Below, piece by piece: positions 1 through 42,198 of a stretch of 42,198 bases of DNA. A program made the translations under genes and the position numbers. Within the stretch, counting starts at the first letter, position 1; each line of letters opens with the position of its first letter. Source of the DNA: a virus. Where the stretch lies: IMG/VR virus record IMGVR_UViG_3300042402_002099, positions 1 to 42,198 of that record. One strand, 5' to 3'. The notes under the pieces are model-generated. The model made no database searches. It saw nothing but the letters and a program-made list of their open reading frames with translations, and had not been told where the DNA came from.

Positions 1-329
1 AAGTCCATGTAGAAGATAAGACCTGAAGGCAAGTTCATTGGTTGTACAGAAACGAATTCTTTAGAAGCGATGCTTCCGAAAACTCTTCTTACCAATGGTA
101 ATGCCACACCAGCCCACTCTTCAGAACCTGCAGATGTACCTGTTCTTGTAGCTTCGTCTAATAATTGTTTTGCTTGGTTTTCTAACATTACTGCCATACC
201 ATGCTTAGTTGTTTCTGAACCTGCGTTCTCTAACAATCCTGTTTTTTCCCACTTAGCTTTCAAACCTCTTGTTTGCTCAAGCATTACTGATTGAGGGTTT
301 GCGCCAGTCATAATTTGTTTTAAGTCCAT
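1..329 (-). CDS. gp23: Major capsid protein, gp23-like (5' part only)
   Basis: This is the first 109 codons of the major head protein; the 3' end lies beyond position 1. The start is the ATG at 329, preceded by A-rich sequence without a Shine-Dalgarno motif. The visible N-terminal region has an LLENAGSETTKHGMAVMLEN stretch and then LVRRVFG followed by VQPMNLPSGLIFYMD. The latter resembles the gp23 core segment of T4-like phages, where VQPMN and a following P-x-G are conserved. In T4 the protein assembles as hexamers on the scaffold core and is cleaved by the gp21 protease. Its position directly after the scaffold and protease genes is the classical T4 order. The identification is strong from motif plus synteny; C-terminal features cannot be judged. 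Confidence 0.93.
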   Translation of the reverse strand, partial: MDLKQIMTGANPQSVMLEQTRGLKAKWEKTGLLENAGSETTKHGMAVMLENQAKQLLDEATRTGTSAGSEEWAGVALPLVRRVFGSIASKEFVSVQPMNLPSGLIFYMD

Positions 330-354
330 TTTTAATGAATTTATTTGTTTTTGT

Positions 355-1587
355 TTATTTAATGATACCTGCTAATTTCTTAAATCTATCAGAGAAGTTT
401 GCATTTTCAGAAATTACTTCTTTTTGTTCTGCAACTGCTGGCTTAGTAGATTTTGTTACTTTACTAGCAATTCCTTCTTGAATTGATTTTTTAGCGGTTT
501 TGTTAGATGGTGTGTATTTGAAATTCTCTGCTAATGTAGAGTATACCAATTTAACTTCTCTAACTGAGTTTGTTCTATCCAAAGTTTCAATCACTTTCAC
601 TTTTTGTTCGTTAGTCATGTTGTGAGCTCTGAATAATTTATTAGCGAATAATAACTTAGCGTTTAATAAGTTTACTTCGTTAATAGTTTTTTGTAAAGAT
701 TTAATTGTAGAATATGCTTCTTTCAATTCTTCTTCTTTTTCGTCATCTTTAGATTCTTCAGCTTCGTTTGTTAAGTCAGCTTCCATTTCTCTTAAGATTT
801 CTTCCAAGTCAATAACTTCGTCCATTTCAGATTTTTCTTCATCTTCTTTAGCTTCGTCTACTTTAGATTCTTCATCTTCTTTAGCCTCATCCATTTTAGA
901 TTCTTCATCTTCTTTAGCTTCGTCCATTGCCGGTTCTTCAGTTGCATCCATTTGGTCGTCACCTTCCAATTGTGCTTCTAATTCTCTGATGATTGCTTCT
1001 AAGTCCATATCATCTTCTGATTCTTCATCAGATGAATCCATATCCATAGAATCATCACCCATTTGGTCGTCAGTTGAATCCATACCCATGTCATCCATGT
1101 TCATTTCATCATCTCCACCCATTTCGTCTTCAGTTGAATCACCACCTTCTAATTCTGCAATTCTAGATTCCAATTCTGCAATTTTTGCATCTTTGTCATC
1201 ACCAGCTGCGTCATCAGCGAAAGGATTTTCTTCTTCAGAAATGTCTGCTACTTTCTTATAGTCAGTACCAGCTTGTTCAGGTTTTCCAGCATCTTTTTTT
1301 ACACCAACTGATAAATCAGTCATTGCATCTAAAGTTGGTTGTGAACCTGGAGTCTCAGCGTATCCACCGTCTACTTTAGACCCGATACCAGTTGAGCTTA
1401 ACTCTTCATTAGTTTCATCCTTCTCTTCATCTTCCATTTCTGCCTCAGCTTGTAGCTTTTGACTTAAAATAGATTGAAGTCTTGGAGTGAAAGCCTCTTC
1501 AAGAGCCAATTTTGCGTTAGCTAATGCAGTTTCTTTAACGGCTTTAGCGTCAGCGATTGCTTCTTTCAATAATTTTGAATTTGCCAT
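355..1587 (-). CDS. gp22: Prohead core scaffolding protein (gp22-like), highly acidic
   Basis: The 410-residue protein has a helical N-terminus (residues 1-50, KLLKEAIADAKAVKE...), a long Asp/Glu/Met-rich middle (about 115-290) and a basic, helical C-terminus ending KKLAGIIK. Residues 221-252 contain three tandem copies of an 11-residue acidic unit (MDEAKEDEESK). A second, longer-range duplication pairs DLEAIIRELEAQL (195-207) with DLEEILREMEADL (260-272). This architecture and the place between protease and major capsid genes fit the T4 gp22 core protein, which fills the prohead and is degraded by gp21. The start is ATG at 1587. Unlike its neighbours it has a strong Shine-Dalgarno sequence, AAGGAG, 8 nt upstream. 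Sequence conservation among scaffolds is weak, so the call rests mainly on synteny and composition. Confidence 0.8.
   Translation of the reverse strand: MANSKLLKEAIADAKAVKETALANAKLALEEAFTPRLQSILSQKLQAEAEMEDEEKDETNEELSSTGIGSKVDGGYAETPGSQPTLDAMTDLSVGVKKDAGKPEQAGTDYKKVADISEEENPFADDAAGDDKDAKIAELESRIAELEGGDSTEDEMGGDDEMNMDDMGMDSTDDQMGDDSMDMDSSDEESEDDMDLEAIIRELEAQLEGDDQMDATEEPAMDEAKEDEESKMDEAKEDEESKVDEAKEDEEKSEMDEVIDLEEILREMEADLTNEAEESKDDEKEEELKEAYSTIKSLQKTINEVNLLNAKLLFANKLFRAHNMTNEQKVKVIETLDRTNSVREVKLVYSTLAENFKYTPSNKTAKKSIQEGIASKVTKSTKPAVAEQKEVISENANFSDRFKKLAGIIK
832..927 (-). repeat. Three tandem 11-codon acidic repeats in the scaffold gene
   Basis: Three in-frame copies of a roughly 33-bp unit encode M/V-D-E-A-K-E-D-E-E-S-K. 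The first two copies are identical at protein level; the third starts with Val and diverges at its end. Such in-frame repeats can expand or contract by slippage or recombination, changing scaffold length. Confidence 0.85.
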
Positions 1588-1595
1588 CTTGTTTT

Positions 1596-1601
1596 CTCCT
1601 T
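1596..1601 (-). promoter_or_regulatory. Strong Shine-Dalgarno sequence of the scaffold gene
   Basis: AAGGAG read on the minus strand (1601 to 1596), followed by an 8-nt A-rich spacer to the ATG at 1587. This is the only start codon in the window for which I see a consensus SD at proper spacing; other starts have A/T-only leaders. It is notable because the gene immediately upstream encodes a bS21 homologue. Confidence 0.75.
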
Positions 1602-1709
1602 ATGTTTTGTTTGTGAAGTTATTTCGTATAAGAAACTCCAATGTAATTATGTTGGTTGTTCGGTCACACCTTATAGAGAAGGGTATTCATTAACCAACGA
1701 TGTCTTATA

Positions 1710-1731
1710 ATCTCATAATAAAAAATGAGAT
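1710..1731 (-). other. 7-bp inverted repeat in the bS21-scaffold gap
   Basis: Positions 1710-1716 and 1725-1731 are perfect reverse complements (ATCTCAT / ATGAGAT) around an 8-nt A/T loop. There is no U-run after it in the minus-strand direction, so it does not look like an intrinsic terminator. An RNA processing or stabilising hairpin in the scaffold leader is possible. It lies in the longest gene-free gap of the window (1588-1777). Confidence 0.35.
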
Positions 1732-1777
1732 ATTTGATAATAAATATGTAAATTTTTTAGAAAACTAAAGAAAACTA

Positions 1778-1954
1778 CTAAAATAATTTGTTTTTTCTTA
1801 TAGTTTCTTCTCTTTGTAACCGTTTTCTCTTAGAGGGTTTAGTAAAATTCTTTCTATCTCTAAGTTCTTCTATTTGTTTTGTGGACTGAACTTTTCTTTT
1901 ATAGTCCTTTAATGCCCACTCTATATTTCCACCTTTAACACTAACTATTAACAT
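1778..1954 (-). CDS. rpsU: Ribosomal protein bS21 homologue
   Basis: A 58-residue basic protein starting MLIVSVKGGNIEWALKDYKR and continuing through an ELRDRKNFTKPSKRKR segment. The order (beta-strand start, N-I-E-x-A-L-K-x-Y-K-R helix, E-L-R-x-R, F-T-K-P-S, K-R) is that of bacterial small-subunit protein bS21, and the FTKPS version is typical of Bacteroidota. bS21 binds the 30S platform next to the 3' end of 16S rRNA. ATG at 1954 lies 4 nt after the stop of the upstream gene; the stop is TAG at 1780-1778. The protein ends a few residues earlier than host bS21, and the position after KR-x-E where I recall a Tyr in flavobacterial bS21 appears to be Arg53. Phage-borne bS21 genes are known from other aquatic phages. 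Confidence 0.85.
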   Translation of the reverse strand: MLIVSVKGGNIEWALKDYKRKVQSTKQIEELRDRKNFTKPSKRKRLQREETIRKNKLF

Positions 1955-1958
1955 CCTT

Positions 1959-2330
1959 CTATTGTAAATTAACCAATTTATATTTTGTTGAGTATAATAA
2001 AGTTACAACCGTATCTATGTCGTTTTGTAACCAACTCATTTGTAATTTTTTGTCTTGTCTCAATTTTGCAACTGCTGCAATCAATTTGTCGAAATAACTG
2101 ATTACATTTTTGACATCATTGTTTGTATCTAAACCACTAACAGGTTGTAATTTGATTAAACCATATTGTCCTTGATATGCTTCTACTAAACCATCTACCA
2201 AACCACCAATTGAATCGTAGTATGCTCCCAATGCTAAATGTGCAGATAAAGAACCAACACCTCTTTGTCCTAAATGAAACGAATGTGCCTGTGTTCTACT
2301 ATGTAATAATAATGATGCTAATTGTTCCAA
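1959..2330 (-). CDS. DUF5856-like, possibly ferritin-like/Dps-like helical protein
   Basis: A 123-residue helical protein with an LLHSRTQAHSFHLGQRGVGS start and then SAHLALGAYYDSIGGLVDGL. The His-rich first helix and the A-Y-Y-D-x-I segment match a small protein family (DUF5856, by recollection) common near head genes of T4-like marine phages. The spacing of His, Asp and Glu recalls ferritin/Dps four-helix bundles, but I cannot show a metal site. The only start available is TTG at 2330; there is no upstream ATG, because the TAA of the preceding gene (2342-2340) is in the same frame, three codons before it. The leader is purely A-rich. The role is unknown. Confidence 0.65.
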   Translation of the reverse strand: MEQLASLLLHSRTQAHSFHLGQRGVGSLSAHLALGAYYDSIGGLVDGLVEAYQGQYGLIKLQPVSGLDTNNDVKNVISYFDKLIAAVAKLRQDKKLQMSWLQNDIDTVVTLLYSTKYKLVNLQ

Positions 2331-2339
2331 TTTGTTTTT

Positions 2340-2750
2340 TTATTTTATTCCTAATCTTTCTTTCATAACATCTTCAGAAATGTCTGCAATTTCAAAATAT
2401 CTACCCAATACATTTCCCATATCTTCATAAAGTGCTTCCAATCTTTGTTGTTGTTGAGATGCTTCTTTAGCTTCTTTTTCAAATGCACCTTGTAGTTTTT
2501 TCAATTCACCCATGTTTCTTTTAATAGTCACTCTATCAAACCAATCATCACCTTCTCTCAAAGTGTATTCTTGTGCAGCGTCTGCAATTGCACCTAATGT
2601 TTCTGCAACTTGTCTAATGTCAGATTTTCTACTTATTCCTTCTCTGTGTTGACCATATGTTGAAATAATTTCCAAAAAATGCTTCTTTAAGTTTGAAGGC
2701 AATTGTTGAAATTCTTCATTTTCTTTCATTAAATCTTTTAACTTTATCAT
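2340..2750 (-). CDS. Hypothetical helical protein of the head module
   Basis: 136 residues, ATG at 2750. Residues 1-30 are amphipathic helix; 75-125 are strongly helical with an E/K/Q-rich coiled-coil look (KKLQGAFEKEAKEASQQQQR). I see no catalytic motif, signal peptide or membrane segment. It lies 4 nt after the prohead protease gene and shares its reading frame with the TTG-started gene downstream. The context suggests a core or assembly role, perhaps analogous to the small T4 core proteins gp67/gp68, but that is only positional inference. Confidence 0.6.
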   Translation of the reverse strand: MIKLKDLMKENEEFQQLPSNLKKHFLEIISTYGQHREGISRKSDIRQVAETLGAIADAAQEYTLREGDDWFDRVTIKRNMGELKKLQGAFEKEAKEASQQQQRLEALYEDMGNVLGRYFEIADISEDVMKERLGIK

Positions 2751-2754
2751 CTTA

Positions 2755-3345
2755 TTAGTTTAATTCTATTATAATTTCTCTCATTAAATCTTGTGACTTG
2801 CACCACTTACCACATTCCTCAGCTACTTTTGCCCATTGTTTACTTTCGTTCATAGGAGCCATAAATGCACCATGTGTTGACGGATTTGATACAAAGTCCC
2901 ATCCAACTAATTCAAAGTCTTCCTGAACCATTACAGTCCCATCATTCATATTTTTTACTGAACCTAATCCTCTTGATGAAATACCTAAACGAATATTGTT
3001 CTTCAATAATTCTTTTAAGATATTACCAGATGGAGTTGAAAGAATTTCTACCACACCACAAACATCATCACCTTCCCACCAAATTTCTCTAATATTGTGT
3101 GATACATTCTTTAGGTTGATAACTGGAGACTCAGGATGGTCTAATTCACCCAATGCTCTTCTTTCTTTAATAAGAGTTTCATATTTCATACACTCTCTTT
3201 CTAAGATTTCTTTTGGATATCTTCTATGGTTTTGATTTGGAGCACCTGCTCTTTGCAAGATACCCTTAACCAAATAAGTTCCATTTTCTTCTTTTTGAAG
3301 CTTTGCCTCAAATAAGTGAGTTTCTATTAGTAATCCTTTATTCAT
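2755..3345 (-). CDS. gp21: Prohead core serine protease (gp21-like)
   Basis: This 196-residue protein matches the herpesvirus-assemblin-like prohead proteases of T4-like phages. It starts with MNKGLLIETHLFEA and has a G-x-L-Q-R-A-G-A-P-N-x-N-x-R-x-Y segment (28-43). The catalytic His is probably H70 in LGELDHPES and the catalytic Ser is S123 or S124 in LGISSRGLGS. In T4 the enzyme cleaves the scaffold, the capsid proteins and itself during head maturation; the acidic scaffold and the major capsid gene downstream are its expected substrates. The ATG at 3345 overlaps the stop of the preceding gene by one base (TAATG), suggesting coupled translation. Confidence 0.92.
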   Translation of the reverse strand: MNKGLLIETHLFEAKLQKEENGTYLVKGILQRAGAPNQNHRRYPKEILERECMKYETLIKERRALGELDHPESPVINLKNVSHNIREIWWEGDDVCGVVEILSTPSGNILKELLKNNIRLGISSRGLGSVKNMNDGTVMVQEDFELVGWDFVSNPSTHGAFMAPMNESKQWAKVAEECGKWCKSQDLMREIIIELN

Positions 3346-3641
3346 TACTTTTTCTTATTTCTTAATGATGCCAAATCAGATGCCTCAATTTCACCATCTT
3401 TATCTACATCCAATACATCTTGGTTTCCAGGTAAGTCTTCGTTATATCCTTTTAATCTACCTTCGTTCTTAGCTTTATAAGCTTTATCAACTGCAATAAA
3501 GAATTTAGATTTTGCTTTAGGAGACATATCCTTTAATGAATGACCTGTTTTTGAAAGCATACGCTTAAAAAACTTTTCGTAGTCATTTGTTTGCTCGTCT
3601 AATACTTCTCTAACAATGTTTTTTAATTCTTCTAAATTCAT
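3345..3641 (-). CDS. Small protein with EF-hand/dockerin-like calcium loop
   Basis: 98 residues, ATG at 3641. The N-terminal half is charged and helical (MNLEELKNIVREVLDEQ), followed by a K-rich middle containing KAKSKFFIAVDKAYKAKNEG. The C-terminus has D-V-D-K-D-G-E-I-E-A-S-D-L, an almost perfect single EF-hand/dockerin-type loop (Asp at positions 1, 3 and 5, Gly at 6, Ile at 8, Asp at 12). This may bind Ca2+; one loop alone usually needs dimerisation or a partner. It sits immediately upstream of the protease with a one-base overlap. Function unknown; a calcium-dependent structural or assembly role is conceivable. Confidence 0.65.
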   Translation of the reverse strand: MNLEELKNIVREVLDEQTNDYEKFFKRMLSKTGHSLKDMSPKAKSKFFIAVDKAYKAKNEGRLKGYNEDLPGNQDVLDVDKDGEIEASDLASLRNKKK

Positions 3642-3642
3642 T

Positions 3643-4227
3643 TTATTGTGCTATTTTTCTGATTTGTTGTTCTAATTTAAGTAATCTTTCTTTTATAGTA
3701 TAAATATGTTTATTCGTTCTTTTCCAGAAATTTTGATTACTTACTCCATTCTCTTGTTTCAATCTACCATACCAACCCATAAATTTTTCAATTTCTGCAA
3801 GTTGTTTATTGATATTAGATATTCCTTTATTAACTTTTACATATGCAGGAGAATCTTCTTTTTTTAATTCAATCCAACGATTCTCATTAACTACACTATA
3901 TCCTGTTAGTTTTGCAGCCTTCTTTGCAGTTTTTTTCTCGCTACCTTTTTTACCGAATGCATTTGGAGTATTATATCCTTGTACATTTGCAGTAGTATTC
4001 ATTTCGTCAATCATTCCCTTAATAATTTCTTTAAGTTTTATGATTGATTCTTTTTTAACTTTATTTGGCAATCCTTTGTGTTTAGTTGATGCAAAGTCTT
4101 TAGCATCTTTGTCAGACATTGAATCGGCTGCTTTTGCAACTTCTGGTGATGGATTTTCCATATCACCTTTTTGAGCTGCATGAACCATACCCATAAATCG
4201 TTGTTGTGCTTTTGATACTGCTGGCAT
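3643..4227 (-). CDS. DUF3008-type protein with helical C-terminal extension
   Basis: 194 residues. The first 60 residues, MPAVSKAQQRFMGMVHAAQK then SPEVAKAADSM and DFASTKHKGLPNKV, closely match the short DUF3008 family found in many phages and some bacteria. The remainder is lysine-rich, with a FGKKGSEKKTAKKAAKLTGY patch and a predicted helix/coiled coil at about 125-194. No enzyme motif is visible. The next gene starts just after it (3641). DUF3008 has no established function; the basic composition would allow nucleic-acid or scaffold contact. Start ATG at 4227 is well supported by the family's conserved N-terminus. Confidence 0.75.
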   Translation of the reverse strand: MPAVSKAQQRFMGMVHAAQKGDMENPSPEVAKAADSMSDKDAKDFASTKHKGLPNKVKKESIIKLKEIIKGMIDEMNTTANVQGYNTPNAFGKKGSEKKTAKKAAKLTGYSVVNENRWIELKKEDSPAYVKVNKGISNINKQLAEIEKFMGWYGRLKQENGVSNQNFWKRTNKHIYTIKERLLKLEQQIRKIAQ

Positions 4228-4237
4228 TTTGATAATA

Positions 4238-4465
4238 TTAAGCTAATACATAAACAGAACCACCATTGGTTACTGAAATACTTTTTACATAACAAGGAAA
4301 AGGTTCTCCTGCTGTTAAATGTGCCAATGAAATGGTTGTATTACCTTCTAAAGTAATTGTACCGGTCACACCACTCACAGGTAACACACCCCACACTCTA
4401 TCTATTAATGCGGCAGAACCAGATGTTACTAATTTTGCGTTATATGCTCTATAATTTACACTCAT
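4238..4465 (-). CDS. Small beta-rich protein, possibly virion-associated
   Basis: 75 residues, ATG at 4465, with alternating hydrophobic and Thr/Gly/Ser residues that read as beta strands (GVTGTITLEGNTTISLAHLT, then CYVKSISVTNGGSVYVLA). It has no signal peptide, no membrane helix and a single Cys. Position inside the head module and composition suggest a small structural or decoration protein. I do not recognise a specific family. Confidence 0.55.
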   Translation of the reverse strand: MSVNYRAYNAKLVTSGSAALIDRVWGVLPVSGVTGTITLEGNTTISLAHLTAGEPFPCYVKSISVTNGGSVYVLA

Positions 4466-4469
4466 AATT

Positions 4470-5342
4470 TTATTTTTTAATCGATTGTTTTAGTTCACCT
4501 AATAGTTCATATGTCATCATCATTGCAGATAAATGTTGTTCTTTAATCTTTTTTACAGATTTAATTTTTCTAACATTTGCAATTGTTTCTGCTAATTTAA
4601 TTTTAGTAACTTTGTCAGAAATTTTAGAACCAACTTCTTTTAATGAATCTACTAATTTAGTTACTTCTTCATTAACATATTGATTCAATTTACCTGTGTT
4701 ATTGATGTTGTTAATATATTCTCTTAATAATCCTTTCTGGTCTTCGGTTAGATTTTTGTATTTACTATTAAAAGATTCTACTAATAATTTATAAGATACC
4801 GCTCTTAAATCTTCATCTTGTTTTCTATATTCTTCTAAAACTGCATCTTTAATTTTTACATCTTTATTTTCAATAGATGAGTTGATTATATTTTCTGCAA
4901 TTGTAAAACGAGATGAAACGATATCAGTTGGGTCAAATTGTTCTACCGATGTAACGGTTTCAAATATTTTATAAATAGATGCAAGAGTTTTATAATTTGA
5001 AATAGATGATTTTATAAATTCATCTAAATTATAAGTTTCTTTAATTTCTTTAATAAGATTATATTTTTCTCTTGTAAGTTTAGTTTCATCTAATCTTTTA
5101 CGAGCTTCTAATATTGTGTTGATGAACTGTTCAGCTTTTGATTCTGAATTGTATTTTTCATTAACAAGATATTGATATAATTTCAATTCTTTAGATAATT
5201 CTTTTTTTGAATTAAAATGTTCTTTTAAAATTTTTTCTGCAACAGATTTGTTATTAGACATTATTTCGGACGTGATTTGTCTTACTAATAATTCGAATAT
5301 AAATCCGGTATTTTTAAACTTTGAATGCTTTATTTTTTTCAT
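4470..5342 (-). CDS. Hypothetical helical protein following the portal gene
   Basis: 290 residues, almost entirely alpha-helical and rich in Lys, Glu, Ile and Asn. It begins MKKIKHSKFKNTGFIFELLV. The frame is open three bases further to a TTG at 5345, but ATG at 5342 is the more likely start. It sits between portal and small head genes, where T4 has core genes 67/68; no sequence resemblance to those is visible. No catalytic or nucleic-acid motif is seen. Similar-looking proteins occur beside portal genes of marine T4-like phages, so a conserved assembly role is plausible. The leader contains a GATAAATA box at 5360-5353. Confidence 0.6.
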   Translation of the reverse strand: MKKIKHSKFKNTGFIFELLVRQITSEIMSNNKSVAEKILKEHFNSKKELSKELKLYQYLVNEKYNSESKAEQFINTILEARKRLDETKLTREKYNLIKEIKETYNLDEFIKSSISNYKTLASIYKIFETVTSVEQFDPTDIVSSRFTIAENIINSSIENKDVKIKDAVLEEYRKQDEDLRAVSYKLLVESFNSKYKNLTEDQKGLLREYINNINNTGKLNQYVNEEVTKLVDSLKEVGSKISDKVTKIKLAETIANVRKIKSVKKIKEQHLSAMMMTYELLGELKQSIKK

Positions 5343-5352
5343 CAATTGATAT

Positions 5353-5371
5353 TATTTATCAGATATAAATA
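5353..5371 (-). promoter_or_regulatory. Candidate late-promoter-like A/T motif upstream of the 290-aa gene
   Basis: On the minus strand the 44-base gap contains TATTTATA (5371-5364) and then GATAAATA (5360-5353), the latter resembling the T4-type late -10 box. The GATAAATA lies only 10 nt before the ATG at 5342, which would give a very short leader. An ATATTTA motif recurs in four other head-module gaps. Low confidence because the DNA is very A/T-rich. Confidence 0.3.
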
Positions 5372-5389
5372 TGTTTTTATATTACTTTA

Positions 5390-7132
5390 TTACTTTTTTG
5401 TTAAATTCTCTGTTAAAATCTTTTTTTTATTACCCTTCATATCTTTAAATATCTCAGTATATGATTCTCTGGGTTTATATTTTACAGAACCTTCTTTTTG
5501 TTTAAGTGTTTTAATACCTAATGGGTCTCTACCTTGTGGATGGTCATCTTTACCATATCTCGTAGGGTCTTTAGGTCTACCACCTTCGTCTTCATTTGCT
5601 AATTCTAAATTGATATTATCTATCTCTTCTTCAACATTTGTCGTACCTTCGGTTCCGGTTGGTTTAGCCGGGTCCATACCCTGAGTTTCAATAGAAGTTA
5701 AGCGGAATGATTGTTTTGTATCATCTAATACTTGCATTGTCATTTCATCTTGTTCATCTTTAGCCATATTTAATATAGCCTTATACATCCATTCTTTTGA
5801 AACCATTTTGGTTTGTTGCATTTGTTGAATCAATGCTATTTTTGATGTATACAATTCAACCTTTTCTTGTTCGTATATTTTAGATGGAATAGTTAATTCT
5901 AATGTGAAAGCAGTTAATCTATCATCTTCAATTCCTTGTGCATATAAGTGAACGATTGCAATTTTAGTTAATTCGGATACAATTACTCTTTGAATTCTTT
6001 CAATTGTTTTTGCAAATCTAACATCCATTGCTGCAAGAGTTGCTTTACCATTGGTATCTTCTTCGTATCCTAAATATGCTTTTGGAATTTGTAAAGCTGA
6101 CATCAATTTATTTTTTAAATAATTGATATCATCAATCATATTATATTCTAAACCTTTTAGGGTATCAATTGAAGTTCCATTATCACTACCACGAACTGGC
6201 ATGTAATAATCTTCAATTAAGTTTTGCATATTATATTTTAAGTTATACTCACCAGTTCTTTCGTCAACAAATGGAACTTTTTTAGATGAGTTAATAATCT
6301 TTTGCATGTAGTTATCCACTTCATTTGGTGGAATATTACCAACATCCACTTTAAAGATTCTCTTTTCAGGAGCTCTCATAACTCTGTGGATTAACATTGC
6401 ATCTTCCATCAACATCAATTGTTTCCAAACTCTTCTAGCACCTTCTAACATAGATTTTCCATAAGGTAAGAAGTTTGCATCACCATTTAATCTAAAGTGT
6501 GCAATTTCGTAGTTTTCAAATTCTTTTTTATTATTTTGAGAATATCCACTATTTGGATTTTGATATGGTGCGTATACAAATTTAACTCTTTGTGGATTTT
6601 CTTGGTCAAATCCTTCAACTCTACTCATTTCATATACGGATAATGGATTTGTATTAACAATACCAAATTCATCTGCCATTTCTAATTGTAAATAAAAATC
6701 ACCATATTTAACCAAATTTCTAACCCATGGCCATAAGTTAAATTCAACATTAAGTGTATCGTAAAATAAATTTTCTAATACTTGTTTGATTTGGTCATCT
6801 TCATGATGTATCTTTAATACACTACCGAATTCGTTTCTTGCAGTACATTCGTCTGCATAAACATTTAATGCTGATGATAAAATTGGGTCTGTATCCATTG
6901 AGTCATAATCTCTAAACAAATCAATTCTAACTTGTTGATATGCTAATGAAGATTCTACTTGTCCAGTTCCGTAATTTGTAACTTTTAGTTTCATAAAACG
7001 GTCAACGAGGTTAGTAGTCATGTTTTGATACTCATCGGTATCTACTACTTTGATTCCTTTCGCCGTTTTTCTAACAATAGTATTTGTTGAAAATAATTTT
7101 TGTAACCTACTAAATATTGATTTATCTGCCAT
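5390..7132 (-). CDS. gp20: Portal vertex protein (gp20-like)
   Basis: 580 residues, ATG at 7132 with an A/T-only leader. It has the T4 gp20 pattern: an N-terminal arm, then YDSMDTDPILSSALNVYADE, an E-I-A-H-F-R-L segment, GKSMLEGARRVWKQLMLMED followed by RVMRAPEKRIFKVDVGN, and DINYLKNKLMSALQIPKAYLG. The RAPEKR..DVG and IPKAYLG segments are hallmarks of the T4-like portal family. The protein forms the dodecameric ring at the special head vertex, nucleates prohead assembly and docks the terminase. The C-terminal 90 residues are charged and K/E-rich. It lies two genes after the terminase large subunit, as expected. No frame disruption is visible. Confidence 0.95.
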   Translation of the reverse strand: MADKSIFSRLQKLFSTNTIVRKTAKGIKVVDTDEYQNMTTNLVDRFMKLKVTNYGTGQVESSLAYQQVRIDLFRDYDSMDTDPILSSALNVYADECTARNEFGSVLKIHHEDDQIKQVLENLFYDTLNVEFNLWPWVRNLVKYGDFYLQLEMADEFGIVNTNPLSVYEMSRVEGFDQENPQRVKFVYAPYQNPNSGYSQNNKKEFENYEIAHFRLNGDANFLPYGKSMLEGARRVWKQLMLMEDAMLIHRVMRAPEKRIFKVDVGNIPPNEVDNYMQKIINSSKKVPFVDERTGEYNLKYNMQNLIEDYYMPVRGSDNGTSIDTLKGLEYNMIDDINYLKNKLMSALQIPKAYLGYEEDTNGKATLAAMDVRFAKTIERIQRVIVSELTKIAIVHLYAQGIEDDRLTAFTLELTIPSKIYEQEKVELYTSKIALIQQMQQTKMVSKEWMYKAILNMAKDEQDEMTMQVLDDTKQSFRLTSIETQGMDPAKPTGTEGTTNVEEEIDNINLELANEDEGGRPKDPTRYGKDDHPQGRDPLGIKTLKQKEGSVKYKPRESYTEIFKDMKGNKKKILTENLTKK

Positions 7133-7153
7133 TTTTATATAATTCTATTTTTC

Positions 7154-7161
7154 TAAATATA
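7154..7161 (-). promoter_or_regulatory. Candidate ATATTTA motif upstream of the portal gene
   Basis: TATATTTA on the minus strand, 21 nt before the portal ATG, in a 54-base gap. It fits TAnnTTT(G/A), close to the Bacteroidota -7 consensus as I recall it, and recurs in other gaps of the head module. No clear -33 element is seen, so this is tentative. Confidence 0.25.
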
Positions 7162-7186
7162 TGAAAAATTTTCCACTTTTCCAAAT

Positions 7187-8167
7187 TTACCATTTTCTAC
7201 AACTCCAATATCTTGCTTTTGTTCTTGGTCCTGGATTTGCACAATTGTGTCTAGCTCTAAACGATTTTCTCGCCTTTGGGTTAGATTTTCTTATCTTCAT
7301 CGTTTTCTCACCCTTAGCCGCTGCAGATGTTCCACCATGTCCAAAGTTTACCTTTACTACATTACCTGCAGGGTTTTTTACATATACTTTAAATTTCTTT
7401 ACATCACCTCTCATTGGTTTACCTAACGGAACATTTCTACCTTGATATTCTGCTTCAGTTAAACAAGGACAAGTTGCTTCTGATAATTCTTTATTGTATT
7501 CTTTTATGTATTCTATAAAGTCTTTAAAATCATCATAATTATCTACATCATATTCTTCAGGTTCAACTAAACCATTATTAACATCATCATCACTATTGAT
7601 ATCCTCTTTTACAGGAACACAATTTGGAACCATTTTACCATTTTTCATTTTTCCACCAATCTCTCTATATCCATCCCAACATTCATCTAATGCATTTGCT
7701 TCTTGTATACTTTCATTGCATTTTCTCCATCCACCACCTTTACCTTTGTAATTCTTAGATGCCCAACCATTTGCGTATGCAGATGGATAAACATCGAATT
7801 TAGATTTTGCTGCTGCCTTTGATGCTGCCCATTTACCAGGGTCAGTTGGACAATTCTTTTCTAAAAATAAATTTAGTTTTTCTTCTATATTCATATTTTC
7901 GTTTTTCTTAGTTGAGACATATATTGGAGTTTTACCTTGTCCACTACTATCTTTACCACCTCTTCCAGCTTTATTTTGTGCAGCTCTTTTTCTACGAGTT
8001 GCAGATTCTTTTTCTTTTTTACTCATTCCGGCAGCTTTTGCAGCTGGAACACATTTTGCATAACCATTTTTTTCTCCTGAAGTTCCACATGGTGGGTGTT
8101 TGCCATCAACTTTTTTGCCGATGTTCACCCATTTTTCTTTAAACCACTTATTTAAATCTTCATTCAT
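7187..8167 (-). CDS. DUF5872-like cysteine-containing phage protein
   Basis: 326 residues in three recognisable blocks. Residues 1-75 resemble DUF5872: WFKEKWVNIGKK, HPPCGTSGEKNGYAKCVPAA, then an R/K-rich RRKRAAQNKAGRGGK patch. A middle block has CPTDPGKWAASKAAAKSKFD, then YPSAYANGWASKNYKGKGGG, a motif common in marine phage proteins. The C-terminus ends SFRARHNC...KARYWSCRKW. Between them is an acidic stretch (about 185-225). Paired Cys and basic patches suggest small zinc- or nucleic-acid-binding modules, but no function is established. It sits between terminase and portal, so a DNA-packaging or head-vertex role is a positional guess. Start ATG at 8167. Confidence 0.6.
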   Translation of the reverse strand: MNEDLNKWFKEKWVNIGKKVDGKHPPCGTSGEKNGYAKCVPAAKAAGMSKKEKESATRRKRAAQNKAGRGGKDSSGQGKTPIYVSTKKNENMNIEEKLNLFLEKNCPTDPGKWAASKAAAKSKFDVYPSAYANGWASKNYKGKGGGWRKCNESIQEANALDECWDGYREIGGKMKNGKMVPNCVPVKEDINSDDDVNNGLVEPEEYDVDNYDDFKDFIEYIKEYNKELSEATCPCLTEAEYQGRNVPLGKPMRGDVKKFKVYVKNPAGNVVKVNFGHGGTSAAAKGEKTMKIRKSNPKARKSFRARHNCANPGPRTKARYWSCRKW

Positions 8168-8184
8168 TTATGATAGTTTCAACA

Positions 8185-8194
8185 TATAAATATA
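8185..8194 (-). promoter_or_regulatory. Candidate ATATTTATA motif downstream of terminase
   Basis: TATATTTATA on the minus strand, about 17 nt before the ATG at 8167, in a 33-base gap. The spacing to the start is similar to that of the matching motif in front of the 290-aa gene. It may be a late promoter element; tentative in A/T-rich DNA. Confidence 0.25.
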
Positions 8195-8200
8195 AAAAAA

Positions 8201-9811
8201 TTACTTAAGTAACCAAGTTAGGTTTTCTATTTCTCCCTTACGAACTTCCATTTCGTATGGATTTGTTTGATTTTGCCAATTTGAAGAATAAACTCCCTGA
8301 TTTGAGTTAATTGTTGTTGCGTTTAACATATTTTTTGTCAAATCAATTCCCTCTTGTTTTAAACGAAGTGCAGTATTACGAACCCATAGTCCAATACCCA
8401 ATGCCATAATAAGGTCATCATTATATCCTTTCATTGCTTCTGCTCTACCACTATGCCAAATGAATGTAAACATTTCATCTATCAATCTATTTGAACGAAT
8501 TAAAATATCTTTATCATTCATATATGTGTCCAATGCAGAAATGATAAGTGGTCTGGTTTTAGATGTTGTTGAAAATCCGGCAACCATTTGTCTTTCGTCT
8601 CTATAATATTTGTTTGACATCTGTCTTTGAGTATCTATATATTGTAAATCATTACTCATATAGAATAAATTTGGATATCCTCTATCAATTACTTGTTGAA
8701 TACATGCCCATCCGACATTTGAGTTTTCAATTACTAACAATGCATTATTATATTCCGTTGCCAATGCTGTAAGAAAATTACCGAAATCTTTTGTGTCAAT
8801 TTTACCTCTATATTCTGCAACTTGTGAAGAATCTTCAATATCAATTACTTGTGCAGTAGAATAGTCGGCTCCGTCACCTCTAGCGACATCGGCAGATATC
8901 ATATAACTTCTATTATAATTAGGATGTTCCCATACCCACAAATTACTATCAAACCCTCTCTTTTCAACAGGTTCCATTACATATGTGTCCTTATACCAAG
9001 TCAGTAATGCAGGTTCAAATACCGTATCACCAGAACCAACAAAGTCACAATCACATTCTTGTGCTGCACCTTTTACTCCTAAGATACGAGTTTGTTCATC
9101 TCTCCATGCCTGATTTCTTTCAGGGTGAACAGTCCAATGTAAATTGATATTATTAAATCCGTTTTGGCCAGATTCACCATCTACCCACATTTTATGGAAC
9201 CAATTACCGATACCATTTGGAGTAGACAATACAATTGCAGAACCACCCGTTGATAGGGTTGATTGTGCAGATAACCAAATCTCATCAATGTCTCTAATGA
9301 ATGCAGCTTCATCCACAACTAACAATGACAATGCTTCCGAACGGCCTGCGTCTGGAGAACTTGCGATTGCTTTTACTTGTGAACCATTTTTTAATTTAAG
9401 GGAAAGTTTGTTATCTTCAACCGATGAACTACCACCATCTCTTAACCAAATAGGAAGTAAGTCGTGCATAACTCTTACCTTCTCTACCAGATTCTTTGCA
9501 ACAGTTACTTTGGTTGCAATTACCAACGCATTGAAGTCTTGGTTGAATAACATCTTCCATAAAATAAATCCTGCAGATAGAGTCGATAGACCCAACTGAC
9601 GAGATTTAAGAATAATGTTAAAACGATTATCTTTGAAGTCTGTTAAACAATCCTCCTGGAATGGATAAAGGTGAAAGGGTATTTTTCCTCTCACCGGATG
9701 CTGAATGACACAATACTTTTTCATAAAGTAGATTGGGTCTAACGCACACTTGCGATATTCTTCAGCAATTATCTCTTTTAATGTTTTCTTAGGTTGCCCC
9801 TGAACTCCCAT
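8201..9811 (-). CDS. terL: Terminase large subunit (gp17-like packaging motor)
   Basis: 536 residues carrying both halves of a T4-type terminase. The ATPase domain has a deviant Walker A, SRQLGLST (70-77), Walker B LSLLVVDEAAF with D167/E168, and the coupling motif region STPNG (197-200). The RNase H-fold nuclease has D308 (ISADVARGDGADYS), E362 (LLVIENSNVG) and D465/D466 (YNDDLIMA), the expected acidic triad. It docks on the portal, cuts concatemeric DNA and pumps it into the prohead. The ATG at 9811 overlaps the preceding stop by one base (TAATG). The length is normal for marine T4-like phages, shorter than the 610 residues of T4 gp17. Confidence 0.96.
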   Translation of the reverse strand: MGVQGQPKKTLKEIIAEEYRKCALDPIYFMKKYCVIQHPVRGKIPFHLYPFQEDCLTDFKDNRFNIILKSRQLGLSTLSAGFILWKMLFNQDFNALVIATKVTVAKNLVEKVRVMHDLLPIWLRDGGSSSVEDNKLSLKLKNGSQVKAIASSPDAGRSEALSLLVVDEAAFIRDIDEIWLSAQSTLSTGGSAIVLSTPNGIGNWFHKMWVDGESGQNGFNNINLHWTVHPERNQAWRDEQTRILGVKGAAQECDCDFVGSGDTVFEPALLTWYKDTYVMEPVEKRGFDSNLWVWEHPNYNRSYMISADVARGDGADYSTAQVIDIEDSSQVAEYRGKIDTKDFGNFLTALATEYNNALLVIENSNVGWACIQQVIDRGYPNLFYMSNDLQYIDTQRQMSNKYYRDERQMVAGFSTTSKTRPLIISALDTYMNDKDILIRSNRLIDEMFTFIWHSGRAEAMKGYNDDLIMALGIGLWVRNTALRLKQEGIDLTKNMLNATTINSNQGVYSSNWQNQTNPYEMEVRKGEIENLTWLLK

Positions 9812-10458
9812 TATTTTTTGAATTTAATCTTCCAATATACACCAGCACCAACATATGGTGACAATGCTCCGTTGGTTCCGTCTGTTACTCTATTTGCAAC
9901 ACCCACACCAACTTGGTAGATTTTATCTTTTTTAGTTTTTACAATAACACCTGCACCTATGTTTGATACAACATCTGCTTTGTTAAATCCACCATTGAAA
10001 CCATAATATACTTGTGTCTTTGGTAATTCTTTAACAATCATAGTTTCTTTAATAGTTCTTTCTTTTACTTTGGCATCGAAAGTTCTACCTAAGATTTTGT
10101 TTTGTGAAATTGTATCTGTTACTGAAACTGTTCCTAATGAATCAGGTAATACTAATACATCTTTATATAATACTTTTGAATAATAATCTTTTAATAATGC
10201 TTGAGTATCCACTATTGCAGGGATTACTACTTCTTTTTCTACAATTGTTTCATGATAGATGTCCGAACCTTTTTTAGTTACAACTTTTGTTTTAACAACT
10301 TCAAATGTATCTATGTCATGTTTAATAACTTCGTATTTTTTACCATCAATTCTAACAGTTCTACCTGGCATCTTTCCACCTGGGTTAAAATACTCTAATA
10401 ATACGATTACTACTAATACTGCAATTGCAATGTTTTTTAAATTTAAGAATTTTTTCAT
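9811..10458 (-). CDS. Membrane-anchored hypothetical protein with beta-rich C-terminus
   Basis: 215 residues. A basic start followed by a hydrophobic helix (residues 10-26, NIAIAVLVVIVLLEYF) indicates an N-terminal membrane anchor or uncleaved signal. Then comes a Val/Thr/Lys-rich beta region, and the last 65 residues alternate Gly and hydrophobic residues (YYGFNGGFNK, GAGVIVKTKK, YQVGVGVANR, YVGAGVYWKI) like outer-membrane beta-barrel strands. The Tyr-Trp-Lys-Ile C-terminus resembles barrel proteins. Similar proteins with an N-terminal helix and this tail occur in Bacteroidota phages (DUF6808-like by recollection). A spanin, superinfection-exclusion or envelope role is possible. Its location directly upstream of terL with a one-base overlap gives no obvious function. 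Confidence 0.55.
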   Translation of the reverse strand: MKKFLNLKNIAIAVLVVIVLLEYFNPGGKMPGRTVRIDGKKYEVIKHDIDTFEVVKTKVVTKKGSDIYHETIVEKEVVIPAIVDTQALLKDYYSKVLYKDVLVLPDSLGTVSVTDTISQNKILGRTFDAKVKERTIKETMIVKELPKTQVYYGFNGGFNKADVVSNIGAGVIVKTKKDKIYQVGVGVANRVTDGTNGALSPYVGAGVYWKIKFKK

Positions 10459-10463
10459 AATTT

Positions 10464-11132
10464 TTATTTTTTAATTAATTCTGGATGATTTAACTCAACC
10501 AATTTTTCTTCTAATAACCTTTTTCTTTCTATTAATAATTCAATGGCATCATATGCACCATCTATATCTTTTTTTAAATCTTGTTTTACTTTTTCAATAT
10601 CCACATCCCATGTCCAAGTTTCGGTTCTACCATCTTCGGTGATAATTTCCATTTGTTTTTTAATACCACCCAAAGCTTCTTCATATCTATCTTTCAATTC
10701 TCTAACATAAGCAAGTTTATTTCTTGTTATCTTATAATCTTCATAGAAAGGATATGTTCCATCTTGTTTTAAACCTTGTTCAAATTTTGCAAGACAAACT
10801 ATACACATTCCTGTTTTACGAATTAGTTTTTTGTCTGCAGAACTATATGTTTCTGTTTTACAATCTTCAACTGAACATGTACTCAGCTTTTGTAAAAATT
10901 GTCTAACATCGTCCATTTGAGTGACTGCAACTTTGAAACCTTCTTTTTGTTCCCACTCTTTACCATCGTTGTCAACCCATCTTTCACCTACTTCTCTTTT
11001 TTGTTCAACCTCACCTTCATAACCATGTACTCTTTGTGTGTTGTCCTCTCTACCAAAAACCGTGTCTATAATGAGTTTACGAGATTTGTGCATCCCTTTT
11101 GATTTCTCATCAAAACTTTTTCTTTTTGCCAT
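10464..11132 (-). CDS. Hypothetical protein with four-cysteine zinc-ribbon-like motif
   Basis: 222 residues, ATG at 11132. The N-terminus is basic (MAKRKSFDEKSKG). C86-x4-C91 and C110-x2-C113 form a plausible zinc-binding knuckle. Residues 125-215 are helical and charged, with a coiled-coil-like tail (ELLIERKRLLEEKLVELN). The gene lies two positions upstream of the terminase large subunit, where the small terminase subunit (gp16) is found in T4-like phages; the long helical tail is compatible with a ring-forming small terminase, but the zinc motif is not typical. No confident assignment can be made from sequence alone. Confidence 0.55.
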   Translation of the reverse strand: MAKRKSFDEKSKGMHKSRKLIIDTVFGREDNTQRVHGYEGEVEQKREVGERWVDNDGKEWEQKEGFKVAVTQMDDVRQFLQKLSTCSVEDCKTETYSSADKKLIRKTGMCIVCLAKFEQGLKQDGTYPFYEDYKITRNKLAYVRELKDRYEEALGGIKKQMEIITEDGRTETWTWDVDIEKVKQDLKKDIDGAYDAIELLIERKRLLEEKLVELNHPELIKK

Positions 11133-11199
11133 ATTTCTATACTTTTATAACTGTTTCTTTATATTATATATATCAAAATAATCTATCAAAAATAATTTT

Positions 11200-13452
11200 T
11201 TATTTTTTCATAGCTTGTTTTATTAGACCAACTGCAAGTTTTTTTACCGATTGACTATCATCATATTTTAATGCAGATTTAACTAATATTGTATTTCCAG
11301 TAACAGGATTTTTAATTTTAGTTTGTAAAGCTTTTTGTACTTTCTTTTTAGTTTTAGGGTCTAATGATTTTAATTTTGATTTTAAAGCTGTATCTTTGGT
11401 AACTTGTTTTGATTTTTTTAATGCTTCTGCTTTTTTGGTTGTAGCTACTATATTTGCAAAAACATCTTTGTCAAATTTTGGATAAACTTGATTAAATATA
11501 TCTTTCTTTTCTTTTGTAGTTAATAAATCATTTCCAAAAGTAGCTCTTAATTGTGTACCACTTATATTTTTTCTATTTACTTTTAATTGCATTTCAGGTG
11601 CAATTATATAATATCCCTCATCTTCATATCCTTTCTTTTTATTGTCAGGAACTTTATCATAGTTTTTGAAATATTTACCACCCATTTCCAATCTTTCTGC
11701 ATCCTTTTCGGATACTGCAGTTACATATTTTGTATCCTCTGGGTATTTACTTAGTATTTCAGCTGGTGAATATGGATTTTTAACCTGAACAATTTTGCTT
11801 GTTGGAATACCAAACATTTTATTCATTATTGCCTTTTTATCTTTAAATGGAAAAGGAGATTTAACAGGGTCAGTTATATTCGATGATGATATATAAACAT
11901 TATCTTTACCAAATTTGTCAACTAATGATTTATAGATACTATAATGTCCTGCATGAAATGGTTGGAATCTACCTGAGAAAATTGCTATTTCGTTTTTCTC
12001 TACCTTATCTTCTTTTTTTGCAGGTTTATCAAATTTGAAAGTTCCTTGAATTTGGTTTATAGGTGCAAAAGTTCCTGTGTATTTATATGGATTTCCATTA
12101 TACATAAAAACTACACCTTCCGATGGTACTAAATTATCCAATCCAATACTATCCAATCTTTCTAATTCTTTTTGAAGTTTTGCAATCTTATCTGGGTCTT
12201 TACTATCTCTAATAGCTTTTATTGCAGTAAGTGTATCTCTTTTTAATTCTTTAGCTGCAGTTGGACTATTGGTTGATAAAAAATTACTAACTCGTTTTAA
12301 TGTTTGTGCACCTGCATTAAGAAATATATTCTCAATAGGTTTAATCATTTCTTTTTGAGATTGTTGTAATTCGTTTGTTTCAAAGTTTCTGAACCAATCC
12401 GATTTAGTATTATCATCAAAAGATTTTACACCAAAAGTTTTATCACCATTTGCCCATCTATTTACTAAACCTTTTTTTTCTTTAGGAGAAAGATTAAGAT
12501 TTGATTCTTTGTTTTCACTATCTATTTTTCTCTGCCACCATTTATTACGATAGTCTTCTAATTTAGATTTACTATTTAGACCATATTGTTTTGCAATATC
12601 ATTTAAGTTAGAATTGTATTCTTTTGCCAGTTTTGCATATTTCAAACTTTCTGCATCACTAAATGCTATTACTTTTGGGCCTTCTATTCCAAATGTTTTT
12701 TGTTTATCTGCACCTACTTTTTGAACTGCTTGTGCAAATTCTTCACCATCAGTAGAGGAACGATTTATTTGTTCACCTTCTTTGTTATATTCAATAGTAC
12801 CATGCATTACTAATACACTCTTACCATATGGGATTACATTTTGAGTATCTGGTAATATGATTTCCAAACTCATAAATTTGGAACCATTTTTAAACATATT
12901 CTTAGTTTGTTGTGGTGTTAATTTTGAAATTGCACTTTGTAAATCTTCTGCAGCTCCAACGAATGCCTTTTCAATGCCACCTCTTCCTGCAAATTGTTGT
13001 GTTATACCTTTTACATCTAATGCATTTTTACCACCATCTCTAACATGTCCTTTATTTCTACCAAATATAATTTTACCATCTTTAAAACTGAATGCTATGT
13101 TTTGTCCGTCTAATTTTTCAGTAACAGGTGCTTCCTTATCCAACCCACCTACTAGCCCCCTCTTTATCATTTCCTTCATGTCGTTGAATGTCAAATCACC
13201 ATCTTCAAACGGATGTGCTAAGTGACCCGCTGCACCACCTTCCAAAAGTAATGATTCGTTTAAGGGTAGGTCGAAATATTCATCTATAAAATTATTTACA
13301 TCATCCGTAATTTCATCCACAATATTGTAGACATATTCGGAATCCGTATCTGATTTTTTACGAATTTCTTTATTTTTCTTTTCTATTTTATCAACTTGTG
13401 ATTTAGATGGATATCCTGCCGGCAATCCCATCATAGTATTTTCTGAATTCAT
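11200..13452 (-). CDS. RNA/DNA-ligase-like nucleotidyltransferase fused to NMNAT-like domain
   Basis: A 750-residue protein with two recognisable catalytic regions. The N-terminal part carries ligase-superfamily motifs: K113-L-D-G116 (nucleotidyl-lysine site), GRNKG (131-135), FMSLEIILP with E196 (motif III-like) and E444-G-V-V-F with following lysines (motif IV/V-like). The second region, from about 485, has SGRFQPFHAGH (HxGH-type site, H499-AG-H502) and ISGTQLR (629-635), the signature of NMN adenylyltransferase/cytidylyltransferase-like enzymes. The link region (260-440) is helical and charged. A Lys-rich tail ends the protein. A plausible role is nucleic-acid or tRNA repair coupled to nucleotide cofactor chemistry, but the substrate is unknown. 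A TATTTATA motif lies 3 nt before the ATG at 13452. Confidence 0.75.
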   Translation of the reverse strand: MNSENTMMGLPAGYPSKSQVDKIEKKNKEIRKKSDTDSEYVYNIVDEITDDVNNFIDEYFDLPLNESLLLEGGAAGHLAHPFEDGDLTFNDMKEMIKRGLVGGLDKEAPVTEKLDGQNIAFSFKDGKIIFGRNKGHVRDGGKNALDVKGITQQFAGRGGIEKAFVGAAEDLQSAISKLTPQQTKNMFKNGSKFMSLEIILPDTQNVIPYGKSVLVMHGTIEYNKEGEQINRSSTDGEEFAQAVQKVGADKQKTFGIEGPKVIAFSDAESLKYAKLAKEYNSNLNDIAKQYGLNSKSKLEDYRNKWWQRKIDSENKESNLNLSPKEKKGLVNRWANGDKTFGVKSFDDNTKSDWFRNFETNELQQSQKEMIKPIENIFLNAGAQTLKRVSNFLSTNSPTAAKELKRDTLTAIKAIRDSKDPDKIAKLQKELERLDSIGLDNLVPSEGVVFMYNGNPYKYTGTFAPINQIQGTFKFDKPAKKEDKVEKNEIAIFSGRFQPFHAGHYSIYKSLVDKFGKDNVYISSSNITDPVKSPFPFKDKKAIMNKMFGIPTSKIVQVKNPYSPAEILSKYPEDTKYVTAVSEKDAERLEMGGKYFKNYDKVPDNKKKGYEDEGYYIIAPEMQLKVNRKNISGTQLRATFGNDLLTTKEKKDIFNQVYPKFDKDVFANIVATTKKAEALKKSKQVTKDTALKSKLKSLDPKTKKKVQKALQTKIKNPVTGNTILVKSALKYDDSQSVKKLAVGLIKQAMKK

Positions 13453-13455
13453 ACC

Positions 13456-13463
13456 TATAAATA
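13456..13463 (-). promoter_or_regulatory. Candidate TATTTATA motif upstream of the 750-aa gene
   Basis: TATTTATA on the minus strand fills most of the 13-base gap between the glycan island and the packaging module, 3 nt before the ATG. A promoter this close would give an almost leaderless transcript for the 750-aa gene. Tentative. Confidence 0.2.
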
Positions 13464-13465
13464 TC

Positions 13466-14887
13466 CTAAATTAAACTCTTTTTACCATCCATTAAAAAAT
13501 TTATGATTTTTTCCATTTCAGTATTTTCTGATGATGACTTCCAACTATTACGACCATATTGTAAAAATAAATTTTGATTATAAACACAAATGTCTTTTAC
13601 ATCATTTAAAAATTGGTCTTTTTCTTCTTTTGATTTATTTGAAAATTTATCTATTTCTATTTGAATTAAATAAAGTCTTTCCATATCATCTTCAACTAAA
13701 TCATAACTTTCATCAATGTATGGATGAAATGTTTTATAACCAAATCTCTCTTTAATATGTTGTAATGATTTTGATGGCCCTGCTAAAATGAATGGTTGGC
13801 AATGGCCAATTGGTTTCCATATTTTTTCAGAAAGATATCCACTTGGGAAATTAATATCTTCTTGCAAAAAGACAGATTCCGTTACTATACTTAAATATGT
13901 GTTTAAATATATGTCTTTATTTTCAAATCCAAATCCTGCTATTTTTGTTAAATCATGAATATCCAACAATGATGAAGTTTCTGTGATTAATTTTAAAAAT
14001 TCTTCGTTATTATCATATTGTAAAAAAGCTTCTCTTTGCAATTGATATGCAAATTTGTTATCCCAAGAAACTAAGCTTTTTTCAAGTCCCAATTTATGTA
14101 ATTGGCTTAATAAAAATAATCTATGTAATTTCCAATGTCTATTTAATAATAGGAAATCTTTTTTATCCTTTCCAATACTTTCCAAAAATTCTTCGGAAGT
14201 TGCAACTGATGAATATGAATTCTCTATCGTACCAAATTGTGGTTCATAAGAACCCTTTCCCCAATATGAATAATTTGGTATATTGATTGTATTATTAAAT
14301 TCTTGAGACTTTGCAATCATATTGTAACTATAATCAATTACATTATAATTTGCTCCTAATTTTTCTAAATTTTCTTTTAACTTAAAATCTGCAAAAACAA
14401 AATATACTTTATTATCTGGTATATTGTTTTCTTTTGTATAATTTATAATTTTTTGGAAATTTTCTACTCTAAATGCAGTTCCTCCATCTATTATATAGTT
14501 TATAAGTAAATTACCATTTCCATTTATTATTTCGTCTAATGCAACTTTTGAAATACCATTTAAAGAAAAATCTTTATAGAAAGAACCATTGCCAAAGAAA
14601 TTTTCCAAATTTGAAAAGGGTTCTACGATATAAAACCAACTATAATTTAGATTTTTTTTCGCATCTTGCTTTATCTCATATATTGATTTTTTTTCGGCAA
14701 AATTATTATATAGATTACTATTATATAGGGCCCATTCATTATTCCATCTTTTTGAGAAAAACTCTAAAGAGTCAGAAAAATAAAAATCAGATGCGGTATG
14801 GATTGTGCTCAAAAATTTTGGGTTTTGACAATTTGGTTGTTCACCATTATATGTCATAACATCATACCCAAGTACTATTCTATTCAT
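13466..14887 (-). CDS. Fucosyltransferase-like (GT10-type C-terminus) glycosyltransferase, copy 1
   Basis: 473 residues, ATG at 14887 directly after the TAA of a small upstream gene. The C-terminal half contains VTESVF, then LSEKIWKP and PFILAGPSKSLQHIKERFGY followed by HPYIDESYD. The order T-E-S/T ... (S/T)-E-K-x-x-K-P ... P-F-I-x-x-G resembles the donor-binding segment of alpha-1,3-fucosyltransferases (E-N-S ... T-E-K ... P-V-x-x-G). Two further proteins in this window (20441-21832 and 34288-35640) share it. The N-terminal 200 residues look like a GT-B acceptor domain but are not recognisable to me. Donor and acceptor are unknown. It is the last gene of the glycan island before the packaging genes. 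Confidence 0.65.
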   Translation of the reverse strand: MNRIVLGYDVMTYNGEQPNCQNPKFLSTIHTASDFYFSDSLEFFSKRWNNEWALYNSNLYNNFAEKKSIYEIKQDAKKNLNYSWFYIVEPFSNLENFFGNGSFYKDFSLNGISKVALDEIINGNGNLLINYIIDGGTAFRVENFQKIINYTKENNIPDNKVYFVFADFKLKENLEKLGANYNVIDYSYNMIAKSQEFNNTINIPNYSYWGKGSYEPQFGTIENSYSSVATSEEFLESIGKDKKDFLLLNRHWKLHRLFLLSQLHKLGLEKSLVSWDNKFAYQLQREAFLQYDNNEEFLKLITETSSLLDIHDLTKIAGFGFENKDIYLNTYLSIVTESVFLQEDINFPSGYLSEKIWKPIGHCQPFILAGPSKSLQHIKERFGYKTFHPYIDESYDLVEDDMERLYLIQIEIDKFSNKSKEEKDQFLNDVKDICVYNQNLFLQYGRNSWKSSSENTEMEKIINFLMDGKKSLI

Positions 14888-15016
14888 TTAAAAACTTTTA
14901 TAAATAAATGGGTCTCTTTTTTTAAGTTCTTCTAGTTTTTTCTTTAATTTCTTTTTCATTTTGTAATTTTCATACCATTTTACAAAAAAAGAAATAATAG
15001 GTAATTTTTTTATCAT
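14888..15016 (-). CDS. 42-residue basic small protein
   Basis: ATG at 15016 begins 3 bases after the preceding stop, and its TAA (14890-14888) abuts the next ATG at 14887. The translation starts MIKKLPIISFFVKWYENYKM and continues with a very Lys-rich helix (KKKLKKKLEELKKR), then ends DPFIYKSF. The exact fit between neighbours and the codon pattern argue that it is real. The N-terminal 12 residues are hydrophobic and may lie on a membrane; the Lys-rich part is amphipathic. Function unknown; it could tether or stabilise the adjacent glycosyltransferase. Confidence 0.6.
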   Translation of the reverse strand: MIKKLPIISFFVKWYENYKMKKKLKKKLEELKKRDPFIYKSF

Positions 15017-15019
15017 AAT

Positions 15020-15562
15020 TTAATTTTTATAATATAATTCAGGCCATTCAACAATAATATGAACACCACCTTCGTTATAAGCATTTGTGTATATGTTATA
15101 AATATCTTCATAAGATTTTAATTCATGTACTTTTGTGAATTGCAATATAGATTTAAATTCTTGTGTATAATCGTTTCTATGTTGGATACCTGGGTCTAAT
15201 GGGTCTTTACTTCCTACTCCAACTCTAATGATAATATTAACTTTTTTATCAGTCATATGTTCAAATTTGTCAGCATGGTTTATTAATTGGTTTGCAGCTG
15301 ATACTAAAAAGTCCCAACGAGGATAAAATGTAATAACCGATTTACCGGTCATTGCAAGTCCTAAACTCATACCCATTTGTGTTTCTTCCATAACAGGAAC
15401 TTCAATCATTTTTTCCTTTGGTACTTCCGTTAAGGTTGTGCTCATTGGATTTCCCGCGTAAACTATTTGTTGACCTATAAAAATTGTATCTTCCTTTTCT
15501 GCAAGGAATGTCATTGCTTTTGTTAATTCATCCTTATATGGTGAAAATTGTGGTGTACTCAT
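15020..15562 (-). CDS. ThDP-enzyme E1-beta-like protein (pyrimidine-binding domain only)
   Basis: 180 residues matching the transketolase/E1-beta pyrimidine-binding domain. Near the N-terminus is FIGQQIVYAGNP; then EVPVMEETQMGMSLGLAMTG carries the activating glutamate (E59 or E60); FYPRWDFLVSAANQLINHADK matches the E1-beta helix that normally reads F-x-x-x-A-x-D-Q-I-x-N-x-A-A-K. The C-terminal transketolase domain of normal E1-beta (about 330 residues) is absent; the gene ends cleanly with a stop rather than a frameshift. Its natural partner is probably the alpha-like protein at 24471-25109, about 9 kb upstream in transcription order. Together they could carry out decarboxylation or ketol transfer in sugar assembly. 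Confidence 0.8.
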   Translation of the reverse strand: MSTPQFSPYKDELTKAMTFLAEKEDTIFIGQQIVYAGNPMSTTLTEVPKEKMIEVPVMEETQMGMSLGLAMTGKSVITFYPRWDFLVSAANQLINHADKFEHMTDKKVNIIIRVGVGSKDPLDPGIQHRNDYTQEFKSILQFTKVHELKSYEDIYNIYTNAYNEGGVHIIVEWPELYYKN

Positions 15563-15563
15563 A

Positions 15564-16682
15564 TTAATTTATTAAGTGGTGAAAATTATGATTTACATAT
15601 TTTCTATTATGTATTTTATTTAGTTCTTGTAAAAATTCATTAAATAAAGTGTGGTCTTCATTAAATATTTGCAATTCTTTTAAATCTTCTGCAGAATATG
15701 TTCCCCAATCTACTATCTGTCTATAATTTATAGATATTCCCCATTTAAAATTAGAATTTTTAAATATATTAGATATTAATTCGTAAAAATCATACATCTC
15801 TTTGTAATTTTGTTTACTAACAACCATTGAACAAACAAATTCTTCTATTATATGTCCTTGAGTTGATAAAAATTTTAAGTTATTTATCAATCTATCCCAA
15901 TTACCATTTAGTCTTGTTTTATTTTCATAAGTATCTTTAGTAGCTGCATCTATACTAATTTCTATTGTTTTAATGTAAGGAGTTGCTTTCATTTGATTCC
16001 ACAATTTTTCATCTAACAAATTACCATTTGTAATTATTTGCAGTTGTTCTAATTTAGGATATTTTTTTATATCAAAATTAATTAAGTAATCTCTGTATAT
16101 TTTTGAATAAAATGGGTCACCACTTCCAGTAACCATTATTCGTTTTAGCCCACTTGCAAAATTATCTTCGATTGATTTTAATAAATGTAGTTTTGCTTTA
16201 TGTTCTAGTGATTCTAAATCATCATTTGGTATTAAATTAACTCTACAAGATGGACATTTTAAATTACAACTTCTGTCAAATCCAAAAAGTATTTCTTCAG
16301 GAGGTGTTTTATAATTTATAATATCTTCTTCCGTATGTATATTATAAACTTCTCTAAATTCATCTATTTCTTTAAAAAGATATGGTTTTCTACCTGTGTT
16401 GATTAATTCATTTAGTCTTGGACATACTGTATGATTGCAATATTTGTAACTACCATCCAATACCGATTTACGAATATCTTGTGCTTGTGGTGATGTCCAA
16501 TTTCTCATAACATCATCACTCTCATCTATGGGTGACCATTTCTCTCTACCATCTTCGTGGACTCTAATTGTTTGTGGGGCCCAAGAAGGGCAACATACAA
16601 ATTGTGATAACCATTGTACATCACTATACATAAATGGCATTTCACAAACATATTTTTTTAATATATCTTTGTTATCCTCCAC
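15564..16682 (-). CDS. Radical SAM protein, copy 1
   Basis: 372 residues with the canonical iron-sulfur motif C139-x3-C143-x2-C146 (SCNLKCPSC) and the following GSGDPF segment (VTGSGDP), which corresponds to the GGEP-type SAM contact. N-terminal Cys residues (C13, C30/C31, C82, C87) precede the core, as in radical SAM proteins of glycan clusters that start with a C-x2-P-(F/W) segment. The first codon is GTG at 16682, overlapping the TAG of the upstream epimerase; the first ATG is at residue 15 and would cut into the C-x-M-P-F segment, so GTG is preferred. No clear SPASM cysteine cluster is seen at the C-terminus. Substrate unknown. Confidence 0.8.
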   Translation of the reverse strand: MEDNKDILKKYVCEMPFMYSDVQWLSQFVCCPSWAPQTIRVHEDGREKWSPIDESDDVMRNWTSPQAQDIRKSVLDGSYKYCNHTVCPRLNELINTGRKPYLFKEIDEFREVYNIHTEEDIINYKTPPEEILFGFDRSCNLKCPSCRVNLIPNDDLESLEHKAKLHLLKSIEDNFASGLKRIMVTGSGDPFYSKIYRDYLINFDIKKYPKLEQLQIITNGNLLDEKLWNQMKATPYIKTIEISIDAATKDTYENKTRLNGNWDRLINNLKFLSTQGHIIEEFVCSMVVSKQNYKEMYDFYELISNIFKNSNFKWGISINYRQIVDWGTYSAEDLKELQIFNEDHTLFNEFLQELNKIHNRKYVNHNFHHLIN

Positions 16683-17674
16683 TATGGTTTTGAATTTGGA
16701 TTGTATAAGTGTTTATTTGATTTATACCACTCAATCGTTTCTTTTAAAGCCTCTTTTAAGTTTCTCTTTGGTTTCCATCCTAAATCATTAATCTTTTTAG
16801 ATGATAATAATCTAATAGGAATCATTGGTGCTTTATTATTTACATATTCAATTGGATTTGTATTGTTATCCAATTCTTTAATAGTTGCAAGTGTTTCATT
16901 TACTGTAAACCCTTCACCATAACATACATTGAAAATATCATATGTATCGTTATTTTCTGCTACAAAGATAAAACCATCTGCCATATCTTCAACATGTAAT
17001 AAATCTCTTACTTCCGTACCATCACCCCAAACTGGGATTGGATTCAAACCATCTGCTACCTTACGAATGTTTGCAGGTGTAACGTGACATTTTTCAAAAT
17101 CAAATTTATCGTTAGGGCCGAATGCGTTTGAAGGTCTAACAATCAAACATTGCATTGGTTCGTGAATCTGATTAGAAAAGAAATCACATAACATTTCACC
17201 ATATCTTTTCATTCCACCAACTGCTTTGTAAACAGGCAACATTGGTGTAGCATGTACATTGATATCTTCGGTACAAAACTCAGTTCCCATATCAGGGTAA
17301 GTTGTGTTAGATGATATAAATAAAAACTTTCTAACTTTGTTTTTCCAACTTTGTTCCATTAAGTTTACATTCATCTCCACATTCGGAGTAACGTGTAATA
17401 ATGGATTGAATTTGGTATCTAATGCGTTTGAAGTGTTTGCTGCACAATGGAATACTACATCAACATCTTTACTAATCAATTCACAAAACTCTGCATTTTG
17501 TAAATCTCCTTTAATATGTTCTACTTCCGATGTTCCTTCGAAATCGTTTCTCAAATCTCTACTGAATGATGTTGAACGAAGGTTTCTATAACCTTTTTCA
17601 TATAATAACCTTAATAAGTGTGAACCTATAAATCCACTTGCTCCTGTAACTAAAACCTTGTCTGTTTTTTTCAT
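16682..17674 (-). CDS. NAD-dependent epimerase/dehydratase family protein (extended SDR)
   Basis: 330 residues from the ATG at 17674, which places the nucleotide site VLVTGASGFIGSHLL at the N-terminus; the frame is open 28 codons further up but that would overlap the preceding gene and add unrelated residues. FIGS, a D at the end of the second strand region, C-A-A-N (78-80) and the IRLLSSKKINDLGWKP tail are typical of nucleotide-sugar epimerases/4,6-dehydratases. Oddly, the YxxxK catalytic pair is not present: the Lys of GGMKRYGEM (K156) has Val at the tyrosine position. It may bind NAD(H) and sugar but use altered chemistry. Spacing of 5 nt to the upstream gene suggests one transcription unit. 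Confidence 0.8.
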   Translation of the reverse strand: MKKTDKVLVTGASGFIGSHLLRLLYEKGYRNLRSTSFSRDLRNDFEGTSEVEHIKGDLQNAEFCELISKDVDVVFHCAANTSNALDTKFNPLLHVTPNVEMNVNLMEQSWKNKVRKFLFISSNTTYPDMGTEFCTEDINVHATPMLPVYKAVGGMKRYGEMLCDFFSNQIHEPMQCLIVRPSNAFGPNDKFDFEKCHVTPANIRKVADGLNPIPVWGDGTEVRDLLHVEDMADGFIFVAENNDTYDIFNVCYGEGFTVNETLATIKELDNNTNPIEYVNNKAPMIPIRLLSSKKINDLGWKPKRNLKEALKETIEWYKSNKHLYNPNSKP

Positions 17675-17679
17675 ATAAT

Positions 17680-18717
17680 TTATTTTAAAATATCCCAATT
17701 TAATACCACATCTTCTACAAATTTTTTCGTTAGTATAGATGATGTGTGACCATACCAACTTCTTTCTAAATATTTTTTTTGTTCATCTAAATCCATACCA
17801 TTCATTTCTCTCCATAATACTTTTGGTAAATTACCTTCCATATTATAATCAAAATTTCTAATACTCCATTCAATCATGCCACCATATAAATGTAAGGAAT
17901 TTTCTTCAAAAAACCAAAAATATTTTTTAAAGTCTATTTTATCTGCATACGATTTTACATATGAGTTTTCAAATTCCAGTTCTTTTTGTTCCCATGTATC
18001 ACAAATATCTCTATTCTCTATAATACATTCGTAAACAGACTTTTCTTTGGGTGTATGATAATATGGTGGGGTTCTACCTTCATTTAAATATTTTTTGCTG
18101 AAGTTATTATTCATATTAAAGAATTTAATTTTCGTAATTCCATTTACATGAAGAAAATTTAATAACATATTAATATATTCAAACCACTCAAAATATCTTT
18201 CAGTATAAGTCATAACACCATCCAACCATTCAAAAACTACTGGGTCTACATTTATTGGATTATTTGTTTTATTGTATCCTCCCGTTAGGTGAAAGTATCC
18301 ATGTTCGTAGGGTGAGTTTTTATCTTTACCATTGATTAGATAATCCGTTGTATGTGCCCAACTTTCGTCATTTTTTCTATATCTAATTTCAGGATTTACA
18401 GGATGATATTTTTCTGGAGTTATAAAAAATGAATTTCTTATCAATGTGGTAAATTGTGCAACTACCATAATATCTTCAGGTGATATACCTTCTTTTAATA
18501 AGTTTGAAACTTTATAAATTATAGAACGAACAATACTTTTATTATCATGTGTCACCGTTCCATAATTGTGTAAAATATGTGTTTCTTTTAAATAATCTTG
18601 CAACCAATTTGCCCACGTCCAATCTTCAATCGGGTCTCTCTCCCATCTTCTTTCATCACCTATGTTGATTCTAAAATTGTTTGTAAAAGAACAACCCGAT
18701 ACTACTATATGTTTCAT
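17680..18717 (-). CDS. SGNH/GDSL-like protein, copy 1
   Basis: 345 residues beginning MKHIVVSGCSFTNNFRINIG. G-C-S-F-T at the end of the first strand is the block I motif of SGNH hydrolases, with Ser as the expected nucleophile. The second block shows HNYGTVTHDNKSIV (G and N positions), followed by a DIMVVAQFTTLIRN segment. A C-terminal SWYGHTSSILTKKFVEDV supplies a possible catalytic His. Such proteins occur in marine phage and bacterial glycan clusters and may be carbohydrate esterases or O-acetyl transfer enzymes; some may be inactive. One base separates it from the preceding gene of the same kind. Confidence 0.6.
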   Translation of the reverse strand: MKHIVVSGCSFTNNFRINIGDERRWERDPIEDWTWANWLQDYLKETHILHNYGTVTHDNKSIVRSIIYKVSNLLKEGISPEDIMVVAQFTTLIRNSFFITPEKYHPVNPEIRYRKNDESWAHTTDYLINGKDKNSPYEHGYFHLTGGYNKTNNPINVDPVVFEWLDGVMTYTERYFEWFEYINMLLNFLHVNGITKIKFFNMNNNFSKKYLNEGRTPPYYHTPKEKSVYECIIENRDICDTWEQKELEFENSYVKSYADKIDFKKYFWFFEENSLHLYGGMIEWSIRNFDYNMEGNLPKVLWREMNGMDLDEQKKYLERSWYGHTSSILTKKFVEDVVLNWDILK

Positions 18718-18718
18718 T

Positions 18719-19438
18719 TTAAATTAAATTTTTTAAATTATTTTTGTATATTTCATTTAGTTTTTCAAATAATAGGTGGGCCCATCTATTGTGAGATTCT
18801 TTATCTGGATGATTATTTAACAATGTATCCGTATAACCACCGAATGATTTATTTAAAAAGCAGTGGCCATTATCATAAACGGAATTAATTATACATCTAT
18901 CCCAACCAAAAAAATGTAAATGATTATAACCAAAGTGTTCTAAGTAAGTGTATAGTGCATTTATATAATTTATAGTAGTATTTTTTTGGTATTCTTCTTG
19001 TAAAAAAGAAACAATATATTCATCCAATGCTTTTTTATTTTTGGATTCAAGTTCTATTCTATCGTTATGCAAATCATGGTTCATATATTGATTTTGAACA
19101 TTTAAATTTTTGCCTTGTCTAAGTATGGTTTTATCTTGATAGGCGTGAAATGAATTTGGAAGATAATGATACCATTCTTTATCATTAAACATTACAGGTA
19201 ATTCTTTTCTATTGTAATGAGTCCATTGAATTATAATAATGTCATCACTTTGTAATGTATTTGAATTAATTAATTCAAAAACTTTCCTAAAAATATAATC
19301 ATTTGATGCACCACATGCTCCAAAATTAAAATATTCTAAATTTAATTTTTCTGCTAGCTGGTGTGCATAACATTCCGTTCTCATGTTTTCCAATTCTTGT
19401 CCTTCTGTAAATGAACATCCTATTGTAAATAATTTCAT
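18719..19438 (-). CDS. SGNH/GDSL-like protein, copy 2
   Basis: 239 residues starting MKLFTIGCSFTEGQELENMR, with block I GCSFTEG, block II FNFGACGASNDYI (Gly and Asn for the oxyanion hole), a conserved IIIIQWTHYNR segment, and a C-terminal HPDKESHNRWAHLLFEKL that fits the D-x-x-H block V. All four SGNH elements are therefore visible, so this copy is the most likely of the three to be an active esterase-type enzyme. It overlaps the upstream epimerase start/stop by a single base (TAATG). The target could be acetyl or other acyl groups on glycans. Confidence 0.7.
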   Translation of the reverse strand: MKLFTIGCSFTEGQELENMRTECYAHQLAEKLNLEYFNFGACGASNDYIFRKVFELINSNTLQSDDIIIIQWTHYNRKELPVMFNDKEWYHYLPNSFHAYQDKTILRQGKNLNVQNQYMNHDLHNDRIELESKNKKALDEYIVSFLQEEYQKNTTINYINALYTYLEHFGYNHLHFFGWDRCIINSVYDNGHCFLNKSFGGYTDTLLNNHPDKESHNRWAHLLFEKLNEIYKNNLKNLI

Positions 19439-20436
19439 TATAATCTACTTTTATATTCTTTAATAGATTGTTTAATACCCTCCTTTAATGTAGTTTTTGG
19501 AAGAATACCATATTCTTTTTGTTTTTTTGCACCCAAACATCTAATTGGGTCACCATTTGTTTTACTCTCATCCCAAACAATATTTTTAGTTTTACCAGTA
19601 ATTTCGGTATAACATTCAACAATAGTTTCAATTGTCTCTTTAATTGTCACTGCCTCTGCACATCCAAAATTAATAATATCACTAACTTCTTTTTTAACTA
19701 CATCTATTGAAGCTTGTGCAACATCATCACCAAATACAAAATCTCTACGAGATGAACCATTGCCCCAACACACCATATCATCACCTTCTACATTGAATAA
19801 TTTCCAAATATTAGAACTGATTACTGTTGCGTCTTGTGCAAAGTTATCATTGATACCATAAATGTTTGAAGGTCTAATAACGGTATAGTTTTTCCAACCA
19901 TACTGAACTCTTAAAGAATCCAAAGTAAGTTCTCCCATTCTTTTTGTCCAACCCGGATGCCAATCTAAACGAGATGGAGTTGATGCCCAAGTTTCTTCTT
20001 GTGACCAAGTATCTTCTTCGTTCATTACTTCTGCCGGCTTATAAACTCCAACCGATGAAAGATAAACAAACCAATCAACTTTAGCATCAAAAGATGCTTT
20101 AATCATATTTGTATTAAACATTAACATTGGGAATAAATAATCTGCAGGTTGTGTTGATGACCTAGCGGGTGAGCCTTTTACTCCGGCTATGTGTAATACG
20201 ATATCAATCTTATCCATTGTAAATAAATTTTCACAATGAGAAAGATATGTTAAATCCGTCTTAACTAATTCTAATCTATCTTGGTATTGACCTTTTAGAA
20301 AGTTTAAATTTTCACTAAATCTTAAGTCTACCGCATATACTTTTGCAGCACCTTCTTCTAAACATTTTTTAACTGCCGGTAGACCAACTAGTCCGTTTGC
20401 TCCGGTTACAATAATTTTTTTTCCTGTGAGTTCCAT
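19438..20436 (-). CDS. NAD-dependent epimerase/dehydratase family protein without catalytic Tyr
   Basis: 332 residues. IIVTGANGLVGLPAV (8-22) is the Rossmann dinucleotide site, DLRF (37-40) ends strand 2, LHIAGVKGSP (81-90) replaces the usual NAA region, and VYLSSVGVY (124-132) is the active-site strand with Ser. The expected Tyr of YxxxK is Pro161 in HPGWTKRMGEL, with K165 kept. Downstream VIRPSNIYGINDNFA and GNGSSRRDFVFGDDVA are typical of GDP- or dTDP-sugar dehydratase/epimerase folds. The protein may be a C4/C3 keto-sugar reductase or epimerase with altered catalysis. The same substitution type is seen in the neighbour at 16682-17674. Confidence 0.8.
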   Translation of the reverse strand: MELTGKKIIVTGANGLVGLPAVKKCLEEGAAKVYAVDLRFSENLNFLKGQYQDRLELVKTDLTYLSHCENLFTMDKIDIVLHIAGVKGSPARSSTQPADYLFPMLMFNTNMIKASFDAKVDWFVYLSSVGVYKPAEVMNEEDTWSQEETWASTPSRLDWHPGWTKRMGELTLDSLRVQYGWKNYTVIRPSNIYGINDNFAQDATVISSNIWKLFNVEGDDMVCWGNGSSRRDFVFGDDVAQASIDVVKKEVSDIINFGCAEAVTIKETIETIVECYTEITGKTKNIVWDESKTNGDPIRCLGAKKQKEYGILPKTTLKEGIKQSIKEYKSRL

Positions 20437-20440
20437 AGTT

Positions 20441-21832
20441 TTATTTTTCGTAATCTAATTTTATTTTTTCAAATATCTCTTCAAAACATTCATAGTTTTT
20501 AAATGAATACATATGTTTTTGATTGTATAATAATATATCTTTTATAGAATAATACCAATTGTGTATTTCTTCAATTGATTTGTTTTTTAATTTTTCAATT
20601 TCAATTTCAATCTTTTTTATTCTTTCTTTTGGGTCTATTTCTAAATCGTAGCTTTCATCTATAAATGGTTCAAATGATTTAAATCCTAATCTTTTTAATT
20701 CATGAATAGTTCTATAATCTCCCAAAACAATAAATGGTTGCAAGTTTGAAAGTGGTTTAAATATTTTTTCAGATAAAAATACATTTCTACCAAAGAAAGT
20801 TTCAGTAACTAAATTTATGTAAGTATCAGTATACCAATCTTTCATATTATTGGTTGCACCAAAATTAGTTTTTTCATTTGGTGAAAGGTGATGTGTATCT
20901 AATTCATATGGTAATATATCAACTATTTTTTGTATATATTCTTCTTTTGGATTTTGAATTATTTTTGATATATGTGATATTAAATCATCTTTGTTTGTTT
21001 TTTGTATAAAGGAAAATTTGCCCTCATTCAATAAATCATATTTTATTGCAAAATAGGCCATGGATACTCTGTGTTCCTTTGTCATTGTTTTGTTATTACA
21101 CAAAAATTTATATGGTCTGATTTCATTTTCATCCAAATCGGATGCATCCACTAATTCACAAATATATCCCAAATTACCAATGGTTGGAAATGATAACATC
21201 ATATCCGCATATCCTTTTATAAAAAGATGGCCATTATATATTTTTATTTTACTTTCCGGATGTTTTTCATAATATTCTTGAAAATTACTTCCACCTAAAA
21301 TTATAATATTAGAACCATCTATTCCCAATTGATTCATTTGTGTTTCGAATTGTTTTATATTATAATCATCGTATAATGGGTCGTGAATTATGCTTATTAA
21401 AATTTTTATTTTACCACTTCTACAACCATCTAATATTTCAGTTGGTATTATATCTCTTAAATACCATTTATATTTTTCACCATTTAATTCAAATCCATTA
21501 TGATTATTAATTGCACCCAATGTGTCTTTTACTTCAATAGGATAGATGTATGTAAAATCATCTTCTTGTATTTGATTTAATGATATTATATTTTTTGGAA
21601 AATTTCTATCAATATAATTTATTAACTCCGAATGGTCAAATTTTATGCCCTTTTCGTTTTCACTATATTGTAATATTTTATAATAATCTATATTAAGATT
21701 ATTCTTATGAATATGCTGAATAAATTCTCTAATAACTGGATGAATAGCATTGCCAAATGGTTTTCTTTCTCCATGATGGATAAACCAATCCGTATAAATA
21801 AACTTAAATTTAGAACCCTGCATATTTTCCAT
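20441..21832 (-). CDS. Fucosyltransferase-like glycosyltransferase, copy 2
   Basis: 463 residues, ATG at 21832. The C-terminal portion LVTETFFGRNVFLSEKIFKP then LQPFIVLGDYRTIHELKRLG and FEPFIDESYD aligns closely with the protein at 13466-14887 (LSEKIWKP, PFILAG, HPYIDESYD, and the following I-E-I-x-K-x-x-N-K-S helix), so the two are clear paralogues. The N-terminal half diverges, which suggests a different acceptor. Predicted as a GT-B enzyme with a GT10-like donor site. It follows the COG5610-like gene with a short spacer. Composition is very A/T-rich. Confidence 0.65.
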   Translation of the reverse strand: MENMQGSKFKFIYTDWFIHHGERKPFGNAIHPVIREFIQHIHKNNLNIDYYKILQYSENEKGIKFDHSELINYIDRNFPKNIISLNQIQEDDFTYIYPIEVKDTLGAINNHNGFELNGEKYKWYLRDIIPTEILDGCRSGKIKILISIIHDPLYDDYNIKQFETQMNQLGIDGSNIIILGGSNFQEYYEKHPESKIKIYNGHLFIKGYADMMLSFPTIGNLGYICELVDASDLDENEIRPYKFLCNNKTMTKEHRVSMAYFAIKYDLLNEGKFSFIQKTNKDDLISHISKIIQNPKEEYIQKIVDILPYELDTHHLSPNEKTNFGATNNMKDWYTDTYINLVTETFFGRNVFLSEKIFKPLSNLQPFIVLGDYRTIHELKRLGFKSFEPFIDESYDLEIDPKERIKKIEIEIEKLKNKSIEEIHNWYYSIKDILLYNQKHMYSFKNYECFEEIFEKIKLDYEK

Positions 21833-21837
21833 AACAA

Positions 21838-22830
21838 TTATTGTCTTACTATTTTTTTGACACTATCTCTTACATAATAATTATCGTGAAAAAAAATATC
21901 AAATAACTTTTCATTTTTAATAAAACCATCTTTACACATTAAATCAAAAAGATAATCGGAGTATTCGTATGATACGGATGTTTCATCAAAATTAACAACA
22001 AACATATCATTTATAAATAATTTTATACCATTTATAATTTTTATCTTTTCTTCAAAATGGTGATTATCTTCATCTATTTTTTCGTTTATAAAATTACCAT
22101 CTACAATATCAATATATGAACCAACTTTATCGGTAAAAATGGATTCAAAGAATATTATGTTTTTTTGAAAATTGGTTTTATTAAAATCATATAACCCAAC
22201 TACATCTAATAAATTTTCATTTCCTTTGTAATTTATATATCTACCACTTACATATAGACCAAAGGCTTTTTGTAAATTATATTGTGTTGTACCCTGATAT
22301 CCACTATCAATCATTACTATATTATTATGATTTACTATTGTATTATTTATATACTTACCGTAGTCATTTCTAACTCTTTTTGCATTATTTAAAATCGATT
22401 CAACATATTCATCTATATTTGGAATTTCTGTTTTAGTATCTATATTATCATTTTTATCACATTCTATTCCGAATCTATCTTTCATTAAATTTGATAAAAT
22501 TCCTGAATATCTATGTGAGTCAAATGTTTTGTAAATATCTTCATTGGTAAAAAGTGATGCAATAGACGATATCTTTCTAGATGTTTTAAAATATACTCCC
22601 GTTGGTAAGTTATATTTTATTTTGAATAATTCATAAATATCTTTTAAAAAATACCCTTCTCTAGAATTAAACAATATGAGGTCACTTCCTTTTACTTCGA
22701 ATTTTAACCAAATAAAAAAATTGAATAGTAGTGGCCCAAAAAAAATATAACCCAATTCTTCAAATGAGTTTGGGTTTTGTAAAGCTTTATCTTTTAATAA
22801 TAATTTAGTATAATGGTCTATTGATTTCAT
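21838..22830 (-). CDS. COG5610-like HAD-related protein of polysaccharide clusters
   Basis: 330 residues. The segments GYIFFGPLLFNFFIWLK, SDLILFNSREGYFLKDIYEL, VYFKTSRKISSIASLF and IVMIDSGYQGTTQYNLQKAFG match, by recollection, the COG5610 family (predicted HAD-superfamily proteins) often seen in O-antigen and capsule gene clusters. The F-x-x-R-E-G-Y-x-L and D-x-G-(W/Y)-Q-G-T-x-Q motifs are its signature. The first nucleophile Asp of standard HAD enzymes is not obvious. Biochemical role unsettled; presumably in glycan assembly. The ATG at 22830 overlaps the stop of the upstream HAD phosphatase by one base. Confidence 0.6.
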   Translation of the reverse strand: MKSIDHYTKLLLKDKALQNPNSFEELGYIFFGPLLFNFFIWLKFEVKGSDLILFNSREGYFLKDIYELFKIKYNLPTGVYFKTSRKISSIASLFTNEDIYKTFDSHRYSGILSNLMKDRFGIECDKNDNIDTKTEIPNIDEYVESILNNAKRVRNDYGKYINNTIVNHNNIVMIDSGYQGTTQYNLQKAFGLYVSGRYINYKGNENLLDVVGLYDFNKTNFQKNIIFFESIFTDKVGSYIDIVDGNFINEKIDEDNHHFEEKIKIINGIKLFINDMFVVNFDETSVSYEYSDYLFDLMCKDGFIKNEKLFDIFFHDNYYVRDSVKKIVRQ

Positions 22831-23267
22831 TATATCACAAAAACTTTAAAACTGGTTATTCCTAAATCAACCCAAACATCTATTATTCGTTGGTCATCAT
22901 CATATGCACAAAATACATTTTCTTTTATTTCATTTTCATATATTTTTCTTTTAAAAACAGGTGCTTTTAAAAAATTATCTTCCCAACTTCTCATATATAA
23001 TTTATCGTATGGTATATTGTATTTTTGTAACCACTCTTTTGTTACCTTTCTTGTAGATTCTGGTCTGCCTGTTAGTATGATAACTTCAAAACCATTTTCT
23101 TTATAATTTTTTGCCAATTCAATCATTGGTAAATTTGGTTTGTCTTTTATAAGATTTTCAGGTGCATGGACAAAATCCCAATCGGTTTTTCCGTTTTCTT
23201 TTTCAGATAATTTAAATCTATCGGTGGCGATTGACAATGTATTATCTATATCAATTATTACTTTCAT
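22830..23267 (-). CDS. HAD phosphatase resembling the T4 Pnk 3'-phosphatase domain
   Basis: 145 residues: D6-I-D-N-T-L supplies the HAD nucleophile motif I (DxDxT), ILTGRPESTR is motif II, KRKIYENEI gives the motif III Lys, and CAYDDDQRIIDVWVDLGI is motif IV. The D-D-x-x-x-x-x-x-x-W-x-x-x-G-I ending is very like that of the T4 polynucleotide kinase phosphatase domain, but there is no kinase half. In this context it might dephosphorylate a sugar phosphate or nucleotide instead of RNA ends. It overlaps the upstream radical SAM gene by 4 nt (ATGA). Confidence 0.75.
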   Translation of the reverse strand: MKVIIDIDNTLSIATDRFKLSEKENGKTDWDFVHAPENLIKDKPNLPMIELAKNYKENGFEVIILTGRPESTRKVTKEWLQKYNIPYDKLYMRSWEDNFLKAPVFKRKIYENEIKENVFCAYDDDQRIIDVWVDLGITSFKVFVI

Positions 23268-24469
23268 AAATCTCTTAAACCTTGTTTTTCATAACTTACT
23301 GGTACTTTTATTCCAGTATTACATCCATTACAATTATCACAAAATGTAATATATCCTAAATCGGTATAACCTAAGTCAAATTTAATTAAATCTTCTTTTG
23401 ATACATCTTTTAAACCAACATAATCATTATCATTTAATGGAAATAATTTTGTTAATACCGCTGATGTATTTAAATGACAATAATAAAACTTACCATCGTT
23501 CAAACCTCTGAATGGTGCCGTACAACTATCAAAGTGCTTAATTAACGTATCCGTTTCTAAATTCTTTTTAATTCTTAAATCACCAAAATCATACCATTCA
23601 ATTTCAGTTCGAACATAATGATTTATATTTTCGGTTTTATAAGTTTCCAATACTTTTGAAACTTTTGATTTTATATTTTCTAATTTATCGGTATAGTCAC
23701 TAATACTTAAAATAATATCATTACTTTTTAATAAGTCTAATATACTTTGTTTTGGTTTTATTGTACCATTTGTTGTGATTATTAATTTGTCAATTTTACT
23801 TATATAATTTGTAAGAACATAACGAATAACATCTTCTATGTGTGGATATAAAAATGGTTCACCACCTACTAAATGAAATACACTAACATAATCTACTTTG
23901 TTAAAAAATAAATCAATGTCGGATTTTATTATTTCTAAATCTCTATGGTTTGGTGAAACAAAATGTGGCATAAACATATTACAATGAGAACATGCTAATG
24001 TACATTTTTCCGTAACCAATACATCCGTTTGAAATATGTGAACTTTGTTTTCATATTTGAGTGGCCAGATAGATGCTATATTTTTATACCAAGTATATTG
24101 AATATTATGTTTTTCTAAATACTCTTTATAAAATTGTCTATAAACATCGGTTGTTATAATAACTTGTTCATTTTTAGTTACATCAAAGTCATCAATATGA
24201 ATTAATTTTAAATCCGTTCTATTGGTTTTAATATCTTTTGATTGTCTGAAAAATTTACTAATTTCATTTATACTATCCAATGTTGTAGTATCCTTTATAT
24301 TATGGTCTACAATATATTTAATTTTTAATTTTTTATCACCCATTAGTAAGTCTAAACTTCTAATGAATTGGACGCACTCTTTACTTGCACCAAATAAAAC
24401 ATACTCGGTTTCTATATCCCAATCAGATATAAATCTGTCAAAATTATCTTTTGTTGGATTATATAACAT
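23264..24469 (-). CDS. Radical SAM/SPASM-like protein with N-terminal Rossmann-like region, copy 2
   Basis: 401 residues. The first about 135 residues (YVLFGASKECVQFI, then KIKYIVDHN) look like a Rossmann-type domain. The radical SAM core follows with C156-x3-C160-x2-C163 (EKCTLACSHC) and VFHLVGGEPFLYPHIEDV as the GGEP SAM-contact motif. C-terminal C377, C380 and C383 (CDNCNGC) suggest an auxiliary iron-sulfur cluster of the SPASM/twitch type. Such proteins occur in bacterial glycan clusters, where dehydration, epimerisation or methyl transfer on sugars are possible reactions. It ends with a 4-base overlap with the HAD phosphatase. Substrate unknown. Confidence 0.82.
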   Translation of the reverse strand: MLYNPTKDNFDRFISDWDIETEYVLFGASKECVQFIRSLDLLMGDKKLKIKYIVDHNIKDTTTLDSINEISKFFRQSKDIKTNRTDLKLIHIDDFDVTKNEQVIITTDVYRQFYKEYLEKHNIQYTWYKNIASIWPLKYENKVHIFQTDVLVTEKCTLACSHCNMFMPHFVSPNHRDLEIIKSDIDLFFNKVDYVSVFHLVGGEPFLYPHIEDVIRYVLTNYISKIDKLIITTNGTIKPKQSILDLLKSNDIILSISDYTDKLENIKSKVSKVLETYKTENINHYVRTEIEWYDFGDLRIKKNLETDTLIKHFDSCTAPFRGLNDGKFYYCHLNTSAVLTKLFPLNDNDYVGLKDVSKEDLIKFDLGYTDLGYITFCDNCNGCNTGIKVPVSYEKQGLRDL

Positions 24470-24470
24470 A

Positions 24471-25109
24471 CTAAAATACTACCCACTTACCACTTCCGTA
24501 ATGTGGATACTTTGATTTATAAGTGTAATGGATTACATCGGATGGAATTTCTCTTTTTTTATTCCAAGTTGCTTCTGTTGGTGTATAAGTTGATACTGCA
24601 TTATCTTCAACTACAAATACAATTGGTAAGTCAAAATTTCTTGCATATTTGTGAACTTCGTAGAATATGCCACTTTCAAATGACATATCACCAATGAATA
24701 CAAACACTTTTTCATCCCCACCTTTTTGTTTAATTCCTATTGCAACACCTAATGCAATGGATAGAGTACCTCCCACAATTGCAGATGAGTAGAATTTATC
24801 ATCTATATCACATAAGGTGATAGATTTACCATCCAATATAAGTGACTCTGCATAATCGGACGAAATACCCTTTAATAACCAATGATAATGTGAACGCCAT
24901 GTTGAAAATACCCAATCGTTTTCTGATACTCTTTTGAATATTTCAATTAGTTGTTCTTCGTTTCCGTTTGATAAATGAATAGGGCCTCTTATTTTACCAG
25001 CTTCCCAATGTTCAACTATTCTATTTTCAAATCTAATAAGTTTTTCCGGTGTCCATCCAATTTTGTTTTCCGTTCTTACTATTGGATATTGTTCTAAATT
25101 TTTTATCAT
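24471..25109 (-). CDS. ThDP-enzyme E1-alpha-like protein
   Basis: 212 residues resembling the alpha subunit of pyruvate/acetoin dehydrogenase E1 but shortened (family usually above 300). RGPIHLSNGNEEQ parallels the H-x-x-x-G-x-E-A segment; VFSTWRSHYHWLLKGIS parallels the D-x-x-x-x-x-x-R-x-H-x-H segment; G140-D141 through D169-N170 (GDMSFESG ... VVEDN) is the thiamine-diphosphate/Mg binding motif GDx(25-30)N. The C-terminal region is truncated after about residue 210. The ATG overlaps the upstream RfbC-like gene by 4 bases. The separate pyrimidine-domain protein at 15020-15562 probably completes the active site. A role in C2-branch addition or a keto-acid step for sugar synthesis is inferred. 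Confidence 0.8.
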   Translation of the reverse strand: MIKNLEQYPIVRTENKIGWTPEKLIRFENRIVEHWEAGKIRGPIHLSNGNEEQLIEIFKRVSENDWVFSTWRSHYHWLLKGISSDYAESLILDGKSITLCDIDDKFYSSAIVGGTLSIALGVAIGIKQKGGDEKVFVFIGDMSFESGIFYEVHKYARNFDLPIVFVVEDNAVSTYTPTEATWNKKREIPSDVIHYTYKSKYPHYGSGKWVVF

Positions 25110-25651
25110 TTGTCTCTTTTTTGTAATATTGGATTATTTGTTGGCCATTCCATTTGATATTCCGGGTCGTTCCATTTGACTACACCCTGCTCGTCTGCAT
25201 CCACATAACCATCTTTATAAAATAAGTTATAATGAAACATACAATCAGTCAATGCGTAGTGTCCATTTGCAAATCCTGGTGGAACTAATACTTGATTTCT
25301 ATTTCTTTCAGATAAAATAAAACTTTCCCACTCTCCTGATGTTGGTGAGTTTAATCTCATATCTAAAACGACTAAATAAATGTCACCAACTGCAGCTTGA
25401 ACTAACTTCCACGTTTTACTATCCCAATGTAATCCTCTTAACACACCTTTGTATGATTTTGAGAATCTACCATGAATACTAATCTCACTTTTATCGTAGT
25501 GGATTTGTGTCATTACAGGATGTTCTTCCGAATGAAAGGTTGTAAATATTTCACCTCTATATTCTCTATAAATTGATGGAGTATATGTTGGTACTTCATA
25601 ACCAAATTTTTTCGATGGAGTAATTTGAAACTCATCCCATTTATTACTCAT
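25106..25651 (-). CDS. rfbC: dTDP-4-dehydrorhamnose 3,5-epimerase-like (RmlC/RfbC) cupin
   Basis: 181 residues from the ATG at 25651, 1 base after the upstream stop; an in-frame extension to 25717 would overlap the epimerase gene by 65 bases and adds nothing family-like. GVLRGLHWD holds the catalytic His of RmlC, VPPGFANGHYALTD corresponds to I-P-P-G-F-A-H-G-F, MFHYNLFY keeps the Tyr region and DEQGVVKWNDPEYQMEWP matches the R-G-x-x-W-N-D-P signature. The enzyme epimerises dTDP-4-keto-6-deoxyhexoses at C3/C5. No dTDP-glucose synthase (RmlA) is visible in this window, so the substrate is probably supplied by the host or by other phage genes. Confidence 0.88.
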   Translation of the reverse strand: MSNKWDEFQITPSKKFGYEVPTYTPSIYREYRGEIFTTFHSEEHPVMTQIHYDKSEISIHGRFSKSYKGVLRGLHWDSKTWKLVQAAVGDIYLVVLDMRLNSPTSGEWESFILSERNRNQVLVPPGFANGHYALTDCMFHYNLFYKDGYVDADEQGVVKWNDPEYQMEWPTNNPILQKRDK

Positions 25652-25652
25652 A

Positions 25653-26624
25653 TTATGTTTGATTTGCGTAACCCAACGGGAAACCATTTCTAAATTCTGC
25701 ACCCATTTTAGGTACAATCATTTGATATGCCATTATAAGTTCTTTAATACCTTTGTCTAAATCCATATGTGGTCTCCATCCTGTTGACTCTACTTTTTCG
25801 TTTGATACTACATAATCTCTTTTATCTGGGTCTTCGTAATAATCGTTATAAGAAACTGCAAAATCTTTTACATGAGTTTGTATTTTTTCTAATAACTCTT
25901 GTTTTGAAAGATTTGCATCACTCAATCCTATATTAAAAATTTCTCCTTTATATTTGTCGTATCTTTCTAACATAAAACAAAATACAGATGCAACATCTCT
26001 AATGTGTATAAAGTTTCTTTTAAAAGTCTTTTCAAATACAACGATATATTTGTCCGTTATTGCTTTATAAACAAAGTCATTTACCAATAAATCCGTCCTC
26101 ATTCTTGTAGATACTCCAAATACCGTAGCTAATCTGAAAATAATTGCATCGGTAGAGGTTCTTAAAAAGTTTTCAGCGTCACATTTGGTTTGGCCATAAA
26201 CTGATATTGGTGTAAGTGGAGATTCTTCGGTACATTCCGTTTGTCCTAAACCTAAACCATATCCACTATTTGTATTTGGATATAAAATCTTTTTACCTTT
26301 TCCGTTTGTAAATTTAACTATGTTTACTATTTGTTGAAAATTAATTTCTTTTGCTAATTTTGGGTCTGCAGAACATGCAGGGAATCCTACTATTGCAGCC
26401 AATGGAATTATTACATCAACTTCATTACATAATTTTTCTAATAGTGATTCATTTCTAACATCACCATAGATAAATCGAAACTTAGAAGTGTATGTGTATC
26501 CCAATAAAGATGTTTGGTTAAATATTAACTTATCCAAAACAATAACTTCATGTCCTTCGTCTAACATTCTTTTTGTTATAACCGAACCTAAATAACCAGC
26601 ACCACCCGTAATTAGTATTTTCAT
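25653..26624 (-). CDS. NAD-dependent epimerase/dehydratase (extended SDR) with intact YxxxK
   Basis: 323 residues. ILITGGAGYLGSVI (3-16) is the NAD(P) site, GDVRN (54-58), LAAIVG (75-80), and SVYGQTKCDAE carries Y143-x3-K147, the complete SDR catalytic pair, unlike the two other SDR genes of this window. FRLATVFGVSTRMR, a C-terminal RNFIHIRDVA and the STGWRPHMDLDKGI tail are typical of UDP/dTDP-sugar 4-epimerases or reductases. Followed directly by the RmlC-like gene, so the two probably act in sequence on the same nucleotide sugar. Start ATG at 26624; 10 bases after the upstream gene. Confidence 0.88.
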   Translation of the reverse strand: MKILITGGAGYLGSVITKRMLDEGHEVIVLDKLIFNQTSLLGYTYTSKFRFIYGDVRNESLLEKLCNEVDVIIPLAAIVGFPACSADPKLAKEINFQQIVNIVKFTNGKGKKILYPNTNSGYGLGLGQTECTEESPLTPISVYGQTKCDAENFLRTSTDAIIFRLATVFGVSTRMRTDLLVNDFVYKAITDKYIVVFEKTFKRNFIHIRDVASVFCFMLERYDKYKGEIFNIGLSDANLSKQELLEKIQTHVKDFAVSYNDYYEDPDKRDYVVSNEKVESTGWRPHMDLDKGIKELIMAYQMIVPKMGAEFRNGFPLGYANQT

Positions 26625-26634
26625 AAATTTACTT

Positions 26635-27387
26635 TTAAAAATAAATATTTTTATCTATATAAAATTGTGGATAATTTCCACTAAAACTTATATCCCATAT
26701 TTTATATCTATTATGATTTTGAAAATCACATAAGAATGCAAAATTATCTCTAAGTGGATGGTCATAATTTAATTTTCTTAAATTATTTTCAAATATAATA
26801 TGACTATATTTGTCATAGTAAGTATCGATTATATCCTGTGTATCAACTATGTCTAATTTTTTATTTAAAACAAAAGATAGTTTATATTCAAAATCACCAA
26901 TTGCATTATGTTCTTCGGGCCCTATCATACTACCACATGCAAACCAATAAAAACAATTTTTATATGATTCTTTAATGTCTTTTTCATATTCAATTTTTCC
27001 AATCTCAAATCCATTAACATAACATGTAATTGTTTTTTCATCATTATGGTCACAAATCATAGTATATTCATTAAAATCATTTAACTGGTCTTTTTTTAAT
27101 AAATAAATAACTTGTTTTGGAATTGCAGAACCATCTGGTTTTTTGAACCAATATGTAAATACTATATTACAATTACCATACGAATCTTTGAATGCGGAGA
27201 TTCCCGAATGCATTCCATTTCTAGAAATTATAAATGTTTCTCTTTCCGTTAATACTTCTTCGAATATTTTTGCAGTTACATGTAGTGTAAAGTCCTCATC
27301 CATCCAAGTATCAATTCTACTTGATACCGCATATCTACTTTCAGGTAATACAAAAACTATATTATCTTTATTTATTCTTAAACTCAT
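26635..27387 (-). CDS. ConA-like/LamG-type jelly-roll protein (stand-alone)
   Basis: 250 residues with alternating beta strands and conserved-looking elements of laminin G/ConA-like domains: RESFIISRNG-like segment (TFIISRNG), a YTMICDHNDEKTITCYVNGF stretch (the typical T-x-x-x-x-V-N-G hairpin) and then IGKIEYEKDI. The same domain type forms the C-terminal halves of the two GT7 proteins at 28792-31505. No signal peptide. It overlaps the upstream radical SAM gene by 4 bases. It may bind a glycan as an accessory factor; the role is inferred from fold-like features only. Confidence 0.5.
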   Translation of the reverse strand: MSLRINKDNIVFVLPESRYAVSSRIDTWMDEDFTLHVTAKIFEEVLTERETFIISRNGMHSGISAFKDSYGNCNIVFTYWFKKPDGSAIPKQVIYLLKKDQLNDFNEYTMICDHNDEKTITCYVNGFEIGKIEYEKDIKESYKNCFYWFACGSMIGPEEHNAIGDFEYKLSFVLNKKLDIVDTQDIIDTYYDKYSHIIFENNLRKLNYDHPLRDNFAFLCDFQNHNRYKIWDISFSGNYPQFYIDKNIYF

Positions 27388-28799
27388 AATTGTATTGTTT
27401 TACAGAAGTTGTAAAATTCTTCTAATTCAGGAAATGTTTTTAGAAAATTAGTTCCTCTTCTAATATCGTGATTTGAAAAGTATTGATAAAAATTATATCT
27501 ATTTTTCATTTGTGTTTCAGCATCTTGTGGTGCATTCATCCAATCATAAATTCTTTTTACTTTCTGAACTTCTACATCACTATACCCAATATGTTCGTGA
27601 CTAAAATTAGGTGCTGCATAATATGTAATCAATTTTGCTTGGTCTAAAATGTATTTAGAAAAATCCATTGGTAAAACTTGCACTGCTTGATGGAATGGAT
27701 ATCTAAGATATGACGAATCTAAAAATACTGCAGATGACCAATATCTATCGGTGGATGCATATTCGTCTTTTAATTTATAAACATTATGAATTAATTTCTC
27801 ATAATTAAAAATACTCAATGCATTATAAGTTGACATAAATGTAATAATAACTCTTGGACATTTCGTCATTATTTTATTTATATTATTCCACCATCTATTA
27901 AATTCTAATCCAGTTCTAATATATTCTGCCTGTTCTCCCCAAGTATCTACTGATGTGAAAATTACGATTTCTTTTACTTTACCACCATCTTCGATTTTTT
28001 TTATTTTTTCAATAAATTTATCAACCAAACTATCAGGTATTCCTAAATTAGAATTTATTGCTAATTTTAGCTCTGTGTTTGGATTTGGTTCATTTATAAT
28101 AAAATCCAATACACCCCAAGTATCTTTTGACAATAATGGTTCTCCTCCAGTTATTCTAAATGTATGTAAATCTCTATATAGTTCTGGCCACCATTTCCAA
28201 AATGCTTCTACATATGGATTTGCATCTTTATGTGGAATTGGAAATTTATCTTCTATTTTAAGCCATTCATTTGAATTAAATCTATCAGTTGTTGGGTAGT
28301 GGCCAAATTCTTCAACCTCTTCTACCCATTTAGAACTATATGCAGGGCCACAATATGAACATTTAAAATTACATGCATTTGAGAAAGAAACTTCCACATA
28401 TTTTGGGTTGTAGTCTTCTCTCCAATCTGAATTAAAAATTTCTTCTTTGAATGGGTATGACCAACTTTCTCCTGATTTAAAAACTCTATCACTAAATCTA
28501 TCGGAGTTATCCTCTACATTCCAACAATAATCACACTCACTAGGTCTTGCACCACTCAACATCTCTTTTCTTTTTAATTTCTTAAATCTAGTGTTGTGAA
28601 GTGCAGATGGATTTCTAGCTATTTCGACTTCTGAAATTTTATGGGTTTTTGGATGGTGACATGAGTGATTATGACCACTTTGTAATTGTAGGGTTACTTG
28701 TGTCCATTTTGCCAAACACATACCCGTACCAACCGTATTTAATTCATCTCTTACTTTTACATATAGGGGGTTCTCTATATATGTTTTATCATCACTCAT
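27384..28799 (-). CDS. Radical SAM protein with twitch-type features, copy 3
   Basis: 471 residues. An N-terminal Cys/His-rich region (C28, C47, then SGARPSECDYCWNVED with C89 and C92) precedes the radical SAM motif C143-x3-C147-x2-C150 (ACNFKCSYC) and then FRITGGEPLLSKDT as the SAM-contact GGEP motif. The layout matches the twitch-domain radical SAM proteins I know from marine phages and glycan clusters. The pre-core CxxC is usual in that family and may hold an auxiliary cluster. It overlaps both neighbours by a few bases, so translation is probably coupled. Substrate unknown; it is next to GT7-type transferases. Confidence 0.82.
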   Translation of the reverse strand: MSDDKTYIENPLYVKVRDELNTVGTGMCLAKWTQVTLQLQSGHNHSCHHPKTHKISEVEIARNPSALHNTRFKKLKRKEMLSGARPSECDYCWNVEDNSDRFSDRVFKSGESWSYPFKEEIFNSDWREDYNPKYVEVSFSNACNFKCSYCGPAYSSKWVEEVEEFGHYPTTDRFNSNEWLKIEDKFPIPHKDANPYVEAFWKWWPELYRDLHTFRITGGEPLLSKDTWGVLDFIINEPNPNTELKLAINSNLGIPDSLVDKFIEKIKKIEDGGKVKEIVIFTSVDTWGEQAEYIRTGLEFNRWWNNINKIMTKCPRVIITFMSTYNALSIFNYEKLIHNVYKLKDEYASTDRYWSSAVFLDSSYLRYPFHQAVQVLPMDFSKYILDQAKLITYYAAPNFSHEHIGYSDVEVQKVKRIYDWMNAPQDAETQMKNRYNFYQYFSNHDIRRGTNFLKTFPELEEFYNFCKTIQL

Positions 28800-30210
28800 A
28801 ACTTATTGTTTTAACATTTATCATTTTATGTCTATCATAAATAGTGTCAATTGAAATAAATTGGTATTTCATATTATTGATACCATCCGTTTTATAATCA
28901 ATTTCACCTTGTTGCATTTTTAATATATATCGCCTTTCGTTTCTTGCAGTAGTTTCACCTTTTGCCCATTTGTCAATACCACCAACACTTATCAATCCTT
29001 CCGTTTGATGTGGTAAACATTTAAATTTACCATCTCGTCTATGGGGTAATATTGTATGTGGTATTTCTATTGTTTCTTTTGTTAATTTAATATTTTCCAT
29101 TTCACCAAACTCTAAATTCATAGTGAATATATCTAATATTAAATTATCTTCAGGTGTTTCTTTATGTATATTTTTTATTTCTTCTGGAGTCAAACACCTA
29201 TTCCACATTTGTATACTTGCAATACCACCTTTGAAAAAAGATTCGACTGGTGATTTTGAGTATCCAACATAAAATGGTTCCATTCCATATCGTTTCAATG
29301 TTTCATTAAAATATAGTGGTGATTGTGTTCCAGTTCCTAATCTTGCATCACTTTCTCTACCATTTAAATAAAAATGTACTTTTTTATTTTCAGCGTCAAC
29401 TGACATTGTTATCCAACTCCATTGATTTTCATATCTTTTAATCCATTGATATAAATGTCCCTTCATTCTATCCCATAGTTGCATTGTATATGCTCTACTA
29501 TTATTAAATGACAATCCCCAATCATATCCAGGTTTTCTGAAAATTGGGTATTCTATAAATTGTCTATCTTCATCACCGATTAACCAAATAGGAACTTTTT
29601 CAATTTGTTGGTCTGCCTTTACTAATACTGAAATGGTATGTGAGTTTGAGATTGAATCTTTTTGTTCTCTACTTGGCCTAAATTGTATCTTTGAGTTTAC
29701 ACCATTAAAATTTGCCACATACATTTCTTTATTGAAATCTAATTTAGTTTTTTCAGCGTATCCTTCCATTACACATCTCCAAAAAAGGTCATCATCCTCC
29801 ATTCCCCAATCCCAATAATCATTTGAATATCCGTTAGTTCTTTCTACTTGTTCTTTTGAGAATACAACTGCACCACCAAAGTATTCCTCATATTTTAATT
29901 GATAGTCTGATTGTGATATACGAACTGCTATGTGTTGTGGATTGTCTTTTGGAAATGAATAGTCACAACTCTCATCTTCAGGAACCATATCAATGTCGTG
30001 CCATACAATATAATCACACCCATCATCAAATGCATGTTTAGCGGCAATATTTTTCATTAAACCTCTATTAAAAAGTTTATCATCACATTGGTGTGCTAAA
30101 TAAATTGTATGTTCAATTCCTCTCTCTTCCAAAAACTTTGAAACGTGAGGAACAAACTCATTCATATGAGCTTCTCTATTTCTATATGGTACACAAACTC
30201 CTAATTTCAT
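28792..30210 (-). CDS. GT7 (beta-1,4-galactosyltransferase-like) with LamG-like C-terminus, copy A
   Basis: 472 residues. The GT-A domain (1-170) has CVPYRNRE (6-13), LFNRGLMKNIA (47-56), WHDIDMVP (70-77; DxD metal site), EYFGGAVVF and YWDWGMEDDDLF (132-143), the conserved hallmarks of animal beta-1,4-galactosyltransferases (FNRG, HDVDM, WGWGGEDDD). Residues 190-340 form a LamG/ConA-like domain (HFYLNGRESD, FFKGGIASIQMWNRCLTPEE). The remaining C-terminal part ends with a beta-rich segment. The architecture suggests a transferase held to its glycan acceptor by a lectin-like module. It is a paralogue of the following gene in the array (30210-31505); the last base of that gene overlaps its ATG. 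Confidence 0.85.
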   Translation of the reverse strand: MKLGVCVPYRNREAHMNEFVPHVSKFLEERGIEHTIYLAHQCDDKLFNRGLMKNIAAKHAFDDGCDYIVWHDIDMVPEDESCDYSFPKDNPQHIAVRISQSDYQLKYEEYFGGAVVFSKEQVERTNGYSNDYWDWGMEDDDLFWRCVMEGYAEKTKLDFNKEMYVANFNGVNSKIQFRPSREQKDSISNSHTISVLVKADQQIEKVPIWLIGDEDRQFIEYPIFRKPGYDWGLSFNNSRAYTMQLWDRMKGHLYQWIKRYENQWSWITMSVDAENKKVHFYLNGRESDARLGTGTQSPLYFNETLKRYGMEPFYVGYSKSPVESFFKGGIASIQMWNRCLTPEEIKNIHKETPEDNLILDIFTMNLEFGEMENIKLTKETIEIPHTILPHRRDGKFKCLPHQTEGLISVGGIDKWAKGETTARNERRYILKMQQGEIDYKTDGINNMKYQFISIDTIYDRHKMINVKTISYE

Positions 30211-31505
30211 TATATTCCAACATTTAAATGCATTATATTATTTTGGTTAGTCTTACCATATAATTTATATTTTACTAAAGTTGAAAGGCCATCTATTTTT
30301 CTATCTCTAGAACCTATCTGTACTTCATTATTATATCTTAATTGATTCCACCTACTATTATCATCTTGCCATCTACCATCATTAAATCCACAATCTTTAT
30401 GTTCCAATTTTATTAATTTACTATTTCGTCTAAATGGAATATATGAATAATAATTTACAAATGGCTTAAAATGGTCTATATAGATATTAAAAAATTCTCC
30501 GTGATTTTCATTACCAGAAATATCAATAAATTTATATTCTTCAATATCATAATTTTGATAGTGCATTTTTACATCATCATTTTGTGTTAATAAAAATTCA
30601 TTTACACTACCTTTGAAAAAATGTTTTTTCTCATCATCCGAGCCAATTATTATATTATCTACATTTGAATAATTGTATATGTGATTAGAAAGTTCAATAC
30701 TATGTAAACTATCGTTTACTGAAAAATTTATGGTGTTGTTTTCTTTAAGATATTCAATCGATATTTTATTATTCGATACAGTTACTATATCCGAATAAAC
30801 ATCATAGTAATTACCCTTTTTATCAAACAATTGTAAATAAAATCTATTAAAAGAATTATAAAAAAGTTTGAAATCATAACCCTTTATTGATAAAATAGGA
30901 AATATATCAAATTGTAAGTTTTCATCATAAACAACTCTGGATAAATTTATATCCAATTCTATTTTAAAACTTCTATTATAATTTATAATATTAGGAATTT
31001 TTGCAAAAGCATTTACCCCATTGAAAATAGGTAATTTTTGTTTAGTAAATGTATCATTTATAATTTTTGCAAAAGGTACACTCTTTCTTACACATCTATA
31101 TCGCAAATCATCATCTTCAAATCCCCAACCCCAATATAAATTAGAAAAACCATTTATTTTTTGAAATATATCGGTAGGAAACAAAGTCATTCCGCCAAAA
31201 TAAGATTCAAATGGAATATTATCAGTTGCCAAATGGACTGGCACATTTGAGTATGAATAATCAACATCAACTGGTATCATATCAACATCGTGAATTACTA
31301 TATAATCACAATTTTCTTTTTGTGCTTCTATAAATCCAATGTTGCATAACATTCCTCTATTAAAAAGTTTAGCATTGTCTTGTTCAACAATAATAATTTT
31401 AAAATCTATATTTTTAGATTCTAAATATTCTACTATACTTTTTTTAAACTCTTGTAAATGTTCATACCTGTTTCTGTATGGAACTATTACACCAAGTTTA
31501 TGCAT
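30210..31505 (-). CDS. GT7 (beta-1,4-galactosyltransferase-like) with LamG-like C-terminus, copy B
   Basis: 431 residues with the same domain order as its neighbour: IVPYRNRYEH (7-16), KLFNRGMLCNIG (46-57), IHDVDMIP (71-78), SYFGGMTLFP (101-110), INGFSNLYWGWGFEDDDL (117-134). These match the beta4GalT catalytic core almost residue for residue, including the EDDD acid/metal region. The C-terminal domain (about 160-370) is beta-rich with FFKGSVNEFLLTQND as a LamG-like strand/loop. Divergence from copy A in the C-terminal domain suggests different acceptors. It overlaps the upstream small gene by 8 bases and the downstream copy by 1. Confidence 0.87.
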   Translation of the reverse strand: MHKLGVIVPYRNRYEHLQEFKKSIVEYLESKNIDFKIIIVEQDNAKLFNRGMLCNIGFIEAQKENCDYIVIHDVDMIPVDVDYSYSNVPVHLATDNIPFESYFGGMTLFPTDIFQKINGFSNLYWGWGFEDDDLRYRCVRKSVPFAKIINDTFTKQKLPIFNGVNAFAKIPNIINYNRSFKIELDINLSRVVYDENLQFDIFPILSIKGYDFKLFYNSFNRFYLQLFDKKGNYYDVYSDIVTVSNNKISIEYLKENNTINFSVNDSLHSIELSNHIYNYSNVDNIIIGSDDEKKHFFKGSVNEFLLTQNDDVKMHYQNYDIEEYKFIDISGNENHGEFFNIYIDHFKPFVNYYSYIPFRRNSKLIKLEHKDCGFNDGRWQDDNSRWNQLRYNNEVQIGSRDRKIDGLSTLVKYKLYGKTNQNNIMHLNVGI

Positions 31506-31749
31506 CGTTTTTGTCTTTTGGTACTACCTTGTGAAATTCAGACAAATAGTATTGAATTCTACTACTCCAATCGTCTTTATCAATTTCTTCAAACCAAACC
31601 GTAAGAGCATCTAATGAATTTGCAATCTTTTCCAAAGCTTTAACTTTTTTAGTTTCAAGCATTAATAACTCTTCATTTGAAATGATATTAGTTTGTTGTG
31701 GAATTTCATTCTTTACAACTTCTGTAACTTCTTTTTTCTTTAAAGCCAT
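31498..31749 (-). CDS. Small helical hypothetical protein
   Basis: 83 residues, ATG at 31749, an A-rich leader. A Lys/Glu start and then LLMLETKKVKALEKIANSLD suggest a short coiled-coil helix; no Cys, no membrane segment. It precedes the GT7 pair and overlaps the first of these by 8 bases, which supports it as a real gene. Function unknown; similar small coiled-coil proteins exist near tail and glycan genes of marine phages. Confidence 0.55.
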   Translation of the reverse strand: MALKKKEVTEVVKNEIPQQTNIISNEELLMLETKKVKALEKIANSLDALTVWFEEIDKDDWSSRIQYYLSEFHKVVPKDKNDA

Positions 31750-31797
31750 AACTTATTTATTTTTAGTAATATATGATTTTTTATTTGTATTGCCAAA

Positions 31798-32646
31798 TTA
31801 TATTGCAATAATTTTTTTAAATAATTTATTCCATTGTTTATACCCAAATTCTTTTCCAATATATTCAAACATATATTCACATTGGGTAACATCTATTTCA
31901 AAATTATTACTTCTTAAGGATTGATACATTTTTAAATATTCAGTTGAATAAGAATAATCTTTTTTAATATCTGCAACTTCTTTAATTCTTTTAATGCAAG
32001 TGGAATCCCATTTGAAATGATGAACTTGAACATTGTATTCATCTACCGGTGCGATTAGTGGGTGATTCCAGCCTTGCCATTTCCATGTAGTTTGTCCATC
32101 TATTTTTGCGTAATGTTGTCCTGATGTTATTTCAATATAACCTTTCATTATACACACTTTATTTGGACAGGCACCACTCATTGGATATCTAAAAAAACCT
32201 GCAACCGGAAATTGGTCAAATATATTTTCTTTTTTATTTATTTTTGGAAAATTACCCGTTTGGCCAATTCTATCTATAAAACCACCTCTAACCAATTCCC
32301 ATCCATTTCTTTCACAATCTAATATAATTTCTTTTAGTGGTTTTGAGTAGATATGAAACTCATCATCATCTGAAACTACCCACCAATCATTAGGAAATAA
32401 CATTTTAGTTTCATTATACAACTGAGTAACATATTCCCAATTAAACTTTTCCTCTGTAACTCTTTCTACAATTTTAGCCGTGTCAAATTCTTTTGTTATT
32501 TTTAAAACTTCGTTATAAGTACTTGAACCTTCCCACTCATAAACTACAACATACATTTCGTCTACCAAATCTTTATAATGATTCAGCATATGCCACAAAG
32601 TTTCTACCCTACTGCCAGTAACAGTAACTAATCTTATTTTATTCAT
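31798..32646 (-). CDS. GT-A glycosyltransferase (GT2/GT92-like)
   Basis: 282 residues. An N-terminal strand-helix (RLVTVTGSRVETLWHMLNHY), a second strand ending MYVVVYEW, and WWVVSDDDEFHIYSKPLKEI with the D93-D-D-E metal site are those of GT-A enzymes that use a DxD motif, most like GT2/GT92-type proteins without membrane helices. A central aromatic-rich part (FFRYPMSGACPNKVCIMKGY) and an HHFKWDSTCIKRI segment resemble the acceptor/metal His region. It is a separate family from the GT7 proteins. Donor unknown. Confidence 0.75.
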   Translation of the reverse strand: MNKIRLVTVTGSRVETLWHMLNHYKDLVDEMYVVVYEWEGSSTYNEVLKITKEFDTAKIVERVTEEKFNWEYVTQLYNETKMLFPNDWWVVSDDDEFHIYSKPLKEIILDCERNGWELVRGGFIDRIGQTGNFPKINKKENIFDQFPVAGFFRYPMSGACPNKVCIMKGYIEITSGQHYAKIDGQTTWKWQGWNHPLIAPVDEYNVQVHHFKWDSTCIKRIKEVADIKKDYSYSTEYLKMYQSLRSNNFEIDVTQCEYMFEYIGKEFGYKQWNKLFKKIIAI

Positions 32647-32667
32647 TTAATTTTTTATTAAACTTTT

Positions 32668-33426
32668 TTAAAGCTTTCTTGTTAGCAGTGCTAAACCAGT
32701 ACTTGTAACTTTTTTATCAAACATACGGAAATTTTTTAAATTTACCAAATTCCACTCCTCATTTTTTTCTAATTCTTTAATAAATTTCGTTGGGCCATCA
32801 AATGGAACAAAATCTTCTTTTGAATTTTCAGTTACTACAAAAGTCTTATGATAAGTTTCATCGGTATCATGTATAGTTATAATACCATTTTCAGACATTA
32901 TCTTTGAGTATAAATCAAAATCCAGTTTAACACCATCATATGAATGGTCTCCGTCAATATGTAAATAATCTATTTTAATATCTTGTCTTATAAAATAATC
33001 GTAATAAGCTTTTTCTGATGTTTGTAAAATAATTTGAGGATTAAAATGTTTTCTTAAAAATGAATTTTCATTTGACCAATCTACAAACCCACCAATACCA
33101 TTAGCAGCATCTACAATTATAGTAGTACCTATGTCACCCCATTCTGGAGAGTTATTTCCTTCAAATATTCCCTGTTCCCAAAGGTCACATCTAGCTTGTG
33201 TCATTAAACGTGGAATAAACCCACCTCCAGAACCAATACAGACACAAACTTTGGCACGATTGAACATTATAAGAGAATAAATCATAAGTCCATCTCCCAA
33301 ATGTAAATCAGTTGCACCATGTGACCAACGATATTTAACAGGGTCTAATATCGTATTACCATTTTCATCAATTATATGATTATTAGATAAGTAATCTTTT
33401 ATTAGTGTTTTGTTTAGTAATTGCAT
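32668..33426 (-). CDS. Class I SAM-dependent methyltransferase (Methyltransf_24 type)
   Basis: 252 residues. VCVCIGSGGGFIPRLM is the SAM-binding glycine-rich loop; IDYLHIDGDHSYDGVKLDFD and GIITIHDTDE are the conserved metal/SAM site of the Methyltransf_24 group, whose members O-methylate sugars or small acceptors. Its ATG at 33426 overlaps the preceding gene by 44 bases, the longest overlap in the window; no later start is available before the conserved N-terminal region, so the overlap seems real. Likely task: methylation of a sugar made by this island. Confidence 0.8.
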   Translation of the reverse strand: MQLLNKTLIKDYLSNNHIIDENGNTILDPVKYRWSHGATDLHLGDGLMIYSLIMFNRAKVCVCIGSGGGFIPRLMTQARCDLWEQGIFEGNNSPEWGDIGTTIIVDAANGIGGFVDWSNENSFLRKHFNPQIILQTSEKAYYDYFIRQDIKIDYLHIDGDHSYDGVKLDFDLYSKIMSENGIITIHDTDETYHKTFVVTENSKEDFVPFDGPTKFIKELEKNEEWNLVNLKNFRMFDKKVTSTGLALLTRKL

Positions 33427-34291
33427 TTATTTCATCTTTTATTTTAGGCCATAAAAATTCATCAAAAAATCTCATATGTTGTTCTCCGTCTGGATGCCAG
33501 CGACCACCTGTTAACATTTCATTTTTATTTAAAAACCATTCTATAATACCACCACCAAATCCGCGGATATTCACATCATCTGTAAATAAAAATTTAGTGA
33601 AATCTATCTTATCTATCAATGCATTCAAAATGTTCAATTCATGCCAAGAACCATCCAAAGCTTCTAATTTTTCAAAAATACCATTATTTGTTTTTAAATT
33701 TGCATAATTGCCTATTTGCAACTTATCTGGATTTTTTTGCAGATTTTTTAATTTTTCAACACTAGTGTCCATATCAAATAAATTACCAATAGTAATCATT
33801 TTATATGGTATATTTCTTTCCTCTAAATATTTTTGAGTGTGATATATGTTTTCTAAAGTTTCTAATACAGCACCATATAATGAATAATATTTTTCATAAA
33901 AATCTTTTGCAAAACCAAATACATCGGTTCCATTGTTCATATAATTTATCTTATTTATCCTTTCGGGAAACATATCCATAAAAGGGTAATTTTTTGCTTT
34001 ATCTTCTGTTACGAAAACTGGATAATCCCACCTATCAATTGTAGACCATTGAATTATTGCATAATCTGGTTTTTGAACATTATACGAATCATTTAAATAC
34101 CAAAAAGTTTTTCTTCTTATGGCCATATTTGAAGTACCTCCTGCAGATACATTTCTTACAACATTATATTGGAAACTATCAATGGGTAATCCATGTTTAA
34201 ACGGACTCAATCCATTTTTATAAAACCCTGCAACCCATGCACCATCAACGTCAGATGGTGTTGAAAAAGAGCACCCATTTACTAAAATCAT
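33383..34291 (-). CDS. SGNH/GDSL-like protein, copy 3
   Basis: 302 residues beginning MILVNGCSFSTPSDVDGAWV with the G-C-S-F-S block I, then RNVSAGGTSNMAIRR (block II Gly/Asn), AIIQWSTIDRWDYPVF (the same I-Q-W segment as in the copy at 18719), and GRWHPDGEQHMRFFDEFLWP as D-x-x-H block V. All catalytic positions are therefore visible. It is likely a glycan or acyl esterase. Its last 44 bases overlap the methyltransferase gene in another frame. Confidence 0.7.
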   Translation of the reverse strand: MILVNGCSFSTPSDVDGAWVAGFYKNGLSPFKHGLPIDSFQYNVVRNVSAGGTSNMAIRRKTFWYLNDSYNVQKPDYAIIQWSTIDRWDYPVFVTEDKAKNYPFMDMFPERINKINYMNNGTDVFGFAKDFYEKYYSLYGAVLETLENIYHTQKYLEERNIPYKMITIGNLFDMDTSVEKLKNLQKNPDKLQIGNYANLKTNNGIFEKLEALDGSWHELNILNALIDKIDFTKFLFTDDVNIRGFGGGIIEWFLNKNEMLTGGRWHPDGEQHMRFFDEFLWPKIKDEINAITKQNTNKRLLI

Positions 34292-35640
34292 ATTAATTTA
34301 TTTTTTTTGTTTTTTAAAACTGTATTTCTTAGAAGTAAACCATTTACATCATTTATTATTTTACAATAATGATTAAATAATTTTTCTTTGTTTTGTTTAA
34401 TTATTTTATATTTTTCAATATATAATTTTTTTAATTTATTTTGGTTTAATTTTTTTAAAGATTTTATTATCATATCTATTTGTTCAAATTCATTTTTGTC
34501 TTCAATTCCATTTAATTCAAATTCATCTAAAAATAAATCAATACCAATTCTTTTATATTCTTCATATACTTTTTTAGAACCATATATCATAAAAAACTTT
34601 TCGGCCAATATCGGCTTCAATGACTTTTCAGTAAAAAATCCATACTTTAAATTAAATATTGCATGAGTTTCACCAACCACATCTATATAAGAATTATTAT
34701 ACTCTTCATTTAAAAAATAATTTCGTAAATGATTAAATAAAAAATCATGGTCATCTTTGGTGACATTTATTCTATCTATAATTTTTAAAAATTTTTGATA
34801 ATATTCTTTATTAAAATATATTTTGTGGTTATTATTATGTTTTTGTGTACCATCTGTATATATTTTATCCTCTTTGGTTGCAACATTGTATTCATCAATA
34901 AATCTTTCATTTACATTGTTTTCCCCAATATGTAAAACATTATTTTTATCTGCATCTAATAAAAATTTAATTCTATGGTATCTTGGTTTTAAACAAGTAT
35001 GTGAGTATACCTTTGACCTATGTAATTTATTATTTATATTAAATTTTGAAAATATTGTTTTAAAATCAATATGGTATTCTGCAGAAGCGTATGCCATATT
35101 TGGATATAAAACTCGCATCATTTGTCCTTCTGCTAATAAATGAAACAATGAATAAAAAGAATCATAGTAAAAATTTTTCTTATCTTTAAATAATTCATAA
35201 TCTGATATTTTTATATGTTTAAATTTAAAATCATATAAAAAGTATTCTTCTTCATCTTCATAGTTTACAGCTTCTAATATTGCAAAATTAAAAAATACTT
35301 CTACATTTCTTTCAACATATATTTGTTCTAATTTATAGAAATCTGATTTATTGTTTTTTAACAATGGAAAATATAATTCATACCACAATTTTCTATCACA
35401 TATTATAGTCAAATCATTTGGTGGATTTAAATAATATGAATCAATATCAATTAAATTTTTTGAATTTGATATTTTCAAAAATATATCATCTAAATAATGA
35501 TTTATATCAATCAAATCATCTCCGTATTTTATAGTTAATGTATTATAGTAATTGTTTACATATTCCGATTTTACTAAGTCAGCTTCCGGAAATAAACAAT
35601 TCAATTCAAAACTATTACACAATATGTTTAGATACTTCAT
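34288..35640 (-). CDS. Fucosyltransferase-like glycosyltransferase, divergent copy 3
   Basis: 450 residues, extremely rich in Asn, Lys, Ile, Phe and Tyr. The C-terminal region has IDVVGETHA, then FFTEKSLKPILAEKFFMIYG and a following YEEYKRIGIDLF, which matches the E-x-x ... T-E-K-x-x-K-P ... G core of the proteins at 13466 and 20441, so it is placed in the same GT-B/GT10-like group. The first 240 residues show no familiar motif. It is more A/T-rich than its neighbours, a possible sign of separate acquisition. It overlaps both neighbouring genes by 4 bases. Less certain than copies 1 and 2. Confidence 0.55.
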   Translation of the reverse strand: MKYLNILCNSFELNCLFPEADLVKSEYVNNYYNTLTIKYGDDLIDINHYLDDIFLKISNSKNLIDIDSYYLNPPNDLTIICDRKLWYELYFPLLKNNKSDFYKLEQIYVERNVEVFFNFAILEAVNYEDEEEYFLYDFKFKHIKISDYELFKDKKNFYYDSFYSLFHLLAEGQMMRVLYPNMAYASAEYHIDFKTIFSKFNINNKLHRSKVYSHTCLKPRYHRIKFLLDADKNNVLHIGENNVNERFIDEYNVATKEDKIYTDGTQKHNNNHKIYFNKEYYQKFLKIIDRINVTKDDHDFLFNHLRNYFLNEEYNNSYIDVVGETHAIFNLKYGFFTEKSLKPILAEKFFMIYGSKKVYEEYKRIGIDLFLDEFELNGIEDKNEFEQIDMIIKSLKKLNQNKLKKLYIEKYKIIKQNKEKLFNHYCKIINDVNGLLLRNTVLKNKKNKLI

Positions 35641-36611
35641 ATTATTTCTATTATTTCTTTAATCCAATTTTGTTTATTTGTATACTTTGTTAGTCCGTCT
35701 CTTAATTTACAAAATTCTAAATTTACTTTTTCAAAACTATCTTCTTGTAATTCTAAATATCTTTGATGAAATTCTCCTTTAGAATTTGCTCGATATTTGT
35801 AATCAATATGTTTCATCCAATCGGTATGTATAATTGGAACCTTACCACTATCCACTGCATCAAATATTGCATAACCAAATGGTTCTTTTGTATAACATCC
35901 ATGAAATATTTGAAAGTTTCCTTCAAAGAATTTATTATGAAATGTGTAATCAAACTCCATAAACCTATGATAGTCGGAATTTGTATTTGACCCTTCTAAC
36001 ATTCTTTTATAATCATATTTGTTTGAAAATATAATTGATGGAATGTAATCTAAATAATGTGCATTCTTTCTGGTCTCACATCTTGCAGCATATCCAATTT
36101 TATCACTTACAATGCCTGTAAATGGTTTACCATGTTTCCATTCGTAATAATTTGTAATTGTTTTTGTTTTTGGATATTCGTTGTGTATCGTATCGTTCTC
36201 ATATCCTATCCAAACTATGTTATCGGAATTATCTAATATTTCTTTTTGCCATTCCCAATCTACTTTTGTCATTAAATTTTCATAATCGGAATTTAATCCC
36301 AACATATCAGGAATGAAAGCATGGACAAATGTAAGATAAGTTTTGTGTAAATAGTTTTTAATAACAGGATTTGGTTTGTAAGAATGGTGTAAGAAAATAA
36401 TCTTATCACATTCTTTTAATATCCTATCAACTTCTTTTTCGTTTTCGTAAGTGTAGATTGCACCAAATTCTTTAATTAAAGGTCTACCATCAATTACGAT
36501 TTTGTAATCTTCTTTGACTAATGGTAAAATATTTTCTATAAAATTATTGCACCACAAATCGGCACCACCAATAATATTTTTTCCGTAACCTGTTGTAATA
36601 AAAACTATCAT
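35637..36611 (-). CDS. GT-B glycosyltransferase (GT4-like)
   Basis: 324 residues. The N-terminal IVFITTGYGKNIIGGADLWC has the glycine-rich loop seen at the start of GT4-like enzymes. In the C-terminal half KIGYAARCETRKNAHYLDYI provides the R/K donor-phosphate contacts and E243-P-F-G-Y-A-I-F-D-A with SGKVPII corresponds to the E-x7-E motif, though the second acid is Asp. This is a retaining transferase fold that uses nucleotide sugars. It is the first transferase after the oxygenase/polyproline module and could act on hydroxylated residues; that link is inferred from neighbourhood only. Confidence 0.75.
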   Translation of the reverse strand: MIVFITTGYGKNIIGGADLWCNNFIENILPLVKEDYKIVIDGRPLIKEFGAIYTYENEKEVDRILKECDKIIFLHHSYKPNPVIKNYLHKTYLTFVHAFIPDMLGLNSDYENLMTKVDWEWQKEILDNSDNIVWIGYENDTIHNEYPKTKTITNYYEWKHGKPFTGIVSDKIGYAARCETRKNAHYLDYIPSIIFSNKYDYKRMLEGSNTNSDYHRFMEFDYTFHNKFFEGNFQIFHGCYTKEPFGYAIFDAVDSGKVPIIHTDWMKHIDYKYRANSKGEFHQRYLELQEDSFEKVNLEFCKLRDGLTKYTNKQNWIKEIIEII

Positions 36612-36618
36612 AACTTAT

Positions 36619-37194
36619 TTAATTTTCTAAATATTGTTTATCCATTGTAAACCACATTGATAATGTTAATCTTTCACCTTTTTCAATCATTTTTACCCCA
36701 TGCAAACAACTCTCATCACTTTTAAATATTAAAACTGAACCTTTTTGTGGTGTACATTCATATTCTATTTCATTTGAGTTTTCTTTCATTATTATAGTTT
36801 CACCTCCTTCAAAATCATCATTAATATACATCACTGCAGTGAAGGTTCTCATATGTAAAATATGTTTGTCATTGTCATATCCATTATCTTTATGAATTGC
36901 CATTGATTTACCTTCCTTCCACATTACTAATGTGGTAACATTTGGGAATACATTTACACCATACGATTTTTTTATTAAATTTGTTATAATTTCTCTACAT
37001 TTACCTATTTCATTTTTAATTTCGGTATTTTTTAAAAGATTCCAATACAAAGTGTTTTCTTCAAACCAAGGTAAAATATGAATATCATTTATACCATTAC
37101 TATGATTATTTTTATAGTAATTAAAAATAGTATCACACTCTAAACTTGATATAATATTATCGTACTTAAAAATTAAATTTTCTTTTATAATCAT
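36619..37194 (-). CDS. 2-oxoglutarate/Fe(II) oxygenase (prolyl-4-hydroxylase type), copy B
   Basis: 191 residues of double-stranded beta-helix pattern. H101-x-D103 (AIHKDNGYD), YINDDFEGGETII, PQKGSVLIFKSDESCLHGVK with distal H165, and R175 in GERLTLSMWF that binds 2-oxoglutarate: all four cofactor residues are present. The family includes prolyl and lysyl hydroxylases and many phage-encoded members. It follows the polyproline protein by 10 bases and is a relative of the oxygenase upstream of that gene (37909-38391). Confidence 0.87.
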   Translation of the reverse strand: MIIKENLIFKYDNIISSLECDTIFNYYKNNHSNGINDIHILPWFEENTLYWNLLKNTEIKNEIGKCREIITNLIKKSYGVNVFPNVTTLVMWKEGKSMAIHKDNGYDNDKHILHMRTFTAVMYINDDFEGGETIIMKENSNEIEYECTPQKGSVLIFKSDESCLHGVKMIEKGERLTLSMWFTMDKQYLEN

Positions 37195-37204
37195 AATTTA
37201 TTTA

Positions 37205-37900
37205 TTATGCACACTCCACACAATCACCATTTGTAGTACATGGGTCTGGACAAGATGATACTGTCATTAATCCAGAATCAGAGTTTATATCTGTACCATT
37301 TTGCACACATACTGTTCTAGAAGACCCTGGTCCAACAGTCAATTCGTCTAAAATACCATCCGAACATCTATTATATGTGAATGTTATACCACCATCGTTA
37401 CGTCCACCCTCATTAGTAACCCTATAACATTCACATTCAGGTGATGTACCACCATCACATGTTCCTGTACTATTAATAGTTCCTGAATTATTATTAACAT
37501 AATACCAATTGTCCCCTATTGAATACCAACCAGATAGAACAGTTCTTAATAGCTCTGGTTCTGCATCAAAATATGTATATAATATACAATTTGCAATCAA
37601 AGTTTGACAGGTACTATAAATAGTGATAATAGGGCCTAATGAATCACATGCATCCTGTGCACTTGTTGTACTACGAATAGCTGGAAATGAATAATATGTC
37701 GGAGCCGGTGGAGGTGGTGGTGGCGGAGGAGGCGGTGGTGGAGGAGGAGGGCCGGGTTTACTATATCCTAAAAATTCTTTCATACCATGTGGTGCAGTTT
37801 TTCCAGCAGCTTCGGAATATACTCTTAATATATTAGATGTAGAACCCAATTCAGCTTTAATTTGTGACATCGATATAGGTCCGGTACTTTGTAACGCCAT
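37205..37900 (-). CDS. Tail-associated protein with 15-proline linker and Cys-rich C-terminus
   Basis: 231 residues in three parts. Residues 1-46 (MALQSTGPISMSQIKAELGS ... KTAPHGMKEFLGY) resemble the short N-terminal module of many phage tail/fibre proteins. Residues 51-65 are 15 consecutive prolines followed by A-P. The C-terminal 160 residues contain 12 cysteines in a beta-rich domain with CYRVTNEGG, ITFTYNRCSDG and LTVGPGSSRTVCVQN segments, resembling repeats in Bacteroidota phage structural proteins. It sits between two P4H-type oxygenases and next to the tail fibre gene, so the polyproline may be a hydroxylated rigid rod. The proline codons are mixed (CCT, CCA, CCG), which argues for selection and against slippage. 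Confidence 0.7.
   Translation of the reverse strand: MALQSTGPISMSQIKAELGSTSNILRVYSEAAGKTAPHGMKEFLGYSKPGPPPPPPPPPPPPPPPAPTYYSFPAIRSTTSAQDACDSLGPIITIYSTCQTLIANCILYTYFDAEPELLRTVLSGWYSIGDNWYYVNNNSGTINSTGTCDGGTSPECECYRVTNEGGRNDGGITFTYNRCSDGILDELTVGPGSSRTVCVQNGTDINSDSGLMTVSSCPDPCTTNGDCVECA
37706..37750 (-). other. 15-codon polyproline tract
   Basis: Fifteen consecutive CCN codons with varied third bases, encoding a polyproline-II linker of about 45 A if fully extended. It is the most GC-rich spot in the region. Runs of this length stall ribosomes unless EF-P is present. Confidence 0.9.
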
Positions 37901-37908
37901 ATATTATT

Positions 37909-38391
37909 TTATTTAGGCCAACAATTTAATGAATATCTTTTTCCATCGGTTAATTTTTTAACTCCATGTAAAATATTTGAATCAAAAATAAATATACTTC
38001 CCTGTTTTTTGGGTAACATAATTTCTACATCATTTAGTAAATAGTAAAAATCACCACCATCATACTCTTCATTTAATTGAATAATAATAGTAATAGTTCC
38101 ACCTCTTGCAACTTCACTACTATCTGGATGTAATTCTAATTCATTGTCAATATCATAAGAATTAAATACAAAATATTGTATATTAGTATATTGTTTATCA
38201 AATATATCTAATTCATTTAATTTATTAATTATTTTATTTTCAATATCAAATTGTATTGATTCTACAAACGTACACCTTCTTTCTATAACATTTATTGAGT
38301 TAAATACTGGTTGTGAATTAAATTTATATTGATTTATTATAAAATTACACTCCTCTATTGTTAGAAAGTTTTCTATTAAATTTGTATACAT
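37909..38391 (-). CDS. 2-oxoglutarate/Fe(II) oxygenase (prolyl-4-hydroxylase type), copy A
   Basis: 160 residues; H88-x-D90 (LELHPDSSE), YDGGDFYYL, QGSIFIFDSNILHGVK with distal H142, and R152 in GKRYSLNCW. These are the metal-binding facial triad and the 2-oxoglutarate Arg of the P4H/PKHD group. It is shorter at the N-terminus than copy B but has the full catalytic core. It lies 1 base after the tail-fibre gene and 8 bases before the polyproline protein, consistent with co-expression. Substrate is not known. Confidence 0.88.
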   Translation of the reverse strand: MYTNLIENFLTIEECNFIINQYKFNSQPVFNSINVIERRCTFVESIQFDIENKIINKLNELDIFDKQYTNIQYFVFNSYDIDNELELHPDSSEVARGGTITIIIQLNEEYDGGDFYYLLNDVEIMLPKKQGSIFIFDSNILHGVKKLTDGKRYSLNCWPK

Positions 38392-38392
38392 A

Positions 38393-41300
38393 TTATTTAT
38401 TCTTTTTTAATTCTTCGATTTCTTTTTTTAATTCTTTAATAGATTCCACTAATAATGGAACTATTTTTTCATATTGAATTGTTAGATAATTTTCACCCGA
38501 TTTACTTTGGTTGGTATGATTTATTGTATCAAATGGTGCAAGTGAAACGATTTCAGGCATAACCTCTTGAACTTCTTGTGCAATAAATCCAACTTCTCTT
38601 TTATTTGTATTTTTTTGATTTAGTTCTTTAGCTGTTTCGTTCCAATTAAAGTATACACCATTTATTTTAGATAATTTTTCCAAAGGTGAATCTATGTTAA
38701 TTATGTTTGTTTTTAATCTTTTATCGGACGTATTTGCAACTACATCACCAAGAACACGCAATTCCGTTCCATCTAATGTTGCCCATGTATCTCCATTTAT
38801 TTTACCCCACGAAAACCCATTTTCTGCTATACTTACGATTGTCCTACTTGTTGTTTCTAATCCAGGTACTCCACAATTTGTTACAATAGTATATCCTCTT
38901 ATAGCACCAAGTAAACTACTATTTTTTTGGTCAATAAATCTAAAATCCGAACCAGGTTCTAAAAAAAATGATGGTGATGTACATGTACCACCATTTATAT
39001 AGTGATATCCTATGATATTATTTTGACCAGAGTAATTTAAAGTTCCACCTATGGTAGTATTACCGGATATACTAACATTACCACTACTATCTACTTGAAA
39101 TTTATTAGGGCCGATATTAATAGTACCACCTGTTATAGTAGCACCACTTAATGTTCCACTAAATGTACCACTTGCACCCGTAATATCTCCTTTGAAAAAT
39201 GCATTACCTGATGTATCAATGTAGAATTGAGGTGCATGTATGGAACCACCACTATATAAAGTTATACCTGCTGTTGAATATCCAGATGTATCTTTTGTTC
39301 CACTAAATATTGAATCACTATCTATTTTCCAACCACCAACCTGACCCGCAGTTTTGTTCGAATTATTTTGTTGAGCAGTTGCACCTGCTGCAGCACCATC
39401 TTTAACGGTTGTTGCAGATGTACCACCAATAGTTGCAGTTCCTGAAATTGAAACACTTCCTGCTATTGTAACACCTTCGGACTCAGTAAATTTAATATAT
39501 GCACCAGACGGGTCACCAAATCTCATACTACCCGTTGTATCTAAGTAATATCCTTTCCCGGCCATCAATGCAGTTGCGTTTGCACTTCTAATAAATCCTT
39601 TATCACTTACACCATATGTTCCCATTACTAAACCTCTTGTAATAGTTGCATCTTGTGCCAAAAGGATATCTGTTGCAACCGAACTAAATGTTGCACCAAA
39701 TGAACTCCATTGATTTAAATATGATGTACCAGTTATTGGTTTATCCACTGCACCATCTGCAGTAGATGTGTGTCCTACTTTTGTTAAATAGTATTGTGAA
39801 TTACTACCTCGTACAACATCTATTCTAACGGATGATGAAAAATATGCCGTATTTGGTGCCCAATCTCCTCTATAAACTACACCTGGTCCTGTACCACCAT
39901 CTGCACCATCCAAACCAGGTGTCCCTGCAGCTCCCGTATTCACTTTTGTAAATCTTACTACAATCGTTTGTGTTTGACCAGTAGTACCTTCACTATCACT
40001 ATGTGTTACAACAATTGTAGCAGATGCTTCAGCTGCATTCATTACCGCAGATGTCATTGTTAATGTTGCACCACTAATTGTTGGGTTAGTAGAAAATCCG
40101 GTATAAGTTGCAGTCATAGATGTGAATCTACTCGTAGTTCCTTCTAATGCAGATACTGTCACATTTGACAAAATTCCAGTTTGAACACCAGATGCATTTG
40201 CTAATACCGATTGTGCTTGTGGAGTTGCAGATATAACTACATTTGGAACTGCCGTTTTTGATTTTGAAACAGTTGCAATTATATTTTTAGTACCCGATAC
40301 TCCTTCACTATCTGTATAATTAACAGGTATTGTTACTTGACCCGTATCGGAAAACATCGAAGAAGCCGTTGATGTAAATGTTATGGTATTGGTCGAAACT
40401 GTACCTGCCAATCCGTTTGTATATGTTGGAGTACCTATTGATGTGAAACGACTAGTATTACCTTCCAATGCCGTTATTGTCAAAGTTGTAGGTGATGCAG
40501 AACCGCTACCTCGTGAATTTGAAGATATTGATTGTGCGGATGGAGATACTGCGACAACAACATTTGGAGTTCCTACTTTTGATTTAGTATATGTTACTAA
40601 TTTTGTTGTATCAGATGTATCACCTGCACCATCTTTATATCGTATAGTCAAATTCAAAGAACCACTATCAGCATCTAATCTTGTTATGAAATAATCGGTT
40701 GTTGAATAATTCAATGAACCAGTTTGAACATTTGTTGCAACAGCCGATATAACATCAAATCTATTATTTGCAGTTAATCCATTACTATGTGCTATAATTT
40801 CATTACCAACTTTAACACTAACTGAACCACTACTCAATACGAAAGAACCACTTTCTACAAATCCAGTAGAACGTGCCGGTAGTGATGCATTATCGTTTGT
40901 CAAAGATACGGATAATCCATCCAATATTTTTACAGGACTTATTTTGATTGCATCGGAAAATACATTACCAAATTGGTCGGAACCAGAAATAGAATAAATT
41001 GTCTCACCAGTTGAATATGGATATGAAGTTCCAGATATCGTATAAGTATCCACACCATTGGTTGCATTCGTAGATACCAATGTTAATGGTGGTTTACCAC
41101 TTCCAGAATTTACAGTTAAAGGTGTAGTTGCCGATGCCAAATTTTTTCTTTTAGCCTCTATTGTAATAACCTGTCCTGTTGGGTTTAAAGATAAATCGGT
41201 TGCTTTATAAATAAATTGATTTGTATTTGCAGTTACGAATACACCCGGAGCATTATCCCCATCTTCAAATCTATAAATTGTTTCAAATTCCTGAAATCCT

Positions 41301-42198
41301 TCACATGATGCTGTATAAACAATTGAACCAACTAATACACTTGCAACACTTCCACTAAAACTGGCTATATTTAAAAGTGCACCATTATCATTTTGAGATA
41401 CAAATGCACCTGGATATGCACCGGCGTAAGTTGATGGTTGAATATAATTACCACCAACATCAAATGCAGATGATGCATATGTTATGGAACCTGTAAAATT
41501 AGTTCTTATAGTTTTAAATCTTACCGATTGATTTGGTGGATTTGCAAAAGACCCAGATGAAAATCTAAATGCAGTTCTATCGGACTCAAAAGTTAATAAT
41601 TTTGTAATTGTATTTGAACCACCTGTAAAATTTGCACTTTGTGTAACAAATACAGGTACATAGTTATTATTAACATCAAAAAATTCAAACTTAAAATTAA
41701 AATCTTCATTACCAATTACCGTAGGCATTGGAGTTATAAAAGAAATCTCATCAGGAGAAAATGCAGTATCTTGTGATAATCGTAAACTAATATTTCCTAA
41801 ATGCCACTCACCCTGTGATTGTGAAAAGTATAAACTTGCAGATGGATAATCTCTATCAATTTTAAATGGTATAGTAGTGTCTAATAAATTTTTAGTTGGT
41901 TGTGTTCCTGTTAATGTTGCAAGACTACTTGTAAATGTTGTAGATTGAGAAACATAACTTAAATATATCCCCAAATTACTAGATGTGGATGCCGAATAAA
42001 ATGCATCTAAATTTAATTCATATGTATTTGCACTTTTTAAATCTAAAGATGATGTGTATGTTAATTTTCCGCTACCATTCATCTTTATACCATTTTCAAC
42101 TCTACTATTTGACAATTGTACATTCAATGAACCGGTATTCCAAAAGTTTTTAAAGGTTTCCGATGTAAATGTTCCTGTATTTCCAATAACACTTCCAG
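38393..42198 (-). CDS. Tail fibre / long structural protein with S74 chaperone (5' end outside the window)
   Basis: At least 1267 residues visible. The frame stays open through the right edge, so the TTG at 42127 is not the start. It is mostly beta-rich with Ser/Thr/Gly. Two tandem units of about 105 residues begin SKVGTPNVVVAVSPSAQSIS and SKTAVPNVVISATPQAQSVL, each with an A-L-E-G-(N/T)-T-S-R-F-T-S segment; the start of a third leads into a short collagen-like G-x-y stretch. A GTFSGTLSGATITGGTINIG-type shaft segment follows. The C-terminus is a peptidase S74 intramolecular chaperone: SDKRLKTNI (Ser at codon 38726-38728, probable autocleavage point), GVYFNWN and GFIAQEVQEVMPEIV, then a coiled coil. 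It should be a trimeric host-binding fibre. Confidence 0.9.
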   Translation of the reverse strand, partial: GSVIGNTGTFTSETFKNFWNTGSLNVQLSNSRVENGIKMNGSGKLTYTSSLDLKSANTYELNLDAFYSASTSSNLGIYLSYVSQSTTFTSSLATLTGTQPTKNLLDTTIPFKIDRDYPSASLYFSQSQGEWHLGNISLRLSQDTAFSPDEISFITPMPTVIGNEDFNFKFEFFDVNNNYVPVFVTQSANFTGGSNTITKLLTFESDRTAFRFSSGSFANPPNQSVRFKTIRTNFTGSITYASSAFDVGGNYIQPSTYAGAYPGAFVSQNDNGALLNIASFSGSVASVLVGSIVYTASCEGFQEFETIYRFEDGDNAPGVFVTANTNQFIYKATDLSLNPTGQVITIEAKRKNLASATTPLTVNSGSGKPPLTLVSTNATNGVDTYTISGTSYPYSTGETIYSISGSDQFGNVFSDAIKISPVKILDGLSVSLTNDNASLPARSTGFVESGSFVLSSGSVSVKVGNEIIAHSNGLTANNRFDVISAVATNVQTGSLNYSTTDYFITRLDADSGSLNLTIRYKDGAGDTSDTTKLVTYTKSKVGTPNVVVAVSPSAQSISSNSRGSGSASPTTLTITALEGNTSRFTSIGTPTYTNGLAGTVSTNTITFTSTASSMFSDTGQVTIPVNYTDSEGVSGTKNIIATVSKSKTAVPNVVISATPQAQSVLANASGVQTGILSNVTVSALEGTTSRFTSMTATYTGFSTNPTISGATLTMTSAVMNAAEASATIVVTHSDSEGTTGQTQTIVVRFTKVNTGAAGTPGLDGADGGTGPGVVYRGDWAPNTAYFSSSVRIDVVRGSNSQYYLTKVGHTSTADGAVDKPITGTSYLNQWSSFGATFSSVATDILLAQDATITRGLVMGTYGVSDKGFIRSANATALMAGKGYYLDTTGSMRFGDPSGAYIKFTESEGVTIAGSVSISGTATIGGTSATTVKDGAAAGATAQQNNSNKTAGQVGGWKIDSDSIFSGTKDTSGYSTAGITLYSGGSIHAPQFYIDTSGNAFFKGDITGASGTFSGTLSGATITGGTINIGPNKFQVDSSGNVSISGNTTIGGTLNYSGQNNIIGYHYINGGTCTSPSFFLEPGSDFRFIDQKNSSLLGAIRGYTIVTNCGVPGLETTSRTIVSIAENGFSWGKINGDTWATLDGTELRVLGDVVANTSDKRLKTNIINIDSPLEKLSKINGVYFNWNETAKELNQKNTNKREVGFIAQEVQEVMPEIVSLAPFDTINHTNQSKSGENYLTIQYEKIVPLLVESIKELKKEIEELKKNK
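39940..40590 (-). repeat. Two tandem domain repeats in the tail fibre
   Basis: Two units of about 318 bp each encode similar domains beginning with P-N-V-V and sharing an ALEG(N/T)TSRFTS block. A partial third unit start (FTKVNTG) follows. Boundaries are approximate. The repeats probably form immunoglobulin-like spacer domains of the fibre. Confidence 0.7.

Follow-up and report, generated by a model that had tools for sequence, protein, structure and literature searches.

In a phage tail region, a gene for a polyproline protein lies between two genes for 2-oxoglutarate (2OG)/Fe(II) oxygenases, which raises the question of whether the phage hydroxylates a protein of its own and, if so, where. 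The window, i.e. the whole stretch of DNA analysed (42,198 bases of a virus record), encodes a T4-type terminase, a portal and a head protease. The cassette is composed of three ORFs of 191, 231 and 160 aa, all on the minus strand and at the positions assigned to them by the original prediction, which took them for a module that hydroxylates, and possibly glycosylates, a polyproline rod on the tail. The features are as follows.

38393..42196, minus strand: tail fibre protein ending in a Peptidase_S74 chaperone, running off the window; upstream border of the site
37909..38391, minus strand: Ox2, compact 2OG/Fe(II) oxygenase with prolyl-hydroxylase fold, 160 aa (H88, D90, H142, R152)
37205..37900, minus strand: polyproline protein, 231 aa, with adaptor-like N-terminus, P15 rod, ~75-aa module and Cys-rich C-terminus; relatives in L003, L180 and L181
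37760..37900, minus strand: adaptor domain, residues 1-47 (MALQSTGPISMSQIKAELG...KEFLGYS), which begins alternative proteins at the same site
37706..37750, minus strand: 15-proline tract, residues 51-65, candidate substrate
37208..37483, minus strand: Cys-rich C-terminal domain, residues 140-231, also present in the Pro-less protein of L004
36619..37194, minus strand: Ox1, 2OG/Fe(II) oxygenase, prolyl 3-hydroxylase-like, 191 aa (H101, D103, H165, R175)
35637..36611, minus strand: glycosyltransferase (GT)-like protein, 324 aa, conserved; downstream border of the site, with or without the Pro-rich cassette

The polyproline protein

The run of 15 prolines (P15) and the 12 cysteines claimed for the middle ORF were both confirmed. 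Because proline makes up 3.1% of the residues in the minus-strand ORF set of the window, where the second-longest proline run is two, P15 is not a product of chance; nor is it a recent triplet expansion, since three codons are in use (six CCT, six CCA and three CCG). The tract is single and unbroken, and Ser-Pro repeats are absent from the protein; the repeated Ser-Pro(n) motifs implied by the proposed extensin-type analogy were thus not found. P15 is followed by a 'WYS-G/YSDG' module of about 75 aa common to other proteins of the site, and the adaptor domain precedes Pro, Thr, Gly or no linker in the alternative proteins encoded there. Annotated phages searched with the polyproline protein gave no match, and the adaptor domain alone as query returned chance-level matches only. 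Judging from its place after the S74 fibre and from its adaptor domain, the polyproline protein is probably a virion tail component.

Two oxygenases of the prolyl-hydroxylase fold group

Both oxygenases match PF13640 (Ox1, 3.8e-13, 50.7 bits; Ox2, 3.2e-09, 38.1 bits; curated cut-off 27). AlphaFold2 models, Foldseek matches and the residues themselves give each a double-stranded beta-helix fold with the HxD...H triad and a basic 2OG anchor, and the catalytic residues expected by the original prediction are all retained (H101-x-D103/H165/R175 in Ox1, H88-x-D90/H142/R152 in Ox2). In both enzymes the anchor is an Arg, ten residues past the distal His. The Lys ten residues after the distal His, which is the hallmark of collagen/plant-type prolyl 4-hydroxylases (P4Hs), is found in neither Ox1 nor Ox2; the (PT)n-linked P4Hs of cousin loci carry Lys as the 2OG anchor.

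The nearest solved sequence to Ox1 is human prolyl 3-hydroxylase 1 (collagen P3H1/leprecan; 2e-10), followed by a bacterial P4H, and its model (pLDDT 86.8) matches P3H1 (2e-12), PBCV-1 vCPH, PHD2 and B. anthracis P4H, as well as the algal P4H crystallised with (Ser-Pro)5. Unlike P3H1, Ox1 is a stand-alone catalytic domain of 191 aa, without the large N-terminal region or the CRTAP/PPIB partners, and what it is proposed to act on is a Pro tract instead of a collagen triplet. Ox2 has no significant PDB sequence match (top match PiuC, E 0.13), and the 50 best folds for its model (pLDDT 94.9) are mostly prolyl hydroxylases, among them P. putida P4H, PHD2 and PBCV-1 vCPH. The models therefore assign both enzymes to the prolyl-hydroxylase fold group, with sequence as a second line of evidence for Ox1 but not for Ox2, so that the label 'P4H-type' holds for the fold group but not for Ox1 in the strict sense, as its nearest relative is P3H1. 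The fold does not fix the substrate, being common to PiuC-type and further 2OG enzymes. The PHROG labels 'DNA endonuclease' and 'ferrochelatase' for these oxygenases look like transferred annotations and were set aside.

Co-occurrence at a swap site

Relatives were collected with the neighbouring 324-aa GT-like gene as anchor, which is blind to proline and oxygenase; the scan returned 60 loci, of which 52 are distinct. What lies between the S74 fibre and the GT-like gene varies among these phages, which makes this gap a swap site: in some loci nothing stands there, in others an adaptor protein, whose linker can be polyproline, (PT)n, polyThr or Gly or be missing, and in others still different genes. 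If the oxygenases serve the proline tract, the two should be found together in relatives, and this is what the GT-marked loci show: a Pro-rich gene and an oxygenase are both present in six, both absent in 46, and discordant in none of the 52 (p = 5e-8 before allowing for relatedness). The refuting case named with the original prediction, relatives that keep both oxygenases without a Pro-rich partner, did not occur among these loci, so that this check favours hydroxylation. With L250 and L267 added from the fibre scan, an oxygenase stands within five genes of 8/8 Pro-rich adaptor proteins vs 0/14 others (p = 3e-6), although such p-values are overstated because the loci are related by descent; collapsed to lineages, the figures are 4/4 vs 0/10 (p = 1e-3). 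The borderline and discordant case is L190/L292, whose (TxTP)n linker has 17 Thr and up to 9 Pro per 30 residues and which has no oxygenase in 57 kb; counting it as Pro-rich gives 8/9 vs 0/13 (p = 2.8e-5).

Whole-record searches with PF13640 revealed oxygenases elsewhere in some of these records, for instance at a distance of about 20 kb in G010 and G016 or on the upstream side of the fibre in G007 and G023, but none at the site. In G010 (L313, 3281-6205) and G016 (L314, 3179-6111) three-oxygenase clusters lie in sugar-nucleotide gene regions, with one oxygenase fused to an epimerase-like domain (535 aa).

Linker type and neighbouring enzyme are thus exchanged together at the swap site. Because oxygenases occur at the site only alongside a Pro-rich linker, they probably serve to hydroxylate components of the phage's own tail. 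For the window, our main reading, drawn from sequence comparison and models, is that the P15 tract is hydroxylated by Ox1, by Ox2 or by both, with Ox1 the likelier of the two; we give it a probability of roughly 60%.

Linker and enzyme across adaptor types

At the site, Pro-rich linkers are accompanied by oxygenases of three diverged groups, between which local identity is about 24-38%: the Ox1 group (window and L180, where an orthologue 83% identical adjoins a polyproline protein), the Ox3 group (L003 and L181, 69% identity) and the P4H group (L143, L167, L308 and L309, 58-88% identity). Ox1 pairs with a MALQ-type adaptor in the window and an MSQSM-type adaptor in L180, and Ox3 with a MALP-type adaptor in L003 and an MSQSM-type adaptor in L181. 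The MSQSM adaptors of L180 and L146 are 86% identical; the former goes with polyproline and Ox1, the latter with a Gly linker, and a PF13640 search across 89 kb of L146 gave no match. The 75-aa module recurs in the Pro-less proteins of L165, L169, L174 and L176, which have no oxygenase at their site. Since both this module and the C-terminal domain also occur in Pro-less proteins, it is the linker that tracks the enzyme, and the module and the C-terminal domain were rejected as oxygenase-tracking features.

The co-occurrence could still be spurious, produced by shared descent and low counts, as the independent lineages are few (about four Pro-rich) and the linkage could reflect inheritance as a block. 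This is very improbable given the lineage-collapsed p of 1e-3 and the fact that the pairing persists even as lineages of enzyme and adaptor recombine; because three oxygenase groups pair across differing adaptor types, more than a one-time block inheritance appears to be involved.

The P4H of L143, from the (PT)n loci, matches the B. anthracis, Chlamydomonas and human collagen P4Hs (4e-28 to 2e-17). In L143 (4921-5994), L167 (4942-5994) and L308 (6149-7255) the P4H is fused to a second C-terminal domain with an H(T/K)D...H pattern, a tandem double oxygenase whose second domain resembles cyanophage ORFs labelled 'ferrochelatase'. Both Ox3 loci have a DUF6065-type protein after Ox3 (PF19541 in L003, 1297-2028; L181, 5267-6004). 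A Hint/intein-like domain past a Gly11 or Pro11 linker was observed in tail-adaptor-type proteins of L237 (13100-13792) and L267 (6556-7260).

Which enzyme, and which target

The two oxygenases differ in the company that their relatives keep. Ox1 and Ox3 were seen only with polyproline proteins in the scans done. The nearest relatives of Ox2 (41-49% identical), and the Ox2-type relatives L200-L214, lie in islands without a Pro-rich gene, of a halogenase/sulfotransferase-like character. On the grounds of these relatives Ox2 is the weaker of the two partners for the Pro tract. The roles may accordingly be split within the main reading, with Ox1 acting on the Pro tract and Ox2 elsewhere, e.g. on the S74 fibre, or being a neutral passenger; the position of the Ox2 gene between the tail fibre and the polyproline gene fits this, while the prolyl-hydroxylase fold of Ox2 and the presence of two oxygenase domains in other cassettes (fused in L143, L167 and L308) speak against it. 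We regard this sub-case as a tentative one, clearly below an even chance.

Alternatively, the oxygenases could have a different target, be it a further tail protein, a sugar, a small molecule or, on the host side, a protein like EF-Tu, with the polyproline an unmodified spacer in a shared hypervariable island. EF-Tu P4Hs have the same fold, the site is rich in sugar enzymes and the Ox2 relatives are at home in halogenase/sulfotransferase-like islands. Oxygenase arrays behind tail genes without a Pro-rich partner are also common, as in cyanophages S-SSM5, S-CAM8 and S-SM1. This alternative is nevertheless unlikely: it accounts neither for the absence of discordant loci at the site nor for the way in which oxygenases of three diverged groups keep turning up with Pro-rich linkers. 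The originally predicted hydroxylation of a Pro-rich protein from the tail region is thus favoured by the co-occurrence (6/46/0; 8/8 vs 0/14) and by the fold, but the Ox2 relatives without a Pro-rich gene weaken it for one of the two enzymes.

Glycosylation

The original prediction also had a GT-B glycosyltransferase directly next to the cassette that might glycosylate the rod. The adjoining gene is there, and its EPFGYAIFDAVDSGKVPIIH stretch resembles GT-B enzymes by eye, but the GT-B assignment is not backed by profiles, as Pfam, PHROG, NCBIfam and PDB profiles gave no convincing match. Because this gene is conserved irrespective of proline, in dozens of Pro-less phages, it is not a dedicated partner of the tract; it was rejected as a dedicated hydroxyproline glycosyltransferase, and glycosylation by it is not supported for the window. 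In L250 and L267 a PF11397 protein is encoded between the Pro-rich gene and the P4H (1e-37 and 8e-32; L250 7585-8457, L267 from 7282, the whole gene being L309 883-2787), and among 37 records searched PF11397 occurs in these two only, being absent from the sister record of the window. PF11397 is the family that adds GlcNAc to Skp1 hydroxyproline. A full hydroxyproline-glycoprotein module in this phage, with hydroxylated prolines then glycosylated by the adjacent GT-like protein, would find a parallel in L250 and L267; with PF11397 missing from the sister record and the GT-like gene kept regardless of proline, we consider it improbable.

Pro-rich, collagen-like and Thr-rich partners elsewhere

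Beyond the site, a scan was made with the P4H of the (PT)n loci as query. In a different phage tail locus (L321, 6016-8555) a 557-aa protein with a P12 tract is followed directly by a 268-aa Lys-type P4H. A distant P4H-like phage family of 191 aa (L330-L381) has, in about half of its loci, a collagen-like (Gly-Pro-Thr)n tail protein encoded one to three genes away. A collagen-like gene is present within three genes of 31/62 oxygenases of the P4H scan, against a rough background of 21/1227 genes from a different sample of viral contigs. Counting Pro-rich and collagen-like genes together, 36/62 oxygenases of the P4H scan have one within three genes vs 0/45 of the Ox2 scan. The cultured cyanophages S-CAM9 and S-PRM1 encode a P4H-like enzyme, 48-49% identical, three genes past a collagen-like tail protein with a 177-aa Gly-X-Y stretch. 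The independent pairing in L321 and in the collagen-linked loci argues further against an artefact of shared descent. No Pro-rich gene was found near the P4Hs of Erwinia Y3, Salmonella Sen-NF, Microcystis Mel-JY01 and L322-L329. Polyproline alone was rejected as a predictor of oxygenases, because none of 32 unrelated viral contigs with polyproline (P>=9) has an oxygenase nearby; many matches of this pattern search are out of frame.

A parallel was observed for threonine. Downstream of Thr-rich adaptor proteins at this site comes a GT-like family of 307-338 aa. For 7/7 distinct members found (L137, L168, L190/L292, L293, L295, L301 and L302, the last two not used in building the family model), a protein with 17-26 Thr in 30 residues is encoded immediately upstream or one gene further off. 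The family has no credible Pfam or PDB match; an HDSDI-type stretch is, by eye, reminiscent of DxD glycosyltransferases. This 7/7 pairing therefore suggests a general rule, in which linker type and modifying enzyme are exchanged together for Thr as well as Pro. Radical SAM-type proteins are also encoded in the tail/sugar region, in L293 (14198-15283) and in the window (27384-28799).

Proposed mechanism and known systems

The best view of the locus is that of a linker-matched tail-modification cassette. Its gene order suggests that the adaptor protein is made together with other tail proteins. Fold, active site and co-occurrence point to a step in the cytoplasm in which Ox1, and possibly Ox2, would hydroxylate the P15 prolines using O2, 2-oxoglutarate and Fe(II). 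Hydroxyproline may then stiffen the polyproline-II rod or alter its surface, the rod presumably keeping the adaptor apart from the Cys-rich distal domain. In some cousins the PF11397 enzyme may cap the hydroxyproline with a sugar.

Virus-encoded prolyl hydroxylases (PBCV-1, mimivirus L593) and P4H genes in aquatic viruses are already known, and PBCV-1 vCPH is among the top fold matches of both Ox1 and Ox2. Those two viruses infect eukaryotes, whereas here the enzyme gene adjoins a candidate substrate gene. Mimivirus L593 hydroxylates human collagen III in E. coli (PMC9546862). Virions of PBCV-1 showed no hydroxyproline although the viral P4H has in vitro activity (PMC7019647), a precedent that counts against hydroxylation of P15. 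As in the algal and plant P4Hs that act on hydroxyproline-rich wall proteins, the P4H of L143, which matches that of Chlamydomonas (7e-21), and its relative in L167 adjoin (PT)n proteins; the window differs in having one P15 tract, no Ser-Pro repeats and Arg-type instead of Lys-type enzymes. The Skp1 pathway, a prolyl hydroxylase plus Gnt1 (PF11397), is resembled by the P4H, PF11397 and Pro-rich protein of L250 and L267 but not by the sister record of the window, which is without PF11397; in Skp1 the glycan is linked via hydroxyproline (PMC11570480). The 2OG-Fe(II) oxygenase arrays of cyanophages share the superfamily and the place behind tail fibre genes, but the proposals made for them, 2OG/nitrogen status and DNA repair (PMC3037559), differ from tail-protein hydroxylation. 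P4H genes are reported to be abundant in aquatic viruses, and their viral use 'remains cryptic' (PMC9301287). No report of prolyl hydroxylation of phage tails or tail linkers was found in the open-access literature searched, where absence is not proof.

Taken at its widest, the idea is that tailed phages carry linker-matched modification cassettes, with prolyl hydroxylases for polyproline, (PT)n and collagen-like GPT linkers and a GT-like family for Thr-rich ones, and that hydroxyproline, in some cases with a sugar attached, is therefore a constituent of their tails as it is of collagen, extensins or Skp1; we hold this to be possible, somewhat short of an even chance. The locus and its relatives point to a specific and testable substrate, the Pro-rich linkers of the phage's own tail proteins, which, if true, would answer the question of what phage prolyl hydroxylases are for. 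Phages, too, would then be producers of hydroxyproline proteins, one class of 'auxiliary metabolic genes' would turn out to be virion-maturation genes, and phage assembly would be tied to oxygen and iron. Such cassettes would also be a source of small stand-alone hydroxylases together with their substrates.
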